A stretch of DNA of 64,000 bases from Anaerolineae bacterium. Lineage in GTDB: Bacteria; Chloroflexota; Anaerolineae; Aggregatilineales; Phototrophicaceae. Position 1 is the first letter of the stretch; each line of letters opens with the position of its first letter. The stretch is taken from NCBI GenBank assembly GCA_022843745.1, contig JALHNB010000001.1:338019-402018 (forward strand), given 5' to 3'. The translations under genes and the position numbers were made by a program. Positions 1 to 64,000 of the stretch are shown piece by piece. The notes beneath the pieces were generated by a model, which was not told where the DNA came from, searched no databases, and saw only the letters and a program-made list of their open reading frames with translations.

Positions 1-411
1 TTTTTGCCAATCATTCACGCCATCAAATTCTGGCGCGGTCATCAGGCGACCATCCAGCCCATACGTCCAGCCGTGATATTTGCATTGCAGGCTGCGGCGG
101 TTGCCCTTCGCTAGCGCGACTGGCCCCGCGCGGTGCATACAGACGTTGAAAAACGCGCGTAGTTGACCATCCTGTCCGCGCGTGACGACCAGCGGTTCGC
201 CCGTCACTTCGCAGGTAAAAAAATCGCCGGGACGCATCACGTCCTCGCTGTGACCGACAGGCTGCCAGGTCTTCCAGAAAATTTTCTCTTTTTCGAGTTC
301 GAGAATGTGTGGGTCGGTGTACCAGCGCGAAGGCATGGTCGTCGCGCGTGAAAGGTCAGTTGAGGGGGTATAGTCGCTCAAATCTAACGGTGACTGGCCG
401 TTCTGGGTCAT
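1..411 (-). CDS. Rieske non-heme iron oxygenase, large subunit (partial)
   Basis: The open frame runs from the ATG at 411 off the left edge, giving 137 N-terminal residues; the C-terminal catalytic domain lies outside the window. The Rieske [2Fe-2S] ligands are visible as CMHRAG (Cys-x-His) and, about 18 residues on, CKYHGWTYGLDG (Cys-x2-His). This matches the start of the alpha subunit of aromatic-ring or quaternary-amine hydroxylating oxygenases, which take electrons through the Rieske centre to a mononuclear iron. The start is backed by AGGAG about 7 bases upstream. The substrate cannot be told from this part. It is transcribed in the same direction as rho, but the rho terminator separates the two. 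Confidence 0.88.
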   Translation of the reverse strand, partial: MTQNGQSPLDLSDYTPSTDLSRATTMPSRWYTDPHILELEKEKIFWKTWQPVGHSEDVMRPGDFFTCEVTGEPLVVTRGQDGQLRAFFNVCMHRAGPVALAKGNRRSLQCKYHGWTYGLDGRLMTAPEFDGVNDWQK

Positions 412-472
412 CGGTTGCTCCTTTTGGGCATATCACGATGATTTTAGCAAAGATTTGATGACAATTCAGCAA

Positions 473-522
473 AATAAAAAATTGGGGTGCAGCAGAGCAT
501 AACGCCTGCCGCACCCCAATTT
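473..522 (-). terminator. Intrinsic terminator of rho
   Basis: A 12-bp perfect stem (479-490 with 511-522; core GGGGTGC/GCACCCC) has a 20-base loop. Read on the minus strand it is followed by a run of six T. It lies 28 bases past the rho stop codon, so it should end rho transcription before the Rieske oxygenase gene. Confidence 0.85.
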
Positions 523-549
523 AGAAAGTTCAATTTGTGACCGCAGATT

Positions 550-1845
550 TTAGTGGCGGTTGTTGGAGCTGACCGGCACGTTCGAACCGGGCAGCGAGTC
601 CAGAAATTCTTCGTTGCTTTCCGATTGGCGGAAGGTATTCAGCAGTTGTTCAAATGCGCCCACCTGTCCAACATCCGAATCTTCCGAGAGGTGTCCGACC
701 ATCCGGCGCAGCGTATACACACGCTGAAGCATATCCGGCCCCAGCAGCAGTTCCTCGCGGCGTGTCGATGATTGCTCGATATCGAAGGCCGGGAAAATGC
801 GGCGCTCTTGCAGCTTGCGGCTCAAGTGCAGTTCCATATTGCCCGTACCCTTGAATTCTTCGTAAATCACATCGTCCATTTTGCTGCCCGTGTTGACGAG
901 GCAGGTCGCGACGATGGTCAGGCTGCCGCCTTCTTCGACATTACGCGCCGCGCCAAAAATGCGTTTGGGCGGGTGAATGGCCGAAGGATCAAGACCGCCG
1001 GAGAGTGTGCGTCCACTGGTGGGGACGACGAGGTTATAAGCGCGTGCCAGACGAGTGATGCTGTCGAGCAGAATGACAACATGGCGCTTGCTTTCGACCA
1101 ACCGTTTGGCACGGTTGAGCGCCATTTCGGCCACACGAACGTGATGCTGCACAGGATCGTCAAATGTCGAGGCAATCACTTCGGCATCTACCGAGCGATC
1201 CATATCCGTCACTTCTTCTGGACGTTCACCGATCAGCGCGATCATAAGGTGAACATCAGGGTAATTTTTACTGATAGCGTTGGCGACTTCCTTGAGAACG
1301 GTGGTTTTACCCGCTTTTGGCGGCGAAACGATCAAACCACGCTGCCCCTTGCCGATTGGCGCGATCAGGTTCAACAAGCGCGTCGATAAAATGCGCGGGT
1401 TGGTTTCCAGATTAAAGCGTTCTTCGGGGAAAATGGGGGTGAGGTCTTCGAAATTCGGGCGGAACTTGGCTTCTTCAGGGTTAAGGCCATTGACGGCATC
1501 CACGCGCAGCAGGCCGAAATATTTTTCCGAATCCTTTGGTGCGCGTACCTGACCAATGACCATATCGCCGGTGCGCAGATTGAAGCGCTTGATCTGAGTC
1601 TGGCTGACGTAAACGTCGTTGGGGCCAGGCAGATAATGCTCCGCGCGGAGAAAACCGATGCCATCATCGACAATTTCCAGCACACCGCCGCGTAGTTTGT
1701 GACCGCGCCGTTCGGCTTCGTCTCGCAGTAAGGCCAATATCAAATCATTTTTCTTGAGGCGGCTGTAGCCTGTGATAGTGGCGGTTTCCCGCGCTATCTG
1801 GCGCAGCTCTTCAAGGGTTTTTTCTTCGAGTTGTGAAATATCCAT
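550..1845 (-). CDS. rho: Transcription termination factor Rho
   Basis: Rho is the hexameric RNA-dependent ATPase that ends transcription. From N to C: a Rho_N helical domain ([14 protein letters not shown]), the cold-shock-like RNA-binding domain ([15 protein letters not shown]), the Walker A loop SPPKAGKTT, Walker [17 protein letters not shown], and the C-terminal R-loop region ending near [13 protein letters not shown] chose the ATG at 1845 (431 residues) because the protein then begins [14 protein letters not shown] as is usual for Rho, and GGAG lies 11 bases upstream. An in-frame ATG at 1890 would add 15 residues that do not look like Rho and has no good ribosome site. There is no large insertion between the domains. 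Monocistronic, with its own terminator. Confidence 0.97.
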
Positions 1846-2227
1846 AGGTAATGAAACTCCGGGGTGCAGGTTGACAGGAATATCCTGCATACCTGTGTAT
1901 GAAGGTCGTTATAGGTGTTCCAGAGATATATCATTGTTCGTGAAGTAGCAATGAACGGTTGCAAACCGATCAAAATATTCAACAATGAATGACAAATCTT
2001 GATGCTGATGTAAAAAGAAGAAGTGGCGGGTACCTGCTAACATAATCTAGTATATCATAATCACAAAATCAATGCAACGTCAAGCTAAATTTTCGCTTCA
2101 TTCATTAACTGTTTGTGATAAAAGCATTTTCCCTACGGTTGTCAGGCGTTTTTTGCCTGGATTACTCATAAAATCTCATATAGTGTTACAATAAACGTGA
2201 CCCTAAGAGTCTGGAGGCTTCAGAAAG
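1846..2227. promoter_or_regulatory. Divergent rho / GAF-gene intergenic region
   Basis: This is the longest gene-free stretch. On the minus strand a weak rho promoter candidate is TTGTGA (2066-2061), 16 bases, TATGTT (2044-2039). It would give rho a leader of about 190 bases. On the plus strand TTACTC (2162-2167), 19 bases, TACAAT (2187-2192) could drive the GAF gene, whose ribosome site GGAGG sits at 2212-2216. I see no convincing coding frame or structured RNA here. Long leaders are common on rho genes, which often regulate themselves, but nothing here proves that. Confidence 0.35.
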
Positions 2228-2845
2228 ATGGTCACCAACACGACTGCTGTCTTACAACGTGAGAACGCTCGTTTGCAGGATGAAAATCATGCGCTGCAAA
2301 AAGAACTGCGCGAACTGCGCGAATTTGTTGAGATTTTAAACACCCTGGCGGTCAGCGCACAGGGGATCACCAGTAATGAAGCGCTGCTGCCACTCTTGAA
2401 AGATGTTTTCACGCGCTCACTGAACCTGCTTAACGCGCCAGATGGATCGCTCCTGCTGCTCGATGACGAAACCCACGAGTTGAAATTTATACTGGCACAG
2501 GGGGCGATTGCTGAAGGATTGCTGGGCTATCGTATTCCGGCGGACGAGGGTGTCGCTGGATGGGTGATTCAAAATGCCAAGCCTGCGCTGGTGCGTGATG
2601 TGCGCCGCGACTGGCGCTTTTCCAACACCATTGATGATGCCTTCAAATTCCGCACACAATCGCTTGCCGCCGCACCTTTGATCGGCAATGGCCGCGTTTT
2701 AGGCGTATTAGAAGCCTTAAACCAGCCCGTTGATGAGCCATTTTCCGAAATGGATTTGACGCTGCTGGCGTTGGCCTGTCGCTTTGCCGGGGAAGTGCTG
2801 GCGAATATTGAGCGTGCCGCGCCCGAAACCGAAACGAATCAATAG
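2228..2845 (+). CDS. GAF domain protein with N-terminal coiled coil
   Basis: 205 residues. The first 40 or so form a leucine-heptad coiled coil (LQRENARLQDENHALQKEL). A single GAF domain follows (about 45-195), with the usual LLLLDDE strand, the IPADEGVAGWVIQ loop and APLIGNGRVLGVLEALN. GAF domains bind small ligands, nucleotides or chromophores. No output domain (kinase, cyclase, EAL) is attached, so it probably acts by dimerising and by binding a partner. No Cys suits a bilin chromophore. It is soluble and has no signal peptide. GGAGG lies 11 bases before the ATG. Confidence 0.85.
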   Translation: MVTNTTAVLQRENARLQDENHALQKELRELREFVEILNTLAVSAQGITSNEALLPLLKDVFTRSLNLLNAPDGSLLLLDDETHELKFILAQGAIAEGLLGYRIPADEGVAGWVIQNAKPALVRDVRRDWRFSNTIDDAFKFRTQSLAAAPLIGNGRVLGVLEALNQPVDEPFSEMDLTLLALACRFAGEVLANIERAAPETETNQ

Positions 2846-2876
2846 TTCACCTTAACCAAATAACAAGCCTTCAGAC

Positions 2877-2903
2877 TTGCGACTCGCGAGACAGGTGTAT
2901 AAT
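2877..2903 (+). promoter_or_regulatory. Putative sigma-70 promoter
   Basis: A perfect TATAAT (-10) at 2898-2903 is preceded by TTGCGA at 2877-2882. The spacer is 15 bases, shorter than ideal. It lies just after the GAF gene and 42 bases before the exported repeat protein, and probably drives that gene together with the epimerase gene. Confidence 0.5.
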
Positions 2904-2944
2904 TCCTACGTGTACCCATAACATATAGTAGGAGTTTTTGTGTC

Positions 2945-3877
2945 GTGAAGCGACTGATAATGACGATCATCATCGGGCTGGTATTGATTACCCCCGCTTT
3001 TGCCCAGGAAGAAGCAACACCCGAACCTGAGCCGGGACAAGAAGTAGCAATACCCGAACCAAACCAGGCATTAAACAGCCCCATTTCCAGTGATGCGCTG
3101 CCGATCCTGATTAACGCGCGTACCGATCTGGAAATACTGGTCACAAGTCAGCTTGGGAGCGAGCGTCCGGTGGGTTGGAGTGGCAGCCTGGACATCACCA
3201 ACCCTCAACTTGCGCTGCTTATCCGTCTTGATCTGGAAGTTTTAGCGGCGCGTCTGCTCAGTGCCGATCAGCGCCCGGTGGGTTGGTTCGGCGCGGTTTC
3301 CAGCACCCCCAACGCCATCGCCCGCGACATTCGGCATGATCTGGAACTCCTCGCCGATCAGGTCGTTCAGCAGGGTGTGCGGCCTCCCGGTTGGGCTGGT
3401 GATAGCCCCATCATGCGCTGTGATCGCTCGACCCAAAATCTCGTTCAGCTTCTAAGGATCACGGCACAATTTGTCGTCACCGCTGACCCCAGTAACCTGG
3501 ATTATTGCCAACAGGTGATGATACAAGCCAGCCAATTTACTGAGGCGCAGATTTTGAATCCTTCCGCTGGAACTGTTTCAGTAATCAGTGGAGATGCTCC
3601 GGCGGGCAGCATCACTGCTAATGGGGGCTTCACCATCGCGTTTTTAGATCGTAATGCTCGTCAATCTGTTGGGGTTGTGCCTGTAGGCGAAGCGCTTGTG
3701 CCTGTTGCCCGAAGCTATGCCCAGTTTTCAAATATGCTGCTGGTGCGTGGCGCTAATTTCGAAGTATTTGTCGATTACACGACCACAACTCTGACACAGG
3801 AACAGTTTCAAGCGTTAGGTGATGTGAATTCGCTCACGCCTACCACTGCCTGCAACGCTGATTGGTGCAAGGTCTAG
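2945..3877 (+). CDS. Exported protein with three RPxGW-type repeats
   Basis: 310 residues from a GTG start with AGGAG at 2930-2934. A Sec signal peptide (about 1-20, cleavage near FAQE) is followed by a Glu/Pro-rich linker (EEATPEPEPGQE). Then come three imperfect repeats of roughly 45 residues, each with a D-L-E-x-L helix followed by RPVGWSG, RPVGWFG or RPPGWAG. The C-terminal half (about 165-310) has four Cys but no motif I recognise. It is secreted or wall-associated. The stop is one base from the start of the epimerase gene, so the two are translated together; the functional link is unknown. Confidence 0.75.
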   Translation: MKRLIMTIIIGLVLITPAFAQEEATPEPEPGQEVAIPEPNQALNSPISSDALPILINARTDLEILVTSQLGSERPVGWSGSLDITNPQLALLIRLDLEVLAARLLSADQRPVGWFGAVSSTPNAIARDIRHDLELLADQVVQQGVRPPGWAGDSPIMRCDRSTQNLVQLLRITAQFVVTADPSNLDYCQQVMIQASQFTEAQILNPSAGTVSVISGDAPAGSITANGGFTIAFLDRNARQSVGVVPVGEALVPVARSYAQFSNMLLVRGANFEVFVDYTTTTLTQEQFQALGDVNSLTPTTACNADWCKV

Positions 3878-3878
3878 A

Positions 3879-4925
3879 ATGTCTGATAAACAATCGTACC
3901 TGATTACTGGCGGCGCGGGATTTCTGGGCATTAACCTTGCGCGTTATTTATTGGCGCGGGGTCATGCGGTTACTTCAATTGATATTGCGGATTTCGATTA
4001 CCCTGAACGTGGACAGATTACCGAAATTCGTGGTGATATTCGTGACCGCGCCAAAGTGGACGAGGTCATGCAGGGCATCGACATTGTCATCCACACGGCG
4101 GCGGCGCTTCCACTCTATTCCAAAGAGGATATTTTCTCTACGGATATTGACGGTTCGCGCAACATGATCGACTCCGCTTACCAGCATGGCGTTAAGCGCT
4201 TCATTCATGTGTCGTCAACGGCGGTCTATGGCATCCCCGATCATCATCCGCTGCTGGAAGATGACAAGCTCGATGGTGTTGGGCCATACGGTCAGGCCAA
4301 AATTCTTGCCGAAGAAGTCTGCCTGGAATATCGCAAAAAAGGCATGTGCGTACCAGTCATTCGCCCCAAGTCGTTCATCGGGCCGGAACGTTTGGGCGTG
4401 TTCGCGCTGTTTTATGATTGGGCGAAAGATGGCAAAGGCTTCCCGATGATCGGAAACGGTAAAAATCGCTATCAACTGCTCGACGTAGAAGACCTGTGTG
4501 CGGCGATTTACCTGAGTGCCACGATTGACCCGAAAATCGCCAGCGATACCTTCAATATCGGCGCGAAAGAATACACGACGATGAAAGAGGATTATCAGGC
4601 CGTGCTGGATTACGCCGGGTTCGGCAAAAAAATCAGCACATTCCCGGCTGCACCGATGATCTGGACGCTGCGGGTGCTGGAAGCGCTCAATCTTTCACCG
4701 CTTTACAAGTGGGTGTATGAGACGGCGAGCAAGGATTCATTTGTGTCGATTGAGAAGGCCGAGCGATTGTTGGGTTATAAGCCGCGTTATTCCAACAAGG
4801 ACGCGCTGATCCGCAATTACAAATGGTACATTGATAATCTGCACCAGTTTGAGAATAAATCAGGTGTATCGCATCGTGTTCCCTGGAGTCAGGGCGTTCT
4901 GAAAATCGCGAAGGTGTTTTTCTAG
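3879..4925 (+). CDS. NAD-dependent epimerase/dehydratase (extended SDR)
   Basis: 348 residues. The N-terminal Rossmann fold shows the extended-SDR signature TGGAGFLGINLARYL (Gly-x2-Gly-x2-Gly). The catalytic Ser region is HVSSTAVYG and the Tyr-x3-Lys pair is in YGQAK. Such enzymes oxidise, epimerise or dehydrate nucleotide sugars or sterol-like alcohols using NAD(P). The sugar-binding C-terminal part includes PKSFIGPERLGVF and a late hydrophobic helix. This resembles the 3-beta-hydroxysteroid dehydrogenase/UDP-sugar epimerase grade, and the substrate cannot be named. It starts one base after the previous stop, so it is co-translated with the exported repeat protein. Confidence 0.85.
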   Translation: MSDKQSYLITGGAGFLGINLARYLLARGHAVTSIDIADFDYPERGQITEIRGDIRDRAKVDEVMQGIDIVIHTAAALPLYSKEDIFSTDIDGSRNMIDSAYQHGVKRFIHVSSTAVYGIPDHHPLLEDDKLDGVGPYGQAKILAEEVCLEYRKKGMCVPVIRPKSFIGPERLGVFALFYDWAKDGKGFPMIGNGKNRYQLLDVEDLCAAIYLSATIDPKIASDTFNIGAKEYTTMKEDYQAVLDYAGFGKKISTFPAAPMIWTLRVLEALNLSPLYKWVYETASKDSFVSIEKAERLLGYKPRYSNKDALIRNYKWYIDNLHQFENKSGVSHRVPWSQGVLKIAKVFF

Positions 4926-4937
4926 AGGATAATCTGT

Positions 4938-4970
4938 ATCGGGGACGGCATTTTGCAGCCCGTCCCCGAT
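4938..4970. terminator. Bidirectional hairpin between convergent genes
   Basis: A perfect 11-bp stem (4938-4948 with 4960-4970, ATCGGGGACGG and its complement) has an 11-base loop. It sits between the epimerase gene and the convergent YtxH-like gene. There is no strong T-run on either side, so it may block read-through by stem strength or with Rho. Confidence 0.65.
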
Positions 4971-4982
4971 ATTTGCGAAAGT

Positions 4983-5237
4983 TTACTGGCGGATGTCTTT
5001 CAGACGTTCTTCAGCCTGCTTGCCGAGGCGAGTAACTTCTTTTTCGACAGAGTTGAAGCGATCTTCAAGCGTCCCTGCTAGTTCTTTCCGCATTTTGTCG
5101 CCACTCTTCGGCGCAAACAGCAGCGCTAAGACACCACCTAAGCCAATGCCAATGGCAAGAAACAAAAAGACTGCCATTGTTTTCTCGCGGCTGGCCTGCA
5201 TTTCAGCTTCACGGCTGTAGTAAATTCGATCATTCAT
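4983..5237 (-). CDS. YtxH-like small membrane protein
   Basis: 84 residues from the ATG at 5237, which has AGGGG 8 bases upstream; the open frame continues further upstream without protein-like sequence. One transmembrane helix (FLFLAIGIGLGGVLALL) ends in the family-typical LFAPKSG motif. An amphipathic coiled-coil tail (about 45-84) follows. YtxH-family proteins are general-stress proteins anchored in the membrane with a cytoplasmic helical tail; their biochemical role is not known. Monocistronic. Confidence 0.82.
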   Translation of the reverse strand: MNDRIYYSREAEMQASREKTMAVFLFLAIGIGLGGVLALLFAPKSGDKMRKELAGTLEDRFNSVEKEVTRLGKQAEERLKDIRQ

Positions 5238-5316
5238 GGTAATTCCCCTTCCACATTTTCGTTTAAAGGCAATGTTCGCGGTCATCGCAGAACATTCATA
5301 TCTGCTTGAAACTTCT

Positions 5317-5345
5317 ATTGTAATCATATGCCCAATGTATAAGAA
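5317..5345 (-). promoter_or_regulatory. Putative promoter of the YtxH-like gene
   Basis: On the minus strand TTCTTA (5345-5340) and TACAAT (5322-5317) are 17 bases apart, about 80 bases before the chosen ATG at 5237. Confidence 0.4.
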
Positions 5346-5482
5346 CAGCATGAGAACGGCATCAATTAGCATGAAAAATGGGCCAGGTGGGGGAGATGCG
5401 GTAGGCGGGGTGGGCTAAAATTCTAAAATGACTGACATCAATAAGCAAAGAATTTGGGAAGATGTATGCTATTTTCAGGCTT

Positions 5483-6169
5483 TCAGCCATCAGTTTTTTG
5501 TTTGTTGAGTCTTCCGTAAGCGCGAATTTTTAGTCCGCGCATAAAATGCTCAATTTGGAAATATTTATCGAATTCAATACGCTCGGCATCGGTTAAAGTC
5601 TGATTGCGATTTCTGTCCAAAAGGTAACTCATGCGTTTCTCAAGCACATCTGAGAGATGGAAAGTAGTGATTTGCTCAAGGGTTGGTCGTGATAGCAGAA
5701 AACTATAGATTTCATCTTCTATTGAAACGCCATATTCGACAGATAAGAGAGTTTCCTTTTGGGTTCGCAGATGGGCATCAATCAGTTCAACCAACCGTTT
5801 CATTCTGGCTTCATGGTTGGCGCGAACGTCAATCATCTGCGTCCCAATAAGCACCTTTGGTATAGCGCTCCATTCGTCGCCACGCGCGATAACTGGGAAA
5901 ATCCGCAAGCTAATTTTTTGCGCGAATCCGATCTGAGAATGTATTGAATCTGTCTGGTTAGCTTCTGGCGATAATATCACCATCCTGCACCCTGCACTCG
6001 TCAACGCATCCTCAATCGCTTTATCCCACAGCGGTGTTCCCGGCTCGATGCCCTCATCTGTCTACACCGTCAGCCCTTCGGTGCGCAGATCATCGCGCAC
6101 ACGCTGCATGATTTCAGCATCTTTGTGACTGTAGCTCAAGAAGACATGATGTTTAGGATCACTCGGCAC
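5483..6169 (-). pseudogene. TIR-domain protein interrupted by an in-frame stop
   Basis: Reading from a GTG at 6169, the frame gives a clear TIR domain start (HHVFLSYSHKDAEIMQRV, then LRTEGLTV). It then meets TAG at 6064-6062, exactly where the family normally has Trp (GLTVWTDEG). The same frame continues without a break (TDEGIEPGTPLWDKAIEDAL, MVILSPEA, IFPVIARGDEW) for a total of 229 codons. A single G-to-A change of TGG explains the break, so the call is a nonsense mutation or a base error, with no frame change. After the TIR domain comes about 100 residues of helical, unrecognised sequence. The start is 15 bases after the LURP-one gene stop, so the two formed one operon. Confidence 0.8.
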
Positions 6170-6184
6170 GGTAACGTTTGTTCT

Positions 6185-6799
6185 CTACCCGCGCCGACGC
6201 TGAAATTGGATCATCAGCAGAATCGCCAGTAGGAGAGAGGTTTCCTCCTGCGCGGTCATCTCAGCTTCCTGCGTCAGCGTGAACACGCTCTCAAAAAAGG
6301 CGGGCTGCTTCGTCAATTTCATGACTGGGGTGCTGGTATCTTCCTCATTGCCGCCTCGATAAGCGGTATACGATGGGTTGAGGAAATACCCGGTAAACAA
6401 GCCCAGCACTGGCACTTCGCTCAAAAGGGCATCGCCGATTTTGACCCAGGGATTATCCTCTTTAACGTGATAAAGAGGGCTGCCGTTTGTGCCATAAATG
6501 ACATAGGTCGAGCGCCAGATGGAGCGCAGGGCTTTCGGCTGGACATAGCCGAGAGATTGATTATTGGTCGCATCCGTAAAGTTGTATTTGGCCGAAATAT
6601 CCAGAATTTTATCCGCGCCAATGCGGTAGATTTCGCGGCTTTTGCTTTCATCCGCGTAGATGCGAATATCTTCTTTAAGCTTAAACGTTTTCTGGTGGAC
6701 AAAGGCAATCTGCTGCCCGCTGCTATCGGTGACGATAATGCGCGGCGCGAGGGCAATGAGCTTGAAGCGCAATTCAAGCGGATATTTGTAAATGCTCAT
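6185..6799 (-). CDS. LURP-one-related / tubby-like C-terminal protein
   Basis: 204 residues. The pattern of short beta strands matches the LURP-one-related family: YKYPLELRFKLIALAPRIIVTDSSG, then QIAFVHQKTFKLKEDIRIYADES, then the IGADKILDISAKYNF repeat. The family has a tubby/phospholipid-scramblase-like beta barrel around one helix and often binds membranes. The helix region here is FFESVFTLTQEAEM. The role in bacteria is unknown. AGGAG lies 9 bases before the ATG. Directly downstream in the same operon is the broken TIR gene, so the two may have worked together. Confidence 0.75.
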   Translation of the reverse strand: MSIYKYPLELRFKLIALAPRIIVTDSSGQQIAFVHQKTFKLKEDIRIYADESKSREIYRIGADKILDISAKYNFTDATNNQSLGYVQPKALRSIWRSTYVIYGTNGSPLYHVKEDNPWVKIGDALLSEVPVLGLFTGYFLNPSYTAYRGGNEEDTSTPVMKLTKQPAFFESVFTLTQEAEMTAQEETSLLLAILLMIQFQRRRG

Positions 6800-6846
6800 A
6801 GGGTTTTGCTCCTGTTAAAAATGCCATCTGAAGTCTAACCATTTAA

Positions 6847-6876
6847 TTGGCACGGGAGTTGATTACTCGATAAGAT
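6847..6876 (+). promoter_or_regulatory. Putative promoter of the lutB-like gene
   Basis: TTGGCA (6847-6852) and TAAGAT (6871-6876) are 18 bases apart, leaving a leader of about 80 bases before the ATG at 6960. Confidence 0.35.
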
Positions 6877-6959
6877 TATAACAGGAAACGTACCTGACTA
6901 AGCATTGACTAAAAGCGAATGGCTACAAGCTAACAGCTTCTTTTAAAGGATTTAGCGTT

Positions 6960-8384
6960 ATGGAACTCACCGCCAACGAATTTTTACGCTCCTCGATTAT
7001 TGCGCTGGAGGACATCCAGCTTCAAACCGCGCTGACCCGCAGCACGAATAACGCCAATCACGGACGCTTGGTGGCGATGGCGGATACCAGCGATGCCAAC
7101 GCGCTCCGCCAGCAGGCACGCGGGGCAAAACTCCGTGCGCTATCTGAACTGCCGGATTTGCTCGAAAAAATGGAGCGCAATGTCACCGCGCGTGGCGGGC
7201 ATGTGCTGTGGGCTACCGATGCCGACGAAGCCAACAAACATGTGATCGACATCTGCCGCAAGCATAATCTCAAGCGCGGTGTCAAAAGCAAGAGCATGGT
7301 CACAGAAGAAATCAATATGGTGCCAACGCTTAAGGATGCCGGGATCGACATGCTCGAAACTGACCTGGGCGAATATATCGTCCAGATCGACGAAAGCCAT
7401 CCCAGCCACATCGTCATGCCAGTCATGCACATGACGAAGGAAAAAATCCACGACCTGTTTGTCGAAAAAGTCGGAATGCCGGATCGTGAAGGCCCAGTAG
7501 ACCCGACCTATATCACCAGTTTCGCCCGTAAGCACCTGCGTCAAAAATATTTAGAGGCCGATTTTGGCATGAGTGGCGGCAATTTTTTGATCGCTGAAAC
7601 CGGGACTGTCGTCATTGTCACCAATGAGGGCAATGGACGGCTCTCAACGGGGCTGCCTCCGGTGCATATCGCCGTTGTCGGCATCGAAAAAATTGTGCCA
7701 ACCTGGGAAGATTTCGCGACGCTGGTACAGCTTTTGCCGCGCAGCGCCACCGGACAGCGTATGACTGTTTATGTCAATATGTTCAATGGCCCGGCCCAAT
7801 CTGTTGATGGCGATGGCCCGGAACATTTTTATCTGGTTCTGGTCGATAACGGACGCAGCGACATTTACGCTAGTGAATATACCGAAGCGCTGGCTTGCAT
7901 CCGCTGCGGGGCGTGTCTCAATACCTGTCCGGTGTATCAGAATGTCGGCGGACACAGCTATGGTTGGGTGTATCCAGGCCCCATCGGCGCGATTATCACA
8001 CCGCTGCTGAAGGGTAAAGAAAACGCTTCACCGCTGCCTTTTGCCAGCAGTTTGTGCGGTGCATGTAAATCCGCCTGTCCGGTAGACATCAATATTCCCG
8101 ATATGCTGCTTTCGCTGCGCCATGATTTACAACAGGAACAGGACGCAATCTGGCGAGTCGGTATGAAAGCCTGGTCATTTGGTTTCCAGCACCCGCTGCT
8201 GTACGAAATTGGCGATAAGGTCGCCAGCACAGCCACCCGCGCACTGACGGAAATGACAGGCAAAGACCACATCGACATGCTGCCACCGCCGCTTGATGGC
8301 TGGACAAATGTCCGCGATTTTCCGCCGTTTGCCGAAAAATCCTTCCGCGATTGGTGGCGCGAGAATAAGCGCAACTCAGAATAA
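6960..8384 (+). CDS. lutB: LutB/LldF-type Fe-S oxidoreductase subunit
   Basis: 474 residues, normal length for LutB. The N-terminal two thirds form a LUD domain (GGHVLWATDADEAN, GVKSKSMVTEEI, TGTVVIVTNEGNGR). Two 4Fe-4S clusters follow, bound by CIRCGACLNTCP and CGACKSACP, and the short C-terminal tail fits the family. In the LutABC complex this subunit passes electrons from L-lactate oxidation in the cytoplasm. Neither LutA (CCG domains) nor LutC (LUD only) is next to it here, so it may work with partners encoded elsewhere or oxidise another 2-hydroxy acid. AAAGGA precedes the ATG. I see no gene in the 198 bases after it. Confidence 0.88.
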   Translation: MELTANEFLRSSIIALEDIQLQTALTRSTNNANHGRLVAMADTSDANALRQQARGAKLRALSELPDLLEKMERNVTARGGHVLWATDADEANKHVIDICRKHNLKRGVKSKSMVTEEINMVPTLKDAGIDMLETDLGEYIVQIDESHPSHIVMPVMHMTKEKIHDLFVEKVGMPDREGPVDPTYITSFARKHLRQKYLEADFGMSGGNFLIAETGTVVIVTNEGNGRLSTGLPPVHIAVVGIEKIVPTWEDFATLVQLLPRSATGQRMTVYVNMFNGPAQSVDGDGPEHFYLVLVDNGRSDIYASEYTEALACIRCGACLNTCPVYQNVGGHSYGWVYPGPIGAIITPLLKGKENASPLPFASSLCGACKSACPVDINIPDMLLSLRHDLQQEQDAIWRVGMKAWSFGFQHPLLYEIGDKVASTATRALTEMTGKDHIDMLPPPLDGWTNVRDFPPFAEKSFRDWWRENKRNSE

Positions 8385-8582
8385 AACCGATCAAGACAAT
8401 ATATCTGGAAGCTGCACCGCTGCGGGTGGCACATGCTTCGGATACGATACTAAAAAGCCTCGACCCGGACAATTAAAGTCGTTGAAGTACGCTAGATTGG
8501 GATTTGGTGAGTGGGGATTGTTTAACCAACAACGCTCGGTTAAAGTATGATTTACAAAGATTAAATAAGGAGCGCTCGCCCG

Positions 8583-10292
8583 ATGTTCAAACGAGCCTTT
8601 TCAATCGCCTTACTCATCCTGTTGCTCATTTCCCCCGCTGCTGCCCAGGAAAACCTGTCCCCTGAAAACTGGATACCGGCAAACTTCGCGGGGTTTTTAA
8701 AGCTACGAGTGGATTCCAGCGATACGCTTTTGGGTTTAAATATGACGGCGTTTGTGGCCTCTTTTATCCAGCCGTCGCGTTTCACTTTTGAGAACATCCA
8801 ATCACTGGATGCGATCATACCCCTCACGCAGTTGGATGTCGAAAATGCGTCGTTTAATACGGACATTTTGCCCTGGTTGGGCGGTGACATCATTTTAGGC
8901 TATAAGCAGTTTGGCGAAGCATTAACGGTAGATGACAGTGATTTGCTCCTGATTCTGCCCAGCCGTGACGCGCTCCAATCCGCCAGCAGCTTCAGCCGGA
9001 TTCTGGAGAATCAGGATTTGCTGAAACGCGAAACCTACGGCGAGATGACGCTCTATGTGGCTGACAAGAGCACCATTGCCTTTACACCCCAGGCTGTGAT
9101 TATCGGCGAGACAGAGGCCGTCAAAAGTGTAGTGGATTTGCAGGCTGGCGTGGGCGAACGTCTGGTCGATACGGAATCCTATCAGGCGATTCAAGCAGCG
9201 GGACAGGAAGATGGGCTGATTTCCGCCTATATCAATGGCAGTGAAGCTCTGCGTATTTTTAGCTTCCTGATGAGCGGCGGCGACTCGTCGCTGCCCTTAT
9301 TCAAGGCGCTTGGCGAAGCCCTCAGTACCCATCGCGGCGCTGCATCGTTCGAGCAAATTTTGTTAGGTGATTCACTGGATGGCGTGTGGGTTAGTCTGAT
9401 GCCGGATACGCTGCGCAGAGGGGCGATGCGGGCGACAGTGACACTGTATGATGCCGATAAACCAGAAGCGGTGACAGTCAATGAGTTCAATACAGCCGCA
9501 TTAAATATGATCCCGCAAAACGCGATGGTCGTGCAGGATGGCTCGGATGCTGCCGGCGCGGTTTATGATTTATTGTATGCCCTCCCGCTGACAAATTTTG
9601 CGGGGCGCATCCTGGGCGGTTTTCCGGTGGCAGAGTCAGCAGGTTCCGCCAGTGGGAGCATCGACGAGCCAACCGCCGACGACATCGAGCAGGCAGTTGG
9701 CGGAGTCCTGGCGGCGTTGGATCGAGTGGCTGATTTCGACCTGCAAGATAATTTCCTGCAATATCTCAGTGGCAGTTATGCAGTCGCATTGATACCTCGC
9801 CCGAATAACCCAAACTCGTTAGGGTTGCCTTATGACATTATCGTTGTTGCCGAAGTGAACGACGATAAAGCTGCGCTGGATGGATTGACATCGCTGACAC
9901 GCGCGGCTTTGGGGCTGGAAACACTGGCATCCGTCACCATTGAGGATTTGGATTTTCAGACGGTTGAGGTCGAAACAAGTGTCGAGCCAGCCCTCTCGAT
10001 GGGCGTGGTCGATCATATGCTGGTGGTCGCCACAGGGTCAGCGCTTGAATCAATGCTGGACGCACGTCGGGGCGATAATCAGCTTATCAGCCGTCCGCGC
10101 TGGCAAGCGTTGAGCGAAGACGCGATTCCCAATCTGTACGTGGATATTCCAGCGATTTATACCACTTTTTTCCCCCAGGCGGGTGGTGCCTCACTTCAGC
10201 GCATCAGCCAGTTGGGGGCGACAACCACCTATTTAGGCGATGGATTGTATCGCGTCGATGTTCAGGTTATCCTGCCGGGGGGTCTGGGGTAA
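8583..10292 (+). CDS. Exported DUF3352-like protein
   Basis: 569 residues. It has a Sec signal peptide (1-21, cleavage after AAAQ), then repeated alpha/beta units typical of DUF3352: NWIPANFAGFLKLRVDSSDT, ILPWLGGDIILGYKQFG, YGEMTLYVADKSTIAFTPQAVIIGE. A second half repeats the plan from about residue 290 (IPQNAMVVQDGSDAAGAVYD, FLQYLSGSYAVALIPRP). The function of the family is unknown; members are secreted or surface proteins of many bacteria. AAGGAG lies 10 bases upstream of the ATG. Monocistronic. Confidence 0.75.
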   Translation: MFKRAFSIALLILLLISPAAAQENLSPENWIPANFAGFLKLRVDSSDTLLGLNMTAFVASFIQPSRFTFENIQSLDAIIPLTQLDVENASFNTDILPWLGGDIILGYKQFGEALTVDDSDLLLILPSRDALQSASSFSRILENQDLLKRETYGEMTLYVADKSTIAFTPQAVIIGETEAVKSVVDLQAGVGERLVDTESYQAIQAAGQEDGLISAYINGSEALRIFSFLMSGGDSSLPLFKALGEALSTHRGAASFEQILLGDSLDGVWVSLMPDTLRRGAMRATVTLYDADKPEAVTVNEFNTAALNMIPQNAMVVQDGSDAAGAVYDLLYALPLTNFAGRILGGFPVAESAGSASGSIDEPTADDIEQAVGGVLAALDRVADFDLQDNFLQYLSGSYAVALIPRPNNPNSLGLPYDIIVVAEVNDDKAALDGLTSLTRAALGLETLASVTIEDLDFQTVEVETSVEPALSMGVVDHMLVVATGSALESMLDARRGDNQLISRPRWQALSEDAIPNLYVDIPAIYTTFFPQAGGASLQRISQLGATTTYLGDGLYRVDVQVILPGGLG

Positions 10293-10326
10293 ATTCTCAG
10301 GTTATTTTGCCGGGGGCTTAGGCTAG
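10261..10326 (+). repeat. Degenerate tandem repeat over the DUF3352-like gene end
   Basis: The last 30 bases of the gene (10261-10290, encoding VQVILPGG) are followed by an imperfect second copy at 10296-10326 and the start of a third (TTCAGGTATCTTAGG, from 10330). The extra copies are not translated because the stop lies in copy one. This looks like a local slippage duplication. Confidence 0.6.
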
Positions 10327-10373
10327 GTGTTCAGGTATCTTAGGATAATATGACGTGAAAAATTCGACAAAGT

Positions 10374-10478
10374 TTGGCATGAAACGATATGCCATAAATC
10401 CTAAAATCGGGTAATATTTCAACTTATGGTGAAAACCATATTCTACACAAATATGGTGAAAAACCATATTCTACACAA
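10374..10478 (+). promoter_or_regulatory. Dyads and tandem hairpin repeats before the BMP-fasciclin gene
   Basis: Three dyads lie in the leader of the BMP gene. The first is TGGCAT-N8-ATGCCA (10375-10394). Then come two tandem copies of a 26/27-base unit (10425-10450 and 10452-10478) that differ by one A. Each copy holds a small inverted repeat, TATGGT/ACCATA in the first and ATATGGT/ACCATAT in the second. TAATAT at 10412-10417 could be a -10 box. The ribosome site AAAGG follows at about 10486-10490. Duplicated palindromes of this size suggest binding sites for a dimeric repressor, or mRNA hairpins; which one cannot be told. Confidence 0.55.
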
Positions 10479-10498
10479 CTTAAGAAAGGTTCCAAGAA

Positions 10499-11869
10499 AT
10501 GATTACGAAGAAACGTTGTATGAACATGATGTTGGTGTTGTCACTGTTGGCACTGGGCATCGTTCCTGCATTTTCGGTTGCCGCGCAGGACAGCCTGATT
10601 GAGTCGGTGTGCCTTGTGACCGATGTTGGTAAAGTGAATGACGGTACCTTCAACCAGTTAGCGTATGAGGGCATGGTGACAGTTGTCGAGGATTATGACC
10701 TGGAGTCAACCTACATCGAGACTCTCGCTCCGACAGACTATGCCGCGAATATTCAGACCTGCCTGGATTCGGGCTATGATGTCATCGCTACGATTGGCTT
10801 CCTGATGTCGGATGCAACATTGGCGGCGGCGAGTGATCCGGCTAACTCTGGCGTGTATTTCATCGGTATCGACCAGGGTTTTGAAGCTCCCCCAGCCAAT
10901 CTGGTTGGTGTCCAGTATCGCGAAGATCAATCCGGCTTCGTTGCTGGCGCACTGGCGGCGTTGATGAGCGAAACGGGTAAAATTGCTGGCATTTACGGTA
11001 TTCCTGTCCCGGCAGTGGTGAAATTCCGCAACGGTTTTGAGCAGGGCGCGAAATACATCAACCCCGACATCGACGTTCAGGGCGTGTATATCGACAGCTT
11101 CGTCGATTCGGCCAAAGGCGCAGAGACGGCGACCCAGCTTATCGAGGCCGATCCTGAAAATCCTGTGGACGTGATTTTCGGCGCAGGCGGGCAGACGGGT
11201 TCGGGCGGAATCAAGGCTGCGGCTGAAGCGGGTGTGTACGTCATTGGCGTTGACCAGGACGAATATTTCACCACCTTCGGCGCTGGCACGACCCCAGGCG
11301 CAGAATTCCTGATTTCCAGTGCGACAAAACGTGTTGATCGCGGTATCTATGTTCCCGTTGAACAACTGGTGAATGGCGATACCTCGTCTTTCGGCACGAA
11401 TGCGGTTCTCTCGGCCTCTAATGATGGTGTGTCATTTGCCCCAGCTCACGACTCAGACGTGCCAGAAGACGTGGCCGCACAGTTGACGGCAATTCTCGAA
11501 GAATTGAAAGCGGGTACTATCGTCACAGGTGTTGACCCTGTCTCAGGCGAAATGCTGCCCTCGCTGGCCGATCTGGTTGCGGGCAATCCTGAGTTGTCTG
11601 TACTTGCGGGAGCATGGACAGATGCGGGGATCGAACTGGAACCCGGTGTGGCTTACACCATCCTCGCCCCAAATAATGCGGCATTCGCAGCCGTGACACT
11701 GCCAGCGGATGCGCCGGACGCAGTGCTGGAAATCCTGATGGCTCATGTTATCGAAGGCGCAATGGCGGCTTCAGACGTTGAGCTGCCAGAAGGTGTGACC
11801 GTTGTCACTGGCGATATTCCGTTCAGCCAGGGCGTGATTCACATCATTGACGGCGTGGTGATGCCCTAA
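10499..11869 (+). CDS. BMP-family substrate-binding protein fused to a fasciclin-like domain
   Basis: 456 residues. The signal peptide (1-30, cleavage near VAAQ) has no lipobox Cys, although most BMP proteins are lipoproteins. Residues 35 to about 345 form a BMP/PnrA domain (VCLVTDVGKVNDGTFNQLAYEG, GVQYREDQSGFVAGALAAL, VIFGAGGQTGSGGIKAA, VIGVDQDEY), the family that binds purine nucleosides for ABC import. The last 105 or so residues look like a shortened FAS1/fasciclin domain (YTILAPNNAAFAAV, EILMAHVIEGAM, GVIHIIDGVVMP). FAS1 domains mediate adhesion, so this one may hold the unlipidated protein at the cell surface. The matching ATPase and permeases are probably those at 16171-21239, which are not adjacent. 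Confidence 0.85.
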   Translation: MITKKRCMNMMLVLSLLALGIVPAFSVAAQDSLIESVCLVTDVGKVNDGTFNQLAYEGMVTVVEDYDLESTYIETLAPTDYAANIQTCLDSGYDVIATIGFLMSDATLAAASDPANSGVYFIGIDQGFEAPPANLVGVQYREDQSGFVAGALAALMSETGKIAGIYGIPVPAVVKFRNGFEQGAKYINPDIDVQGVYIDSFVDSAKGAETATQLIEADPENPVDVIFGAGGQTGSGGIKAAAEAGVYVIGVDQDEYFTTFGAGTTPGAEFLISSATKRVDRGIYVPVEQLVNGDTSSFGTNAVLSASNDGVSFAPAHDSDVPEDVAAQLTAILEELKAGTIVTGVDPVSGEMLPSLADLVAGNPELSVLAGAWTDAGIELEPGVAYTILAPNNAAFAAVTLPADAPDAVLEILMAHVIEGAMAASDVELPEGVTVVTGDIPFSQGVIHIIDGVVMP

Positions 11870-11891
11870 GTATCAATCGTAAATTCTGTTT

Positions 11892-11919
11892 GTAGGGGCA
11901 TGATATATCATGCCCCTAC
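11892..11919. repeat. GTAGGGGC-type intergenic palindrome, copy 1
   Basis: A perfect 28-base palindrome begins GTAGGGGC and ends GCCCCTAC. It lies between the convergent BMP-fasciclin and cytochrome c genes. It is one of five related elements in the window (also at 16000, 21278, 34321 and 49535). Confidence 0.8.
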
Positions 11920-11953
11920 CGGAAATACTGTGGTATACAGTTTGGCTTAACTG

Positions 11954-11983
11954 AAGGGGTGAGTATAAAAACTCGCCCCTTTT
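11954..11983 (+). terminator. Intrinsic terminator after the BMP-fasciclin gene
   Basis: An 11-bp stem (11954-11964 with 11971-11981, one G-U pair) around a six-base loop runs into a T-rich end (11980-11983). Its A-rich left side may let it serve the convergent cytochrome gene as well. Confidence 0.75.
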
Positions 11984-11985
11984 CA

Positions 11986-12957
11986 TTAGCTCCCCTCAAC
12001 GAGTTCATAGAGATAGGCGATGATATTGCGGATTTGCTCATCGCTTAAGAGGGGATACCCGCCGCGATAGGGATGCGGATAGGCGACACGCGGGTCAACA
12101 GGTGTCTGTGCAGCGCTTAAAAATTCAACCAGACCGATCCCGTTACGATCCGTGAGCAGTTGGCTATCCACTAGTGCTGGCCCAAAATATTGAACACCCT
12201 CTCCGCCCACCCCGTGACATGATGAACAAGAGCGCGTATAAGCGACTTCACCGCTGGTCAGGAATAAATCTGGCGCGGCGTTGGCAGCTTCCGTCACTTC
12301 GGCGGATGCCTCGCCACCACCCAGCGATGGCGCAACAAATTCGGTTGGTGTCAGAGTTGGGCCGGAGGAAGTCGGCGCAAGTGTCGGCGCAGTTGTTGGT
12401 GCGGCGGCAACCTGATTGGCGTTCAGACTGCGGATATAGGCGACTACCGCATAAAGATCTTCGTCCGTCAGCGATGGATTACCACCTTTGGCGGGCATTG
12501 CGACACCTGTTGTATTGAGGGGGTCCTGGATTGTGCGGCCAACGATCAAAAAGGCGTGTAGTTCGTCATCTGTCGAGCTATTAATATACTCACTACCGAT
12601 GAGCGTTTTACCCAGGCCGGAAATTCCGAGCGCGTTGAAACCATGACAAGCTACACAAAGCCCCTGATAAATTGTTTCACCCCTGGCGACCATCTGCGGA
12701 TCAAGTGCAGCCGCCGCGACCTGCTGAGGAGTCGGCGACTCTTGTGGGGGAATCAGGGTTGGCGTTGATGTTGGCCCAGCTTGTGTTGGCTCGACAACCG
12801 TTGGTGAAGCCGTTGGCTTTAGCGCAATCTGCTGCCCAAATTCGGATCGACCTCCAAAGGCCACCACCAAGAGCAGCGTAATCGATCCAAATAAGACGAG
12901 CAAAGGGACGAGCGGGAAAACTTCGGCTGGACGCCCTGGCTGCGGACTCGTCATCAT
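11986..12957 (-). CDS. Membrane-anchored di-heme cytochrome c
   Basis: 323 residues from the ATG at 12957. A GTG two codons earlier is also open, but GGTGG just upstream fits the ATG. One N-terminal transmembrane anchor (FPLVPLLVLFGSITLLLVV) is followed by a Pro/Thr-rich linker. Two class-I cytochrome c domains follow, with heme sites CVACH (about 100) and CSSCH (about 245). Met ligands are likely in GVAMPAKGG and further on in each domain. A Thr/Pro linker joins the two domains. It should carry electrons on the outer face of the membrane. The divergent multicopper oxidase is a plausible redox partner. Confidence 0.9.
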   Translation of the reverse strand: MMTSPQPGRPAEVFPLVPLLVLFGSITLLLVVAFGGRSEFGQQIALKPTASPTVVEPTQAGPTSTPTLIPPQESPTPQQVAAAALDPQMVARGETIYQGLCVACHGFNALGISGLGKTLIGSEYINSSTDDELHAFLIVGRTIQDPLNTTGVAMPAKGGNPSLTDEDLYAVVAYIRSLNANQVAAAPTTAPTLAPTSSGPTLTPTEFVAPSLGGGEASAEVTEAANAAPDLFLTSGEVAYTRSCSSCHGVGGEGVQYFGPALVDSQLLTDRNGIGLVEFLSAAQTPVDPRVAYPHPYRGGYPLLSDEQIRNIIAYLYELVEGS

Positions 12958-13044
12958 TTCCACCTTTTCGAGTTATGAACAAAAAAATACGCCATCAGGC
13001 GGTTAGGCTCATTATCTATCAACACGGAAGCCGTTTACAAGTGA

Positions 13045-13072
13045 AATTTGTCACTTTAAAACATGACAAATT
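13045..13072. promoter_or_regulatory. Dyad between divergent cytochrome c and multicopper oxidase genes
   Basis: Perfect 9-base arms, AATTTGTCA (13045-13053) and TGACAAATT (13064-13072), are separated by 10 bases, centred between the two start codons. The arrangement fits an operator shared by both genes. A TGTCA half site recurs at 13091-13095. I cannot name the regulator. Confidence 0.55.
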
Positions 13073-13148
13073 CTTCTTACGCCTCAAGTGTGTCATATCA
13101 TAAGATTGAGGTTATTGTTTGAAACTACCTTAATTGAGGAGCATGAAC

Positions 13149-14183
13149 GTGAAACAGCAAATCGGACGCAGGCATTTTCTAAAATTGGCGGGCATTGGCG
13201 CAAGTGGGCTGGGTGCTGGCGCGTTTATTCATCCGGATGCGTTTAACGCGCCGCTGAATACACTTGCGGATGAACACATCATGTCTCCGCTTGCCCAGGC
13301 AGGTGAAGATGCTGAAACAATGGATCGACTGCATGGCGAAGGCGTTCAGGTATTTTTAGATAATATCGGTAAGGATCCGACTTTCTGGCGTCCACCAATG
13401 GAATATACGATGGACGGCGACGTGAAAGTGTTCGAAATCAAGGTGCAGGAAGTTCAGTGGGAAACCAAACCCGGAACTGTTTATCCGGCGATGGCCTATA
13501 ATGGCATGATTCCAGGGCCGGAAATTCGCGTAACCGAGGGCGATAAGATGCGTTTCCTCGTCACCAACGAGATGACTCAGAGTACATCCATTCACTGGCA
13601 CGGTTTGCTGCTTCCAAACAGCATGGACGGTGTGCCCTATGTGACCCAGCCGCCAATCAAGCCCGGTGAAACCTTCACCTACGAATTCGACGCACGCAAT
13701 TCCGGCTCACATATGTATCATTCTCATCACAATGCCGCTGAACAGGTATCCAGCGGGCTGTTGGGCGCGTTTATTGTCGATCCGCTGGATAAATCACGCG
13801 AGCCAGAGGTCACTGCAGAATACACGCTGATTTTAAACGACTCAACGCTGGGCTTCACGATCAACGGTAAAGAATTTCCCTACACACAGCCCATCGCAGC
13901 CAAACTGGGCGACAAAATTCGCATTCGCTACATGAACGAAGGCTTCATGATTCATCCATTCCACCTGCATGGCATCCCGCAGTTGGTATTCGCCAAAGAT
14001 GGCTACAACCTACCTGTACCCTATATGGCGGATACAGTCAATATTGCCCCTGGCGAACGCTATGATGTGATCGTAGACTGCACGGAATTGGGCTTATGGG
14101 CCTTCCACTGCCACATCCTGACTCACGCCGAGTCACGTCATGGCATGTTTGGCATGGTGACGGTGCTGGCAGTGCAGGAATAG
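13149..14183 (+). CDS. Two-domain multicopper oxidase, Tat-exported
   Basis: 344 residues from the GTG at 13149, placed 7 bases after AGGAG (13137-13141). An ATG at 13143 is too close to that site, and a TTG at 13134 lies inside it. The Tat signal GRRHFLKLAG sits at the N-terminus. All four copper-ligand groups of laccase-type oxidases are present: HWHG, HSHH, HPFHLHG and HCHILTHAESRHGM. This gives a type 1 site plus a trinuclear O2-reducing site, although the protein is much shorter than a three-domain laccase. The middle domain is absent. It oxidises an unknown reductant (metal ion, phenol or cytochrome) outside the cytoplasm. Confidence 0.88.
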   Translation: MKQQIGRRHFLKLAGIGASGLGAGAFIHPDAFNAPLNTLADEHIMSPLAQAGEDAETMDRLHGEGVQVFLDNIGKDPTFWRPPMEYTMDGDVKVFEIKVQEVQWETKPGTVYPAMAYNGMIPGPEIRVTEGDKMRFLVTNEMTQSTSIHWHGLLLPNSMDGVPYVTQPPIKPGETFTYEFDARNSGSHMYHSHHNAAEQVSSGLLGAFIVDPLDKSREPEVTAEYTLILNDSTLGFTINGKEFPYTQPIAAKLGDKIRIRYMNEGFMIHPFHLHGIPQLVFAKDGYNLPVPYMADTVNIAPGERYDVIVDCTELGLWAFHCHILTHAESRHGMFGMVTVLAVQE

Positions 14184-14232
14184 GCACTATATTTTGAAAT
14201 AATCAGGCGACCTATCAGGTACGCTTTCAACG

Positions 14233-14269
14233 AAACGCCAGGATGCCAGAAGTGGACTTGGCGTTTTTT
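14233..14269 (+). terminator. Intrinsic terminator after the multicopper oxidase gene
   Basis: An 8-bp stem (14233-14240 with 14259-14266, AAACGCCA and its complement) runs into six T (14264-14269). A TATAAT at 14273-14278 straight after it may be the -10 box for the next gene; its -35 is poor (GTGGAC, 15-base spacer). Confidence 0.75.
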
Positions 14270-14319
14270 GTTTATAATACCTAGCAGCTACCGAGCAAGC
14301 CGCTTAAGGAATCGATCTC

Positions 14320-15939
14320 ATGAAATTCGCTGCGCGTGCCTGGATTTTTATACTTGCTTTCCTTTCCTGGACAACGTTAATTCAGGCTCAGGAGTGGATA
14401 GGGGTATCCGCCCCGGATTGTGATTACGGTGGCGAAATTCTCTCGATTGAAGCACTCGATGAATTGACGGTGCGCTTTCGCCTGTGCCGTCCCGATTCCG
14501 CTTTTGCGTCCAAAATCGCGTTTGGAGCGTTTGCGATTCACCCCTCCGAATATCTACAAGCGACAGGCGGGACAGGCGATTTGCTCGAAAAACCGATTGG
14601 TACAGGCCCGTATCAACTCGAATCCTGGGAGCAGGGCAGCCAGATTGTCCTTAAGCGCAACGAAAACTATTGGGGGCCGCTGGCGATAGAGCCGGAATTA
14701 ATTATCCGCTGGAACGCCGAAGCCCAGGCGCGTTATGAAATGCTCAAAGCGAACGAAACGGACGCGATTGACAACCCAGGCCGCGACGAATTTGACATGA
14801 TCCGCAGCGATACCGAGCTTGCCCTTTATCCACGTCCAAGTACCACGATTTTCTATGTGGGCATCAACAATCGTTTCCCGCCATTCGATAATCCGCTGGT
14901 ACGGCAAGCGATGGCTCACGCGATTAATAAATCACAGATTGTCGAACAGTATTATCCTGAAGGTTCGCTGGTTGCCGACCAGTTTATGCCGCCTGCAATT
15001 TTCGGCTACACACAGGAAGTTCGGCCATTTCCCTATGATCCCGAACGCGCACGAACCCTGCTGGTCGAGTCCGGTGTGGCGCTGCCGATTCACGTTCAGT
15101 TGAGCTATCGCAACGTCGTGCGCGGTTATCTGCCCCAGCCGGGTAATGTTGCCCTCGAAATCCAGGCGGAATTACGCGCGGTTGGGATCGAAGTGGAACT
15201 CACGGAGATGGAATCCGGCACATTTTTGGACGCTTCTACAGCCGGGGAACTGCCATTGTTTCTGTTAGGCTGGCTACCGGATTACCCAGACGCGACCAAT
15301 TTTCTTGATTTTCATTTTGGGGCGAGTGCCAGCGACAGCTTTGGCGATAAATTCACTGAAATCACCGAGCCACTTTTTCAGGCCTCACGTCTGTTCGATT
15401 TGCAGGAGCGTTATCCATATTATGTCGAAGCCAATACCGCCATTCGTGACCTCGCGCCCATGATTCCCGTCGCCTATGGCAGTTCCGCCGCCGCTTTTCG
15501 GTCACGGATTGCAGGCGCACACAGCAGTCCGTTGAGCTTCGAATATTTCGCGGTGATGGATGACCCGGATGATGACAATATCATCTGGACGCAAAATGCC
15601 GAGCCGATCAGCCTCTATTGTGCGGATGAACTGGATGGCGAATCCTTTCGCATCTGCAACCAGATTCACGAAGCGCTGCTGACATTTTCGATTGCAGGGA
15701 CGACTGTGATTCCCTCACTGGCTCTCGATTACAGCGCTAGCGAAGATGCCACCGAATGGACATTTACCCTGCGGCAAGGGGTAAAATTTCACGATGGCTC
15801 GGCTTTGGATGCCAACGATGTGGTGCTGTCTTATCTGGTGCAGTGGGATGCCGCACACCCCCTGCACACGGGACGCGAAGGCACATTCACCTATTTCAGC
15901 GCCTTTTTCGACGGCTTTTTGAACGATAGTTTTGATTAA
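14320..15939 (+). CDS. Family-5 ABC substrate-binding protein with circularly permuted segment order
   Basis: 539 residues, normal length for SBP_bac_5 proteins that bind peptides or nickel. A Sec signal (1-23, IQAQ) leads directly into sequence normally found about 150 residues in (SIEALDELTVRFRLCRPD, KPIGTGPYQLESW, VLKRNENYWGP). The usual middle and C-terminal segments follow (FYVGINNRFPPFDNPLVRQA, LFLLGWLPDYPDATNFLDFH). From about residue 430 come segments that normally start the mature protein: ICNQIHEALLTF, LALDYSASEDATEWTFTLRQ, GVKFHDGSALDANDVVLSY. The protein then ends. The order is thus rotated with nothing obvious missing. No permease or ATPase of this transporter class is nearby. 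TAAGGA precedes the ATG. Confidence 0.82.
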   Translation: MKFAARAWIFILAFLSWTTLIQAQEWIGVSAPDCDYGGEILSIEALDELTVRFRLCRPDSAFASKIAFGAFAIHPSEYLQATGGTGDLLEKPIGTGPYQLESWEQGSQIVLKRNENYWGPLAIEPELIIRWNAEAQARYEMLKANETDAIDNPGRDEFDMIRSDTELALYPRPSTTIFYVGINNRFPPFDNPLVRQAMAHAINKSQIVEQYYPEGSLVADQFMPPAIFGYTQEVRPFPYDPERARTLLVESGVALPIHVQLSYRNVVRGYLPQPGNVALEIQAELRAVGIEVELTEMESGTFLDASTAGELPLFLLGWLPDYPDATNFLDFHFGASASDSFGDKFTEITEPLFQASRLFDLQERYPYYVEANTAIRDLAPMIPVAYGSSAAAFRSRIAGAHSSPLSFEYFAVMDDPDDDNIIWTQNAEPISLYCADELDGESFRICNQIHEALLTFSIAGTTVIPSLALDYSASEDATEWTFTLRQGVKFHDGSALDANDVVLSYLVQWDAAHPLHTGREGTFTYFSAFFDGFLNDSFD

Positions 15940-15999
15940 AGCGTACTGATGCAGGGGGTATCCTAAGAATTCGCTTTAGCGTTCATTCATCAAAATTCA

Positions 16000-16023
16000 G
16001 GGCGCAAGGCCTTGCGCCCCTAC
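16000..16023. repeat. GTAGGGGC-type intergenic palindrome, copy 2
   Basis: The perfect 20-base palindrome GGGCGCAAGGCCTTGCGCCC (16000-16019) is followed by CTAC. It lies between the permuted binding-protein gene and the BMP-type ABC operon. Confidence 0.75.
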
Positions 16024-16105
16024 AAAAACCGCATATTTTGAAGCATCAAGCCTTTACCAATAGATACGATCCGCCGAGTCGCGCCTGCGGAACATTAAGG
16101 ATTTT

Positions 16106-16133
16106 TTTCAATCTCTGAAATTATCGTTATACT
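16106..16133 (+). promoter_or_regulatory. Putative promoter of the BMP-type ABC operon
   Basis: TTTCAA (16106-16111) and TATACT (16128-16133) are 16 bases apart, about 38 bases before the ATPase start. Confidence 0.35.
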
Positions 16134-16170
16134 TTGCCCTATAAATTAGCATCCTTGAAGAGGGGCATGT

Positions 16171-17715
16171 ATGACCGATTCCCCAGTTGTGCTTGAAGTA
16201 CGCGGACTCACAAAGCGCTTTCCTGGCGTTCTTGCCAATGACCACATCAGCCTCAAACTGCGAAAAGGTCAGGTGTTGGGGTTGCTGGGCGAAAATGGCG
16301 CTGGTAAATCTACCCTGATGAATCTGATTTATGGGCTGTATACGCCGGATGAAGGCGAGATTCTCGTCAATGGTCAGCTTGCCCATATTAAAAATCCGAA
16401 CGATGCGATTGCGCTGGGGATCGGCATGGTTCATCAGCATTTTCAGCTTGTACCTGTCCTGACCGTCACTGAGAATATCATGCTTGGTAACGAAACCACG
16501 CGCGGCCCGTTCCTCAACCGTCGGGCAGCCAAAACGCGAATTCTGGAGATCGCGAAGCATTACGGACTCGATGTAGACCCGGATGCGCTGGTTCATGATT
16601 TATCGGTGGGTGTCCAGCAGCGTGTCGAGATTATCAAAGCGCTGTACCGGAAAGCCGATGTTCTCATTCTGGACGAGCCGACAGCGGTACTCACACCCCA
16701 GGAAGCCGAGGGGTTGTTCGCGATCATGCGGACGCTGCTGGATCGTGGGGTCAGCATCATTTTTATTTCGCACAAACTCAAGGAAATCCTGGAAATCTGC
16801 GATCATGTCACGGTATTACGAGGTGGCAAAGTCGTCGGACAGGCTGACCCGAAGCAGTCCACACAGGAATCGCTGGCTTCGATGATGGTCGGGCGCGAAG
16901 TGATCCTGCAAGTGGATAAGGACGAAGCACACCCCGGTGATTCTGTGCTGGTGATTCATGACCTCTACGTCAAGGATGACCGCGACCTTATGGCTGTCAG
17001 TGGCCTCTCGCTGGAAGTGCGGGCTGGTGAAATTCTGGGCATCGCTGGCGTGCAGGGCAATGGACAAACTGAACTGGTCGAAGCGATCACCGGGCTGCGT
17101 TCGCTTGATAGTGGACACATCCTCATCGAAGGCCAGGACGTTTCCCATGCCAAGCCGCGCCGGATCACCGAACATGGCGTTGCGCATGTGCCTGAAGATC
17201 GACAGAAAAACGGCATGGTTTCCGATTTTCCAATTAAAGATAATATGGTTCTGCAAACCTACTACCTCGGGCCGTTTTCTATCGGCATTATCGCCAATGA
17301 AAGCGCCAAAGATGAAAATGCCCGCAAACTTGTTAAACAATATGACGTTCGCACGCCGAGTATTTACGTGAATATCGGTACGCTTTCCGGCGGCAACCAG
17401 CAAAAAGCCATCGTCGCGCGTGAATTTTCACGCCCCAGTCGTCTGCTGATCGTCGCGCAGCCCACACGCGGGCTGGATGTCGGCTCTATCGAGTTTATCC
17501 ACAAACAAATTATCAAGATGCGCGATGAGGGGACGGGTGTATTGTTGGTTTCAGCCGAACTAGACGAAATTTTATCCTTGTCGGATCAGGTGGCGGTTAT
17601 GTATGCCGGAAAAATCATTGATAAGATGCCGATTGACGAGGCTGACCGCGAAAATATTGGTTTGCTGATGGCGGGTGTCAAGCGTCAGCAAACAGAGGCG
17701 GTGACTCATGACTGA
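16171..17715 (+). CDS. BMP-type (nucleoside) ABC transporter, double ATP-binding protein
   Basis: 514 residues with two ABC cassettes in one chain. The first has Walker A GENGAGKSTL, signature LSVGVQQRVEI and Walker B VLILDEPTAVLTP. The second has the degenerate Walker A GVQGNGQTEL typical of the sugar/nucleoside importer group, signature LSGGNQQKAIVAREF and AQPTRGLD. This is the layout of NupO/YufO and RbsA-type proteins. It powers the two permeases that follow and overlaps the first by 8 bases. The BMP binding protein at 10499 is the likely substrate receptor. GAGG precedes the ATG. Confidence 0.93.
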   Translation: MTDSPVVLEVRGLTKRFPGVLANDHISLKLRKGQVLGLLGENGAGKSTLMNLIYGLYTPDEGEILVNGQLAHIKNPNDAIALGIGMVHQHFQLVPVLTVTENIMLGNETTRGPFLNRRAAKTRILEIAKHYGLDVDPDALVHDLSVGVQQRVEIIKALYRKADVLILDEPTAVLTPQEAEGLFAIMRTLLDRGVSIIFISHKLKEILEICDHVTVLRGGKVVGQADPKQSTQESLASMMVGREVILQVDKDEAHPGDSVLVIHDLYVKDDRDLMAVSGLSLEVRAGEILGIAGVQGNGQTELVEAITGLRSLDSGHILIEGQDVSHAKPRRITEHGVAHVPEDRQKNGMVSDFPIKDNMVLQTYYLGPFSIGIIANESAKDENARKLVKQYDVRTPSIYVNIGTLSGGNQQKAIVAREFSRPSRLLIVAQPTRGLDVGSIEFIHKQIIKMRDEGTGVLLVSAELDEILSLSDQVAVMYAGKIIDKMPIDEADRENIGLLMAGVKRQQTEAVTHD

Positions 17716-19930
17716 GCAAACCGTGCGTGGGCCAGCCATACTTAACCCCGTTGCACGTACCTGGGGGCGTATATCACAGCGCTTAGTCCCTATACTGGCG
17801 ATTATCACCGCGTTCATTATCGGCATCCCATTTATTATTTTCACCAGCGGCAGAGGCGATGTGGGCAATGGCCTGAATATCGCGGGGGTGGCCTACAGCG
17901 CCCTCATCGAAGGCTCAACGGGCATCGTCATTAATGATCTGGTTTCGCGCGACAATATCAATGTCGTGAGTGTGCTGGCGGCGGATAGCGACCTCACCCA
18001 GGGCGACCTGACAAGCCTCTCACGGGCAATCGCCGATGTAACCACCGCTGGCAGCGCCAACATCCGACGCTATGGCGAAATATTGGCGCAATTTGAGATG
18101 ATCGACGAGGAATTTGACGCTCTGGGTGCGAGTCTGAACGGAATCGCGGCTGTCGGTGTCGATACCCTGCAAGCCATGATGCCGCTGATTACCGAACTGG
18201 CGGCGCTCAGACGCGGTGATGTGCGTGATCTGGCCGAACCTTATCGAGGAAAATCGGAACTCACAGCCGAAGATCGTGCGGCGGTTGAAGCGCTTGCCCC
18301 CGCCGCCTCCGACTACAGCGACGCGGATTTGCTGCGATACATGCAGATTGTCAACGAGGAAGGAATCGCCTCGCTGGAACGTTATGTCGTGCAGATTGAT
18401 TTACTGGCACAGGTGGGGATTGCCCCTGGCAGTCCAGAAGCCGCCGATATTACAGCCATTGCTGAACTGACGACGGCTGAAGTGCGCGAATTGGTCACGA
18501 CACAGACTTTGCTGGATTCTGCGGGTGTCACGGATACCGCCGCTGCTTCCGAACAAGTGCAGATCGTTCGCCGCTTATATGATGCCGAAATTCTCACCAA
18601 TCCCAGTGTAAATGAAGCGCTGACTACTGAATTTGATACAGCGCTGAGTCAAAATCTGGTCGTTCGCCGCCCTGGTAATCAACTGCTGGTTGATCTGGGC
18701 GCAAGCGGTGTAACGGGCGCACTCTACGACACGAAAAACACGCCTGACGATACATCCGATGATCGAGTCTCCAATCTTTACCTACGGCTGGGTGATCGTG
18801 TACTTCTGTTTTTTCCTGCCAATCTGGAAACGCTGTTTGTCCGTTCAATTCCGTTTGTGATCGCGGGGCTGGCGGTTGCGCTGGGTTTCAAAGCGGGCTT
18901 ATTCAATATCGGTGCGGAAGGGCAGCTTTATGCCGGGGCGATTTTTGCCGTATGGGTTGGCTACTCGCCAATTTTCTCCGGCTTGCCGGGGGTTCTGCAC
19001 CTGCCATTGGTGCTGATTGCTGGCTTGGTGGGCGGCGCGTTCTGGGGAGCGATACCCGGTATTCTGAAAGCCTACACAGGTGCGCACGAAGTTATCAACA
19101 CGATTATGCTGAATTTCGTCGCGGTTCTTATGGTGGATTGGCTGATTAAATCGACCACGCCGATCATCATGCAAGACCCAACCGCCAGCACACCGCAGAC
19201 ACCCCTGATCGCGAATTCGGCACATCTGCCCGTTTTCAGCCACATCGCACCCATATGGTTTATCGTGGCAGGTATTCTGGTCGCGGCAGCAGGCATATAT
19301 TCTCAGCGCAAAGAAATCGCGCAAAATATTCGATTGGCGCTGCGTCCGGTGATTTTGGGCGTGATCGTCATCGTGGCAGGCTACTTTTTCGCGTGGGTTG
19401 CGGTGCGCGATAATCTGCATATCGGCCTTGTGATTATGGTCATCGCAGTCTGGTTTACCGATTGGTTTCTGACCCGCACCATACCCGGCTTTGAGCTGCG
19501 GACGGTGGGTGCGAACCCGGATGCTGCCCGTTATGCAGGTATGAGCGTTCCGCGCAACATCATCCTGGCGATGGCACTCAGCGGGATGTTGGCGGGGTTA
19601 GCCGGGACAATCCAGGTGGCAGGCGTACAATTCAGGATGGTGCCGGGGTTCTTTTCCGGCCTGGGTTTTGATGCGATTGCTGTAGCGTTGCTGGCACGTA
19701 CCAATCCACGCAATATGATCGCGGCAGGTTTTCTGTGGGGTGGTTTGCTGACTGGTGCGCCGCTGATGCAGGTCAATGCTAACATTTCAATTGATCTGGT
19801 AAAGATCATCGAGGCGCTCATCATCATGTTTATCGCTGCTGACGTGATTATTCGCACTCTCTGGCGTATTCCGGCGGGCGGCAAGGAACAAAACCTGGCG
19901 ACCACATTCACGAAAGGCTGGGGAGGCTGA
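17708..19930 (+). CDS. BMP-type ABC permease with a very large extracytoplasmic insertion
   Basis: 740 residues, about twice the usual 350. Residues 20-45 form a first transmembrane helix. YSALIEGSTG then matches the normal loop after it, but about 320 helical, acidic, hydrophilic residues (about 70-375) follow before the family sequence resumes at ETLFVRSIPFVIAGLAVALG and FKAGLFNIGAEGQL. The remaining transmembrane core is normal (HEVINTIMLNF, GFELRTVGANPDAARYAGMS). A second, smaller insertion of about 60 residues with two extra hydrophobic segments lies near 520-590. The large insert should project outside the membrane, where it could dock the binding protein. The ATPase overlaps it upstream by 8 bases and the second permease starts 1 base after its stop. 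Confidence 0.88.
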   Translation: MTEQTVRGPAILNPVARTWGRISQRLVPILAIITAFIIGIPFIIFTSGRGDVGNGLNIAGVAYSALIEGSTGIVINDLVSRDNINVVSVLAADSDLTQGDLTSLSRAIADVTTAGSANIRRYGEILAQFEMIDEEFDALGASLNGIAAVGVDTLQAMMPLITELAALRRGDVRDLAEPYRGKSELTAEDRAAVEALAPAASDYSDADLLRYMQIVNEEGIASLERYVVQIDLLAQVGIAPGSPEAADITAIAELTTAEVRELVTTQTLLDSAGVTDTAAASEQVQIVRRLYDAEILTNPSVNEALTTEFDTALSQNLVVRRPGNQLLVDLGASGVTGALYDTKNTPDDTSDDRVSNLYLRLGDRVLLFFPANLETLFVRSIPFVIAGLAVALGFKAGLFNIGAEGQLYAGAIFAVWVGYSPIFSGLPGVLHLPLVLIAGLVGGAFWGAIPGILKAYTGAHEVINTIMLNFVAVLMVDWLIKSTTPIIMQDPTASTPQTPLIANSAHLPVFSHIAPIWFIVAGILVAAAGIYSQRKEIAQNIRLALRPVILGVIVIVAGYFFAWVAVRDNLHIGLVIMVIAVWFTDWFLTRTIPGFELRTVGANPDAARYAGMSVPRNIILAMALSGMLAGLAGTIQVAGVQFRMVPGFFSGLGFDAIAVALLARTNPRNMIAAGFLWGGLLTGAPLMQVNANISIDLVKIIEALIIMFIAADVIIRTLWRIPAGGKEQNLATTFTKGWGG

Positions 19931-19931
19931 T

Positions 19932-21239
19932 ATGATCTCAATCGAAACGTCACCAGGTAGAACAAACACCGAAAGCTGGCGTGAGCGCATCAGAATTACG
20001 CGCACACTGGTTTTCTCCGTGATTTTCATCCTGGCCGGTATCTGGATTTTATTGGGTGTCACCAACAGCATCGCGCCGGACGCAGTAACTCGCCTGACAT
20101 TTGGCGAAGGCGGGGCAGGTCAATCCCTGGCGCTTGATGTGGTGGTTGTGCCATACATGCGCTTCGTCGGCTTCTTCTATATCCTGTGCGGTGTGGTCGG
20201 TTTGCTGCCCAACGAACGGCTGGGGCGTATCAAATTTGTAGTCCTGCTGCTGGGCGGCATCCTGATTTTCCCGAATATTCTGATCGTCGCGGCGGCGGGG
20301 CAAAGTACCAGCGTCACCAGTATGCTTGGTTCAAGCCTGCGATTGGCGACCCCAATAGTGATTGGCGCACTGGCGGGCATCTGGTGTGAACGTGCTGGTG
20401 TCGTGAATATCGCTATCGAAGGCATGATGCTGACTGGGGCATGTATGGGTTTCGTCGCCTTTACCTCGCTGGCTGGAAGCATGGGCGTTCCGAATGCCCA
20501 GTTCATTGGGATTATCGTCGCGGTGCTGTCCGGCGGCCTCATGTCGATGCTTCATGCGTGGCTTTCGATACGCTTTAAGACAAATCAGGTCATTAGCGGC
20601 ACGGTGATTAATATTCTAGCGATTGGCCTGACAAGCTTTCTACGCCGCGAAGTCCTGCTGCAAAACCAGGACGCGGGGCGCGAGACGCTACAGGCTATTC
20701 GTATTCCGCTGTTGGCAGACATCCCGGTGGTCGGCGAAACCTTGTTTAACGCCAAGCCGATTTTCTATATGATGTTTATTTTGCTCATCGTGACGCATGT
20801 GGTTCTGTTTTATACACGCTGGGGGCTGCGAACACGTGCGGTTGGCGAAAATCCACATGCTGCCGACACGCTCGGCATCAATGTTAATCGCAACCGCTGG
20901 ATTAATGTCATCATCGGCGGGATGATCGCGGGATTGGCAGGCGCATGGTTGACGCTGGAACAAACGGGGACATTTGACGACCAGATGACCGCCGGACGCG
21001 GATTTATCGCGCTGGCAGCAATGATTTTTGGCAAGTGGCTGCCGTTTGGCGCGTTTGGCGGTGGTCTGCTTTTCGGCTTTGCCAGTGCGCTCGAAACCCG
21101 TTTTCAGATTCTCGGCGTTCAGCTTCCTACACAGTTTTTACAGATGACCCCTTACATCGTGACGATTATCGTCCTGGCGGGTTTAGTGGGACGCGCCATT
21201 CCGCCGAAGGCCGACGGCGTACCCTATGAGAAAGACTGA
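19932..21239 (+). CDS. BMP-type ABC permease, second subunit
   Basis: 435 residues. The C-terminal 320 match the NupQ/YufQ permease family (LAGIWCERAGVVNIAIEGMML, FKTNQVISGTVINILAIGLT, WGLRTRAVGENPHAADTLGI). The N-terminal 110 residues are extra, with three hydrophobic helices (VIFILAGIWILLGV, FVGFFYILCGVVGLL, FVVLLLGGILIF). It pairs with the preceding permease to form the membrane channel. Last gene of the three-gene operon. Confidence 0.9.
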   Translation: MISIETSPGRTNTESWRERIRITRTLVFSVIFILAGIWILLGVTNSIAPDAVTRLTFGEGGAGQSLALDVVVVPYMRFVGFFYILCGVVGLLPNERLGRIKFVVLLLGGILIFPNILIVAAAGQSTSVTSMLGSSLRLATPIVIGALAGIWCERAGVVNIAIEGMMLTGACMGFVAFTSLAGSMGVPNAQFIGIIVAVLSGGLMSMLHAWLSIRFKTNQVISGTVINILAIGLTSFLRREVLLQNQDAGRETLQAIRIPLLADIPVVGETLFNAKPIFYMMFILLIVTHVVLFYTRWGLRTRAVGENPHAADTLGINVNRNRWINVIIGGMIAGLAGAWLTLEQTGTFDDQMTAGRGFIALAAMIFGKWLPFGAFGGGLLFGFASALETRFQILGVQLPTQFLQMTPYIVTIIVLAGLVGRAIPPKADGVPYEKD

Positions 21240-21277
21240 CGACGAACGATCATTTATCTTTATGTGTATTGTCTGGC

Positions 21278-21304
21278 AGGGGCAACCCGGCGGGGCGCCC
21301 CTAC
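21278..21304. repeat. GTAGGGGC-type intergenic palindrome, copy 3
   Basis: Arms AGGGGC (21278-21283) and GCCCCT (21297-21302) close on an imperfect GC-rich middle. It lies between the convergent permease and DUF2330 genes and may act as their shared terminator. Confidence 0.65.
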
Positions 21305-21331
21305 GGAAAATCTCCTGAACATGAACCTTCA

Positions 21332-22444
21332 TTAAAATCCTGATGGCACTGCCAACGGATCATATTCGATCTGAATCGGGATTTCCTTACAACCCCAGAA
21401 TACTTCCTGTTTCATCGCGGTCAGATCATGGATATTGGAGACATCTGGTCGCGACTCATCAAATGTAAATACCGGGTCAACAGTCATTTCTTCCGGCGAT
21501 ATGCGGCCAAAAAAGCGCGTCACATAATCATATTTGCGCAGCATTTCGATGACGAGTGGATCACTTGGCCCGCTGCTCACCAGGCTGCTGGTCGGCTGGG
21601 CGTATTCGGTGACAAACGCACGTCCCTGGTACAGATCAACGGTCTGATCGAGCAGATTCAAATAATTCGTCCCGCCGAAGCTGCCAAAATCCACGCGCAG
21701 ATTATCCTCTTTGATGGTTGGGTTGGCGTAGTTGACGGGTACGGCCTGCGAGTCGGCGAAAATCCACGTCAGGACACCCATATTGGGAGTGGCAGCGACG
21801 GCAGTCAGGCGCAGCGGGATCATCGGCATCTGGGACTCGTAAGTCATCACAATCGGCTGAATATCCTGCACACCTTCCTCTGGCTGAAGCTTCATCGCCA
21901 GGAAAACCATCCCCTCGTCGGTATAAACGGCTACCAGCGGTTCCATTTCCTCGGTGATACGATAATTATTATCGCGCAGCCAGATAATGAGCGCGTTGGG
22001 ATCGGGACTGGTGACGACATCATAGGCATATGGCCCGGCTGTCCCGGAGGCGAGAATACTTACGTTGCCATCGGCGGAACCACCCGCAGCAGATTCTGCC
22101 ACCGCGGACATCGGAACCGCCGCACATGAGGGCATCAGTGGCGGGAAAAAGATTGGCGCGGTGAGGTTGCTCAATTCATCAAATGTGGCGATTTCGGCAA
22201 CATCGACCTGAGGCACGGATGGCACAGGCACAACCCATGAGAAATCAGGCGCGGAACCTGTGTAGTTGATCTGCACATAAGCGCTGATCGTGCTATCACC
22301 GTTGACCGTAAAAATGATACGCTCGGCCTGCTGGTCTACGGGTACATTCTGGCAAAATAATCCGCCACAGGCTGACACGCCCGATACAGTTCCAACGATC
22401 ATCAGAGCAGCTATCAAAAAAATCAATAATCGGCAGCGATTCAT
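21332..22444 (-). CDS. DUF2330 exported protein
   Basis: 370 residues from the ATG at 22444, which has AAGGA 8 bases upstream; an upstream TTG in frame is not supported. After a signal peptide (1-25) the mature protein starts with the family hallmark ACGGLFCQN, then AERIIFTVNGDSTISAYVQI and FSWVVPVP. Several Cys (SACGGLFC, MPSCAAVP, WGCKEIPI) probably form disulfides. It may also have a lipid anchor, as Cys lies close after the hydrophobic stretch. The function of DUF2330 is unknown; members are found in bacteria with large secreted proteomes. Confidence 0.85.
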   Translation of the reverse strand: MNRCRLLIFLIAALMIVGTVSGVSACGGLFCQNVPVDQQAERIIFTVNGDSTISAYVQINYTGSAPDFSWVVPVPSVPQVDVAEIATFDELSNLTAPIFFPPLMPSCAAVPMSAVAESAAGGSADGNVSILASGTAGPYAYDVVTSPDPNALIIWLRDNNYRITEEMEPLVAVYTDEGMVFLAMKLQPEEGVQDIQPIVMTYESQMPMIPLRLTAVAATPNMGVLTWIFADSQAVPVNYANPTIKEDNLRVDFGSFGGTNYLNLLDQTVDLYQGRAFVTEYAQPTSSLVSSGPSDPLVIEMLRKYDYVTRFFGRISPEEMTVDPVFTFDESRPDVSNIHDLTAMKQEVFWGCKEIPIQIEYDPLAVPSGF

Positions 22445-22542
22445 TGTAAATATCCTTTTTCTCAAAGTCTATCATTTACAATGATACAATGACCGTATGG
22501 GGAAGCGCGAATAACATATTTTCGTTCAGAGAAATGTGCTGG

Positions 22543-23544
22543 TTAAAGCCATGCCTCAAACGCCGCTTTAGCATTTTCGCGGGGTACATCGAGTCCCCAT
22601 TCGAACTGTGCAATGACCCCTCCGCTGCCGTCATCCAATGCAGTGCGCACCCGCTGGACAGCCTCTTGAACATCAGCGACACTCCCAAATGGAAGTATGT
22701 GCTGCCGATCAATCTCACCCCAAAATGTGATTTTGCCACGATACAGGTGCGCTAATTCTTCAATATCCATGCAGAAAAGCTGTGAATTGAGCGCATCCAC
22801 TCCAAGTTCAATTAAGTCCGGGTAAATAGCGTGGATGTCACCATCGGAATGCATAAAGACGTATTTACCTGCGGCGTGAATCATCTGACAATATTCGGCA
22901 TAGAGCGGCTTGAACAGTTCGCGCCACATAACCGGTGAAATCAAGAGACCTTTTTGTGCGCCCCAATCATCCATAAAGCTGATACCATCGACTTTTGTCT
23001 CGCACCACAGTTCAAGCTCACGTAAAAAGTAGGTCTGAACTTTATCGCGCAAATGCAGCATTTCGTCCGTGTCGTAGGCCAAATCCATAAAAAGGTTCTC
23101 ACTCCCACGCAGGAATTGCATTCGCTCAAAAGGCCGTAGACCTGTTCCGGCTAATACAAATCGATCATTACTCAGGCAAAAAGTGTTTACCGCACTGCAA
23201 TCGAATCCGTCCAGCATTTCATAAGGTGCTTCATAATTCGCCAGGGCCGCCCAATCCGCCAGTGGTGGATTCTTGACCTCGCCGACGACACCCGATTCTG
23301 CCACTGTCCATCCGCAGCCCCATTCGTCTGTATAACTACCAGCGATGTTTGGCGTCCCAACGGCGCGTTGGGATGGGCCATAAGGCGCAGGTGGCCGAGC
23401 AATATCGACTGGATAGCGTTGTAATATTTCGTCAAGTTGATCCTTGTGAAACATTTCTGTCCCCGGTAAGTACCACAAATCACGGGGCGCACGATCCGGT
23501 TGTTCAAATCGCAATGCTCTGATGACTCGTTCACGGCTATTCAT
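22543..23544 (-). CDS. Uroporphyrinogen decarboxylase-like protein (UroD superfamily)
   Basis: 333 residues from the ATG at 23544, preceded by GGGGGAA. It has the UroD-fold start (RERVIRALRFEQPDRAPRDL) and late motifs VFMHSDGDIHAIYPDLIELG and GKITFWGEIDRQHILPFG. The heme-pathway HemE signature is not evident. Such stand-alone UroD-like proteins are usually methyltransferases or have unknown roles. It is probably not part of heme synthesis: no heme gene is nearby. It is divergent from manA with about 140 bases between the starts. Confidence 0.8.
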   Translation of the reverse strand: MNSRERVIRALRFEQPDRAPRDLWYLPGTEMFHKDQLDEILQRYPVDIARPPAPYGPSQRAVGTPNIAGSYTDEWGCGWTVAESGVVGEVKNPPLADWAALANYEAPYEMLDGFDCSAVNTFCLSNDRFVLAGTGLRPFERMQFLRGSENLFMDLAYDTDEMLHLRDKVQTYFLRELELWCETKVDGISFMDDWGAQKGLLISPVMWRELFKPLYAEYCQMIHAAGKYVFMHSDGDIHAIYPDLIELGVDALNSQLFCMDIEELAHLYRGKITFWGEIDRQHILPFGSVADVQEAVQRVRTALDDGSGGVIAQFEWGLDVPRENAKAAFEAWL

Positions 23545-23687
23545 AGGTTTCCCCCGAATAAGTTTTGGGTACAATATTCATCGAGATTGTACGACATATT
23601 GATCAAAAAACAGGATAACAAACGTTACCTTCTACTGATAACCTTGAACACCATTTATCGAGATTCATGACCTGAAAGGCGCTGCCA

Positions 23688-24641
23688 ATGACTCTTTACC
23701 CACTTCTGCTCAACCCGGCACTCCATGTCAAAGTCTGGGGAGGTCGCCAGCTTGAAACCATGATCGGCAAAACGCTGCCTACCGATGAACCCTATGGTGA
23801 ATCCTGGGAGATGCACGATACGGCTGTGGTCGCAAATGGGCCGCTGCAAGGGCGCACACTCGGCGATATTCTGGCAGAGTATGGTCATGACCTCATTGGG
23901 CCGGATAACGATCCCGCAGAAGGCCTCCCGCTTCTGGCAAAAATTCTGGATGCTGCCGACTGGCTTTCGGTGCAGCTTCACCCCAATGACGAGCAGGCGC
24001 GGGCATTGGAAGGCCAGCCACGCGGCAAAACTGAGGCATGGTATGTTCTGGGGGCAAGACCGGGCGCACGATTGGTGATCGGTATCCAACCAGGGACGAC
24101 ACGCGAACAAATGGCGCAGGCAATTCGCGATAACGCGCTGGAAAATCTTCTGGTCTATGCCGAAGTTCGTGCTGGCGATGTGCTGTTCGTTAGTTCAGGC
24201 ACGATTCATGCCCTCGGCGAAGGCGTTCTGGTTTATGAAATCCAACAGTCGTCGGATACGACCTATCGGCTGTACGATTGGGGGCGGTTGGGGCTGGATG
24301 GTAAGCCACGTGCGCTGCATATTGATAAAGGCACACAGGTCGCCAATATGGAATCGCTGCCAACGATTGTTCATACCGGGGACAATCCTGCCAAAATAGT
24401 CGAGATTGTCGAGTCACTCTATTTCAAAACGACTCTTTATCAGTTGAACGCGGCAAACGGCACACAGATCGAACTGGATACCGAAGGCCGTCGATTCGTC
24501 ATTCTCACCTGCATTGATGGTGAAGCACAGGTCAACGCAGAGGTGACGATGAAAAGCGGGCAGACGGTTCTCATCCCGGCTTCCCTGGGAAAATACACCC
24601 TTTCCGGCACAGCGCGTGTGCTGTCGTCGCTCCAGCCCTGA
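23688..24641 (+). CDS. manA: Mannose-6-phosphate isomerase, class I
   Basis: 317 residues. It interconverts mannose-6-phosphate and fructose-6-phosphate, feeding GDP-mannose and polysaccharide synthesis. The zinc-binding cupin motifs are visible: LSVQLHPND (Gln-x-His), KTEAWYVL (Glu) and SGTIHALGEGVLVYEIQ (His), with YEIQQSSDTTYRLYDW typical of the short bacterial class-I enzymes. The C-terminal second cupin half (VILTCIDGEAQVNAE) is intact. AAAGG lies upstream of the ATG. Monocistronic; the ars operon promoter begins 24 bases later. Confidence 0.93.
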   Translation: MTLYPLLLNPALHVKVWGGRQLETMIGKTLPTDEPYGESWEMHDTAVVANGPLQGRTLGDILAEYGHDLIGPDNDPAEGLPLLAKILDAADWLSVQLHPNDEQARALEGQPRGKTEAWYVLGARPGARLVIGIQPGTTREQMAQAIRDNALENLLVYAEVRAGDVLFVSSGTIHALGEGVLVYEIQQSSDTTYRLYDWGRLGLDGKPRALHIDKGTQVANMESLPTIVHTGDNPAKIVEIVESLYFKTTLYQLNAANGTQIELDTEGRRFVILTCIDGEAQVNAEVTMKSGQTVLIPASLGKYTLSGTARVLSSLQP

Positions 24642-24664
24642 GAGAAGTTTAACAACCTCTTAAC

Positions 24665-24725
24665 TTGCCAATTCCGATATAAACCCAATATACTTCAATT
24701 TAATTTGAAGCAATTTAATTTGAAG
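24665..24725 (+). promoter_or_regulatory. ars operon promoter with ArsR-like operator
   Basis: TTGCCA (24665-24670) and TATACT (24689-24694) are 18 bases apart. The inverted repeat CTTCAA-N6-TTGAAG (24693-24710) overlaps the -10 box, and its 15-base right part is repeated directly at 24711-24725. TTCAA/TTGAA arms are typical of ArsR/SmtB operators. The repressor is presumably the ArsR half of the fusion gene at 25170, making this an autoregulated, arsenic-induced promoter. Confidence 0.65.
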
Positions 24726-24735
24726 TGAGTTGGCG

Positions 24736-25170
24736 ATGGCAAAACAGAATGTACTCTTTCTCTGTACAGGCAATTCGGCGCGGTCACAGATGGGCGAGGC
24801 TTTTCTGCGCCAATATGCCGGAGATCAATTTGAAGTCCACAGCGCCGGGTTAGAGCCAAAAGGTATCAACCCCTATACGATTCGCGTGATGAACGAGGTT
24901 GGGATTGATATAAGCAGCCAGTGGTCAAAATCGACAGAAGAATATATGGGGAAAATGTTCTTTCGCTACATTATCACCGTCTGCGGTCACGCCGACCAGA
25001 ATTGCCCACAAGCGCTTTGGGCGCAAGGTGGTACGCGGCTTCATTGGGCATTCGATGACCCGGCGGTTGTTGAAGGCACAGACGATCAAAAAATAGCGAA
25101 ATTTCGTGAAGTGCGCGACCAGATGGCGCAAAAGGTCAAAAGTTGGCTTGGTGAATTGGAGGCGGTGTAA
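24736..25170 (+). CDS. arsC: Arsenate reductase, low-molecular-weight phosphatase type
   Basis: 144 residues from the ATG at 24736 (a TTG two codons earlier is also open). The active-site loop CTGNSARS near the N-terminus is that of thioredoxin-coupled ArsC. Two further Cys in VCGHADQNCP supply the redox relay. FDDPAVVEG is the conserved acidic DP loop. It reduces arsenate to arsenite in the cytoplasm. First gene of the ars operon; its stop overlaps the next ATG by one base. Confidence 0.93.
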   Translation: MAKQNVLFLCTGNSARSQMGEAFLRQYAGDQFEVHSAGLEPKGINPYTIRVMNEVGIDISSQWSKSTEEYMGKMFFRYIITVCGHADQNCPQALWAQGGTRLHWAFDDPAVVEGTDDQKIAKFREVRDQMAQKVKSWLGELEAV

Positions 25171-25904
25171 TGCCCATCGAACAACCGCCCGAATTTATCA
25201 AACTGCTGGCGCATGATTTACGCTGGAGTCTGCTCAAGGCATTGACTGTCAGCGATTATCGCGTTCATGAGCTGGTTGAGCAGGTTGACCAGCCGATGAA
25301 TCTGGTGTCCTATCATCTCAAAAAAATGCGGGATGACGCGCTTGTGACCATGCGCCGCAGTGAGGCCGATGGGCGCGATGTGTACTACAGTCTTGATCTG
25401 AAGCGCTTGCGTGATCTCTATCGGGCGGCGGGGCGGTCACTGCATCCAACTTTAGACGCGGATGCCGAGCAAAAAACAATTTCTCAAACCGCGCGTGTTC
25501 TGTTCCTGTGTACGCATAACAGTGCGCGTTCGCAAATGGCCGAGGGGTTGATGCGGCATCTCAGCGCAGGACGGATTGATGCATTCAGTGCTGGAAGCCA
25601 TCCGACACAAATACACCCAAACGCGATCAAAACGATGGATGCGCTTGGCATTGATATTCGAAAACAGCGCCCAAAATCGCTGGACACATTTGAAAATCAA
25701 GCATTCGATTATGTGGTTACAGTTTGTGATAAAGCCCGTGAAGTCTGTCCGCTGTTTCCCGGTGAGACGCAGCAGATTCACTGGGGATTTCCCGATCCTG
25801 TCGCGATTGACGACGAATTTGAACAGGCAGGCGCTTTTGAGCAAATTGCGCAGCGGTTGAAATCGCGAATCGAATCATTTCTTGTCATGCTTCCCGTAAA
25901 TTGA
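25170..25904 (+). CDS. ArsR-type repressor fused to a second ArsC-like domain
   Basis: 244 residues. Residues 1-90 form a winged helix of the ArsR type (LAHDLRWSLLKALT, MNLVSYHLKKMRDDALVTMRRSEADGRDVYYSLD). No Cys-x-Cys metal site is seen in this part, so sensing may differ from classical ArsR. Residues 105-240 form an LMW-phosphatase-type reductase with the loop CTHNSARSQ and downstream Cys in VCDKAREVCP. Fusing sensor and reductase may couple arsenate reduction to repressor release. It overlaps arsC by one base. Confidence 0.88.
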   Translation: MPIEQPPEFIKLLAHDLRWSLLKALTVSDYRVHELVEQVDQPMNLVSYHLKKMRDDALVTMRRSEADGRDVYYSLDLKRLRDLYRAAGRSLHPTLDADAEQKTISQTARVLFLCTHNSARSQMAEGLMRHLSAGRIDAFSAGSHPTQIHPNAIKTMDALGIDIRKQRPKSLDTFENQAFDYVVTVCDKAREVCPLFPGETQQIHWGFPDPVAIDDEFEQAGAFEQIAQRLKSRIESFLVMLPVN

Positions 25905-25920
25905 GAATCAGGTACAAACC

Positions 25921-26640
25921 ATGCTAACGATATTTGGAGATATTCACGCCAATTTACCGGCTCTCGAAGCGGTCATGACCGATATGGATGAACGAAAATT
26001 GGATAATCGCTATTGCCTTGGTGATCTGGTTGGTTATGGCACTTTTCCAAATGAAGTCGCTTCCATCATACGTGGTCAGAAAATCCCTACGATTATGGGC
26101 AATTATGACCAGGGGGTTGGCACTGATAGCGATGATTGCGGCTGTGCCTATACTAACCCAACGGCTGAGGCTCTCGGCAAACGCTCAATTGCCTGGACGA
26201 ACGCGAATACATCGGCAGACATCAAAGCGTATTTGCGCGAATTACCCGCACACATCCCACTGCAAATTGGTGATTTGCGCGTTTTGTTGGTGCATGGCAG
26301 CCCGCGCAGGATTAACGAATATCTGTTTGAAGATCGCCCTGATACCAGCTTTGAGCGACTGCTGGATACCGCAGAGGTCGATGTCCTCGTTTGTGGACAC
26401 ACGCATCTTCCCTATCATAAAGTTTTGCCCAGTGGACGGCATGTTATCAATGCGGGCAGTGTCGGTAAACCGAAAGACCGCGACCCACGTGCCTGTTATA
26501 TCACCTTGTCCGCCACGAATCGCGATCTGCACGTGCAGTTTATTCGCGTTCGCTATGACATTGAGCGAACAGCACAGGCGATTGAAGCCAGTGATATGCC
26601 ACACGAATATGCACAAATGCTGCGCGATGGGGCAGGTTGA
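25921..26640 (+). CDS. Metallophosphoesterase in the ars operon
   Basis: 239 residues, YfcE/MJ0936-like calcineurin fold. The dinuclear metal motifs are IFGDIHAN (Asp-x-His), LGDLVGYG, MGNYDQG (Asn), VHGSPR and CGHTHLP, all complete. An unusual DDCGCAY with two Cys follows the Asn motif and could bind metal or arsenic. Family members cleave phosphodiesters or phosphomonoesters; the substrate is unknown. It lies between the arsR-arsC fusion and the aquaporin, 16 bases after the former and 3 before the latter, so it belongs to the ars operon. Confidence 0.87.
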   Translation: MLTIFGDIHANLPALEAVMTDMDERKLDNRYCLGDLVGYGTFPNEVASIIRGQKIPTIMGNYDQGVGTDSDDCGCAYTNPTAEALGKRSIAWTNANTSADIKAYLRELPAHIPLQIGDLRVLLVHGSPRRINEYLFEDRPDTSFERLLDTAEVDVLVCGHTHLPYHKVLPSGRHVINAGSVGKPKDRDPRACYITLSATNRDLHVQFIRVRYDIERTAQAIEASDMPHEYAQMLRDGAG

Positions 26641-26643
26641 CGT

Positions 26644-27324
26644 TTGAATCCCACACTTTTACGGAGAGCAGGCGCAGAATTCATTGGCACCTACAGTTTA
26701 GTGACGGCTGGCTGCGGCGCGATCATGGTCAACGCCAGCACAGGCTCGCTCACGCATGTCGGCATCGCCCTCACATTTGGCCTCATTATTACGGTGATGA
26801 TCGCCGCAACAGGGCATATTTCTGGCGCACATTTTAACCCGGCTGTAACGGTGGCCTTTGCGCTCACTCGCCATTTTCCCTGGCGTGAGATTCCGGTTTA
26901 TATCGGCAGCCAGCTTGCAGGCGCGATACTGGGCGCACTGACACTGCGTTTACTGCTCGGCGATGTGGCGCAGATGGGCGTTACGCTGCCATCTGGCTCG
27001 GCGCTGCAATCATTCGGAATCGAAATACTGCTGACGGCGGTCATGATGTTCGTGATTATGGCGGTAGCGACAGACACAAAAGCGCTCGGTTCGCCAGCCG
27101 CCCTTGCGATTGGCTTTACGATTACACTGGATGCACTCTGGGGTGGCCCGATCAGCGGTGCATCCATGAATCCGGCGCGTTCGTTTGGCCCAGCCTTGAT
27201 CTCAGGAATCTGGAAGGATCACTGGGTTTATTGGCTTGCCCCGCTGATAGGTGCAGGCTTAGGTGCTGGCATTTACCAATTGTTGCGTGAACCTGAAATG
27301 ATGCCGGAAATATTGGAAAAATAG
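26644..27324 (+). CDS. Aquaporin (MIP family), probable arsenite channel
   Basis: 226 residues with six transmembrane helices and two Asn-Pro-Ala half-helices, HFNPAVT and SMNPARS. The start is TTG: a stop lies just upstream in frame, and the next ATG falls inside the first helix. The second motif reads NPARSFGPAL, as in water-type aquaporins. In some bacteria an aquaporin (AqpS) replaces the arsenite pump and lets arsenite made by ArsC leak out. No ArsB or Acr3 is present here, so the same role is inferred. Last gene of the operon. Confidence 0.88.
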   Translation: MNPTLLRRAGAEFIGTYSLVTAGCGAIMVNASTGSLTHVGIALTFGLIITVMIAATGHISGAHFNPAVTVAFALTRHFPWREIPVYIGSQLAGAILGALTLRLLLGDVAQMGVTLPSGSALQSFGIEILLTAVMMFVIMAVATDTKALGSPAALAIGFTITLDALWGGPISGASMNPARSFGPALISGIWKDHWVYWLAPLIGAGLGAGIYQLLREPEMMPEILEK

Positions 27325-27328
27325 GGCA

Positions 27329-28618
27329 TCAACTTTCAGGTTCTACCGTTGCTTCTTCGGTGGGTTCAACGGCGACAGGCGCGTCCACGATCATCTGGCA
27401 ACCGCGCATCGAGTCCTCGAAATCGCCGATGAGCGTGGTGTCGTCGCCTTCTTTTGCCATCAGGTAGCCTGTTTGCAGATAGCTGATCGCCGCCGGACAG
27501 CCAACCGTCAGCACTTGCGCCCGTGCCGCCCACCAGAAATGGCGCGGATCAGTCGTTCCCAGTCGAACCGTTGCCTCGAACGACTCAGCGGCCAGCGTGT
27601 ATTGTTCCAAGCGAATCTGTGTGCGCCCCAATGAATATTGACAGTTGATATTGTCCGGCGCGATCTCCACGCAGCGCGTCAGATAATCGGAGGCCTGGTT
27701 GGGATCGCCAACAGTGTTCAGATAAATTGTCCCCATCCACCACAAGGCGCGGGTATTTTGTGGATTCAAATCGACGACTTCACGCAGAGTCGCTAAGGCA
27801 GCATCGGTTTCGCCTTCGCGCAGCTCCAGCACCGCCAGATCAATCGCTAAATAGGGCAGATTTGGCGCGATGGCGTAGGCCGTTTGCGAATCTTCAAGCG
27901 CAGTTTCGAAGTCAAATTGATAATCCTGCATGATTTGTGAGCGAACGCGGTGCGCCTCAAAACTTTCCGGGTTGATTTCCAGCGCACGCTCAACGGTGCT
28001 GAGGGCGCGGTCATACTGACCCATATCGAAATAGGCTTCAGCCAGAAAAGCCTGCGCACGTGATTGCGATTGCACATCGTCAGCGCCTGCCAATGCCGAT
28101 GCCTGGAGTGCGCTGGCAATCCCTTCGCCTGACCTACCGCTCCAACTCAAGACCATCGCGCGGATTGCCCAGGCATCCGCCGAATAGGGGTTTGCCGTGA
28201 CCGTCTTTTCAGCAGCGTCTAGCGCCTGTGGAAGCTTGCCACTCATCGCCAAGCCAAATGTGTAGAGATAGTGGATGTTGACATCATTCGGCACAGCTTC
28301 CAGCAGGCCGCCATAGATTTCGACAGCCTCGTCAATTGCGCCACGCGCCCAGGCATCACTTGCGGAGGCGATGCGCTGCGCGGGGTCTTGGGTCGGCAGC
28401 GCTGTGGGAGCCATCGCAGTTGCCATGCCGTCCTGCGCCGAGTCGATCAAATTTGTCACGATTTGTTCGACCTGGGGGCTGACGCTCTCACGATTGTTAT
28501 AAAGCTGCACCCCCGCGAAAACGATCAGGGGTGTCAGAATCCACAGCCACAGCCAGCGAAATGAGATAATGCTGCGCCTTTGACCCTGGCGGTAACGTTT
28601 TGGTGTCCGTAAATACAT
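27329..28618 (-). CDS. Membrane-anchored TPR protein
   Basis: 429 residues. A basic N-terminus and one transmembrane helix (WLWLWILTPLIVFAGVQLY) are followed by an extracytoplasmic TPR array from about residue 85 (AWARGAIDEAVEIYGGLLEAVPND, YDRALSTVERALEINPE, EGETDAALATLREVVDLNPQNTRALWWMG). About eight repeats are visible, then an acidic tail. It probably acts as a scaffold. It starts 3 bases after the stop of the paralogue upstream. Confidence 0.85.
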   Translation of the reverse strand: MYLRTPKRYRQGQRRSIISFRWLWLWILTPLIVFAGVQLYNNRESVSPQVEQIVTNLIDSAQDGMATAMAPTALPTQDPAQRIASASDAWARGAIDEAVEIYGGLLEAVPNDVNIHYLYTFGLAMSGKLPQALDAAEKTVTANPYSADAWAIRAMVLSWSGRSGEGIASALQASALAGADDVQSQSRAQAFLAEAYFDMGQYDRALSTVERALEINPESFEAHRVRSQIMQDYQFDFETALEDSQTAYAIAPNLPYLAIDLAVLELREGETDAALATLREVVDLNPQNTRALWWMGTIYLNTVGDPNQASDYLTRCVEIAPDNINCQYSLGRTQIRLEQYTLAAESFEATVRLGTTDPRHFWWAARAQVLTVGCPAAISYLQTGYLMAKEGDDTTLIGDFEDSMRGCQMIVDAPVAVEPTEEATVEPES

Positions 28619-28621
28619 GAC

Positions 28622-29890
28622 TCAGCCCCCGATGGGCGTAGGCGGTATCGGCGTGGGCGGTTGTTCCGTCGGCAGCGCTCTACCAGCATAGGTCGGGCAC
28701 GAAACGGTTGTTAAGCGCAGCCCTTCGCGTATCGTCGCAATAATCGAATCGCCATCTGGCAGTGCCTCGGCCAGTGGCAGGGATTCCTGCAAAATATTCC
28801 AGGCCTGCTCACAATTCCCCAGATAATAATTCGCTAACCCGCGCAGATACCAGCATTGAATCTCATCTGAGCCGTTATCGACACACTTTTGAAAAGCTTC
28901 AAGCGCACCTTCGTAGTTTCGGCGGGTGTAACGGGCGATGCCCACCTGCCGCCAGGCTTCGGCATAGTTCGGGTCAACATCGAGCGCGTCTTCACAATAG
29001 CCCTGGGCGCGGTCATTCTGTCCGACTTTGGCATATGCTTCACACAGGCGCAGAAAAGCGCGTTTGTTGCGGGGTTCAAGCGCGAGAACCCGTTCATAGG
29101 TCGCAATCGCAAAATTATCCTGATCGGATGCCAGATATTGCAGCGCCAACTCAAAATAGGGCGCGGTCAGATTGGGATTGATCGAAATAGCTTCTTCAAG
29201 CTGTTCAATCGCCAGTTCGCGCTCGCCAACCCAGATGAGGGTGAACGCATAGCTGCGGTGTGCGTCAGCATCCATTGGGTCGGCATCGACAGCATCAAAG
29301 CCGTAGTCGAGTCCCTGCTGATAGCGGCCAATCATAGTATAAGCTCTTGCAAGTGCTGCTTTCAGGGGCGGGAAATTAGGCGCTTGTTCCAGCCCGGCGA
29401 CTCCGACTGGAATCGCTCCTGCCGGATCGCCGATCCAGACGAGCGCTTTGGTCTTCAGCGCATAACCGCGCGGATCACGCGGATTAAGAGCAATTGCTCG
29501 ATCTGCCAATGAGGGCTCACCTTCACTCGGCGGGTCTATAACCTGCTCGGCTCGATCCAGGTCGATGAGCAGTTTGCCATATTCGTAGAGATAATCCAGA
29601 TTATCAGGCTGCTGTGCAACGGCCTGCGCGAAAAAATCCGCTGCCTCTGCGATCTTTCCCTGCTGAAACAGTGTTGAGCCTTCTGTCGCTAAAGTGCTGG
29701 CGAAAGGTGTCGCGGTAGGAGCCATCCCTACGACATCGAGCGCGACCAGTTGTAAACGGTCAAACTGCGTGACCGAGAATATGAGAAACGTGATAATGGC
29801 AGCCAGAAGCAGGAATATTGAACGTCCACTGCTGCGCCGACGACGGCGGGAGCTGAAAAAAGGTTGGGAATAATCTCGCTTAATCTGCAT
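28622..29890 (-). CDS. Membrane-anchored TPR protein (paralogue)
   Basis: 422 residues with the same plan as its downstream neighbour. An Arg-rich N-terminus (SSRRRRRSSGR) and one transmembrane helix (IFLLLAAIITFLIFSVTQF) precede TPR units from about residue 70 (GKIAEAADFFAQAVAQQPDN, VGERELAIEQLEEAISINPN, NYEGALEAFQKCVDNGSD). The two genes look like a tandem duplication that has diverged widely. They form a two-gene operon whose promoter should lie in 29891-29970. Confidence 0.85.
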   Translation of the reverse strand: MQIKRDYSQPFFSSRRRRRSSGRSIFLLLAAIITFLIFSVTQFDRLQLVALDVVGMAPTATPFASTLATEGSTLFQQGKIAEAADFFAQAVAQQPDNLDYLYEYGKLLIDLDRAEQVIDPPSEGEPSLADRAIALNPRDPRGYALKTKALVWIGDPAGAIPVGVAGLEQAPNFPPLKAALARAYTMIGRYQQGLDYGFDAVDADPMDADAHRSYAFTLIWVGERELAIEQLEEAISINPNLTAPYFELALQYLASDQDNFAIATYERVLALEPRNKRAFLRLCEAYAKVGQNDRAQGYCEDALDVDPNYAEAWRQVGIARYTRRNYEGALEAFQKCVDNGSDEIQCWYLRGLANYYLGNCEQAWNILQESLPLAEALPDGDSIIATIREGLRLTTVSCPTYAGRALPTEQPPTPIPPTPIGG

Positions 29891-29910
29891 GGGTCACTTC
29901 CCTGATTACT

Positions 29911-29966
29911 AGCAAACGGGTGCATCATCCCCTTAAATCATAAGCAAACGAGTCAATCATCCCCTT
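29911..29966. repeat. Direct repeat upstream of the TPR operon
   Basis: Two 24-base copies (29911-29934 and 29943-29966) match at 21 positions (AGCAAACG-x-GT-xx-ATCATCCCCTT), with a period of 32 bases. They lie just before the minus-strand TPR operon and could be activator sites or a simple duplication. Confidence 0.5.
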
Positions 29967-30081
29967 GATTGAATATAAGTAGGGTAACGGAGCGTAAATA
30001 GCCTGTCAAGCGTATTTACGTTTTGAAATATTTCATAATGAACCAGTTCGATCAAATGGAGTATGATCGAAGTTGGGGCAA

Positions 30082-30144
30082 AATGCAGATGAAGTGTGGA
30101 TACAATGTAGGTAAAGTATGAATAAAGTGCAGGTAAAGCACAGG
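30082..30144 (+). repeat. Three direct repeats with 22-base period before the histidine kinase gene
   Basis: Three degenerate copies at 30082-30100, 30104-30122 and 30126-30144 share a core of the form GYAGRTRAAG. The period of 22 bases is about two helical turns, so bound proteins would sit on one face. The last copy ends 29 bases before the kinase ATG. Confidence 0.5.
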
Positions 30145-30172
30145 CGGAAACCTTGAAAGCGCAAGCAACTCC

Positions 30173-31828
30173 ATGAATTTTTGGAAGCAGTTAATCAAAC
30201 CCTCAGCGTCCATTGTCGAGATAGATCGTCGTCGTCAGTCGCAGGTACTCGCCTCGATCATTGTCGCTGTCATTGTGCTGGGGATACCTACCGTTGTCAT
30301 GCCTATCATTTTGACACGGCTCAGCTTTGCTATCGAGGACCCTGTTAACGTCGTCAGTTTTTCCGCTATGTTCCTGCTGGTCATCGCGTATATACTCAAT
30401 CGCAGGGGGCGCTATCAAATCGCCGCGCTTCTGACCGTCGGTATTTTAATCGTCGCTATATTTGCCGCTGCCAACACCGATCCGGTAGAAGCGCCGATCC
30501 TGCTCATCTACATGGTGATCCCGACCCTCACGAGCAGTATTTTATTATCGCTGCGAACCAGCCTGATTTTAACGGTGCTGATGACACTGGGTATGTTTGT
30601 CATGTTTTTCGCTTTGCCACCGTCTGGCAAGGAAACAGTGCCGATTTTATACAATATGCTCATCGCGAGTCTGATTCTGCTGTCACTGCGTCACCGTGAC
30701 CTGGTGGAACGGGATCGGCAGGCAGAACTCGCCGAAAGTGAAGCGCGTTTCCGGGCTATTTTTATGGAAGCACCCATTGGGGTCGCGATGATCGACGAGA
30801 ATCTGCGATTTGTTCGCGTCAATCATCGCTTGTCCGAGATGCTGGACTACACAGAGCAGGATATGCAGCAGCTTAAATTCAGCCAGATCGTTCACCCGGA
30901 AGATGCAAACGACAGCCTCAGACTCGTCAAAATCGAACAGCGCTATCAGGTGGAACAACGCTGCATCACCCAAAAAGGCCACACCCTGTGGATTAACCTC
31001 ACCGCGTCAAAAATTTACGAGAAAAATGTGCCATATGGCTTGCTGATGATTGAGGACATTACCGAGCGCAAGGAAATGGAGCAGGCCGAGCGTAAAGCCG
31101 AAATGCTGCGTGTCCAGCTTGAAAAAGAGCGTGAGGTATCCGAATTCAAGGCGCGTTTTATGTCGGCGGTATCACATGAATTCCGTACGCCGCTGACCAC
31201 GATTTTATCCTCGAACGAGTTGCTTGAACGTTACAGCGAACGGATGGAACCACAGAGCAAAAAAGAGAATCACGCTCGTATCCAGACCTCGGTGAAACGT
31301 CTGACCCAGATGATGGATGACTTATTAAATGTGAGCCGCAATGACTCCGGTACTGTCAGCTTTAACCCGCACCGAGTTGATCTGGCAGCATTTTGTCGGG
31401 AATTGATTGATGAGATTAAGACAACGAATGATCCGAAGAATAATCTCATTTTCCGGCAATCAGGGCAGGTTGAACCGTTTCCCGCCGACATCAACCTGAT
31501 GCGCTACATTCTGACGAATCTGCTTTTGAATGCGATCAAGTACACGCCATCTGGCGACGATATTACCTGCGAACTGCTTGCCGAAAACGACGAGGTCGTT
31601 CTAACGATTGCCGACAAAGGCATCGGCATTCCCCAGGAAGATCAGACTCATCTCTTCGAGCCGTTTTTTCGGGGGAGCAATGTCGGAACCATCAAAGGCA
31701 CAGGACTGGGCTTGAAAATCGTCAAGGATTACATCGAACTGCACGGCGGCACGATAAGCTGCGAGAGTCAGCCGGGTGAAGGCACAACATTTACGGTGCG
31801 TTTACCCCTTGAGGCGCACACAAATTAA
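30173..31828 (+). CDS. Membrane PAS-domain sensor histidine kinase
   Basis: 551 residues. Five or so transmembrane helices fill residues 25-180. A PAS/PAC domain follows (about 190-310; FRAIFMEAPIGVAMIDENLRF, LLMIEDITERKEM). Then come the dimerisation domain with the phospho-acceptor His (AVSHEFRTPLTT) and the ATPase domain: N box NLLLNAIKYT, G1 ADKGIGI, F box FEPFFRG, G2 GTGLGLKIV. All catalytic motifs are intact. No response regulator gene is nearby, so it is an orphan kinase. Its stop is 12 bases from that of the convergent P-type ATPase gene. Confidence 0.92.
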   Translation: MNFWKQLIKPSASIVEIDRRRQSQVLASIIVAVIVLGIPTVVMPIILTRLSFAIEDPVNVVSFSAMFLLVIAYILNRRGRYQIAALLTVGILIVAIFAAANTDPVEAPILLIYMVIPTLTSSILLSLRTSLILTVLMTLGMFVMFFALPPSGKETVPILYNMLIASLILLSLRHRDLVERDRQAELAESEARFRAIFMEAPIGVAMIDENLRFVRVNHRLSEMLDYTEQDMQQLKFSQIVHPEDANDSLRLVKIEQRYQVEQRCITQKGHTLWINLTASKIYEKNVPYGLLMIEDITERKEMEQAERKAEMLRVQLEKEREVSEFKARFMSAVSHEFRTPLTTILSSNELLERYSERMEPQSKKENHARIQTSVKRLTQMMDDLLNVSRNDSGTVSFNPHRVDLAAFCRELIDEIKTTNDPKNNLIFRQSGQVEPFPADINLMRYILTNLLLNAIKYTPSGDDITCELLAENDEVVLTIADKGIGIPQEDQTHLFEPFFRGSNVGTIKGTGLGLKIVKDYIELHGGTISCESQPGEGTTFTVRLPLEAHTN

Positions 31829-31840
31829 AGCGCAAACAGA

Positions 31841-34237
31841 TTACGGTGCGAATAGAGTCCACAAACCCTGCGTCAGCCGCCGATCCTTCATCATCCAGCT
31901 AAACACGACCATCGTCAGGTCAAACAGCGCGGCGATCAGAATAATCGTCAGCAAATCCGGGCGCTCAAATTCGAACAGCACGGGCAAAAGATAGAAGCCA
32001 ATCAGCGTCATCACCATCAGCAAAAAGCCCATGATGAAGATGCCGCGCTTTTCAACGAAGGTTCGCGGCTGGAAAATGTCGATTCCCATCACGTTCCACA
32101 GAATCAGGATGCCGTACAGTGTCACAAAAATGGAGAGTGCGCTGCGGGCCGCGTCCATGTTGCCACCAGTGGCGAAATAGACCACTGCATAGAGCAGCGC
32201 TAACGCTACCGAGCCGATTAATGCACCGGTGATGACGAAATCTAGCACGTCGCGCCGGAATTTTTCCATGTATGATGGGCGTAAAATCTTGAAGGCGATC
32301 AGCGTGGCTGTGATATTGACCGTACCAAATGTGATCCAGTTAATCTGAATCGGCGTGATCGGGAAGGGCAGCCCCATGAAACCCGCGTAAATGAAGATCA
32401 GCACATTATAAAACGTCTTGACCAGAAACAGCTTGATCGTGCCGAAAATCGTCTGGGTGATCTCGATGCCTTCGGCAAAAGCCAGCGGCAGGGTAGACAT
32501 GGCATTGTTGAGCAGAATGATGTCGCCAATTTCTTTGGTAATCTGCGCACCGTCATTCATCACAATCGAAAGATCGGCTTCCTTGAGCGCAGGCACATCG
32601 TTCACGCCGTCGCCGACCATCGCGACGTGTTCACCCTGATGACGCAAAGCCGCGATAATCTGGCGTTTGGTATCCGGCTCGATCCGCGCGAATACGTCGC
32701 CTTGCATGGCAGCGATCTCGAATTCGGCTTCGCTCATCGCCGTCATTTCGTCGCCCGTATAAGCCTTCTGGATGACGATTCCGGCTTGTGTGGTGATCGC
32801 TTTGACGGTTTCCAGGTTGTCGCCGGAGATCACTTTGAGGCGCACATTCTGCTGACGGAATGATTCCAGGGTCTCATTGATGTCCCCGCGTACCTGATCG
32901 CTGAGGATAATCAGCGCCAGCGGCTCGACTGTGCCGCTTAGTTTGCCGTCCTGGGGCGCTTGATCGGCACGGGCAAACGCCAACACGCGCAGCCCCTCGG
33001 TGGCAAGCTGTTGAGCGCGTTGGGTGATGTCATCGTGATTTGAATTCGTGCCGTGCAGAACCCGTTCTGGCGCACCCATGACCAGTGTTTCCCCCGGCAG
33101 CACAACCGCACCCCATTTACGGGTGGAACTAAACGGGATTTCGCTCAGTTTTGTTACAGGCGCGGGCGCAGCACCGTTATGGACATAAGCGGCAACGGCG
33201 GTGGCTGTGCCGTTCAGATGCGCCAGATTATCCGTGTGAAGGCGTAATTTTTGCTTGATTTCGTCGTCAGATAAATTGCTGAGGGATAAAACTTCTTTCA
33301 CTGCCAGCTTATTTTGGGTGAGTGTGCCGGTTTTATCGAAACACAGCACGGTCACATTCGCCAGCGACTCGACGGCGTTGATGCGGCGAATCAGCGTTTG
33401 GTGGCGGGTGATACTGATCGCGCCCAGACTCAGGGAGATGACCACGACCAGCACCAGCCCATAGGGGACGATGCTGGTCACGAAAACGACGGCATTTTTC
33501 ACTCGCTCCAGCAGCGACAAGCCATCCAGCGAATTTTCCAGCCAGAGCATCGGCCCAAAGATGACCATGATGATGACACAAATCTGCACGATGGATGTCA
33601 GCCGCTTCTGGGTCGGCGTGAGCAGATTTTTATAGGCTTTGGCGGCGCTGGCGAGTTTATTGATGGTGCTGTTTTTGCCGACCATTGTCGCCATCATCAG
33701 CCCTGTTCCGGCGATGCAGTACGAGCCGGAGTACAGCTTGTCATCCGCTTCTTTGATGATGGAATCCGACTCGCCCGTGAGGTGCGACTCGTCCATTTCC
33801 AGCGCATCGCTTTTCAGCACCACTCCATCGACAGCCAGACGATCTCCGGGCTGGATGGGAAGCACATCATCTTTGACAAGCTGCTCAATAGGTACGCCGA
33901 CAATTTTGCCGTCACGCCATACATCGACGTTTTTTGCGGCCATCGTCGCCAATTGGTCGAGCTTGCGCTTGGCGAAAACTTCCTGAATCGTGCCGAGGAG
34001 CGAATTGGTGACAACGCTGAACCCGGCGAACAGCGCAACGGCATATTCTCCAAATGAGATGACCACCACCAGCAGCGGAAACAGTACCAGATTAAAAACA
34101 TTCAGGATGTTATCGCGAAGAATATCCCAATAGCTGCGTCCGACCTGCGCTTTATAGGCATTGCTCTCGCCACGCGCAACTCGCTCGGCAACTTCAGCGG
34201 CGGTCAGTCCTGAATGTGTTTTTTGCTGTACTGCCAA
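31841..34237 (-). CDS. P-type cation ATPase (CtpE-like)
   Basis: 798 residues. It begins at a TTG with AGGAG 7 bases upstream; no in-frame ATG is near. Motifs: actuator HLTGESDS, phosphorylation site FDKTGTLTQNK, nucleotide domain FSSTRKWGAVVLPG, hinge MVGDGVNDVPALK. The N-terminal GLTAAEVAERVARGESNAYKA and overall layout resemble mycobacterial CtpE, a calcium transporter. The helix-4 ion motif, usually Pro-Glu-Gly-Leu, reads IVPYGLVLV, so the Glu ligand is Tyr. Transport specificity is therefore uncertain. Monocistronic. Confidence 0.88.
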   Translation of the reverse strand: MAVQQKTHSGLTAAEVAERVARGESNAYKAQVGRSYWDILRDNILNVFNLVLFPLLVVVISFGEYAVALFAGFSVVTNSLLGTIQEVFAKRKLDQLATMAAKNVDVWRDGKIVGVPIEQLVKDDVLPIQPGDRLAVDGVVLKSDALEMDESHLTGESDSIIKEADDKLYSGSYCIAGTGLMMATMVGKNSTINKLASAAKAYKNLLTPTQKRLTSIVQICVIIMVIFGPMLWLENSLDGLSLLERVKNAVVFVTSIVPYGLVLVVVISLSLGAISITRHQTLIRRINAVESLANVTVLCFDKTGTLTQNKLAVKEVLSLSNLSDDEIKQKLRLHTDNLAHLNGTATAVAAYVHNGAAPAPVTKLSEIPFSSTRKWGAVVLPGETLVMGAPERVLHGTNSNHDDITQRAQQLATEGLRVLAFARADQAPQDGKLSGTVEPLALIILSDQVRGDINETLESFRQQNVRLKVISGDNLETVKAITTQAGIVIQKAYTGDEMTAMSEAEFEIAAMQGDVFARIEPDTKRQIIAALRHQGEHVAMVGDGVNDVPALKEADLSIVMNDGAQITKEIGDIILLNNAMSTLPLAFAEGIEITQTIFGTIKLFLVKTFYNVLIFIYAGFMGLPFPITPIQINWITFGTVNITATLIAFKILRPSYMEKFRRDVLDFVITGALIGSVALALLYAVVYFATGGNMDAARSALSIFVTLYGILILWNVMGIDIFQPRTFVEKRGIFIMGFLLMVMTLIGFYLLPVLFEFERPDLLTIILIAALFDLTMVVFSWMMKDRRLTQGLWTLFAP

Positions 34238-34320
34238 GCTTCATCTCCTGGGTCAATATACTAACGGGTAGATCGAGCTAATTGCTTTGTCCCATAATTA
34301 CGCCGGAAACGGGTTCATCT

Positions 34321-34344
34321 GGGCGCACGGCTGTGCGCCCCTAC
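34321..34344. repeat. GTAGGGGC-type intergenic palindrome, copy 4
   Basis: GGGCGCAC and GTGCGCCC (34321-34340) enclose GGCT, followed by CTAC. It lies between the P-type ATPase gene and the end of the sugar isomerase-like gene. Confidence 0.75.
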
Positions 34345-34399
34345 GAAAACGGTTTGCGATGACCGATTTATTTGCGGGACAGCGCACTAATGTGCCGGA

Positions 34400-35260
34400 T
34401 CAATAAATAACAGGGATACCAAGCTCTTTCAATTTCTTATGGACGAATGCGCCTGCCTGCGGAATCAGGCTTTCAGGCAGATGCTCGACCAGCGCGTAGC
34501 CATCTGGCAGCGTTGCTTCCAGGCGGCGGAAGAATGTGTCGAAATCGAAAATGCCGTCGCCGGGTACTGTTTCGCTGATATGGACGACGTGGCGATCCTC
34601 GACATAAACATCCTTGACGTGAGTTGAAGCGACATATGGCCCAAGATTATCGAATAACTCGTTAATCAGATCCGTCGTGTGATAAGCGGTATGCAAATCC
34701 TTGACGAAATTGATCGGATCCATGTTCATCTTGACCCAGGGTGATTCGGTGCGTTCGATGATGCGGCGCACTGCCTGTGGGCTGCTGAGAGTGCTGGTGA
34801 CGTGGCATTCGAGCGCGATGGGGATTCCATGTTCCTCGCAGGCCTCGGCAATTTCGCGCAGGCTGGCGACGAGACGATCTTCCGTCTCCGGCAGATAATT
34901 ATCGGGATGCGGCCACCAGGGATGCGAGGCGTGCATACTGGTCGGGCGAACACCGACTGTGAGTGCGTCAAATTTTTTGCCCAGCCGGACAATATCCTTG
35001 ACTACGTTCACCGCTGCACGCCGCGCAGAATCGTCCGGCGTGATAATTGACGGGTACGCGCCCCAGAATTGAACCAGCTTGATCCCGTAATGATCGAGCG
35101 AACCACGCATATTCTGGATGGTCGTGTCGGAAACCGTGTTCGGATCGCCTGCCAGATGTGCGCCAATACCCGTGAAGCCCAAATCCGAAATTCTTCGAGT
35201 CAATTGATCGTTTACGAGGCTGAAATCGCCAGGAATCATGCCTACAACACCAACACGCAT
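34400..35260 (-). CDS. Sugar phosphate isomerase/epimerase-like TIM barrel
   Basis: 286 residues from the ATG at 35260 with GAGGGG upstream; a TTG five codons earlier lies inside that site. The AP-endonuclease-2/xylose-isomerase fold is seen in LGFTGIGAHLAGDP, PIALECHVTSTL (Glu metal ligand), VKMNMDPINFV, YVASTHVKDVYVED (His ligand) and PGDGIFDFDTFFRRLE. These enzymes isomerise or epimerise sugars or inositols using a divalent metal. The exact substrate is unknown. Monocistronic. Confidence 0.82.
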   Translation of the reverse strand: MRVGVVGMIPGDFSLVNDQLTRRISDLGFTGIGAHLAGDPNTVSDTTIQNMRGSLDHYGIKLVQFWGAYPSIITPDDSARRAAVNVVKDIVRLGKKFDALTVGVRPTSMHASHPWWPHPDNYLPETEDRLVASLREIAEACEEHGIPIALECHVTSTLSSPQAVRRIIERTESPWVKMNMDPINFVKDLHTAYHTTDLINELFDNLGPYVASTHVKDVYVEDRHVVHISETVPGDGIFDFDTFFRRLEATLPDGYALVEHLPESLIPQAGAFVHKKLKELGIPVIY

Positions 35261-35412
35261 TTGTTTTCCCCTCAAATAAAAATGTGGTTAATGACGCAGA
35301 TGAAATTTCCCACCTACGCCGTATTCATATCATTCATTCAGTGGTACAAATTTCTATGGGCTTCATTATCCTATTTTTAGCCTGATTAAGCCATAGCGAT
35401 AGAATCGTTGCA

Positions 35413-36501
35413 TCAATCCTGAACCTGCGTCCAGAATCCGAGATCAAGCTGCGGGATGATTGTCACCGCGTAAATATTGACAGCCGGCCCTTGGATGTAA
35501 GTCGTATACGAACGTATGCTCGCAGGCTGACGCGCGGAGTCAAAACCGCTTTCCGAAGCCATCGCCCAGCCCAATGCGCTCTCCGCGCCGCCAAGCTGTT
35601 CCCAGATTTTTCCGAATCCACGTGCAGGTGTCACTAAACCTTCCGGCGCGACGGCATCTGGTGAAGGCTCACCTTCTCGATAAAGGTCATCAAAAACCAG
35701 GACTCGCTGGTCGTCATTGGTCAGCACCCAGATTTGACGAGTATCCGAAAACCAGAGCATCACGCCGCCCTGGAATGGCTGCCACGCGGCGAAAACTGCA
35801 ATCGGTGGCGATGGCGGACAGGCTTCAAATCCAGTGGTCGCGCCTAATGATTGCTGCGAACAGGTAATTTCGACAGTCACATCTTCAGTGACGGTTTCAC
35901 CCGCGCCGATCACTTCCAGGCGGTAGCGTACTGGCCCGGCATATTGAAAACCGCTGATCGTCGGTGTCGTGTGCATCAATGGGATAGGAGCAGTATCCAA
36001 TGGGCGTGGGCAATCTTCTTCTGAAGTGGCAGGGCAGGGGTAAAAATAGGCTTCATCGCCAATCGCTTCCCAACTAAAGCTAACACCTGCCTGATTCGGA
36101 ACGGTTTCCGCGCTGGCAGTAAAATCGACAATCTGAGGGTCTTCGGTTGACGCATCATCTGAGGTTGTTACTGATGCGCCCAAATCCGGCTGCTGCGGTA
36201 GCCAGATTACCGCGCCTGCAGGCAGCGCCGCCGGATCATCAATGCAGTTTAGCGCGGCAAGCTGCGTCACGCTGATATTGGGAACGCCGACGAGCAAATC
36301 CGCCAGCCGATCACCGGGGCGAATCATGTACGGCACAAATCCTTCCAGCCCCGGCGCGGAACAAATCGACAAACGCGCATCTTCCGGCGCTGGTGTCGGT
36401 GTCGCTGTAAGTGCGGAGGGTGTCACTGGATCGGATTGCGCGGCGGCAGACGCAATTAAAAACATCAACAAAAACAATGAGATAACAATAGATCGAATCA
36501 C
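35413..36501 (-). CDS. Exported LysM-like protein
   Basis: 362 residues from a GTG start with GGAG 6 bases upstream. A Sec signal (1-21) and a Pro/Thr linker (SALTATPTPAPED) precede a LysM-like segment (about 55-105: VPYMIRPGDRLADLLVGV, LNCIDDPAALPAGAVIWLP). An Ig-like region follows (about 125-210). The C-terminal 140 residues are unrecognised (AVFAAWQPFQGGVMLWF, RGFGKIWEQLGG). It probably binds cell-wall glycans outside the cell. It lies directly downstream of the TIR-WD40 gene in the same orientation, across a 38-base duplication. Confidence 0.75.
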   Translation of the reverse strand: MIRSIVISLFLLMFLIASAAAQSDPVTPSALTATPTPAPEDARLSICSAPGLEGFVPYMIRPGDRLADLLVGVPNISVTQLAALNCIDDPAALPAGAVIWLPQQPDLGASVTTSDDASTEDPQIVDFTASAETVPNQAGVSFSWEAIGDEAYFYPCPATSEEDCPRPLDTAPIPLMHTTPTISGFQYAGPVRYRLEVIGAGETVTEDVTVEITCSQQSLGATTGFEACPPSPPIAVFAAWQPFQGGVMLWFSDTRQIWVLTNDDQRVLVFDDLYREGEPSPDAVAPEGLVTPARGFGKIWEQLGGAESALGWAMASESGFDSARQPASIRSYTTYIQGPAVNIYAVTIIPQLDLGFWTQVQD

Positions 36502-36546
36502 ACATCACTCCTCAATGAGATAACAATAGATCGAATCACACATCAC
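36475..36546. repeat. 38-base-period tandem duplication at a gene junction
   Basis: A perfect 34-base repeat at 36475-36508 and 36513-36546 is separated by 4 bases. One copy holds the start of the LysM-like gene. The other covers the stop codon of the TIR-WD40 gene. The copies are identical, so the duplication is recent. Confidence 0.85.
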
Positions 36547-38705
36547 GATGAACAGGTTTCTTCATACGGCAAATTTGGGAAAAAATTGTCCCACTCTTGC
36601 TGGGTCAGGTTGCGTCCGGCTGTGGCACAGGCACGCGCTAACCAGGACTGCTCGTTGACATCCCACAGCACAACACTGCCATCGCCGCTAACCGATGCTA
36701 ATGTCGTGCCAGCGGGGTTAAAATCGACCCCGTATACCCAGTCGCTAAAGATTGCTAAGGGTAAGCCGATTTCGCTGCCGCTGGTCATATCCCACAGTCT
36801 GACGACATTATCGCCGGAGCCAACCGCCATCAAGCGCTGGTCAGCCGTCATCGCTACACTGAGGGCAGCTTTCTCCCCGGTTTTCAGCGTCAATAATTGA
36901 TTGCCCGTTTCGACATCCCACATGGTTGTGAAGCTGTCACCGCCTGCTGTTATCATACCCAGGCCGTCGGGCGTGAACAGCACTGAGAGGGTCGCGCCGT
37001 CGTGGGCTTGCCAGCGGCGAACTTCTGCCCCGCTTGCCACATCCCACAATGTCAGAGTGCCATCGCCCCCGCCGACAGCGATTTGCTGACCATTGGGGCT
37101 AAAAGCGACGCTGAAATTGGTATCGCTCGAACCCTGAAACTCGCGAATGATGTCACCCGTTTGCACGTTCCACAGTCGGATTGTCGAACCCTGCCCTGCG
37201 GAAACCAGCGTTTGACCATCCGGGCTGAAATCGACGCTCAATATCCAATTTGTCTCGCGGCGTTGTAGAGTGCGGATCACCTGCCCTGTAGCGGCATTCC
37301 AGAGGATGATTGTGCCGTCGCGGCTGCCGGAGGCTAATATCTGGCTGTCCGGGCTGAAATCGACACTGGTGACACCCGCGTAGTGACCATAAAACGGCAG
37401 ATCACCGACAGGCCGCAGCGTTGTCGTATCCCAAACGATCACCGTGTTATCGTCGCTGGCGGAAGCGAGTTTTTGACCATCCGGGCTGTAAACGACATCC
37501 AGTACCGCGCCGTTATGACCACTGAGCGCCTGGTCGAGCCGGACACCGTTCTGCTGTAACGCCATCAACAGATCGCTTTTTGCCTGAACCGGGTCAGCCG
37601 CCAATTTGTAATTTTGGGCTGCCAGAAGCAAGGCCAAAGTCGGATCATCAACCTCACCACTACTGCCACCGCCTGTATCTGGCAATGTTTCTTCTTCCGG
37701 CGTTATACCTTCATCCTCTGATTCGGCTGATCCTCCTCCACCTTCTTCTGATGAAAGGGGATCAGAAAAATCGGTAAGTTCAGTCGCGGTTGGTATGACT
37801 CCAGACGGTGGAGCGATGCTGGTAGCCGGGATCGAGTCTGAAGAAGGTGGCTGTGTTGGGACAGCGATTGGATCATCGGGTTGCAAAGGCGTATTCAGTG
37901 CGTTGATCGTCGCGCGGAACGAATTTTCCTGCGCCTGGGCAGTGGCACGGGTATCGTTGACGCTGCCCAGGGCGGCGACGGCGGTACTGCGCGAATTTGC
38001 AGATTCAAATCGTGCGTCTTCAGCTTGCCGCCACAAAATCAGCGCGAGAACCGAGAGCGCCACCGAAAATGCCAGCGCGATACTCACGCCGATGAGTGTT
38101 GCCCGTTGGCGGGCAGCGGCAGTGCGGCGGCTGGCAAGGATATACTGGTTATGAGTCTGCGTCACCTGAGGTTGTTTATTGGCGCTTGTCGTCAGCCATT
38201 CCTCGGCTTCCGACAAATCCGTCCCGCGCAGGATATAACTGTTATCGCGCTTGCGTCCTTCCCATTCCAGCGCCCGAACCAGCAGGCGCGTGTGGATGCG
38301 AACGTGATCCAGGTCGGTATCGAGAGCGTTCACCAGCCACTTAAATGAGCGTTCGAAATTATCCTGTTCGCGGAAAAATAACCAGTTGTGTGATGCAAGC
38401 GAAGCGTGGATCAGGTTGCGTTCCGGCACATCGCGGTGAAGAATCGGCACGAGGCGCTTGCCATTTTTTATCGCGTGTTCGATCTCCAATTTGCAAACAT
38501 TTGAGACTACTGAGTCCGGGCTGATAACAAAAACGAAGGTGTTTGCGCCCTCGATTCCATCGTAAATTTCCTCCAGCCATTCCGCTGTCGGAGGGATGTC
38601 TTCGAGGTCAATCCAGATATCACGATTGTTCTTTTTCAATTCGTCGTGCAGCCGCATCACAAAATCCAGGTCACGGCGCGAATACGAAATAAACAGATCG
38701 GTCAT
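36543..38705 (-). CDS. TIR - transmembrane - WD40 protein
   Basis: 720 residues. The N-terminal TIR domain (1 to about 130) reads LFISYSRRDLDFVMRLHDEL, IWIDLEDIPPTAEWLEEI, FVFVISPDSVVSN; the Glu in EWLEEI is a candidate NADase residue. A helical region leads to one transmembrane helix (about 205-228, IGVSIALAFSVALSVLALIL) and an acidic Gly/Ser-rich linker. Seven WD40 repeats (about 405-700), each with the VxFSPDG and xLWD pattern, form one complete propeller. By topology TIR is cytoplasmic and the propeller outside, or the helix packs otherwise. Such proteins fit a sensing or abortive-infection role, but none is shown here. GAGGG precedes the ATG. Confidence 0.92.
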   Translation of the reverse strand: MTDLFISYSRRDLDFVMRLHDELKKNNRDIWIDLEDIPPTAEWLEEIYDGIEGANTFVFVISPDSVVSNVCKLEIEHAIKNGKRLVPILHRDVPERNLIHASLASHNWLFFREQDNFERSFKWLVNALDTDLDHVRIHTRLLVRALEWEGRKRDNSYILRGTDLSEAEEWLTTSANKQPQVTQTHNQYILASRRTAAARQRATLIGVSIALAFSVALSVLALILWRQAEDARFESANSRSTAVAALGSVNDTRATAQAQENSFRATINALNTPLQPDDPIAVPTQPPSSDSIPATSIAPPSGVIPTATELTDFSDPLSSEEGGGGSAESEDEGITPEEETLPDTGGGSSGEVDDPTLALLLAAQNYKLAADPVQAKSDLLMALQQNGVRLDQALSGHNGAVLDVVYSPDGQKLASASDDNTVIVWDTTTLRPVGDLPFYGHYAGVTSVDFSPDSQILASGSRDGTIILWNAATGQVIRTLQRRETNWILSVDFSPDGQTLVSAGQGSTIRLWNVQTGDIIREFQGSSDTNFSVAFSPNGQQIAVGGGDGTLTLWDVASGAEVRRWQAHDGATLSVLFTPDGLGMITAGGDSFTTMWDVETGNQLLTLKTGEKAALSVAMTADQRLMAVGSGDNVVRLWDMTSGSEIGLPLAIFSDWVYGVDFNPAGTTLASVSGDGSVVLWDVNEQSWLARACATAGRNLTQQEWDNFFPNLPYEETCSS

Positions 38706-38820
38706 GAAAAAAGCCCTCAGTGGTCAGCTACCTGTTCAGTTTATTCGATTGAAACGCAAACGACAAGCAAACCTTTAGGCTAACGACTAAAGACCTAGCT
38801 TCCAGCTTATTTTCAATGGC

Positions 38821-40878
38821 TTATTCGGGGTTTTTGTAACCCAAAACCGCCTGGGGATTTTTTTGCTTTTGCGTGAGGTTTTCTTCGATCTGCGCACGGC
38901 TTTTCATCAGCGTGTCCGCGTCATTGGAGCGTGTCGCCTTCTTATGGCGTTTCCAGAATTTATATTTCAAGGGCATCGCTGCGGAGACGGCGACCATAAT
39001 CGAGCCGATGAAAATAATCGGCGCGAGGATACTGCCGAGTATCGCCAGCGCTGTCAGAATGTTATAGCGCTGAATAAACTGGATCAGGATATTCGTGCTG
39101 CTCAGTTGGTTAATATCCGCCCAGAACGACGGCAGCGTGAACAGGATAATGCTCAAGGATAGTCCAGCCAAAATCAGCGATTGGCGCGAATTTTGCTCGT
39201 TGCTGCTTTCGGAAAGCTGCGCCAGCACCAGTTCATCGACGTGATCGACCAGATTGGTCAGATTGCTGACGTTGCGTTCGGCGTTATTCACTAGAATCGA
39301 CACCTGCATTTGCGTCATGAGGTGATTGGCTTTATCGACAGCGTATTCGGCGCGACTCCAATAATTCGGGTTAATCAACCCCTGGCACAAGCCGACCAAA
39401 CGGCTGAGATTGGCGGATTGGTTGGTGAGTTCCGTCAGGCGGCGCTGGTTGTCTTGCAGCGGGCCGTTAAGCTGGCCTTGCAGGATATTTTGGCGGGCAT
39501 GGTCGAGTTCGCTGACAAACTGCTGAAGTGTGTCCGCGCTGGCATTTTCGACAAGCTGCGACAGGATGCTGATTTCAGCGACAAATTCGACAAGCCGTTC
39601 CAACGCTTCCCAATATCGCGGATAGGCGACATAAGTTGTGGTCGTTTTGGCATCCAACTTGGAAATAAACAATTGTTCCCGGCTGGAACGCTGCGAGGGC
39701 ATGACGATGGCGGTACGCGCGGTCAGCAGGCAAAGCTCATCCGACCACGTTGCCATATCCTGGTCAAAAACGCGATCAACGACATGCAGATTGTGGCGCG
39801 GAAAACGACGCTTGGTGCTGCCAGACGACGGCGTGCGTGACAAAATCGCGCCTTCGATCATCCCCACCAGAAACCACTTGACTCGCAGTGAGCGTTTTAT
39901 ATCGCTGGGATCAACGCTGACCAGATTTTTGACTTGTGCCGCTGGTTTGAATGAAATTTCCTGTGTGTCTGATTTCGAATCGTCATCTATATCTTCATCC
40001 AGCCCAAACGTCGTTTTTGAAATCATGGACGGTTCGACCAGCAGATCATCGACATGATAAACGGTGTAGGAATCGTATAATGATGACGACAGATCGGGCT
40101 TATCGCTGCTAAATGGGATCATCATGCCATCGGGAAGCTGAATTTTCGCGCCCACATCGCGAATTAACTGATAGCCGATTTCACGCGCAAGCTGCCACTG
40201 TACCGGAATATAATCGAGTTCCGGTGACTCCAGATTCTGCACATCCAGCCACGACAAGAAAGCGCGAGTCGCGTCGGCCTTTGGTTGCAACTCCAGACGT
40301 TGTTCAGCAGTTGTAACCGGGTCGCTGATCTGACTTTCCAGCTTGTTCAGAGCCTTGATCGCGCCGGGTACGTCAAACGGCGTTTGCAGTTCAATGACGT
40401 TTGTCGCCTGTTTCAGCAGGGCTAAAGGCTTATCGTAGCGGCGTTCCAGGCGCAACACTAACATGCCCGTCATGGTGGGACGAACGTAAAAATCCCAATC
40501 TTTCCAGATCGGCGCGAACAGCTTGACGAATTGCAGGTTCGACTTGACCTGCGGCGAAAATTCGAAGCGTTCTTTATTGACTTTGTAGACAGGAGATGAA
40601 TAGAGATCGAGCATGTTCAGACGAAAAATGCCCGTGACGAAGCCCACTTCATCGGTGGACATGGTGGGGCTGCGGCCTACGCCCATCGTGTCGGCATCCA
40701 CCGGCTCGAACGCACCGCCCGCTAACTGTCCCGGCCATTTTTGCTTGAGCATTTCGGCGTAGGCGCGATAGCCACGAACACGCTCAAATTGCTGCCGATA
40801 GTGTGGATGGACAAACGATTTCATATCCATCACTAAAATGACGCTGACCGATCCCCTGGCGCGAATATCGTCCTGCAT
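38821..40878 (-). CDS. Unrecognised 685-residue membrane protein
   Basis: I do not recognise this protein. The first 420 residues are mixed alpha/beta with no known motif (VSVILVMDMKSFVHPHYRQQ, YVRPTMTGMLVLRLERRYD). A long helical region (about 430-570) follows, then two transmembrane helices near the C-terminus (SLILAGLSLSIILFTLPSF and ILTALAILGSILAPIIFIGS) and a basic tail. The helical-stalk-plus-two-helix end recalls CorA-like proteins, but the Gly-Met-Asn motif is absent. It lies 115 bases upstream of the TIR-WD40 gene in the same direction, so the two may form a system. There is no signal peptide. Confidence 0.7.
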   Translation of the reverse strand: MQDDIRARGSVSVILVMDMKSFVHPHYRQQFERVRGYRAYAEMLKQKWPGQLAGGAFEPVDADTMGVGRSPTMSTDEVGFVTGIFRLNMLDLYSSPVYKVNKERFEFSPQVKSNLQFVKLFAPIWKDWDFYVRPTMTGMLVLRLERRYDKPLALLKQATNVIELQTPFDVPGAIKALNKLESQISDPVTTAEQRLELQPKADATRAFLSWLDVQNLESPELDYIPVQWQLAREIGYQLIRDVGAKIQLPDGMMIPFSSDKPDLSSSLYDSYTVYHVDDLLVEPSMISKTTFGLDEDIDDDSKSDTQEISFKPAAQVKNLVSVDPSDIKRSLRVKWFLVGMIEGAILSRTPSSGSTKRRFPRHNLHVVDRVFDQDMATWSDELCLLTARTAIVMPSQRSSREQLFISKLDAKTTTTYVAYPRYWEALERLVEFVAEISILSQLVENASADTLQQFVSELDHARQNILQGQLNGPLQDNQRRLTELTNQSANLSRLVGLCQGLINPNYWSRAEYAVDKANHLMTQMQVSILVNNAERNVSNLTNLVDHVDELVLAQLSESSNEQNSRQSLILAGLSLSIILFTLPSFWADINQLSSTNILIQFIQRYNILTALAILGSILAPIIFIGSIMVAVSAAMPLKYKFWKRHKKATRSNDADTLMKSRAQIEENLTQKQKNPQAVLGYKNPE

Positions 40879-40959
40879 GGCCTACAATAATCCTGAATTT
40901 TCAAATGGGGAGTAACTATAGCATAATCGCCCATTAGCGTGAAGGCAGTGGCAACTGAC

Positions 40960-42396
40960 CTATTTCTGTCCGCTATGCCGCATCAGCCAACGATCACGCA
41001 GACTCCATACCGCAATTACGCCAAAGGCATAGCTGTAAAGCGCCATATACGCGACATACGCCGGGTTGAATTCCATCGCCATCAATGCGCCACCCAGCGC
41101 GTAAATCGACAGCAGCAGCTCGACCCACGTTGTCGGGTCAAAGCGCAGGGCATAACCGCTGCGCTGAGAATTTTTTCCGAACTTAGGTGTGCGTTGAAAT
41201 TCGCTGTGCTGATTGGATATTAAGCCCTCGACCACCGCTACTGTATTATTCCAGGCGATCCCTGTCCCCAGAACGAGCAAAACCGGAAATGCCAGAATCC
41301 GCTGTCGCCAATCGGCATAGAGCGCACGCTGGCTGATGATATAGATCAGTGGCGGCCCTAAACCAATTAAGCCGAGCGGCCCCAGCGGCATTCCTTGTAA
41401 ACCCCTCGCGACCATCAGCGGTGGTGTCAAAAATAAAAGCATAATCATCAATGGGTGGGGGATATATTGGCACAGGTGCATCGTCGCCATGATTCGCTGA
41501 CCGAGCGTTAAATTCGCCCGCCACACGGGGCCGATAATCTGTACCAGTGTTTGTGTGCTGCCTTTGGCCCAACGTGCCTGCTGCTGTTTATACGCGGAAA
41601 TTTGTGGCGGCAGTTCTGCTGGGACGACGACATCCGGCAGGTAGAGAAAGTGCCAACCTGCTAACTGCGCCCGGTAGCTCAAGTCCAGGTCTTCGGTCAG
41701 CGTCGTGTCTCGCCAACCACCAACCTGCCGAATACAGGCCGCCCGCCAGACGCCGCCAGAACCGTTGAAATTAATCAACCAACCTGCCCGGTTGCGTGCG
41801 GTCTGCTCGACGACAAAATGCCCATCCAGCGCCAGAGTTTGACCCAATGTCAGCAGATTATCATACGAGTTCAAATGACCCCAGCGCGTTTGCACCATAC
41901 CCAACTCTTCGTCCGCGACCAGGTGTGGAATGGTTCGTCGCAAAAAATCGGGTGCGGGCATAAAATCGGCATCCAATACAACGATGAACTTGCTCTCGAT
42001 TTGGGATAAACCCCAGGCTAATGCCCCGGCTTTATAACCTTCTCGATTGGCGCGTCGAACGTGCTGGACATTCAGACCCTCTTTTTGCAGCAGGGCAATG
42101 TGTTTGGCGACGACATCCGAAGTATCATCGGTGGAATCATCCAGCACTTGAATCAAAAGTTTGTCGCGGGGATAATCCAACCGACCTACTGAGTCGAGCA
42201 GGCGTTCGATGACATAGCGTTCGTTGTAGATCGGAAGCTGGACTGCCACCGTCGGCCAGCTATCGACATGTGGGATAGGGTGAACATCATGACGATGCCA
42301 CCAGTAAATGAGCAGCAAAAGTATGGACCCACTGGCATATAATGCCAGGAGCAAGGCACAGATCAGATAGACGGAACTTAATAATGATAGCAACAT
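40960..42396 (-). CDS. Membrane family-2 glycosyltransferase (cellulose synthase-like)
   Basis: 478 residues. One N-terminal transmembrane helix precedes the GT-A domain: VQLPIYNERYVIERLLDSV, QVLDDSTDDT (first Asp pair), FIVVLDADFMPAPDFL (second), TLTEDLDLSYRA (catalytic Thr-Glu-Asp) and QQARWAKGS (Gln-x2-Arg-Trp). Four or five transmembrane helices follow. This is the processive beta-glycan synthase layout of the glucomannan/cellulose synthase group. It makes an extracellular beta-linked polysaccharide of unknown sugar. Monocistronic. Confidence 0.92.
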   Translation of the reverse strand: MLLSLLSSVYLICALLLALYASGSILLLLIYWWHRHDVHPIPHVDSWPTVAVQLPIYNERYVIERLLDSVGRLDYPRDKLLIQVLDDSTDDTSDVVAKHIALLQKEGLNVQHVRRANREGYKAGALAWGLSQIESKFIVVLDADFMPAPDFLRRTIPHLVADEELGMVQTRWGHLNSYDNLLTLGQTLALDGHFVVEQTARNRAGWLINFNGSGGVWRAACIRQVGGWRDTTLTEDLDLSYRAQLAGWHFLYLPDVVVPAELPPQISAYKQQQARWAKGSTQTLVQIIGPVWRANLTLGQRIMATMHLCQYIPHPLMIMLLFLTPPLMVARGLQGMPLGPLGLIGLGPPLIYIISQRALYADWRQRILAFPVLLVLGTGIAWNNTVAVVEGLISNQHSEFQRTPKFGKNSQRSGYALRFDPTTWVELLLSIYALGGALMAMEFNPAYVAYMALYSYAFGVIAVWSLRDRWLMRHSGQK

Positions 42397-42416
42397 TGCC
42401 TGAGTCTAGTGAGGAA

Positions 42417-42447
42417 TTGAAAAAACATCAACAACATATAATACAAT
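42417..42447 (+). promoter_or_regulatory. Putative promoter of the PhyH array
   Basis: TTGAAA (42417-42422) precedes TATAAT (42437-42442, 14-base spacer) and the overlapping TACAAT (42442-42447, 19-base spacer). It lies about 35-40 bases before the first PhyH start codon. Confidence 0.45.
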
Positions 42448-42481
42448 TCTGATATTTATATTGAAAGGACTAAGTGGAGCT

Positions 42482-43240
42482 ATGGATATAAAAGAAGCAC
42501 TCTACACCCTGGGTGTACGCGAAAATACATTGACTGCTGATGAAATTGCAACTTTGGATCGCGATGGTTATCTGCCATTAAAAGGCATTTTGTCACCAGA
42601 GCAGGTGGCGAAAATCGGCGCACGGTTGGACGAACTGACCGTTCTTGAAGGTGAAAAGGCCGGGACAGAGGTTCATCAGGAAGCGGGTACAGATCGCTTG
42701 TCTGACCTGGTGAATAAAGACCCTATGTTCGAGGTCTGTTTTACTCACCCGCGCGTGTTGGCGGCTATTGCTCACGTTTTGGGGACGGAGTTTAAGCTCT
42801 CGTCACTCAACAGTCGGGCTTCGCTTCCCGGTTATGGCCTGCAAGACATTCATGCCGATTGGGGTAAAGCCGTTGAACCCGGTGATTATTACGTCTGCAA
42901 TTCCATCTGGTTGCTGGACGACTTTACCGAGAATAATGGTGCGACGCGCGTTGTGCCAGGTTCGCATCGCAGCGGGAAAATGCCGCGTGATGTACAGCCG
43001 AATCCAAAAGACCCGTATGAAGGTGAGATCAAACTGCTGGCTCCTGCGGGAACGGTTGTGATCTTTAATTCACACACATGGCATGGGGGAACGCTCAATA
43101 CCAGCCAGAATCGTCGCCGCGCCATGCACTCTTACTTTTGCCGCCGCGACCAGCCTCAGCAGCTTGACCAGCGCAAATATATCCGGCCAGAAACGACTGC
43201 TCGCCTGAGCGAGGCCGCACGCTATATTCTGGACGTTTAA
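42482..43240 (+). CDS. Phytanoyl-CoA dioxygenase-like protein, array copy 1
   Basis: 252 residues from the ATG at 42482 with GGAG upstream; all three array copies have this exact length from their MDIKE starts, which supports the choice. It is an Fe(II)/2-oxoglutarate dioxygenase fold. The metal ligands are His and Asp in QDIHADWG and a distal His in SHTWHGGTL; the 2-oxoglutarate Arg lies in NRRRAMHSYF. VVPGSHRSGKMP is the family-typical loop. These enzymes hydroxylate lipids or small metabolites; the substrate is unknown. Confidence 0.9.
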   Translation: MDIKEALYTLGVRENTLTADEIATLDRDGYLPLKGILSPEQVAKIGARLDELTVLEGEKAGTEVHQEAGTDRLSDLVNKDPMFEVCFTHPRVLAAIAHVLGTEFKLSSLNSRASLPGYGLQDIHADWGKAVEPGDYYVCNSIWLLDDFTENNGATRVVPGSHRSGKMPRDVQPNPKDPYEGEIKLLAPAGTVVIFNSHTWHGGTLNTSQNRRRAMHSYFCRRDQPQQLDQRKYIRPETTARLSEAARYILDV

Positions 43241-43246
43241 GTTCAT

Positions 43247-43280
43247 GAGCGAGGCCGCACGTTACATTCTGGACGTTTAG
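43247..43280 (+). pseudogene. Remnant C-terminus of a lost PhyH copy
   Basis: 34 bases repeat the last 34 bases of copy 1 (43207-43240) with three differences and still encode SEAARYILDV and a stop. It has no body, so it is the tail left when another array copy was deleted, or a short tandem duplication. Confidence 0.75.
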
Positions 43281-43296
43281 ATTCATTCATAGATGC

Positions 43297-43342
43297 AAGT
43301 GCCATTTCAGAAGTTTTCGAATGATAGTACGAAATGGCACTT
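43297..43342 (+). repeat. Array hairpin A, before PhyH copy 2
   Basis: 12-bp arms (43297-43308 with 43331-43342, AAGTGCCATTTC and complement) hold a 22-base loop with TTTTCGAATGA. No T-run follows. It is closely related to hairpins B and C. Confidence 0.8.
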
Positions 43343-43358
43343 AAAAGTGAGGTTAATG

Positions 43359-44117
43359 ATGGATATAAAAGAAGTTCTTTACGAACTGGGGGTGCGCGAT
43401 GACACCCTGACTGCCGAAGAAAAAGCACAGCTAGACCGCGACGGGTATTTGCCATTAGCGGGCATATTGTCGCCGGAGCAAGTGGCGAAATTTGGCGCAC
43501 GGCTGGATGAATTATCCGCGATTGAGGGTGACAAGGCTGGGTTAGAAGTTCATCAGGAAGTTGGAACAGATCGTTTAGCTGACCTGATAAACAAAGACCC
43601 TATGTTCGAAATTTGCTTTACGCACCCGCGTGTGGTGGCAGCGATGCATCATGTTCTGGGTGACGAGATTAAGCTGTCCTCGCTCAACAGTCGTACATCC
43701 CTTCCCGGTCAGGGGCTTCAGGATGTTCATGCGGATTGGGCCAAAGCCGTTGAGCCAGGCGATTATTATGCCTGCAACTCCATCTGGTTGCTGGATGATT
43801 TCACTGAGCAAAATGGCGCGACGCGGGTTGTCCCCGGCTCGCACCGCAGCGGGAAAATGCCGCGTGATGTCCAGCCCAACCCCAAACAACCCTTTGAGGG
43901 TGAGGTTAAGCTGCTGGCTCCGGCGGGTACGGTGGTGATTTTCAATTGCCACACGTGGCATGGCGGAACACTCAACAGCAGCCCGAATCGCCGCCGCGCG
44001 ATGCACTGCTGTTTCATCCGCCGTGACCAGCCCCAGCAGCTTGACCAGCGCAAATATATCCGACCAGAAACCTATGAACGCCTCAGCGAGGTCGAGCGTT
44101 ACATTCTGGATGTTTAA
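43359..44117 (+). CDS. Phytanoyl-CoA dioxygenase-like protein, array copy 2
   Basis: 252 residues from MDIKEVLYELG; an ATG one codon earlier shares the GAGG site. The same ligands are conserved: QDVHADWA, CHTWHGGTL and NRRRAMHCCF. Protein differences from copies 1 and 3 are scattered (QPFEGEVK, CCFIRRD), so this is an older duplication and not an assembly repeat. It sits between hairpins A and B, probably in one transcript with copies 1 and 3. Confidence 0.9.
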   Translation: MDIKEVLYELGVRDDTLTAEEKAQLDRDGYLPLAGILSPEQVAKFGARLDELSAIEGDKAGLEVHQEVGTDRLADLINKDPMFEICFTHPRVVAAMHHVLGDEIKLSSLNSRTSLPGQGLQDVHADWAKAVEPGDYYACNSIWLLDDFTEQNGATRVVPGSHRSGKMPRDVQPNPKQPFEGEVKLLAPAGTVVIFNCHTWHGGTLNSSPNRRRAMHCCFIRRDQPQQLDQRKYIRPETYERLSEVERYILDV

Positions 44118-44135
44118 ATAACTTTATTGAATAAC

Positions 44136-44181
44136 GAGTGCTATTTCGGAAATTTTCGAATGACATTACGAAATGGCACTC
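44136..44181 (+). repeat. Array hairpin B, before PhyH copy 3
   Basis: Arms GAGTGCTATTTCG (44136-44148) and CGAAATGGCACTC (44169-44181) pair with one G-U, around a 20-base loop again holding TTTTCGAATGA. It has the same size and position relative to its gene as hairpin A. Confidence 0.8.
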
Positions 44182-44199
44182 AATAGTGAGATTTAAAAA

Positions 44200-44958
44200 A
44201 TGGACATAAAAGAAGCACTTTACGAACTGGGTGTGCGCGACGATACCCTGACTGCTGAAGAAAAAGCCCAGTTAGATCGTGACGGATATTTGCCATTAGC
44301 AGGCATTTTGTCGCCAGAACTGGTAGCGAAAATCGCAGCGCGGCTGGACGAGTTAAGTGTTATAGAAGGCGAAAAAGCCGGGCTGGAAGTTCATCAGGAA
44401 GCTGGAACGGATCGTCTGGCGAATCTGTCGAACAAAGACCCCCTGTTCGACATCGCTTTTACCCATCCGCGTGTGCTGGCAGCGATGTATCACGTTTTGC
44501 GCAGTGATTTTAAGCTGTCAGCGCTCAACAGTCGGGCTTCGCTCCCCGGTCAAGGATTGCAAGGGGTTCATGTCGATTGGGGCTTTGCCGTCGAGCCGGG
44601 TGATTATTATGTCTGCAACTCGATCTGGCTGCTGGATGATTTTACCGAGGAAAATGGTGCGACCCGCGTTATTCCGGGTTCACACCGCAGTGGGAAACTG
44701 CCGCAGGATGTGCAGTCCAATACCAAAGACCCTTTTGAGGGAGAGATCAAATTAGTGGCTCCGGCTGGTACGGTGGTGATTTTTAATTCCCATACATGGC
44801 ATGGCGGGACGCTCAACAGCAGCCCGAATCGCCGCCGCGCGATGCACTCCTATTTTTGCCGTCGCGATCAAAAGCAACTGCTCGACCAGCACCAATATAT
44901 CCGACAAGAAACGGTTGATCGCTTAAGCGAGGCTGCCCGCTATATTCTGGATATTTAA
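44200..44958 (+). CDS. Phytanoyl-CoA dioxygenase-like protein, array copy 3
   Basis: 252 residues. The ligand motifs are intact: QGVHVDWG (His-x-Asp), SHTWHGGTL and NRRRAMHSYF. Around the metal, Ala of the other copies is Val (HVD in place of HAD) and the neighbouring residues are FAV in place of KAV, so its substrate pocket may differ. GTGAG lies 8 bases or more upstream. Last complete copy of the array; a tail remnant and terminator follow. Confidence 0.9.
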   Translation: MDIKEALYELGVRDDTLTAEEKAQLDRDGYLPLAGILSPELVAKIAARLDELSVIEGEKAGLEVHQEAGTDRLANLSNKDPLFDIAFTHPRVLAAMYHVLRSDFKLSALNSRASLPGQGLQGVHVDWGFAVEPGDYYVCNSIWLLDDFTEENGATRVIPGSHRSGKLPQDVQSNTKDPFEGEIKLVAPAGTVVIFNSHTWHGGTLNSSPNRRRAMHSYFCRRDQKQLLDQHQYIRQETVDRLSEAARYILDI

Positions 44959-44988
44959 GAGGCCGCATGCCACATTCTGGATATATAA
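44959..44988 (+). pseudogene. Second PhyH tail remnant
   Basis: Thirty bases right after the copy 3 stop encode EAACHILDI and a stop, matching the C-terminal EAARYILDI of the array proteins. It is more diverged than the remnant at 43247, so it is older. Confidence 0.7.
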
Positions 44989-45005
44989 ACAAATTTCAAT
45001 AAATC

Positions 45006-45043
45006 GAGTGCCGTTTCAGTTCTGCGAAATGGCACTCTTTTTT
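45006..45043 (+). terminator. Array hairpin C / intrinsic terminator
   Basis: The arms GAGTGCCGTTTC and GAAATGGCACTC (45006-45037) match hairpins A and B, but the loop is only 8 bases and six T follow (45038-45043). It should end transcription of the array. Hairpins A and B may be derived from such a terminator by duplication of the gene unit. Confidence 0.85.
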
Positions 45044-45044
45044 G

Positions 45045-46247
45045 TCACCACCATCGTTCAGCCACCGCGACAGACGATATTTCGGTGGCGTACCACAACA
45101 CACCGCTGGCGACATGCAGCAGCCAGATCACAACACAGACCACAGCCGCGCGGTTGAACGTAAACCCTTTTCCAGGCTCATAAATCTGGCGCAGGAAAAA
45201 GACTGCTGAGACGACCAGCAGCACGAACACGGTGATTTGCCCACTCCAAACAAAATTCCCATCGCTGACTCGATCCGACTCGACGAGGAAATAGCCGTAG
45301 AATGCGCCGACTAGAAATGTCAACCAGGACAGATTTAAGCTTAACTCATGGCGTGCCTGACGAAAATACAGAATGTAGACTGCCAACGGGAATAGAACGG
45401 ACATCACAAATTTGAGCAGCAGTCCGTTGATGTTCAACAGGTTGAAGAACTCAAAAGGCGCGAACTGGATAGACCCTCCGCCAACCGAGGAGGTACGCAG
45501 CATGAGCATCTGGATAACAATAACGGCTATCGCAGGCAATCCTATCCCGAAAATGAGCAGCGACCAATGGATGGTTTGCCGTCGATACAGGCGATAAAGC
45601 ACGATTAATCCGATAGCGGGCAGCACAGCAATCGTATAATGAGGCTTCGCAAAGGTTGTTAAGATCATCAAGATGGCGGCGATCAGGACGGCAAGCCACG
45701 TTTTAAAAAATGGGCTTGATGAGAATACACCCACGATATAAATGAATAACAGCAGCGTCAGTGGCCGCATGGTTGTCAATGTGGGACTATGGTACATATT
45801 GGGCAAAATATAGCCCCAGTACAAATTGTGATCGCCCCATGTAAAGATCGTCACGGCTGAGATGGTCATCAGGGAGAGCGTCACAAAAATGGCAACGAAA
45901 ACAGATTTCCAGTTTAGTCGGCTCTCAAAAACCGGACGAACATAAACACCATAAATTACTGCGCCGAGGGCCAGATAAACGAATATGGCAAATAAGAAAC
46001 CCGCTTGCGTAAACCCTGCTCCCGGCATAACGGCATGAGTGAGAATGACACCCAGATGAAAGAGAGGATGAGGGAGGATTTCGCGAGTGCCATCCGCCAT
46101 TTCCATCGCAAAGGCGATATGCGGTTGATAATCGGCACCGCGTTCCGCAATCATGTGCAAAATCATCGGCGCGAAAATGATCGGAATGAGCAATATAAGC
46201 ATGATCTGGGGCAGGATTCTGGGGGGACGAATACGACCTTGACGCAT
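45045..46247 (-). CDS. Polytopic membrane protein, GT-C-like
   Basis: 400 residues with about ten transmembrane helices. After the first helix an extracytoplasmic loop (GADYQPHIAFAMEMADGTRE, then HPLFHLGVILTH) resembles the Asp/His-bearing loop of GT-C glycosyltransferases that use lipid-linked sugars. ILPNMYHSPTLTTMRPLTLL and TFAKPHYTIAVLPAIGL are also like that class. The family cannot be named. It converges on the PhyH array terminator. Promoter not identified. Confidence 0.65.
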   Translation of the reverse strand: MRQGRIRPPRILPQIMLILLIPIIFAPMILHMIAERGADYQPHIAFAMEMADGTREILPHPLFHLGVILTHAVMPGAGFTQAGFLFAIFVYLALGAVIYGVYVRPVFESRLNWKSVFVAIFVTLSLMTISAVTIFTWGDHNLYWGYILPNMYHSPTLTTMRPLTLLLFIYIVGVFSSSPFFKTWLAVLIAAILMILTTFAKPHYTIAVLPAIGLIVLYRLYRRQTIHWSLLIFGIGLPAIAVIVIQMLMLRTSSVGGGSIQFAPFEFFNLLNINGLLLKFVMSVLFPLAVYILYFRQARHELSLNLSWLTFLVGAFYGYFLVESDRVSDGNFVWSGQITVFVLLVVSAVFFLRQIYEPGKGFTFNRAAVVCVVIWLLHVASGVLWYATEISSVAVAERWW

Positions 46248-46336
46248 TTAATAAATCCTGGCTGGATGATGTAATGAGCAACTTCACATCCATAATGTTA
46301 TACTAGATTGATAATCGTGAGCCTTTAGTATTTAAG

Positions 46337-46867
46337 ATGACACGTTCACGCCGTAACCGTCCTGAAAAATTTCATAAACCGTCCGTACTGCCAGCTTTGT
46401 CCGCCGTTGTTGACGATCTGGGGGGGACACTCGACTCGCTCAACGCTTGGGGGTATCTGGAAGAATGGAAAGAGGCCAGCCTCAAGCAAGTGAATTGTTT
46501 TGGGCCGGGCGTGTTTCGGGGATATGTACCCACAGCCTGGGCAGGTGTCATTTTATGGTGCAAGCGTCGCGGCTATTACCATTACAGCACGCTCTACATG
46601 GTCGGCATATGGGCGATTCGTGCTGAGGATAATGCGATTGATGTGGTGATCGGCACCAAAGAAGCGACTTACAGCCACCCCATTTATAATGTCGAAGCCT
46701 ATCATCGTCGTATCCAGACCGAATTCAAGACGTTTTATCAGGATAACGGCTCTCCGCCTGCCGAGGATCGTCATCTTTTTAAGGTGCGTTACGAAGCCAC
46801 ACAACGGCTGGAAGTTCGGCAGGTCATCGTAAAAATTCTCAAAACCTGGGCCGATCAATATCGCTAA
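46337..46867 (+). CDS. Hypothetical protein
   Basis: 176 residues with a basic start (TRSRRNRPEKFHKP) and no signal peptide or transmembrane helix. The middle is rich in aromatics (GVILWCKRRGYYHYSTLYMVG) and looks globular. I recognise no family. Its stop overlaps the stop of the convergent next gene by 4 bases. It is divergent from the GT-C-like gene, with 89 bases between starts. Confidence 0.65.
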   Translation: MTRSRRNRPEKFHKPSVLPALSAVVDDLGGTLDSLNAWGYLEEWKEASLKQVNCFGPGVFRGYVPTAWAGVILWCKRRGYYHYSTLYMVGIWAIRAEDNAIDVVIGTKEATYSHPIYNVEAYHRRIQTEFKTFYQDNGSPPAEDRHLFKVRYEATQRLEVRQVIVKILKTWADQYR

Positions 46868-47313
46868 AAATCAATACTTCCGTCACCGTCTTCGTCCAGC
46901 ATCCCGCCGAAAATCTCATCCTCATTGCCATCCCGTCGCCGCTTTTTGCCAGTGCCGTTGCTACGGGAGGCATAGTCCGAAGGCTTAAATCCCTCAAAAA
47001 CATCCGGTACATTCGTTTGCGCCTTTGCTTCTGTGGTTGGCGCAGCCTGTGGGTCTTTGCTGTGGCGGGCAATCGCCGCGTCAAAATCGAGCGATTCAGC
47101 TTTGGCGCGTAAATTATGGCTGCGCTGAGACGGCAGAATCTGCGGATCGGATTCGAGCGAATCGCCCTGATGCTTCATGAAATAGCCCATCGCCATGCTG
47201 AAAATATTGAATCGCAAAAAACGATACATCAAAAATCCGCCGACAATTAGCAATCCCAGAGCAACAATTAAAACACCGCATACTGCCAGTAAAACAGGGG
47301 ATACGTCATTCAT
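46864..47313 (-). CDS. Small membrane protein of unknown function
   Basis: 149 residues. An N-terminal transmembrane helix (VLLAVCGVLIVALGLLIVGGFLMY) is followed by a short basic segment (FLRFNIFSMAMGYFMKHQ) and a hydrophilic, charged cytoplasmic tail ending in EDGDGSIDF, an EF-hand-like acidic stretch (DEDGDGSIDF) that might bind calcium. No family recognised. It lies 20 bases downstream of the DUF5996 gene in the same direction. Confidence 0.65.
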   Translation of the reverse strand: MNDVSPVLLAVCGVLIVALGLLIVGGFLMYRFLRFNIFSMAMGYFMKHQGDSLESDPQILPSQRSHNLRAKAESLDFDAAIARHSKDPQAAPTTEAKAQTNVPDVFEGFKPSDYASRSNGTGKKRRRDGNEDEIFGGMLDEDGDGSIDF

Positions 47314-47333
47314 TGTTTTTACTCCACAACTCG

Positions 47334-48116
47334 TTAAACCAGCAGTGGCGAAACCGCTTGGTAAATTTCACTGTATAACGCTTCAATCATGGCTTCTGAG
47401 TCATTTGTATTGACCAGATCGTCGTAATGAACCACGATGCCTGTCCAGGGCTGGGTGTTGACATGCGCCAGCACGGGCAGCGGAATATCGGCTAATCCAG
47501 CCGGGTTGGGCGAAGCATAGGCATAAAGATAGGGGCGCTCGAAACCTGCGCTGCCAGGGGAAAAGCCAAAATTCATATGCTTATCCTGATGCTCGTCGGA
47601 GCCAGTCCCCGCAAACCATAGAAATGACAGATCAAAGCCATGAGGCCAGACGACAACAGGTGACTGCGGGCCGAACAGCCGCGCTCGAAAACGCGCCGCC
47701 GCCGTAAAAACGCTAAAAAGCGCGTCCGCATATTCTTCAGATGTGTGTGCGTCGATATGCAGCGGCGTTTGATCGGCTAATTTATCGCGATCCAACGGCA
47801 CGTCGTGTCCTTCTTCAGCCAATAAACCCAGCACCGCGCCCGTTAATGACCATTGTGTGTGGCCTTTGAGCGATAAGCGGACAGGCGTTTCCCCCGGCTG
47901 GCGATAGGCAATCGAAAGATCGGTGAAATCCAGCGCCAGATCGCCCCCAAAAGGCAGCGGCCCGGTGGATAGCCCTTCCGGTATCACGTTCAGGCTCAGA
48001 CGCATTGCATTTGGCAGCGGCGGCGTGACCTCCGCGCGGACAGCGGAAATCACCTGAGAGGCGAGATGAAGGCTGTCACGTGTCGGCTGCCAGTTAAATA
48101 GCGTGGGAAGGGGCAT
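47334..48116 (-). CDS. DUF5996 family protein
   Basis: 260 residues, cytoplasmic. It has the DUF5996 plan: an opening helix (TRDSLHLASQVISAVRAEV), LSLNVIPEGLSTGPLPFG, LALDFTDLSIAYRQPG, VVWPHGFDLSFLWFAG and the late PYLYAYASPNP. The biochemical role is not known. It probably forms an operon with the small membrane protein downstream (20-base gap). Confidence 0.75.
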   Translation of the reverse strand: MPLPTLFNWQPTRDSLHLASQVISAVRAEVTPPLPNAMRLSLNVIPEGLSTGPLPFGGDLALDFTDLSIAYRQPGETPVRLSLKGHTQWSLTGAVLGLLAEEGHDVPLDRDKLADQTPLHIDAHTSEEYADALFSVFTAAARFRARLFGPQSPVVVWPHGFDLSFLWFAGTGSDEHQDKHMNFGFSPGSAGFERPYLYAYASPNPAGLADIPLPVLAHVNTQPWTGIVVHYDDLVNTNDSEAMIEALYSEIYQAVSPLLV

Positions 48117-48333
48117 AGTATATCCTTAATGAACAAATGCAAAGTCCTTCGATCAAACTTACTGCATTTTACGCAGCACTTTCAACTCAACACTCAAGAC
48201 TATTGTAACGCTTTTCGTACACTTTGTCGGAGAATTCGTCCGCAATTTGATGAAGGCTGGTCTAGCCGAAAAGTCTCAAATCCGACATGATTATCATGCA
48301 AATATTCATTTTCACGATAGGTTAGTATTCATT

Positions 48334-49524
48334 ATGCGCAATTTCGTTTCACAAAGCGTCAAAAATCTCCGTCCTTCAGGAATTCGCCGTTACTTTGACA
48401 TCGCCGCCACGATGGACGATGTCGTCTCGCTCGGAATCGGTGAGCCGGATTTCGCAACGCCCAAGCATATCGCCGCCAAAGGCATCGAATCTATCGAACG
48501 CGGACAGACTGCCTATACGTCCAATTCCGGCACAATCGAACTGCGCCGTGCGGTTTCGGAATATATTGAGCGCCTCTATGGACTCCACTACGCGCCGGAT
48601 TCGCAAATTCTGGTGACAGTGGGCGTGAGCGAGGCCATGTGGCTGGCAATGAAGTCCATTCTCGATCCCGGAGACGAGGTGCTGGTCGTCGAGCCATGTT
48701 TTGTGGCGAACGGTGCGGCTGTCGAAATGGCGGGCGGCGTGCCTGTTTTCGTCGATACCTATGTTGACGATGAATTTCAGGTGACGGGCGCGAGTCTGGA
48801 AGCGAAAATCACCGCGCGTACCAAAGCGATTCTGATTAGTTATCCCAACAATCCCACCGGCGCGATTCTGACACTCGAACATATGCAGGAGATCGCTGCT
48901 GTTGCCCAAAAATACGATCTCGTGGTGATCTCCGACGAAATTTACGAACGGCTGGTTTATAGCGCCACACATATCAACTTTGCGTCGCTGCCCGACATGT
49001 ATGAGCGCACGATTTTGATGAGTGGCATGAGCAAGTCATTCGCGATGACGGGCTGGCGCATTGGATACGTCACAGCCTCGCGCGAAATTATGGAAGCGAT
49101 GCGCAAACTGCATCAATATCTGATTATGTCCGCGCCGACGATGGGCCAATTTGCTGCCCTCGAAGCGCTTAATTCTGGTGAGGAAGCTGTCGAAGCGATG
49201 CGCCTGGAATATGACCGCCGTCGCCATCTGATCGTCGATGGTTTTAACAGTTTGGGGTTGACGTGTTTCGAGCCGCGCGGCGCATTCTACTGTTTCCCGA
49301 ATATCAGCGCCAGCGGTATGACCGATGAAGAATTTTGCGAACGTCTGCTGCTCGAAGAAAAAGTAGCGGTTGTTCCCGGCAGTGCGTTTGGGAAAAGCGG
49401 TGATGGTTTCATCCGCGCCTGCTACGCGACCAGCTATGAAAATATCGAACTCGCGCTGGAACGCATGGGCAAATTTATGGCGCGGCACGGCGAAAAATCG
49501 ACGATTGTCTCCGCCTCTCGCTAA
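48334..49524 (+). CDS. PLP-dependent aminotransferase, class I/II
   Basis: 396 residues from MRNFVSQSVKNL at 48334; 29 further in-frame codons upstream do not look like the family. It has the aspartate-aminotransferase fold: SLGIGEPDFATP, YPNNPTGAI (Asn-Pro), VVISDEIYERLVY (Asp, Tyr), the PLP-binding Lys in SGMSKSFAMTGWRIGY, and the substrate Arg in GFIRACYATS. It transfers amino groups between amino and 2-oxo acids in the cytoplasm, probably with an aromatic or aliphatic substrate. The 217-base leader holds nothing else clear. Confidence 0.92.
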   Translation: MRNFVSQSVKNLRPSGIRRYFDIAATMDDVVSLGIGEPDFATPKHIAAKGIESIERGQTAYTSNSGTIELRRAVSEYIERLYGLHYAPDSQILVTVGVSEAMWLAMKSILDPGDEVLVVEPCFVANGAAVEMAGGVPVFVDTYVDDEFQVTGASLEAKITARTKAILISYPNNPTGAILTLEHMQEIAAVAQKYDLVVISDEIYERLVYSATHINFASLPDMYERTILMSGMSKSFAMTGWRIGYVTASREIMEAMRKLHQYLIMSAPTMGQFAALEALNSGEEAVEAMRLEYDRRRHLIVDGFNSLGLTCFEPRGAFYCFPNISASGMTDEEFCERLLLEEKVAVVPGSAFGKSGDGFIRACYATSYENIELALERMGKFMARHGEKSTIVSASR

Positions 49525-49534
49525 TAACGATCCT

Positions 49535-49561
49535 GTAGGGGCGGCTCGTCGAGTCGCCCTT
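49535..49561. repeat. GTAGGGGC-type intergenic palindrome, copy 5
   Basis: It starts GTAGGGGC, then CTC-GTC-GAG in the loop, and closes with CGCCCT. The right end is diverged (CTTCCCAC in place of CCTAC). It lies 11 bases after the aminotransferase stop. Confidence 0.65.
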
Positions 49562-49597
49562 CCCACGCAAATATCGCACATCTTAATGCTCGTTGGC

Positions 49598-49626
49598 TTG
49601 CTCATTTGCTCTCCCTACCGTAAGAT
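49598..49626 (+). promoter_or_regulatory. Putative promoter for the 49662 operon
   Basis: TTGCTC (49598-49603) and TAAGAT (49621-49626) are 17 bases apart, 36 bases before the ATG at 49662. Confidence 0.5.
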
Positions 49627-49661
49627 TCTGCTATATCACGGCAACAGTCGGGGGATCGCGA

Positions 49662-50294
49662 ATGTCTGAACTCGAATTACGTCAACAACAAGAAGTCGTC
49701 AAAGCGCAAAATGAGATTGAAAGTATTATTGTAGAACGCCGCAAGCAGCGTGATTTTGTGCGCAAGCAGACGGCGGATTTTACCGAACAGCTTTTCAATG
49801 CGCTCAAGACCGCCGCTATTGAAATCCGCGAAAAAGGGCTGAACGAAATCGGTGAACCACGCCTGATCGACCACCCTGCCGGGGCAGGCCGCCGCGCCCT
49901 GCAAATCCCGATTGAAGACTGGAGCGTGATTTTCGTGCCGCTGGTCGGGTTGGCGAGGCCAAATATCCGCGATGAGGCTCAGATCCCCGGCTTCTTCTTT
50001 AAACAAATCGCCGGACGCATGGCCGTTTTTATCGGTAATGAACCGGAAGCTAATTCATTTTTCGACTTTTTGATTTTGCCCAACGGCGCTTGGTTCGGTT
50101 GGGGCTATGGCTGGCCGCGGCAGGCTTCAACGATTGAAGAAACCGATTTCAGGCTGCTGGCGTATGGCCTGCTGACGAGCTTTATCAAGGATATTTTCTC
50201 AACCTGGCGACCCCGTTCGGATACGACACTTGGGAGCGCGATGGATGCCCGCAAACGCTCCTATCTGTTTGGGCTGCCAGGGGACGAATTGTAA
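49662..50294 (+). CDS. Hypothetical cytoplasmic protein
   Basis: 210 residues from the ATG at 49662, preceded by GGGGGA. A coiled-coil N-terminus (LRQQQEVVKAQNEIESIIVERRKQ, shortened here to its core) leads into an alpha/beta domain (WSVIFVPLVGLARPN, RMAVFIGNEPEANSFFDFLI). No family recognised. Its stop overlaps the next start by one base, so it works with, or is at least translated with, the TPR protein. Confidence 0.7.
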   Translation: MSELELRQQQEVVKAQNEIESIIVERRKQRDFVRKQTADFTEQLFNALKTAAIEIREKGLNEIGEPRLIDHPAGAGRRALQIPIEDWSVIFVPLVGLARPNIRDEAQIPGFFFKQIAGRMAVFIGNEPEANSFFDFLILPNGAWFGWGYGWPRQASTIEETDFRLLAYGLLTSFIKDIFSTWRPRSDTTLGSAMDARKRSYLFGLPGDEL

Positions 50295-51109
50295 TGCCCT
50301 ACACGCCGATGCAGTTGGCCGAAGCGTTTATCCATACCGGGGAACTGGCTGACGCGCTCGATGCTCTCAATCAGCAGCTTGATGCTCATCCTGGTGATGA
50401 TGCGGCTCGGCGGCTGCGGATCGGTGTTTTGCTGCGGCGTGCCAGTGACGACTATTTGCATCAAGCGCTGGCGGATTTTGACCATCTTGCCCGTGTGAGC
50501 GCTGACGATGAAGTGCTGCGCTCCGTGATTCTGGAACGGCTGCAAAATCTGGATGGCGCATTGGAAGCAATGACCCGCGCCCTTGCGATCAACCCCGGCG
50601 ATGATCGTCTCACCGAGCGCAACCTCCATTTGCTGATCGCGCAAAATAAAATTGATGCCGCGCTGGAATTGGTGCGGACTCAGGAACGCACGTGGCGCTG
50701 GTTGCAGTGGGAAGGCGATTTATTGGTCATGTCCGGCGACGATATGATGGCGACGGCGCGTTACGGGCTGGCGCTGGCACAGATGAACGAGCGCTATACA
50801 GCGGATGATCGCTTCATCACGCCCATTCGTGCGCGGCTCCTGCTCACGCGCGGAGATGCTTATCGCCGCCTGGGGGACATCGGTCAGGCCGAAAAACATT
50901 ACATCGCGGCTGGTAAATTGATCCCGACAGACCCGATGATTGCGTTTAATCGAGGCTTGTTGGCGGTGCAGCGCGGATCAATCGCGGATGCGCTGAAATT
51001 CTGCGGCAAAGGCTTCAGCGAGGCCAGCGCAGCACTGCGGACGGAAATGGAAATTGTGCTGCGAGGGGATGACCGTTATGCCGAACTCGCGCGGCAGTTG
51101 ATTGGCTAA
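50294..51109 (+). CDS. TPR-type repeat protein
   Basis: 271 residues of helical repeats with the TPR pattern (LAEAFIHTGELADALDALNQ, LDGALEAMTRALAINPGDD, GDAYRRLGDIGQAEKHYIAA, AFNRGLLAVQRGSIADALKF). Cytoplasmic, no signal peptide. Second gene of the operon with the 49662 gene. Its end overlaps the convergent small membrane protein by 4 bases. Confidence 0.8.
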   Translation: MPYTPMQLAEAFIHTGELADALDALNQQLDAHPGDDAARRLRIGVLLRRASDDYLHQALADFDHLARVSADDEVLRSVILERLQNLDGALEAMTRALAINPGDDRLTERNLHLLIAQNKIDAALELVRTQERTWRWLQWEGDLLVMSGDDMMATARYGLALAQMNERYTADDRFITPIRARLLLTRGDAYRRLGDIGQAEKHYIAAGKLIPTDPMIAFNRGLLAVQRGSIADALKFCGKGFSEASAALRTEMEIVLRGDDRYAELARQLIG

Positions 51110-51306
51110 TCGAGGCGGAAACGATCTGGCGCTTCGGGTTCTTGCGCTGCTTCGGCGGGTTTTTCTTCTTCCAACTCATCAGGAATATTGCGGGACTTCA
51201 GCCAGCTAACGCCCATTAAACCCAGAAACACAACCGCGATCCCCAAAAAAATCATCTCGTCAAATGGGCCAAGTGCGCCGTGCGCCAGAATAATCGGAAT
51301 GTTCAT
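51106..51306 (-). CDS. Small single-helix membrane protein
   Basis: 66 residues from the ATG at 51306, with GGAGG about 10 bases upstream; 21 further in-frame codons upstream are not protein-like. One transmembrane helix (MIFLGIAVVFLGLMGVSWL) and an acidic Pro-rich tail (EEEKPAEAAQEPEAP). No family recognised. Confidence 0.6.
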   Translation of the reverse strand: MNIPIILAHGALGPFDEMIFLGIAVVFLGLMGVSWLKSRNIPDELEEEKPAEAAQEPEAPDRFRLD

Positions 51307-51367
51307 GATGACATTGCCTCCGCTGTTTATTATACGCCGGAATGAGGGCTGAAGGTGATGGGGAAAC

Positions 51368-51390
51368 AAAAAAGCGCAATTAGTATGCGC
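51368..51390 (-). terminator. Terminator after tRNA-Arg
   Basis: On the minus strand GCGCA (51390-51386) pairs with TGCGC (51378-51374), followed by six T (51373-51368). It lies 20 bases past the tRNA 3' end. Confidence 0.65.
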
Positions 51391-51409
51391 CTTAGTAATT
51401 ATTTAGTGT

Positions 51410-51482
51410 TGCGCCCGATAGGAATCGAACCTACGACTCACCGCTTAGGACGCGGCAGCTCTATCCACTGAGCTACGGACGC
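51410..51482 (-). tRNA. tRNA-Arg (anticodon CCT)
   Basis: 73 bases. The acceptor stem GCGTCCG pairs with CGGGCGC with one G-U. The D arm is GCTC...GAGC. The anticodon arm GCCGC/GCGGT has loop GTCCTAA, anticodon CCT, reading AGG. The T arm is GTAGG-TTCGATT-CCTAT. The discriminator base is A and CCA is not encoded. Base 32 is G, which is unusual but leaves the loop intact. Confidence 0.95.
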
Positions 51483-51498
51483 ATGATTTCGAAAGGTC

Positions 51499-51527
51499 AT
51501 TATAGTCATGGTTCTATCTTGCGTCAA
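51499..51527 (-). promoter_or_regulatory. tRNA-Arg promoter
   Basis: On the minus strand TTGACG (51527-51522) and a perfect TATAAT (51504-51499) are 17 bases apart, 17 bases before the tRNA 5' end. This is the best sigma-70 match in the window. Confidence 0.8.
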
Positions 51528-51542
51528 CGATAGCATAAGATT

Positions 51543-51854
51543 TTATTCCGACACAATCGCCTTAATTGCCTCTAAGGGTTCGCCGCGCCGTAATGCCGCC
51601 AATACATCGCGCTCTTTTTGCGTCAAATTTTCAGATTGATAGCAGGGTGTAGGATCATCGGTGCGCCCTAACAAATAGTCGGCACTCACGTTGAATATGT
51701 CAGCCATACGTGTAATGACATCGCCTGTTGGATTAGTAGGTTCTGCTTCATATCGCGCAGTTTGACGCATACTCAAATCGAGACTTTCAGCTAGATGTTC
51801 AATCGTATAGTTTTTTTGAAGCCGTAAAGTTCGTAATCTATCGCCACGAAACAT
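51543..51854 (-). CDS. XRE-family helix-turn-helix repressor
   Basis: 103 residues. The cI/Cro-type helix-turn-helix reads LRTLRLQKNYTIEHLAESL, LSMRQTARYEAEPTNPTG, then ADIFNVSADYLLGRTDDPT, as in phage-like and SinR-like regulators. It has a short C-terminal helix. GAGG precedes the ATG. It is divergent from the HNH protein gene and probably represses that promoter and its own. Base composition is more AT-rich than in neighbouring operons. Confidence 0.88.
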   Translation of the reverse strand: MFRGDRLRTLRLQKNYTIEHLAESLDLSMRQTARYEAEPTNPTGDVITRMADIFNVSADYLLGRTDDPTPCYQSENLTQKERDVLAALRRGEPLEAIKAIVSE

Positions 51855-51900
51855 ATTTGATGCCTCAATGAAATTTTAACAATGGTAAGTCAATCTATAC

Positions 51901-51931
51901 TTGACAAACATGATATTTATGTCATATAAAT
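51901..51931 (+). promoter_or_regulatory. Promoter with operator dyad for the HNH gene
   Basis: A perfect TTGACA (51901-51906) and TATAAA (51925-51930) are 18 bases apart. The dyad ATTTAT-N5-ATAAAT (51915-51931) overlaps the -10 box, a natural place for the divergent XRE repressor to bind. Confidence 0.65.
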
Positions 51932-51971
51932 GATTTAAATATCGAAAAATCTGACTTCTGGGGAAATTGCT

Positions 51972-52601
51972 ATGAGCGCTTGTCCATATTGTGGATCATC
52001 CAAATACTATAGAGCAGGTCAAAATACTTCAGGACTTCAACGCTATAAATGTTTAAATTGCCTTCGAAGATATACAGTTAATACAAATCCTCAACCAAAA
52101 CCCCCAAAATACCCAGAAGTTATAGAGTGTTCATATTGCGGACGTGAAACAAGCAACCCTAAATTCTGCTCGAGTTCTTGTGCCGCTAAACACAATAATG
52201 TAGTAGCACCCAAAAGGACGAAACAGGAGCGATTTTGTAAACATTGCGGTACGCAAGTCATCGGCTATCGGAAAGTGTGCGACAAATGTTATATAAACCC
52301 CCGTATTGACTGGTCAAAGAAGACAATCGGAGACATACAAAAATCAGCTAAATACCAAGTCAGCGCTGCTCTGCGAACACTTGCCCGTCAGGAATTCGTC
52401 AATTCGGGTCGCCCCCGCGTGTGTCAAAACTGCGGCTACAACAAGCATGTCGAAGTCTGCCACATCAAAGGCATCAACACATTTACGCCAGATACACCCG
52501 TCAACGTCGTCAGCGGCATTGATAACCTCGTTGGCCTCTGTCCCAACTGTCATTGGGAATTCGATCACGGCCTGCTCCATTATGAAAATATCCCTCATTA
52601 A
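51972..52601 (+). CDS. Zinc-ribbon HNH-endonuclease-like protein
   Basis: 209 residues. The N-terminal zinc ribbon (CPYCGSSKYYRAGQ, RYKCLNCLRRYTV) is like that of IS1/InsA-type DNA-binding proteins. Two more Cys clusters follow (CSYCGRETSNPKFCSSSC, FCKHCGTQ). The C-terminal HNH-like domain has CQNCGYNKHVEVCHIKG and LVGLCPNCHWEFDHGLL, with His and Asn at metal-finger positions. It is probably a DNA nuclease from a mobile element or defence locus. Codon use is more AT-rich than that of neighbours. It pairs with the divergent XRE gene. Confidence 0.8.
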   Translation: MSACPYCGSSKYYRAGQNTSGLQRYKCLNCLRRYTVNTNPQPKPPKYPEVIECSYCGRETSNPKFCSSSCAAKHNNVVAPKRTKQERFCKHCGTQVIGYRKVCDKCYINPRIDWSKKTIGDIQKSAKYQVSAALRTLARQEFVNSGRPRVCQNCGYNKHVEVCHIKGINTFTPDTPVNVVSGIDNLVGLCPNCHWEFDHGLLHYENIPH

Positions 52602-52712
52602 AATAGCCAAAAATCTGCACCGTTTCGAACAAAATTGCGTAATAGAGATAACGATGGGTGATAGTCATGTAACCGACATCCATCTGTTTTATGATGGAGT
52701 CACATATTCAGG

Positions 52713-52749
52713 AATGGGCATAAACGACGAAAATGGGCATGAACGACGA
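52713..52749 (+). repeat. 19-base tandem duplication at the start of the propeller gene
   Basis: Two 18-base copies of AATGGGCATRAACGACGA (52713-52730 and 52732-52749) differ at one base. Each holds a possible ATG. The first ATG (52714), with AGGA just upstream, is shifted by 19 bases and opens a short frame of 14 codons. The second (52733 or 52739) opens the long gene. Confidence 0.7.
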
Positions 52750-54100
52750 TCAATTTGAAATTCTCGATGAGCCAGAAGAAGAACCGCGCAAACAAAAACG
52801 GAAACCCAAATCCAGGCCGCTTGGCATTCCCTGGCGTTGGGTGCTGGTCGCTTTTGTGGCTGGGGCAGGTCTGGTCCTGCTGATGCTCGCGCCTGCTTCG
52901 GTCACGCAAACGACGAATGATTCGATGGTGGTTGTGCCGACGTTGCCTCCACTGCCGACGCTTGCCTCCTCGTCATCTGAACTCGTTCCTACCCTGCCTC
53001 CGTTGCCAACCGGATTTCATCTTCCTGGCGAATATGTTGAAGACATTGCCTGGCACGGTGATACAATGGCGGCTGCCACCCTTACTCGCTTAGGGCAGTA
53101 TCAGGATTTGGATTGGGTATCAAATTTTGATGCCTACGAATTTGATAATGAAGCGGGCGATAACTTTATTGATCTGGCTTTTAGCCCGGATGGCACGCAG
53201 TTAGCAGCAATCCGCTCCAAATACTGGTTTGAAAATGGTCAACTAACGCCTGCTGCCTACGTTGCGATCTGGGTCAACGGCGAATACACAAGAGAGTTTA
53301 TGGCTCATAGCGGCAGGCACAGCGGATATATTACCCGATATCTGGGTGTCGCAGTGGCTTTTTCCCGCGATGGCCGTTTAATGGCGACTGGCGCAGGCAA
53401 TGGCGACATCATGTTGTGGGAAACGGTTGATTATCAACCTGTGGCGCAGATTTTTACAGGCGCTACTGGAACGCTTAGGCTGGCATTTAGCGATGATGGG
53501 CAGCATTTGACCGCGCTTCTACGCGGGGATGATGAGACCAGCGCTACAAACTGGATCGACAGCGGCAGTATTCAGCTTTGGGATATTAGCAATCAGCAAA
53601 ATCCTGTCCAGGAGCCTCTTACAAAGCATTTATATCGAGAAGTTGGCTTGAAAGCAGCTATCAGCCCGAATGGTCAATTCGCTGCATTTGTCGATCTTAT
53701 GGAAACGGATCAATGCTGTACGGCACGCGCGTTGCAAATCTGGGACGTCTATAGTGACAGTCTCACCTTTGAGATCCCACTAGATGAGCAAGGAAGCACC
53801 GTCGAAAATGTAGTATTCAGCGAGGATAGCGACAGCCTGACGTTCGTTGAGATACACATTATCGAAGACGAATCCAACAATGGTGTTTCGCAGAACGATT
53901 TACGGGTATTCGGATGGCAAAAGGACGCGGATAACAACTATCAAATTCGGGAGGTAGGCAGTCAATTTAATATTGATATGATGCCCTATAACTTGCACGT
54001 CAACGACGCTGGCACTTGGGTACAGTACATCACACCCTTTTATAATATTGTAGAACGCTGGACTATTGGGACAGATCAAGTGCAGGATATGAGCTTGTGA
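52733..54100 (+). CDS. Membrane-anchored WD40-like propeller protein
   Basis: 455 residues; the ATG at 52739 is an equal choice. A charged N-terminus (about 1-35) precedes one transmembrane helix (WVLVAFVAGAGLVLLML). A Pro-rich linker (VPTLPPLPTLASS, repeated) leads to an outside beta propeller with degenerate WD40 blades (LAFSPDGTQLAAIRS, VAFSRDGRLMATGAGNGDIM, LAFSDDGQHLTALLRGDDE, IWDVYSDSLTFEIPLD). The role is unknown; propellers usually bind partners. The ribosome site is weak because of the duplication at its start. Confidence 0.78.
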   Translation: MGMNDDQFEILDEPEEEPRKQKRKPKSRPLGIPWRWVLVAFVAGAGLVLLMLAPASVTQTTNDSMVVVPTLPPLPTLASSSSELVPTLPPLPTGFHLPGEYVEDIAWHGDTMAAATLTRLGQYQDLDWVSNFDAYEFDNEAGDNFIDLAFSPDGTQLAAIRSKYWFENGQLTPAAYVAIWVNGEYTREFMAHSGRHSGYITRYLGVAVAFSRDGRLMATGAGNGDIMLWETVDYQPVAQIFTGATGTLRLAFSDDGQHLTALLRGDDETSATNWIDSGSIQLWDISNQQNPVQEPLTKHLYREVGLKAAISPNGQFAAFVDLMETDQCCTARALQIWDVYSDSLTFEIPLDEQGSTVENVVFSEDSDSLTFVEIHIIEDESNNGVSQNDLRVFGWQKDADNNYQIREVGSQFNIDMMPYNLHVNDAGTWVQYITPFYNIVERWTIGTDQVQDMSL

Positions 54101-54115
54101 GGTAGTCGAAAGTTT

Positions 54116-54162
54116 AAAGTGCTGAGTGCTGAGTAGAAATGACTTTTCACTCAGCACTTTTT
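54116..54162 (+). terminator. Intrinsic terminator after the propeller gene
   Basis: A perfect 13-bp stem (54116-54128 with 54148-54160, AAAGTGCTGAGTG and complement) runs into TTTTT (54158-54162). The AGTGCTGAGTGCTGAGT motif resembles a dispersed repeat; a partial match (CAGCACTTTCAACTCAAC) is at 48175. Confidence 0.8.
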
Positions 54163-54170
54163 ACTCGGCA

Positions 54171-54563
54171 CTAATTATGAACTTTGCAGGTGCCATTTTC
54201 GCAGATTTCTGCGCCGAAAAACTTGTTGATGCGGTAGCGATTGCGGGCAACGAAGCTATAAATTTTCGGCCCCAGCCAGTTCATACCCGGCAGTTGAAAA
54301 ATCAGCCAGAGGGGATAGCCAAGCGGCAGTTCGCGCAGGATACGGCGCATCCCGTCGAATCCGCCGATCAGATTGCCATCGGGTGTAGCGGCGTGCATCT
54401 GCCCCATTGCCGTTTCAAAATCGAGCGTTGGATAGCGCGATTCAACTTCGTCCCAACGGTGAATATCCAGAAATTCGACGCGATTCAGCCAGTCGAGCGT
54501 GTGGATGATGCGTTTGCTCTGCTTGCAAATGACGCAATAGCCATCATATAAAACGGTAATCAT
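54171..54563 (-). CDS. DCC family protein (DUF393)
   Basis: 130 residues from the ATG at 54563. It has the family motif near the N-terminus, VLYDGYCVICKQSK (Asp-Gly-x-Cys-x2-Cys), a thioredoxin-like fold, and MHAATPDGNLIGGFDGMRRIL. Such proteins are predicted thiol-disulfide oxidoreductases. Two more Cys lie at the C-terminus (CENGTCKVHN), which could form a second redox pair. Convergent with the propeller gene. Confidence 0.85.
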   Translation of the reverse strand: MITVLYDGYCVICKQSKRIIHTLDWLNRVEFLDIHRWDEVESRYPTLDFETAMGQMHAATPDGNLIGGFDGMRRILRELPLGYPLWLIFQLPGMNWLGPKIYSFVARNRYRINKFFGAEICENGTCKVHN

Positions 54564-54662
54564 AGAAACCGCCCTTATTATTATGCGTATACTCATTATA
54601 AATCCTGCCGAGTTGAGAATCCCCCTTTCTAATGGATAGCTTAGTTATTTACCGGAGATGCC

Positions 54663-55469
54663 ATGTCCGAAACGATACCACCGCCGCCGCCGACACAACT
54701 GCCGGAGGAACAATCAGAAATATTTTATATTCCACCTGAGCAGACAGAGATTGTCAGCGAAGTCGTCCCGGATCGCCGCAAGGGTTGTCTATGGGGTTTG
54801 ACAGGCGCGTTAGGCTGCCTCGTGGTTCTGATGCTGCCAATTGTCGCCGCCATTATACTTGGCACGACGACCCTGAACACCGTTATCGGCAGTTTTCAGT
54901 CGATTTTTAACCCGCAGCAGCCTGTCGTCATTACGGCGACAGTCATGCTGGAACGCATTCAGGCGCTCTCGCAGTTGACGACGGTGCGTTACAACTATTC
55001 CAGCCTCATCACCACTGAGCGTGAAATGCCAGCACTGTTGGCGGCGTTATATGGTGAAAGGCAAATTATGGTCGCTGTCGGCCATGTCAACGCCGGAATT
55101 GATCTCAGCCAGATCGCGCTTGAGGATATTGTCCGCGATGGTCAAACGATCACGATTACGCTTCCGCCGCCTGAATTACAGGATTGTTTCCTGAATGAGC
55201 AGGATTCGTATATTGTTTCGCGCGATACGGGGATTTTCGCGCGTCCTGCGTCCAATCTCGATACGGAAGCGCGGCGCTATGCTGTCGAACAGTTCCGCAC
55301 GATGGCACTCGAAAATGGCATTCTGAATGATGTGCAAATTCAGGCTCATGAGATCATTCAAGGATTAACCAGCATGATAGACGAGACGAGCAGCGTGAAT
55401 ATCATCACCAGCCCGCCCAATCCCGATGGGCCGATGCCTTCAACCTGCGCACTCACGCCGGGGGGATAA
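54663..55469 (+). CDS. DUF4230 membrane-anchored protein
   Basis: 268 residues. A Pro/Glu-rich cytoplasmic start (SETIPPPPPTQLPEEQ) leads to one transmembrane helix (about 45-68, ALGCLVVLMLPIVAAIIL). The DUF4230 domain follows outside (VMLERIQALSQLTTVRYNYS, VAVGHVNAGIDLSQI, ITITLPPPEL). The role is unknown. GGAG is 7 bases before the ATG. Converges on the next gene with 1 base between stops. Confidence 0.8.
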   Translation: MSETIPPPPPTQLPEEQSEIFYIPPEQTEIVSEVVPDRRKGCLWGLTGALGCLVVLMLPIVAAIILGTTTLNTVIGSFQSIFNPQQPVVITATVMLERIQALSQLTTVRYNYSSLITTEREMPALLAALYGERQIMVAVGHVNAGIDLSQIALEDIVRDGQTITITLPPPELQDCFLNEQDSYIVSRDTGIFARPASNLDTEARRYAVEQFRTMALENGILNDVQIQAHEIIQGLTSMIDETSSVNIITSPPNPDGPMPSTCALTPGG

Positions 55470-55470
55470 A

Positions 55471-55914
55471 TTAAGCGCTCGTGATACAGGCACGCAGGAT
55501 TCCGCGCCGGATATAGAGTGTCATATCTGGCGTGGCAAGCCCCGCAGAAATCTTGAAGCCGAGAACATCCACTTCATTTTGCAACATGAGGCTGAACGCA
55601 TAATGACCGTTGATGGGGTTATAGCTGGTGCGCGGAACGAGCGACTTGGATACTTGGTCAATGACGGATTGTGGAGCCACCCCGCCCATCAACGCGGTGA
55701 GCAAAAGTGTCACCTGATCGCCTCTGGAACCGATACTGTCTATCACCTGGCTTATAGTCGTATCTTCGCATAAATAATTGGCGATTTCGTCTCTGTTCAC
55801 TCGTACCAGCGCCGATGCAAACGAATTCCCTGTGAGCAGAGGCCCTAAATAGACGAAGTAAACCCCATAAAGTGCCAGCAGCACCAGGATGATGATGGTA
55901 AAACGGCGTTTCAT
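55471..55914 (-). CDS. Hypothetical anchored protein
   Basis: 147 residues with an N-terminal signal anchor (FTIIILVLLALYGVYFVYLGP). The rest is a small alpha/beta domain outside the membrane with a conserved-looking Cys (ANYLCEDTTIS). I recognise no family; it may be a DUF-type lipoprotein-like domain. It lies 25 bases downstream of the ion-channel-like gene in the same direction. Confidence 0.6.
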   Translation of the reverse strand: MKRRFTIIILVLLALYGVYFVYLGPLLTGNSFASALVRVNRDEIANYLCEDTTISQVIDSIGSRGDQVTLLLTALMGGVAPQSVIDQVSKSLVPRTSYNPINGHYAFSLMLQNEVDVLGFKISAGLATPDMTLYIRRGILRACITSA

Positions 55915-55939
55915 CGGATTTTCTTTCAGTTAAATCTGC

Positions 55940-57073
55940 TTATGGTACGACGTTCGCTTTAGAATGGTTGCGTTGACGAAGGCGATTGCGATAGCCTATG
56001 ATGTTGATCGGCATGGAGCGATCCGACGACCAGGGCGCGTATGGAGCCATTGTCAGCGCCGCCAACGCGAGCAGTACTGCGTCATAATTGACACGCCAGC
56101 CTGCGAAATCGCGCCAGCACTGTTCGCGATCCGGCTTCAGTGGGACACCCGCCGCCGCCAATTCGTCGTAAGCCTCGTTAAATTCATCCTGGCTAATGCT
56201 GATCGGGTCATCTGGAAAACGAGGATTGGCATTGTATTCAAGCTCGAAAAAATCAGCGATTTTGCGTAACGCCAGATAACCTGCCCGGATGCAAAGCTGC
56301 GCCTGAGCATCGGCTGGAATATCAACGGTTGAGGTGGCGAGTGCCGCGCCATCGAGTATCGCGCCCGCTGCTGTCACCCATGAGCGCTCGGCCTGCGGCG
56401 AACGAAAGAAAATCAGCGGCGCTAACGAGGTGTGGCTTTCTTCCAACTCGGCAAACCAGAATTCCCAGGTCTCCCACATTTCATGCAGGTAGCCCAGGCC
56501 GCGAATCCGGTGGGAGCGTTTTACCATTTCAACAGCGGAGGGGGGTGAACCCGCGCGTACTTCGAGCATCGTGACGGCGGTTTCGCGCTTCGAAAATGCG
56601 CTGTACATCGTGGGCAAATAGGCCATGAGCAGCGCGACCATCCCCAGGCCGAGGATTGCCTCGCTAAATTCGAGAGCCGCGATGACGGGCGTTGAAAATG
56701 GCACGGTTCCCAGCGTGAGCATGGATGATCCACTCAACATGAAGGCGTTTGACCAGGGGCTAACGCCGATTGCCCAGAAGATAAACATGTAGCCGATTAA
56801 CACGTAAGCCAGCCAGACCACCGGAAGCAACAACAGCGTAAACGGCGCTAAAAAGGCCATTACGTGGTCACGGCCTTCATAGGTGTCGATTTTACGCCAG
56901 CTTATCCAGATAATCAGGACCTTCCGCACGTTGAGAAAGACCATGCGTGTCAGCCAGACATTATCGCTGCGTGGCAAAACGAATGTCCGCACCGCCGAAG
57001 ACAGCGTGGCAAAAATCGCCGCAATACCCAACAGCAAAGCCAGAACGCGAACAACAGTTTCCAGAAGCGCCAT
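55940..57073 (-). CDS. Ion-channel-like membrane protein
   Basis: 377 residues. Four hydrophobic segments lie in the first 165 residues. The last pair flanks a pore loop, SSMLTLGTVPFSTP, which resembles the K-channel selectivity filter (Thr-x-Gly) and is followed by the pore-lining helix LGLGMVALLMAYLPTM. The 210-residue C-terminal cytoplasmic part is helical (RGLGYLHEMWETWEFWFAEL). The filter lacks the usual final Gly, so ion selectivity may differ. The partner gene at 55471 may be in the operon. Confidence 0.65.
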   Translation of the reverse strand: MALLETVVRVLALLLGIAAIFATLSSAVRTFVLPRSDNVWLTRMVFLNVRKVLIIWISWRKIDTYEGRDHVMAFLAPFTLLLLPVVWLAYVLIGYMFIFWAIGVSPWSNAFMLSGSSMLTLGTVPFSTPVIAALEFSEAILGLGMVALLMAYLPTMYSAFSKRETAVTMLEVRAGSPPSAVEMVKRSHRIRGLGYLHEMWETWEFWFAELEESHTSLAPLIFFRSPQAERSWVTAAGAILDGAALATSTVDIPADAQAQLCIRAGYLALRKIADFFELEYNANPRFPDDPISISQDEFNEAYDELAAAGVPLKPDREQCWRDFAGWRVNYDAVLLALAALTMAPYAPWSSDRSMPINIIGYRNRLRQRNHSKANVVP

Positions 57074-57124
57074 GAATCAACTTTCTACAGCGGTTCAGCA
57101 TTTCAATATTTTGCTGACAGGCTT

Positions 57125-58618
57125 CTAATATGCTCCATGTCGCAGGAGTACGCGCGGCAGAGTCATGACCATGATTTGCGCGTCCAGGCTGACCGACCAG
57201 TTTTCAATATAGTAGATGTCGAGCAGGCACATCTCGTCAAACGGGACATCGCTGCGTCCGCTGACCTGCCATAAGCCCGTGATGCCGGGGGTGATCTGTA
57301 GACGCTGACGATGCCAGGGTTCATAAAGCTGCACTTCGTCCGGCGTTGGCGGACGCGGTCCGACGATGCTCATTTGCCCGCGCAGGACATTGATCAACTG
57401 AGGCAGTTCGTCGATGCTGCTCGAACGGAGAAATTGGCCGACACGGGTCACGCGAGGGTCATTTTTAATTTTGGGATGGCGTGGGTCTTCGCCGGATTCT
57501 TCCACAAGCTGCTGACGATACTTATCCGCGTCGGGAATCATGCTGCGAAATTTGATGAGGTCGAACTCGCGACCATTTTCACCGACGCGGCGCTGGGTGT
57601 AAAAAATTGGCCCTGGACTCTCCAGCCGTATGACCAGCGCTGTGATCGCAAAAATGATGACCAGAAATGGCAGCGCGAGGATAATGAGGATCAGGTCGAT
57701 AGCCCGTTTGATGACGCGACTTGTGCCTTGAAAAACGGCTTCACCATTTACGCCAAGCAATGGAATGCCGTCGAGATTTTCGACCTGCACCTGACGCATA
57801 TTCAACTGGAAAACGTCCGGGACAACGCGCACCTCCGCGCCACCCTTCCGCGCGATCTGCACCAGATTGAGGATGCGATCATGCTGCGACCAGGGCAGTG
57901 TGACCACCACCAGATCGACCTGGTGTTTGCGCATCAGGCTTTTCAGGTTATCAAGATTGCCCAGCCCCTTCACGCGCCCCAGGTCAACATTGCCGCGCTC
58001 CGGGTCTTCATCGACAAATCCAATCGGGTGATAGCCCAATTCCTTGCGTGCCATCATGACCCGCAGCACCGCTTGTCCTACATCACCCGCGCCCACGATG
58101 AGGACGCGCTGCACACCAATGCCTTTATTGCGCAGATAGGCCAGGGCGATCCGCCGAATGATGCGCGTGAGTCCCAGCAGCGTAATCGTCACCGCTGCCA
58201 CATAAATGAGCATCAAACGGCTGAAAACCAGCGGTTGGAAAGCGAAATACAGCGCCAGCAGCAAAACCGTCGCCGAGGTCACGCCGTTGATGATGATGTA
58301 AATTTCTTCCATCAATGCGCGTCCGCGTATGTTTTTATACAGGCCGCCGCCGTGATAACTGATGTAGAGCAGACCCGCATAAACAAGGGCATAGGGGATA
58401 TAGGGGCCAAAATCGGCGCGGTTGATTTCCAGCACCGGGCGGAAAATCGTCAATTCGTAGCGGGCGATATAGGATATGACAAAGGCCAGCAGCGCCAACC
58501 CGATATCCAGCGTGGGCAGCAGACCTTTAGAATCCGGCAAGGTTCGCTTGGGTGGTAGCGAAATTTGCGGCGATGAAGGCGGCGTATGATGTTCTTTTAC
58601 GGCGGGTTCAACGCGCAT
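57125..58618 (-). CDS. Polyprenyl-phosphate sugar-1-phosphate transferase (WbaP/WcaJ type)
   Basis: 497 residues. Four N-terminal transmembrane helices (about 35-150) precede a Rossmann-like domain (RVLIVGAGDVGQAVLRVMM) and another membrane helix (LILIILALPFLVIIFAI). The C-terminal catalytic domain has KFRSMIPDADKYRQ, VTRVGQFLRSSSIDELPQL, GQMSIVGPRPP and ITPGITGLWQVSGRS. It moves a sugar phosphate from a nucleotide sugar to the lipid carrier, the first step of exopolysaccharide synthesis. Its start overlaps the upstream glycosyltransferase gene by 22 bases. Confidence 0.93.
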   Translation of the reverse strand: MRVEPAVKEHHTPPSSPQISLPPKRTLPDSKGLLPTLDIGLALLAFVISYIARYELTIFRPVLEINRADFGPYIPYALVYAGLLYISYHGGGLYKNIRGRALMEEIYIIINGVTSATVLLLALYFAFQPLVFSRLMLIYVAAVTITLLGLTRIIRRIALAYLRNKGIGVQRVLIVGAGDVGQAVLRVMMARKELGYHPIGFVDEDPERGNVDLGRVKGLGNLDNLKSLMRKHQVDLVVVTLPWSQHDRILNLVQIARKGGAEVRVVPDVFQLNMRQVQVENLDGIPLLGVNGEAVFQGTSRVIKRAIDLILIILALPFLVIIFAITALVIRLESPGPIFYTQRRVGENGREFDLIKFRSMIPDADKYRQQLVEESGEDPRHPKIKNDPRVTRVGQFLRSSSIDELPQLINVLRGQMSIVGPRPPTPDEVQLYEPWHRQRLQITPGITGLWQVSGRSDVPFDEMCLLDIYYIENWSVSLDAQIMVMTLPRVLLRHGAY

Positions 58619-59724
58619 TCGTAACTCCTGAGCGTTGCCTGGGCCGTTGATTCCCAGGTATAACGCTTGACATCCTCTAAGCCTCGTGTGCGAGCCTGCT
58701 CATGCCAGGCGGCATCGGTGAGTGCGGTATAGAGCGCCTTCGTCCACGCATTGATGTCGTGCGGCGGTATGCACATCCCGGCAGAACCAGCGACCTCCGG
58801 AAGCGACGACGCATCCGAAACGATCACGGGTGTACCGCAGGCCATTGCTTCCAGAACGGGCAGGCCAAAACCTTCGAACACCGAAGGATAAACGAACAAT
58901 TCGGCGCTATTGTACCAGAGTGGCAGTTCTTCCGCAGGGACAAAGCCCAAAAATTGAACGTCATTTTGGAGATTACAGCGTTCAACCGTCGCAAAAATGT
59001 CGTCATACTGCCAGCCTTTGCCGCCACCGATGACCAAAGGTGGACGTTCATTTTGCGGCAGATTGGCATAGGCTTCTAGCAGAGTCGGCAGATTTTTGCG
59101 TGGCTCCAGCGTACCGATAAACAGCCAGAAGCGCTCTGGCAGATTTTTAGCGCGGCGAAATTCCGCCACTTCCTGTTCGGGATAGACTCGAAAAATTTCG
59201 GAATCATAGCCGGGTGCGGCGACATCAATTTTGTCAGCAGGGATATTCAGCGATGCGGTGAGGTCGTGGGCGGTGCTGTGCGAGATGGCGATCACACGGC
59301 GGGCGCGCTGGCAGGTCAAGCGGGTGAGGGCGCGAAGGTAGAGACGGCGGGCGGGCGTTAAAACCTGCGGATAGTGCAAAAAGCTGAGGTCGTAAATCGT
59401 AACGACCATCGGCGCAGGCAGCCACAACGGCGCGACGAACGCCAGCGCGTGATAGAGGTCAAATTCGCTCAACTGCCCCGGCTGGGCGAACTGCTCCCAC
59501 AGGATGCGGCGTAAAGGCGACTCGGTATCCCATCGCGAATGGCGCATGGTCATGCCGTCGAACTGCGCTGAATTTTCCGCGCCGACCATCGCCGTAAAAC
59601 GCCAATCTTTTGACGCAGCGCCGGGTAGGTGCATCAGCGTGTTGTAGATGTAGCCGTGAATCCCGGCAGTACGATAGCCCGCTTTGCCGGAGAGTAAGTG
59701 CGCGTTCAAGCCGATGTGTGTCAT
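58597..59724 (-). CDS. Family-4-type glycosyltransferase
   Basis: 375 residues, GT-B fold. Acceptor domain: IGLNAHLLSGKAGYRTAGIH. Donor domain: FIGTLEPRKNLPTLLEAYAN, VQFLGFVPAEELPLWYNSAELFVYPS, EGFGLPVLEAMACGTPVI (Glu-x7-Glu). It adds a sugar from a nucleotide donor, probably the second step after the sugar-phosphate transferase it overlaps. No membrane segments. Confidence 0.92.
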   Translation of the reverse strand: MTHIGLNAHLLSGKAGYRTAGIHGYIYNTLMHLPGAASKDWRFTAMVGAENSAQFDGMTMRHSRWDTESPLRRILWEQFAQPGQLSEFDLYHALAFVAPLWLPAPMVVTIYDLSFLHYPQVLTPARRLYLRALTRLTCQRARRVIAISHSTAHDLTASLNIPADKIDVAAPGYDSEIFRVYPEQEVAEFRRAKNLPERFWLFIGTLEPRKNLPTLLEAYANLPQNERPPLVIGGGKGWQYDDIFATVERCNLQNDVQFLGFVPAEELPLWYNSAELFVYPSVFEGFGLPVLEAMACGTPVIVSDASSLPEVAGSAGMCIPPHDINAWTKALYTALTDAAWHEQARTRGLEDVKRYTWESTAQATLRSYECALNPP

Positions 59725-59824
59725 AGTGCGCGGAATTATAGCGGAAAAAGTGGGGCGAGATTCGATATTTTCGAAATGTAGAGGTTAGAAATTTGAGAAA
59801 TTAGAACCACAATCTTATAGCTTT

Positions 59825-61423
59825 TCAGCTCGCGGGGACTTTCTTAGCATTAAGAACGATCCGAAAACCCGCGAAATTTCCCCAGGAATTAGAGGAAAAT
59901 GAGGAACGTCGAGTAGTATAGAAATCCTCAACTAGCTCATTATCCCATGAACCTCCGCGTACTATACGAATATCCTCTCCATTTAATTCGCTTCCTCCAG
60001 TTTCAAATTTCGTTAAACACCATTCCCATACATTGCCACTCATATTAACCACGTTGAAAGGGCTGTCACCTTTCCCCTCATAATGAGTCACAGATATAGT
60101 TGAATAGCTCCTACAGAGAGGAACAGAATTATTGCACCAATGGCAGTCCCACTTATTACCCCAAAGATAGATACGATTATCATCACCCTGCGCTGCGCGT
60201 TGCCATTGTTGTTCCGTCGGTAAAACAATTTTTTCACCTGTGAATTCGCTCAACCACTTACAAAAAGCGACAGCCTCGTACCAGGAAACGCCCACAACAG
60301 GATGATCGGCTTGATTCCATTTTCTCTCCTGCCAGAAACGAGGCTCTCCACGCCTTTCGTCCTCTTTGAACTGCCAGCCTGCATCTGTCCACCATTTCTT
60401 CTCATGGTAGCCACCTGCTTCAATGAATTTGGCAAACTGTGTGTTGGTTGTAGGATACTTGGCGATGACAAAATTCGGAACATCGAACACTTGCCCACCT
60501 TTTGGCACATAGCCACCTTCGACCAACGTCACTTTGCCAGCTGGAATTTCAATCCAGGCGAATGGCTGTGACATCAGTTCGAGTGAAGTTGGGCGTTTAG
60601 CTGTGTTAGCAACTGAACGCCCCAATGCACCTAATATTTGAGTATCCAGCGACTCGACAAGGTCTGGATATACATTGCACCATTGCCGAAAAGCCGCTAA
60701 ACCCTGCTTACGGGTTATCCGGCTTTTCGCTACTGTCACAATATCCTCATACTCAATTTGCGCAGTTCGGCGGCGTTCGGCCTCATGAGCATGTTTCCTA
60801 GCGGTCTCAAGAATTTCGTCCAGCTTGAAAAATCTCGATGTATAACCACTATCTCGAAGGGTCTCAAGCAGAAAGATTGCTTTGTCATAATCTTCACTGT
60901 CCATCAGCAATGATATTTCATCCAATGTCGTTTTACTACTAATTGATCGCTCGGCGGGTGCAGAAGATATTCCTAGCGACGTTGAGGCTCGGCGGCGAAT
61001 CGGCGAGACTTTCGACACAAAATCAATCAATTTTTCGACAGCAGGTGTGAAGAAGTCCGGGTAAAAGTTAACTCCCTGCATCCGTGACACTTCTTTAATG
61101 TCTTCTGGCAGGCCGGACGGTGGTAGTAAACCCTCGACACATACCAAAGCCAGCGGAATTTTTTGTTCCAGCGTTTCGCGAATCTCCCGCCGCACCCAAT
61201 CATCGTCGCGATGAATGCGATCCGCGAAGGTTGTCTCGGAAATTACCAGCAAAACCACATCACTGTTACGCAGGTGATTGACAATCGCGCTTTCAAAGTC
61301 TGTCTGGTCGATGCTGTCCACATCGACAAAAATGTCTGCGTCCAGTCGTTCACGCAATTGATCGGCGAGTCGGTGCGTGAATCCCCAGCTTTTGCGACGA
61401 TAAGAGATGAAAATTTTGGGCAT
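59825..61423 (-). CDS. TIR domain fused to an FGE-sulfatase-like domain
   Basis: 532 residues. The TIR domain (1 to about 140) reads IFISYRRKSWGFTHRLADQL, DADIFVDVDSIDQTDFESAI, VVLLVISETTF. A helical linker (about 150-290) leads to a formylglycine-generating-enzyme fold (FAWIEIPAGKVTLVEGG, PTTNTQFAKFIEAGGYH, VSWYEAVAFCKWLSEFTGE, VVNMSGNVWEWC, IVRGGSWDN). The C-terminal region after GGSW has no Cys, so the copper-binding pair of true FGE is missing and it probably binds ligands or partners. TIR domains often consume NAD upon activation. Monocistronic; divergent from GH10. Confidence 0.9.
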   Translation of the reverse strand: MPKIFISYRRKSWGFTHRLADQLRERLDADIFVDVDSIDQTDFESAIVNHLRNSDVVLLVISETTFADRIHRDDDWVRREIRETLEQKIPLALVCVEGLLPPSGLPEDIKEVSRMQGVNFYPDFFTPAVEKLIDFVSKVSPIRRRASTSLGISSAPAERSISSKTTLDEISLLMDSEDYDKAIFLLETLRDSGYTSRFFKLDEILETARKHAHEAERRRTAQIEYEDIVTVAKSRITRKQGLAAFRQWCNVYPDLVESLDTQILGALGRSVANTAKRPTSLELMSQPFAWIEIPAGKVTLVEGGYVPKGGQVFDVPNFVIAKYPTTNTQFAKFIEAGGYHEKKWWTDAGWQFKEDERRGEPRFWQERKWNQADHPVVGVSWYEAVAFCKWLSEFTGEKIVLPTEQQWQRAAQGDDNRIYLWGNKWDCHWCNNSVPLCRSYSTISVTHYEGKGDSPFNVVNMSGNVWEWCLTKFETGGSELNGEDIRIVRGGSWDNELVEDFYTTRRSSFSSNSWGNFAGFRIVLNAKKVPAS

Positions 61424-61547
61424 GAGTCATCTATGAAGCTAATCAAATCAAGTGAAGTCTATTATCCAGGAAGGGACAGGCAAAGGCAAATCTGTAAAAG
61501 ACAAAGTTGCCTGATAAAATATCCCCTCTCAACTCAAAGGATAAGAA

Positions 61548-63047
61548 ATGCCTACAATAATTTTCGACCATCCCGGCTTCGCCATCTCTGGCCCTTATGT
61601 GACCGATATGAAGCGGCGACCTGTGCATGAGGCGCATCTCGCCCGCGAAGGCGATTCAATCGTCATCACTACGCCGCCCGGTGTCCGGTTCATGCTGCAC
61701 GTTTCACTCGGAGTCGAGGGTTTTGGGCGCACGTTTTGCACGGCGGATCGTGGCGGCGAAGGCTACAGTGGCAGCGGAAAATTTCTACTTCTGCGCGAAC
61801 TGGCCTTTTCGCATATGCAGCGCGCCGAACGCACCGTTTCCGCTAACGAGGTCGATACCCCGGCTGAACTGGTCGAAGCGCGCGAAAAATATGCGCTCGG
61901 CACGTGGCGGGATTGGCAGCACAACAGCATGATTGCGTTGGCTCACGCGCTGGTCGCTGGCGAAGAAGCTGCCCGCGCCGCCGCTGAACGGACTCTCGCC
62001 AATCGTGACCGCAGCGCACATCCTGGGCCGCTGATTTCCGGCACATTGTTTGGCGAACGGCTGAATGATTGGAGCATCGGTGTTGGGCCGGATTGGGATC
62101 CCGCCACAGAACCGCCGGATTTCGTGCGCCCACTGTCTGAAAATGAAAGTATCGCCGCGATCTGCAACGCTGCGACGCTGCCGACTTTCTGGCGCTGGAT
62201 CGAGCCGCAGCGGGGCAAGCCACGCTGGGATGTGCTGGATAATCTGGTCGAGTTTTCGGTGCAACGTAATCTCAAAATCAAGAGTTTTGCGCTTTGTTGG
62301 GGTGGAATCGGCGGCACTCCGATGTGGCTGCGCGGCCTGTCGCAAAAAGAAAAGCTTCGCGCGATTGAAAACTGGATTACCCAGATCGTCGGGCGCTATA
62401 AAGATCATATTGATGTCTGGGAAACACTGAACGAAATGCACGATTGGTCGTTTGGCGATCCATACGGCTGGTCACACGCTCAGACTTTAGAAGTCACACG
62501 CATGGTCAACGAACTGGTCGGTGCGCTCGACCCCGGCAAGCCGCGCATCATCAACAACTGCACCATCTGGGGAGATTACACTCAGAATCATCCCGGCCAA
62601 TGGGCGCCGCTGACCTATCTCGAAGACGTGATTCAGGCGGGTATTCCGTTTGAAGGCATCGGCGTACAATATTATAATCCGGGTCGTGATTTGCTGGAAT
62701 GTGCGCAGCAGTTGGATACCTATGCCGAACTCGGCAAAACGCTGTGGGTTACGGAGATGGGTACGCCCGCCGACCAACGCCAACACGGACAGGTCGAAAC
62801 AGGGCAGCTTGACCCGCTGGTGGGCTGGCGCGGCCCCTGGTCGCTGAAAAGTCAGGCCGATTGGGTCGAACTGTGGTATACGCTGGCAAGTGCGCGTCCG
62901 TCATTGAAGGCGCTCAATTGGTGGGACTGTGGTGATGAACGCGCATTCATCGCTCACGCCGGTTGGCTGGATATGCAAGGCCAGCCGAAACCCGTCTACA
63001 CGCGCCTGCAAGCGTGGTGCCAGAAATTTGGCATCGGAAAAACTTAA
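61548..63047 (+). CDS. GH10-type endo-beta-1,4-xylanase-like glycosidase
   Basis: 499 residues, no signal peptide. After an N-terminal beta-rich carbohydrate-binding-like part (about 1-95), the TIM barrel shows the GH10 acid/base Glu in DVWETLNEMHDW and the nucleophile Glu in LWVTEMGTP. TLPTFWRWIEPQRGKPRWDVLD and SLKALNWWDCGDERAFI also fit. Lack of a signal suggests it acts on imported oligosaccharides, or leaves by another route. AAAGGA precedes the ATG. The PhyH gene follows after 67 bases. Confidence 0.88.
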   Translation: MPTIIFDHPGFAISGPYVTDMKRRPVHEAHLAREGDSIVITTPPGVRFMLHVSLGVEGFGRTFCTADRGGEGYSGSGKFLLLRELAFSHMQRAERTVSANEVDTPAELVEAREKYALGTWRDWQHNSMIALAHALVAGEEAARAAAERTLANRDRSAHPGPLISGTLFGERLNDWSIGVGPDWDPATEPPDFVRPLSENESIAAICNAATLPTFWRWIEPQRGKPRWDVLDNLVEFSVQRNLKIKSFALCWGGIGGTPMWLRGLSQKEKLRAIENWITQIVGRYKDHIDVWETLNEMHDWSFGDPYGWSHAQTLEVTRMVNELVGALDPGKPRIINNCTIWGDYTQNHPGQWAPLTYLEDVIQAGIPFEGIGVQYYNPGRDLLECAQQLDTYAELGKTLWVTEMGTPADQRQHGQVETGQLDPLVGWRGPWSLKSQADWVELWYTLASARPSLKALNWWDCGDERAFIAHAGWLDMQGQPKPVYTRLQAWCQKFGIGKT

Positions 63048-63114
63048 CCGGGGTTGTTGCAAAGCCGAAACGATCAAGCCATAATCAAAAGTAAAAAAGT
63101 GAAAGGAAAAGAAA

Positions 63115-63918
63115 ATGTTAAGCGAAAAACAAGTTGCCGATTTTAAAGCCAGAGGATTTGTAAACGGCGGTAAAGTTCTCAGCGATGAGCAGGTTGATGT
63201 TTTACGCGCGGATATGGAGCGTGTGATCGCCAACCGCGACAACGCGAACGTCAAGCAACCCGTCCTGCTGCGCAACCTGAGCCGCGATGAAAATACCCCG
63301 GTCTGGCAAGTTGTTAATATCTGGGAAGTGAGCGATGCCTTTCACGCTTTAATCTCTCAACCGCAGATCGTGGAAGGGCTGGCGCAGTTGACCGATGCTA
63401 CCCAACTCCGCATCTGGCACGATCAGATTCAATACAAACCCGCGCAGGTCGGCGGTGTGAATATGTGGCATCAGGACGCCCCCTATTGGCCGATCATCGC
63501 GCCGATGACCGAGGTTTCAGCCTGGGTCGCGCTGGACGATGTGGATGTCGATAACGGCTGCATGAGCATGGTTCTTGGTTCGCACCTGTGGGGCGACAAG
63601 ATCGAATTTATCCACACGCTCAAGGATTTCGACTCGATGCCGAGCGAATTTGAGGGTCATAAATTGGAAGTCGTGCTGTGTCCCGTAAAAAAGGGTGAGG
63701 TGCATTATCACCACGCGCTGACCTGGCACGGCTCACACGCCAACACCAGTGGACGACCACGCCGCGCGATTGCGCTGCATTATATGACGCAGGACACGCG
63801 CTATGTCGCTGCTGGCAATCACCCGATGAAGCCGTTTGTGGAAGTCGCGGATGGTGAACTGATGCAGGGTGAACATTTCCCGCTGGTCTACGAACGCGAA
63901 AAATTCGCAACCCCGTAA
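63115..63918 (+). CDS. Phytanoyl-CoA dioxygenase-like protein, distant to the array
   Basis: 267 residues. The metal ligands are His and Asp in NMWHQDAPYW and the distal His in LTWHGSHANTSGRPRRAIALHY, where the 2-oxoglutarate Arg also lies. It is clearly more distant from the three array proteins than they are from each other. AAAGGAAAAG precedes the ATG. Probably downstream in the GH10 transcript. The substrate is unknown. Confidence 0.87.
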   Translation: MLSEKQVADFKARGFVNGGKVLSDEQVDVLRADMERVIANRDNANVKQPVLLRNLSRDENTPVWQVVNIWEVSDAFHALISQPQIVEGLAQLTDATQLRIWHDQIQYKPAQVGGVNMWHQDAPYWPIIAPMTEVSAWVALDDVDVDNGCMSMVLGSHLWGDKIEFIHTLKDFDSMPSEFEGHKLEVVLCPVKKGEVHYHHALTWHGSHANTSGRPRRAIALHYMTQDTRYVAAGNHPMKPFVEVADGELMQGEHFPLVYEREKFATP

Positions 63919-63928
63919 AGCAAAAGAT

Positions 63929-64000
63929 TTAACGCAAAGACGCAGAGGACGCAAAGAAACGCAGAGATTTTTGAAATTTTCTTTGCGCACCTTTGTGTTC
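63929..64000. repeat. Dispersed ACGCAAAG-type repeat, cut by the window edge
   Basis: Direct units of AACGCAAAGACGCAGAGG type fill 63929-63967. A partner in inverse orientation, CTTTGCGCACCTTTGTG, starts at 63981, so a hairpin can form across TTTTTGAAATTTT. Similar repeats are scattered in Chloroflexota and other bacteria. No coding sense. Confidence 0.65.

Follow-up and report, generated by a model that had tools for sequence, protein, structure and literature searches.

A circularly permuted family-5 binding protein from an Anaerolineae genome and its rotated relatives

Circular permutations are known among natural proteins in general, and binding proteins are a standard scaffold for biosensors, in which permutation sites have been found by trial. 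We know of no naturally permuted transporter binding protein besides TpMglB-2 (Tp0684) of Treponema pallidum, which was also the one precedent in the literature searched. TpMglB-2, of 'Cluster Bc', is an ABC-importer binding protein that is naturally permuted with its fold kept, and its authors suggest that the change suits tethering or anchoring (PMC4990184). It belongs to a different superfamily (Type I/cluster B sugar-binding) from the protein described below and is cut elsewhere, and the available text makes no mention of recurrent cuts or fusions.

The closest described relatives of our protein are Escherichia coli DppA and GbpA of H. parasuis (SBP_bac_5, cluster C), which are homologous to it along the whole chain and are its best matches in both sequence and structure. 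In DppA, Arg355 and Asp408 bind the two ends of a dipeptide and, after its release, the E41/R42 pair of the DppB scoop loop (E. coli; PMC12136057). Both residues are conserved in our protein, and a partnership with DppB and DppC is probable for the permuted family at large. Its segment order is rotated relative to every relative of solved structure, DppA and GbpA among them, with new ends at about DppA 118-124, and it scores far under the cut-off of the NCBIfam DppA equivalog (NF043070; 208.5 bits against 1005). Sequence and fold place it with these cluster C proteins, and it does not have the Type I/cluster B sugar-binding fold.

The gene lies in a window of 64,000 nucleotides from an Anaerolineae bacterium, the whole stretch of DNA analyzed here. 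We estimate a probability of about 0.85 that it encodes a secreted DppA/OppA-type binding protein with a circularly permuted chain, likely a peptide trap feeding a DppBC-type permease, in an arrangement inherited from an ancestor of these Chloroflexota proteins. No permuted family-5 protein was found in the literature searched, a search with most subscription journals outside its scope, so that a prior description is possible.

Rotated segment order and predicted fold

The gene is a single intact ATG-to-stop frame of 539 codons (Table 1). The first-pass annotation had described a whole frame with its own signal peptide, ribosome site and terminator, and the sequence shows a likely counterpart of each: AAGGA was read directly about 12 nt upstream of the ATG, the leader MKFAARAWIFILAFLSWTTLIQAQ looks by eye like a signal peptide devoid of a lipobox cysteine, and a hairpin matching the terminator consensus precedes the gene.

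Table 1. Features of the permuted gene and its upstream region, in window coordinates.
Feature	Coordinates	Strand	Remarks
Whole gene, circularly permuted SBP_bac_5	14320..15939	+	539 aa + stop
Terminator-like hairpin with T-run, 5' of the gene	14240..14267	+	consensus scan match only, putative function
Signal-peptide-like leader, residues 1-24, without lipobox cysteine	14320..14391	+	read by eye; relatives carry equivalent leaders or lipoboxes
Short N-terminal tail, residues 25-37, with Cys34 (SAPDCDYGG)	14392..14430	+	typical of the main permuted clade
Middle and C-terminal segments, residues 38-411	14431..15552	+	match DppA ~124-502
Arg268, aligned with DppA Arg355 (R383 of precursor), dipeptide carboxylate binder	15121..15123	+	by alignment; role from PMC12136057
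Asp321, aligned with DppA Asp408 (D436 of precursor), dipeptide amino group binder	15280..15282	+	by alignment; role from PMC12136057
Junction of old C- and N-termini, residues 412-422, VMDDPDDDNII	15553..15585	+	pLDDT >90 across
Segment normally opening the mature protein, residues 423-535	15586..15924	+	match DppA ~1-120
Span of Cys34, Cys56, Cys434 and Cys446	14419..15657	+	main-permuted-clade cysteines

The protein matches Pfam SBP_bac_5 (PF00496) with 270.4 bits against a cut-off of 32.4, split over two stretches, the better of which aligns residues 38-337 with profile positions 63-365. A phmmer search of the PDB aligned residues 40-410 with positions 126-502 of GbpA (3m8u; i-E 1e-49) and residues 429-529 with positions 13-120 (i-E 3e-11), that is, as two non-overlapping stretches in swapped order, and the matches to DppA (1dpe/1dpp) gave the same picture. 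All segments of the family are present, each once and none duplicated, while the canonical order is absent; given the rotated order, we file the protein as a variant topology, homologous to SBP_bac_5 but non-canonical. Since no part of the family occurs twice, this is a rotation rather than an added domain. An extra C-terminal domain was considered and ruled out, the C-terminal ~115 residues (110 in the first-pass annotation) being the sole copy of the old N-terminal segment.

A stretch of about 10 residues joins the old mature ends, and the chain now starts and stops in the loop equivalent to DppA ~118-124, in agreement with the earlier proposal of a natural circular permutation opened in a loop; each test named as able to refute it was run, and none did. 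The proposed acidic linker DDPDDDN does join the old ends, yet its acidity is limited to the subgroup of the window protein; other members have KPGADT, IPEQDT or VPGQDT. As these joints vary, it is shortness (~10 residues) and not acidity that defines the joint.

From an alignment of 82 rows, with each canonical relative entered as two fragments, AlphaFold2 predicts one confident two-lobed fold (pLDDT 93.1, pTM 0.90), and pLDDT exceeds 90 over the junction and the greater part of the moved segment. The predicted fold is complete and lacks neither lobe, and with every segment present once it has both lobes of SBP_bac_5. A model from a permuted-only alignment of 7 rows was poor (pLDDT 59.5) and was set aside. 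The best structural matches are DppA and GbpA (dipeptide- and glutathione-binding), with Z of 32-33 over ~380 residues; Foldseek and VIA align in sequence order, and these values concern that part, with the moved N-segment outside the superposition. The rotated chain, its old ends linked by ~10 residues and its new ends opened in the DppA ~118-124 loop, would most likely fold as an ordinary two-lobed trap.

Distribution, operon context and probable function

The same rotated order, here called topology A, is found in a second copy in the same genome (L082, 54% identical) and in the closest six of 80 public-genome relatives (L001-L006), all from Chloroflexota; canonical order is seen in the remaining orderable relatives of the 80 and in the other members of the family in this genome. 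For wider surveys the query was a junction-spanning alignment (A2) that no canonical gene can match over its full length; canonical genes reached at best 1e-29 to 1e-39, with partial coverage of the junction only. In a sample of the class, 245 of 396 genomes were matched at 1e-20; some 70 of these matches were weaker than 1e-40, and those inspected were canonical, leaving topology A in ~175 of 396 genomes (a count from the match table). It was also present in 53 of 400 genomes of a phylum sample, families of other classes included, and in 3/246 Actinomycetota. No permuted genes were detected in the sampled Bacillota (0/249), Pseudomonadota (0/249) or Cyanobacteriota (0/136). These counts are lower bounds, drawn from samples in which the best few candidates per genome were scored. 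Viral contigs contained no relatives, and plasmid-record matches, compared by identity only, were all <60% identical, the five listed being <33%. One 1.2 Mb genome (G701; L216 and contig C79) has four permuted paralogues as two adjacent pairs.

Many of the source genomes are metagenome-assembled, and two partial genes wrongly joined by assembly or annotation could in principle give such an order. However, the order and the cut site recur in the paralogue and in over 100 other species, single-contig genomes (e.g., G010, G027, G351) are among the carriers, and this sharing among independent genomes excludes an artefact for practical purposes. Judged from sequence, the gene encodes a circularly permuted order which many Chloroflexota share by inheritance.

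In every inspected topology-A protein the last residues are ...FGGFK-GE, ...FGGFLN or similar, and the chain starts immediately ahead of [S/K]IEAVD..TV. That the cut is identical throughout speaks for one origin. In a tree of the shared part (52 rows) the main permuted clade is strongly supported (100/100), and forcing all permuted rows together incurred no cost (AU p 0.5), with which a single origin of topology A would be compatible. Cys34, Cys56, Cys434 and Cys446 typify the main permuted clade and are absent from basal permuted forms and canonical kin; disulfides 34-56 and 434-446 are possible.

Among closely related binding proteins, the cargo can be haem, glutathione or metals in place of dipeptides. 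In the permuted proteins, Arg268 and Asp321 are invariant across the aligned members, and their ligands would be di- or oligopeptides gripped by this pair. Where enough downstream sequence was available, dppB directly follows 64 of 78 permuted genes, typically at a spacing of 60-250 nt, and dppC then follows dppB in loci read far enough; the scoop pair reads G-E-[K/R/H] in all 52 DppB partners examined. The retention of the ligand-gripping residues together with the matching charge pair of DppB suggests that the permuted proteins are very probably working peptide importers. In one relative (L001:6852-8783), the first helix and the permease domain of DppC are separated by a WD40/beta-propeller-like insert of ~300 residues (Pfam OppC_N 27-67, propeller ~115-430, BPD_transp_1 459-642).

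The paralogue L082 sits in a dppB-dppC operon, and the window copy is an orphan with no dppBC beside it, flanked by a multicopper oxidase gene on one side and a BMP-type transporter operon on the other. Two genes in the window have unusual architectures: at 10499-11869, a BMP-family binding protein with a fasciclin domain at its C-terminus, and at 17708-19930, a BPD_transp_2 permease with ~370 additional N-terminal residues without a Pfam match. Pseudomonas aeruginosa offers a parallel for a shared permease, since its DppA1-A5 share one DppBCDF (PMC4206461). Lacking adjoining permease genes, the window copy probably uses the DppBC encoded next to its paralogue; sharing is the likeliest arrangement, and peptides would be delivered to a DppBC-type permease by both copies.

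The orphan state of the window copy might instead mean that this gene, with the 54% identical operon paralogue also in the genome, is a duplicate in decay and functionless. We regard this as quite unlikely, because nothing interrupts the frame and the protein still has its signal peptide and every family-invariant residue; 46% divergence with no damage to the frame suggests selection on this copy. A somewhat less remote, though still unlikely, alternative is that the permuted protein serves not as a transporter subunit but as a receptor or scavenger, binding peptides and signalling or merely holding them. The orphan copy would suit such a role, and so would L201:1409-4666, where a single ORF joins a caspase-like C14 domain, an FHA domain and a membrane segment to a permuted SBP_5 in a receptor-like arrangement. 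This is the only receptor-like fusion seen, however, and both the dppB that so often follows permuted genes and the scoop charges kept in every partner argue for the peptide importer.

Fusions and further rotations

Many permuted modules stand C-terminal to another binding protein in one chain, either SBP_bac_3 (e.g., L205, L206) or Peripla_BP_6. Some chains contain three binding proteins: two Peripla_BP_6 precede the permuted module in L199 (1348 aa) and L200 (1337 aa), and Peripla_BP_6 plus SBP_bac_3 in L202 (1140 aa). Canonical SBP_5 is fused likewise behind other binding proteins in L211-L215. The partner domain of the permuted L115 is 86% identical over 165 aa to that of the canonical L213, and for L199 and L211 the figure is 62% over 436 aa, indicating that the same partner precedes either topology. 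Chains of two to three different binding proteins with a single lipobox in front and SBP_5, canonical or permuted, last were observed in L199, L200, L202, L205, L206, L211-L215 and L218. GlnPQ resembles these chains in having more than one binding domain each, but its two binding domains are linked to its own permease (PMC8025302), whereas here different families are joined and the permuted SBP_5 comes last. Compared with TpMglB-2, the frequent fusion of the permuted module behind other binding proteins would be new, as would three further rotations with other cut sites.

These other cuts came to light in the junction survey. The first, topology B, was found in Planctomycetota (L219-L228; 4/139 genomes, and 10/17 in one class). 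It is a lipoprotein beginning at the strand equivalent to about window residue 256 and ending in LLREAGY or similar, cut at DppA ~341-344; dppB comes next in loci long enough to judge, and the tree places it outside topology A. Topology B' (Chloroflexota family f40; L184, L186) has a similar cut and is nested among canonical Chloroflexota genes (support 100), which points to a separate event. Topology C (genus g84; L229, L230) begins at about window residue 188 and ends just before it, a cut at DppA ~272-276. At the former ends of A it reads ...FLEVPPATATDTKYEAPNCDYGG..., the C-terminus of A joined to an A-type N-terminal linker; it groups inside topology A (support 99), and its sister genus keeps topology A (L231). 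Topology C thus appears to be a permutation made from a permutation. Both B' and C come from two genomes each, in assemblies of several hundred contigs.

Tandem duplication followed by trimming is a route to circular permutation (PMC3320104) and may account for every cut, given that the old ends are joined in each case. The best evidence for this route is topology C, since it retains the N-terminal linker inside its chain; a search of the fetched ORFs for intermediates carrying the N-segment twice found none. Topology A would have arisen in the ancestor of these Chloroflexota proteins, probably in this way. The route is also the likely one for classical permutations of the swaposin type (PMC3320104), from which the present case differs in that one family shows at least four rotations, one derived from another.

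We consider it likely, with slightly less assurance than the main reading, that family-5 proteins have been permuted repeatedly, into at least four topologies (A, B, B' and C), with selection acting on the site of the tether or fusion and with the old ends always joined because they are adjacent in the fold. As an effect, another loop rather than the original N-terminus would bear the signal peptide, the lipid anchor or the fused partner, and the proteins may benefit from such a moved tether.

Significance for the family

Annotation pipelines report these proteins only as 'SBP_bac_5, two hits', and the permutation is overlooked. The first-pass annotation recognized it in the window gene, where that call stands, and missed its widespread inheritance, the fusions and the other cut sites. 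The fusions of several binding proteins are a further unexplained architecture. Three natural permutation sites are marked here, which is relevant to biosensor design. Within one family, a permutation is inherited across much of a bacterial class, sister genes are otherwise rotated, and one rotation appears to come from another; together they make up a series from nature in which to study how permutations come about and whether selection favours a shift of the chain ends, and with them the tether.
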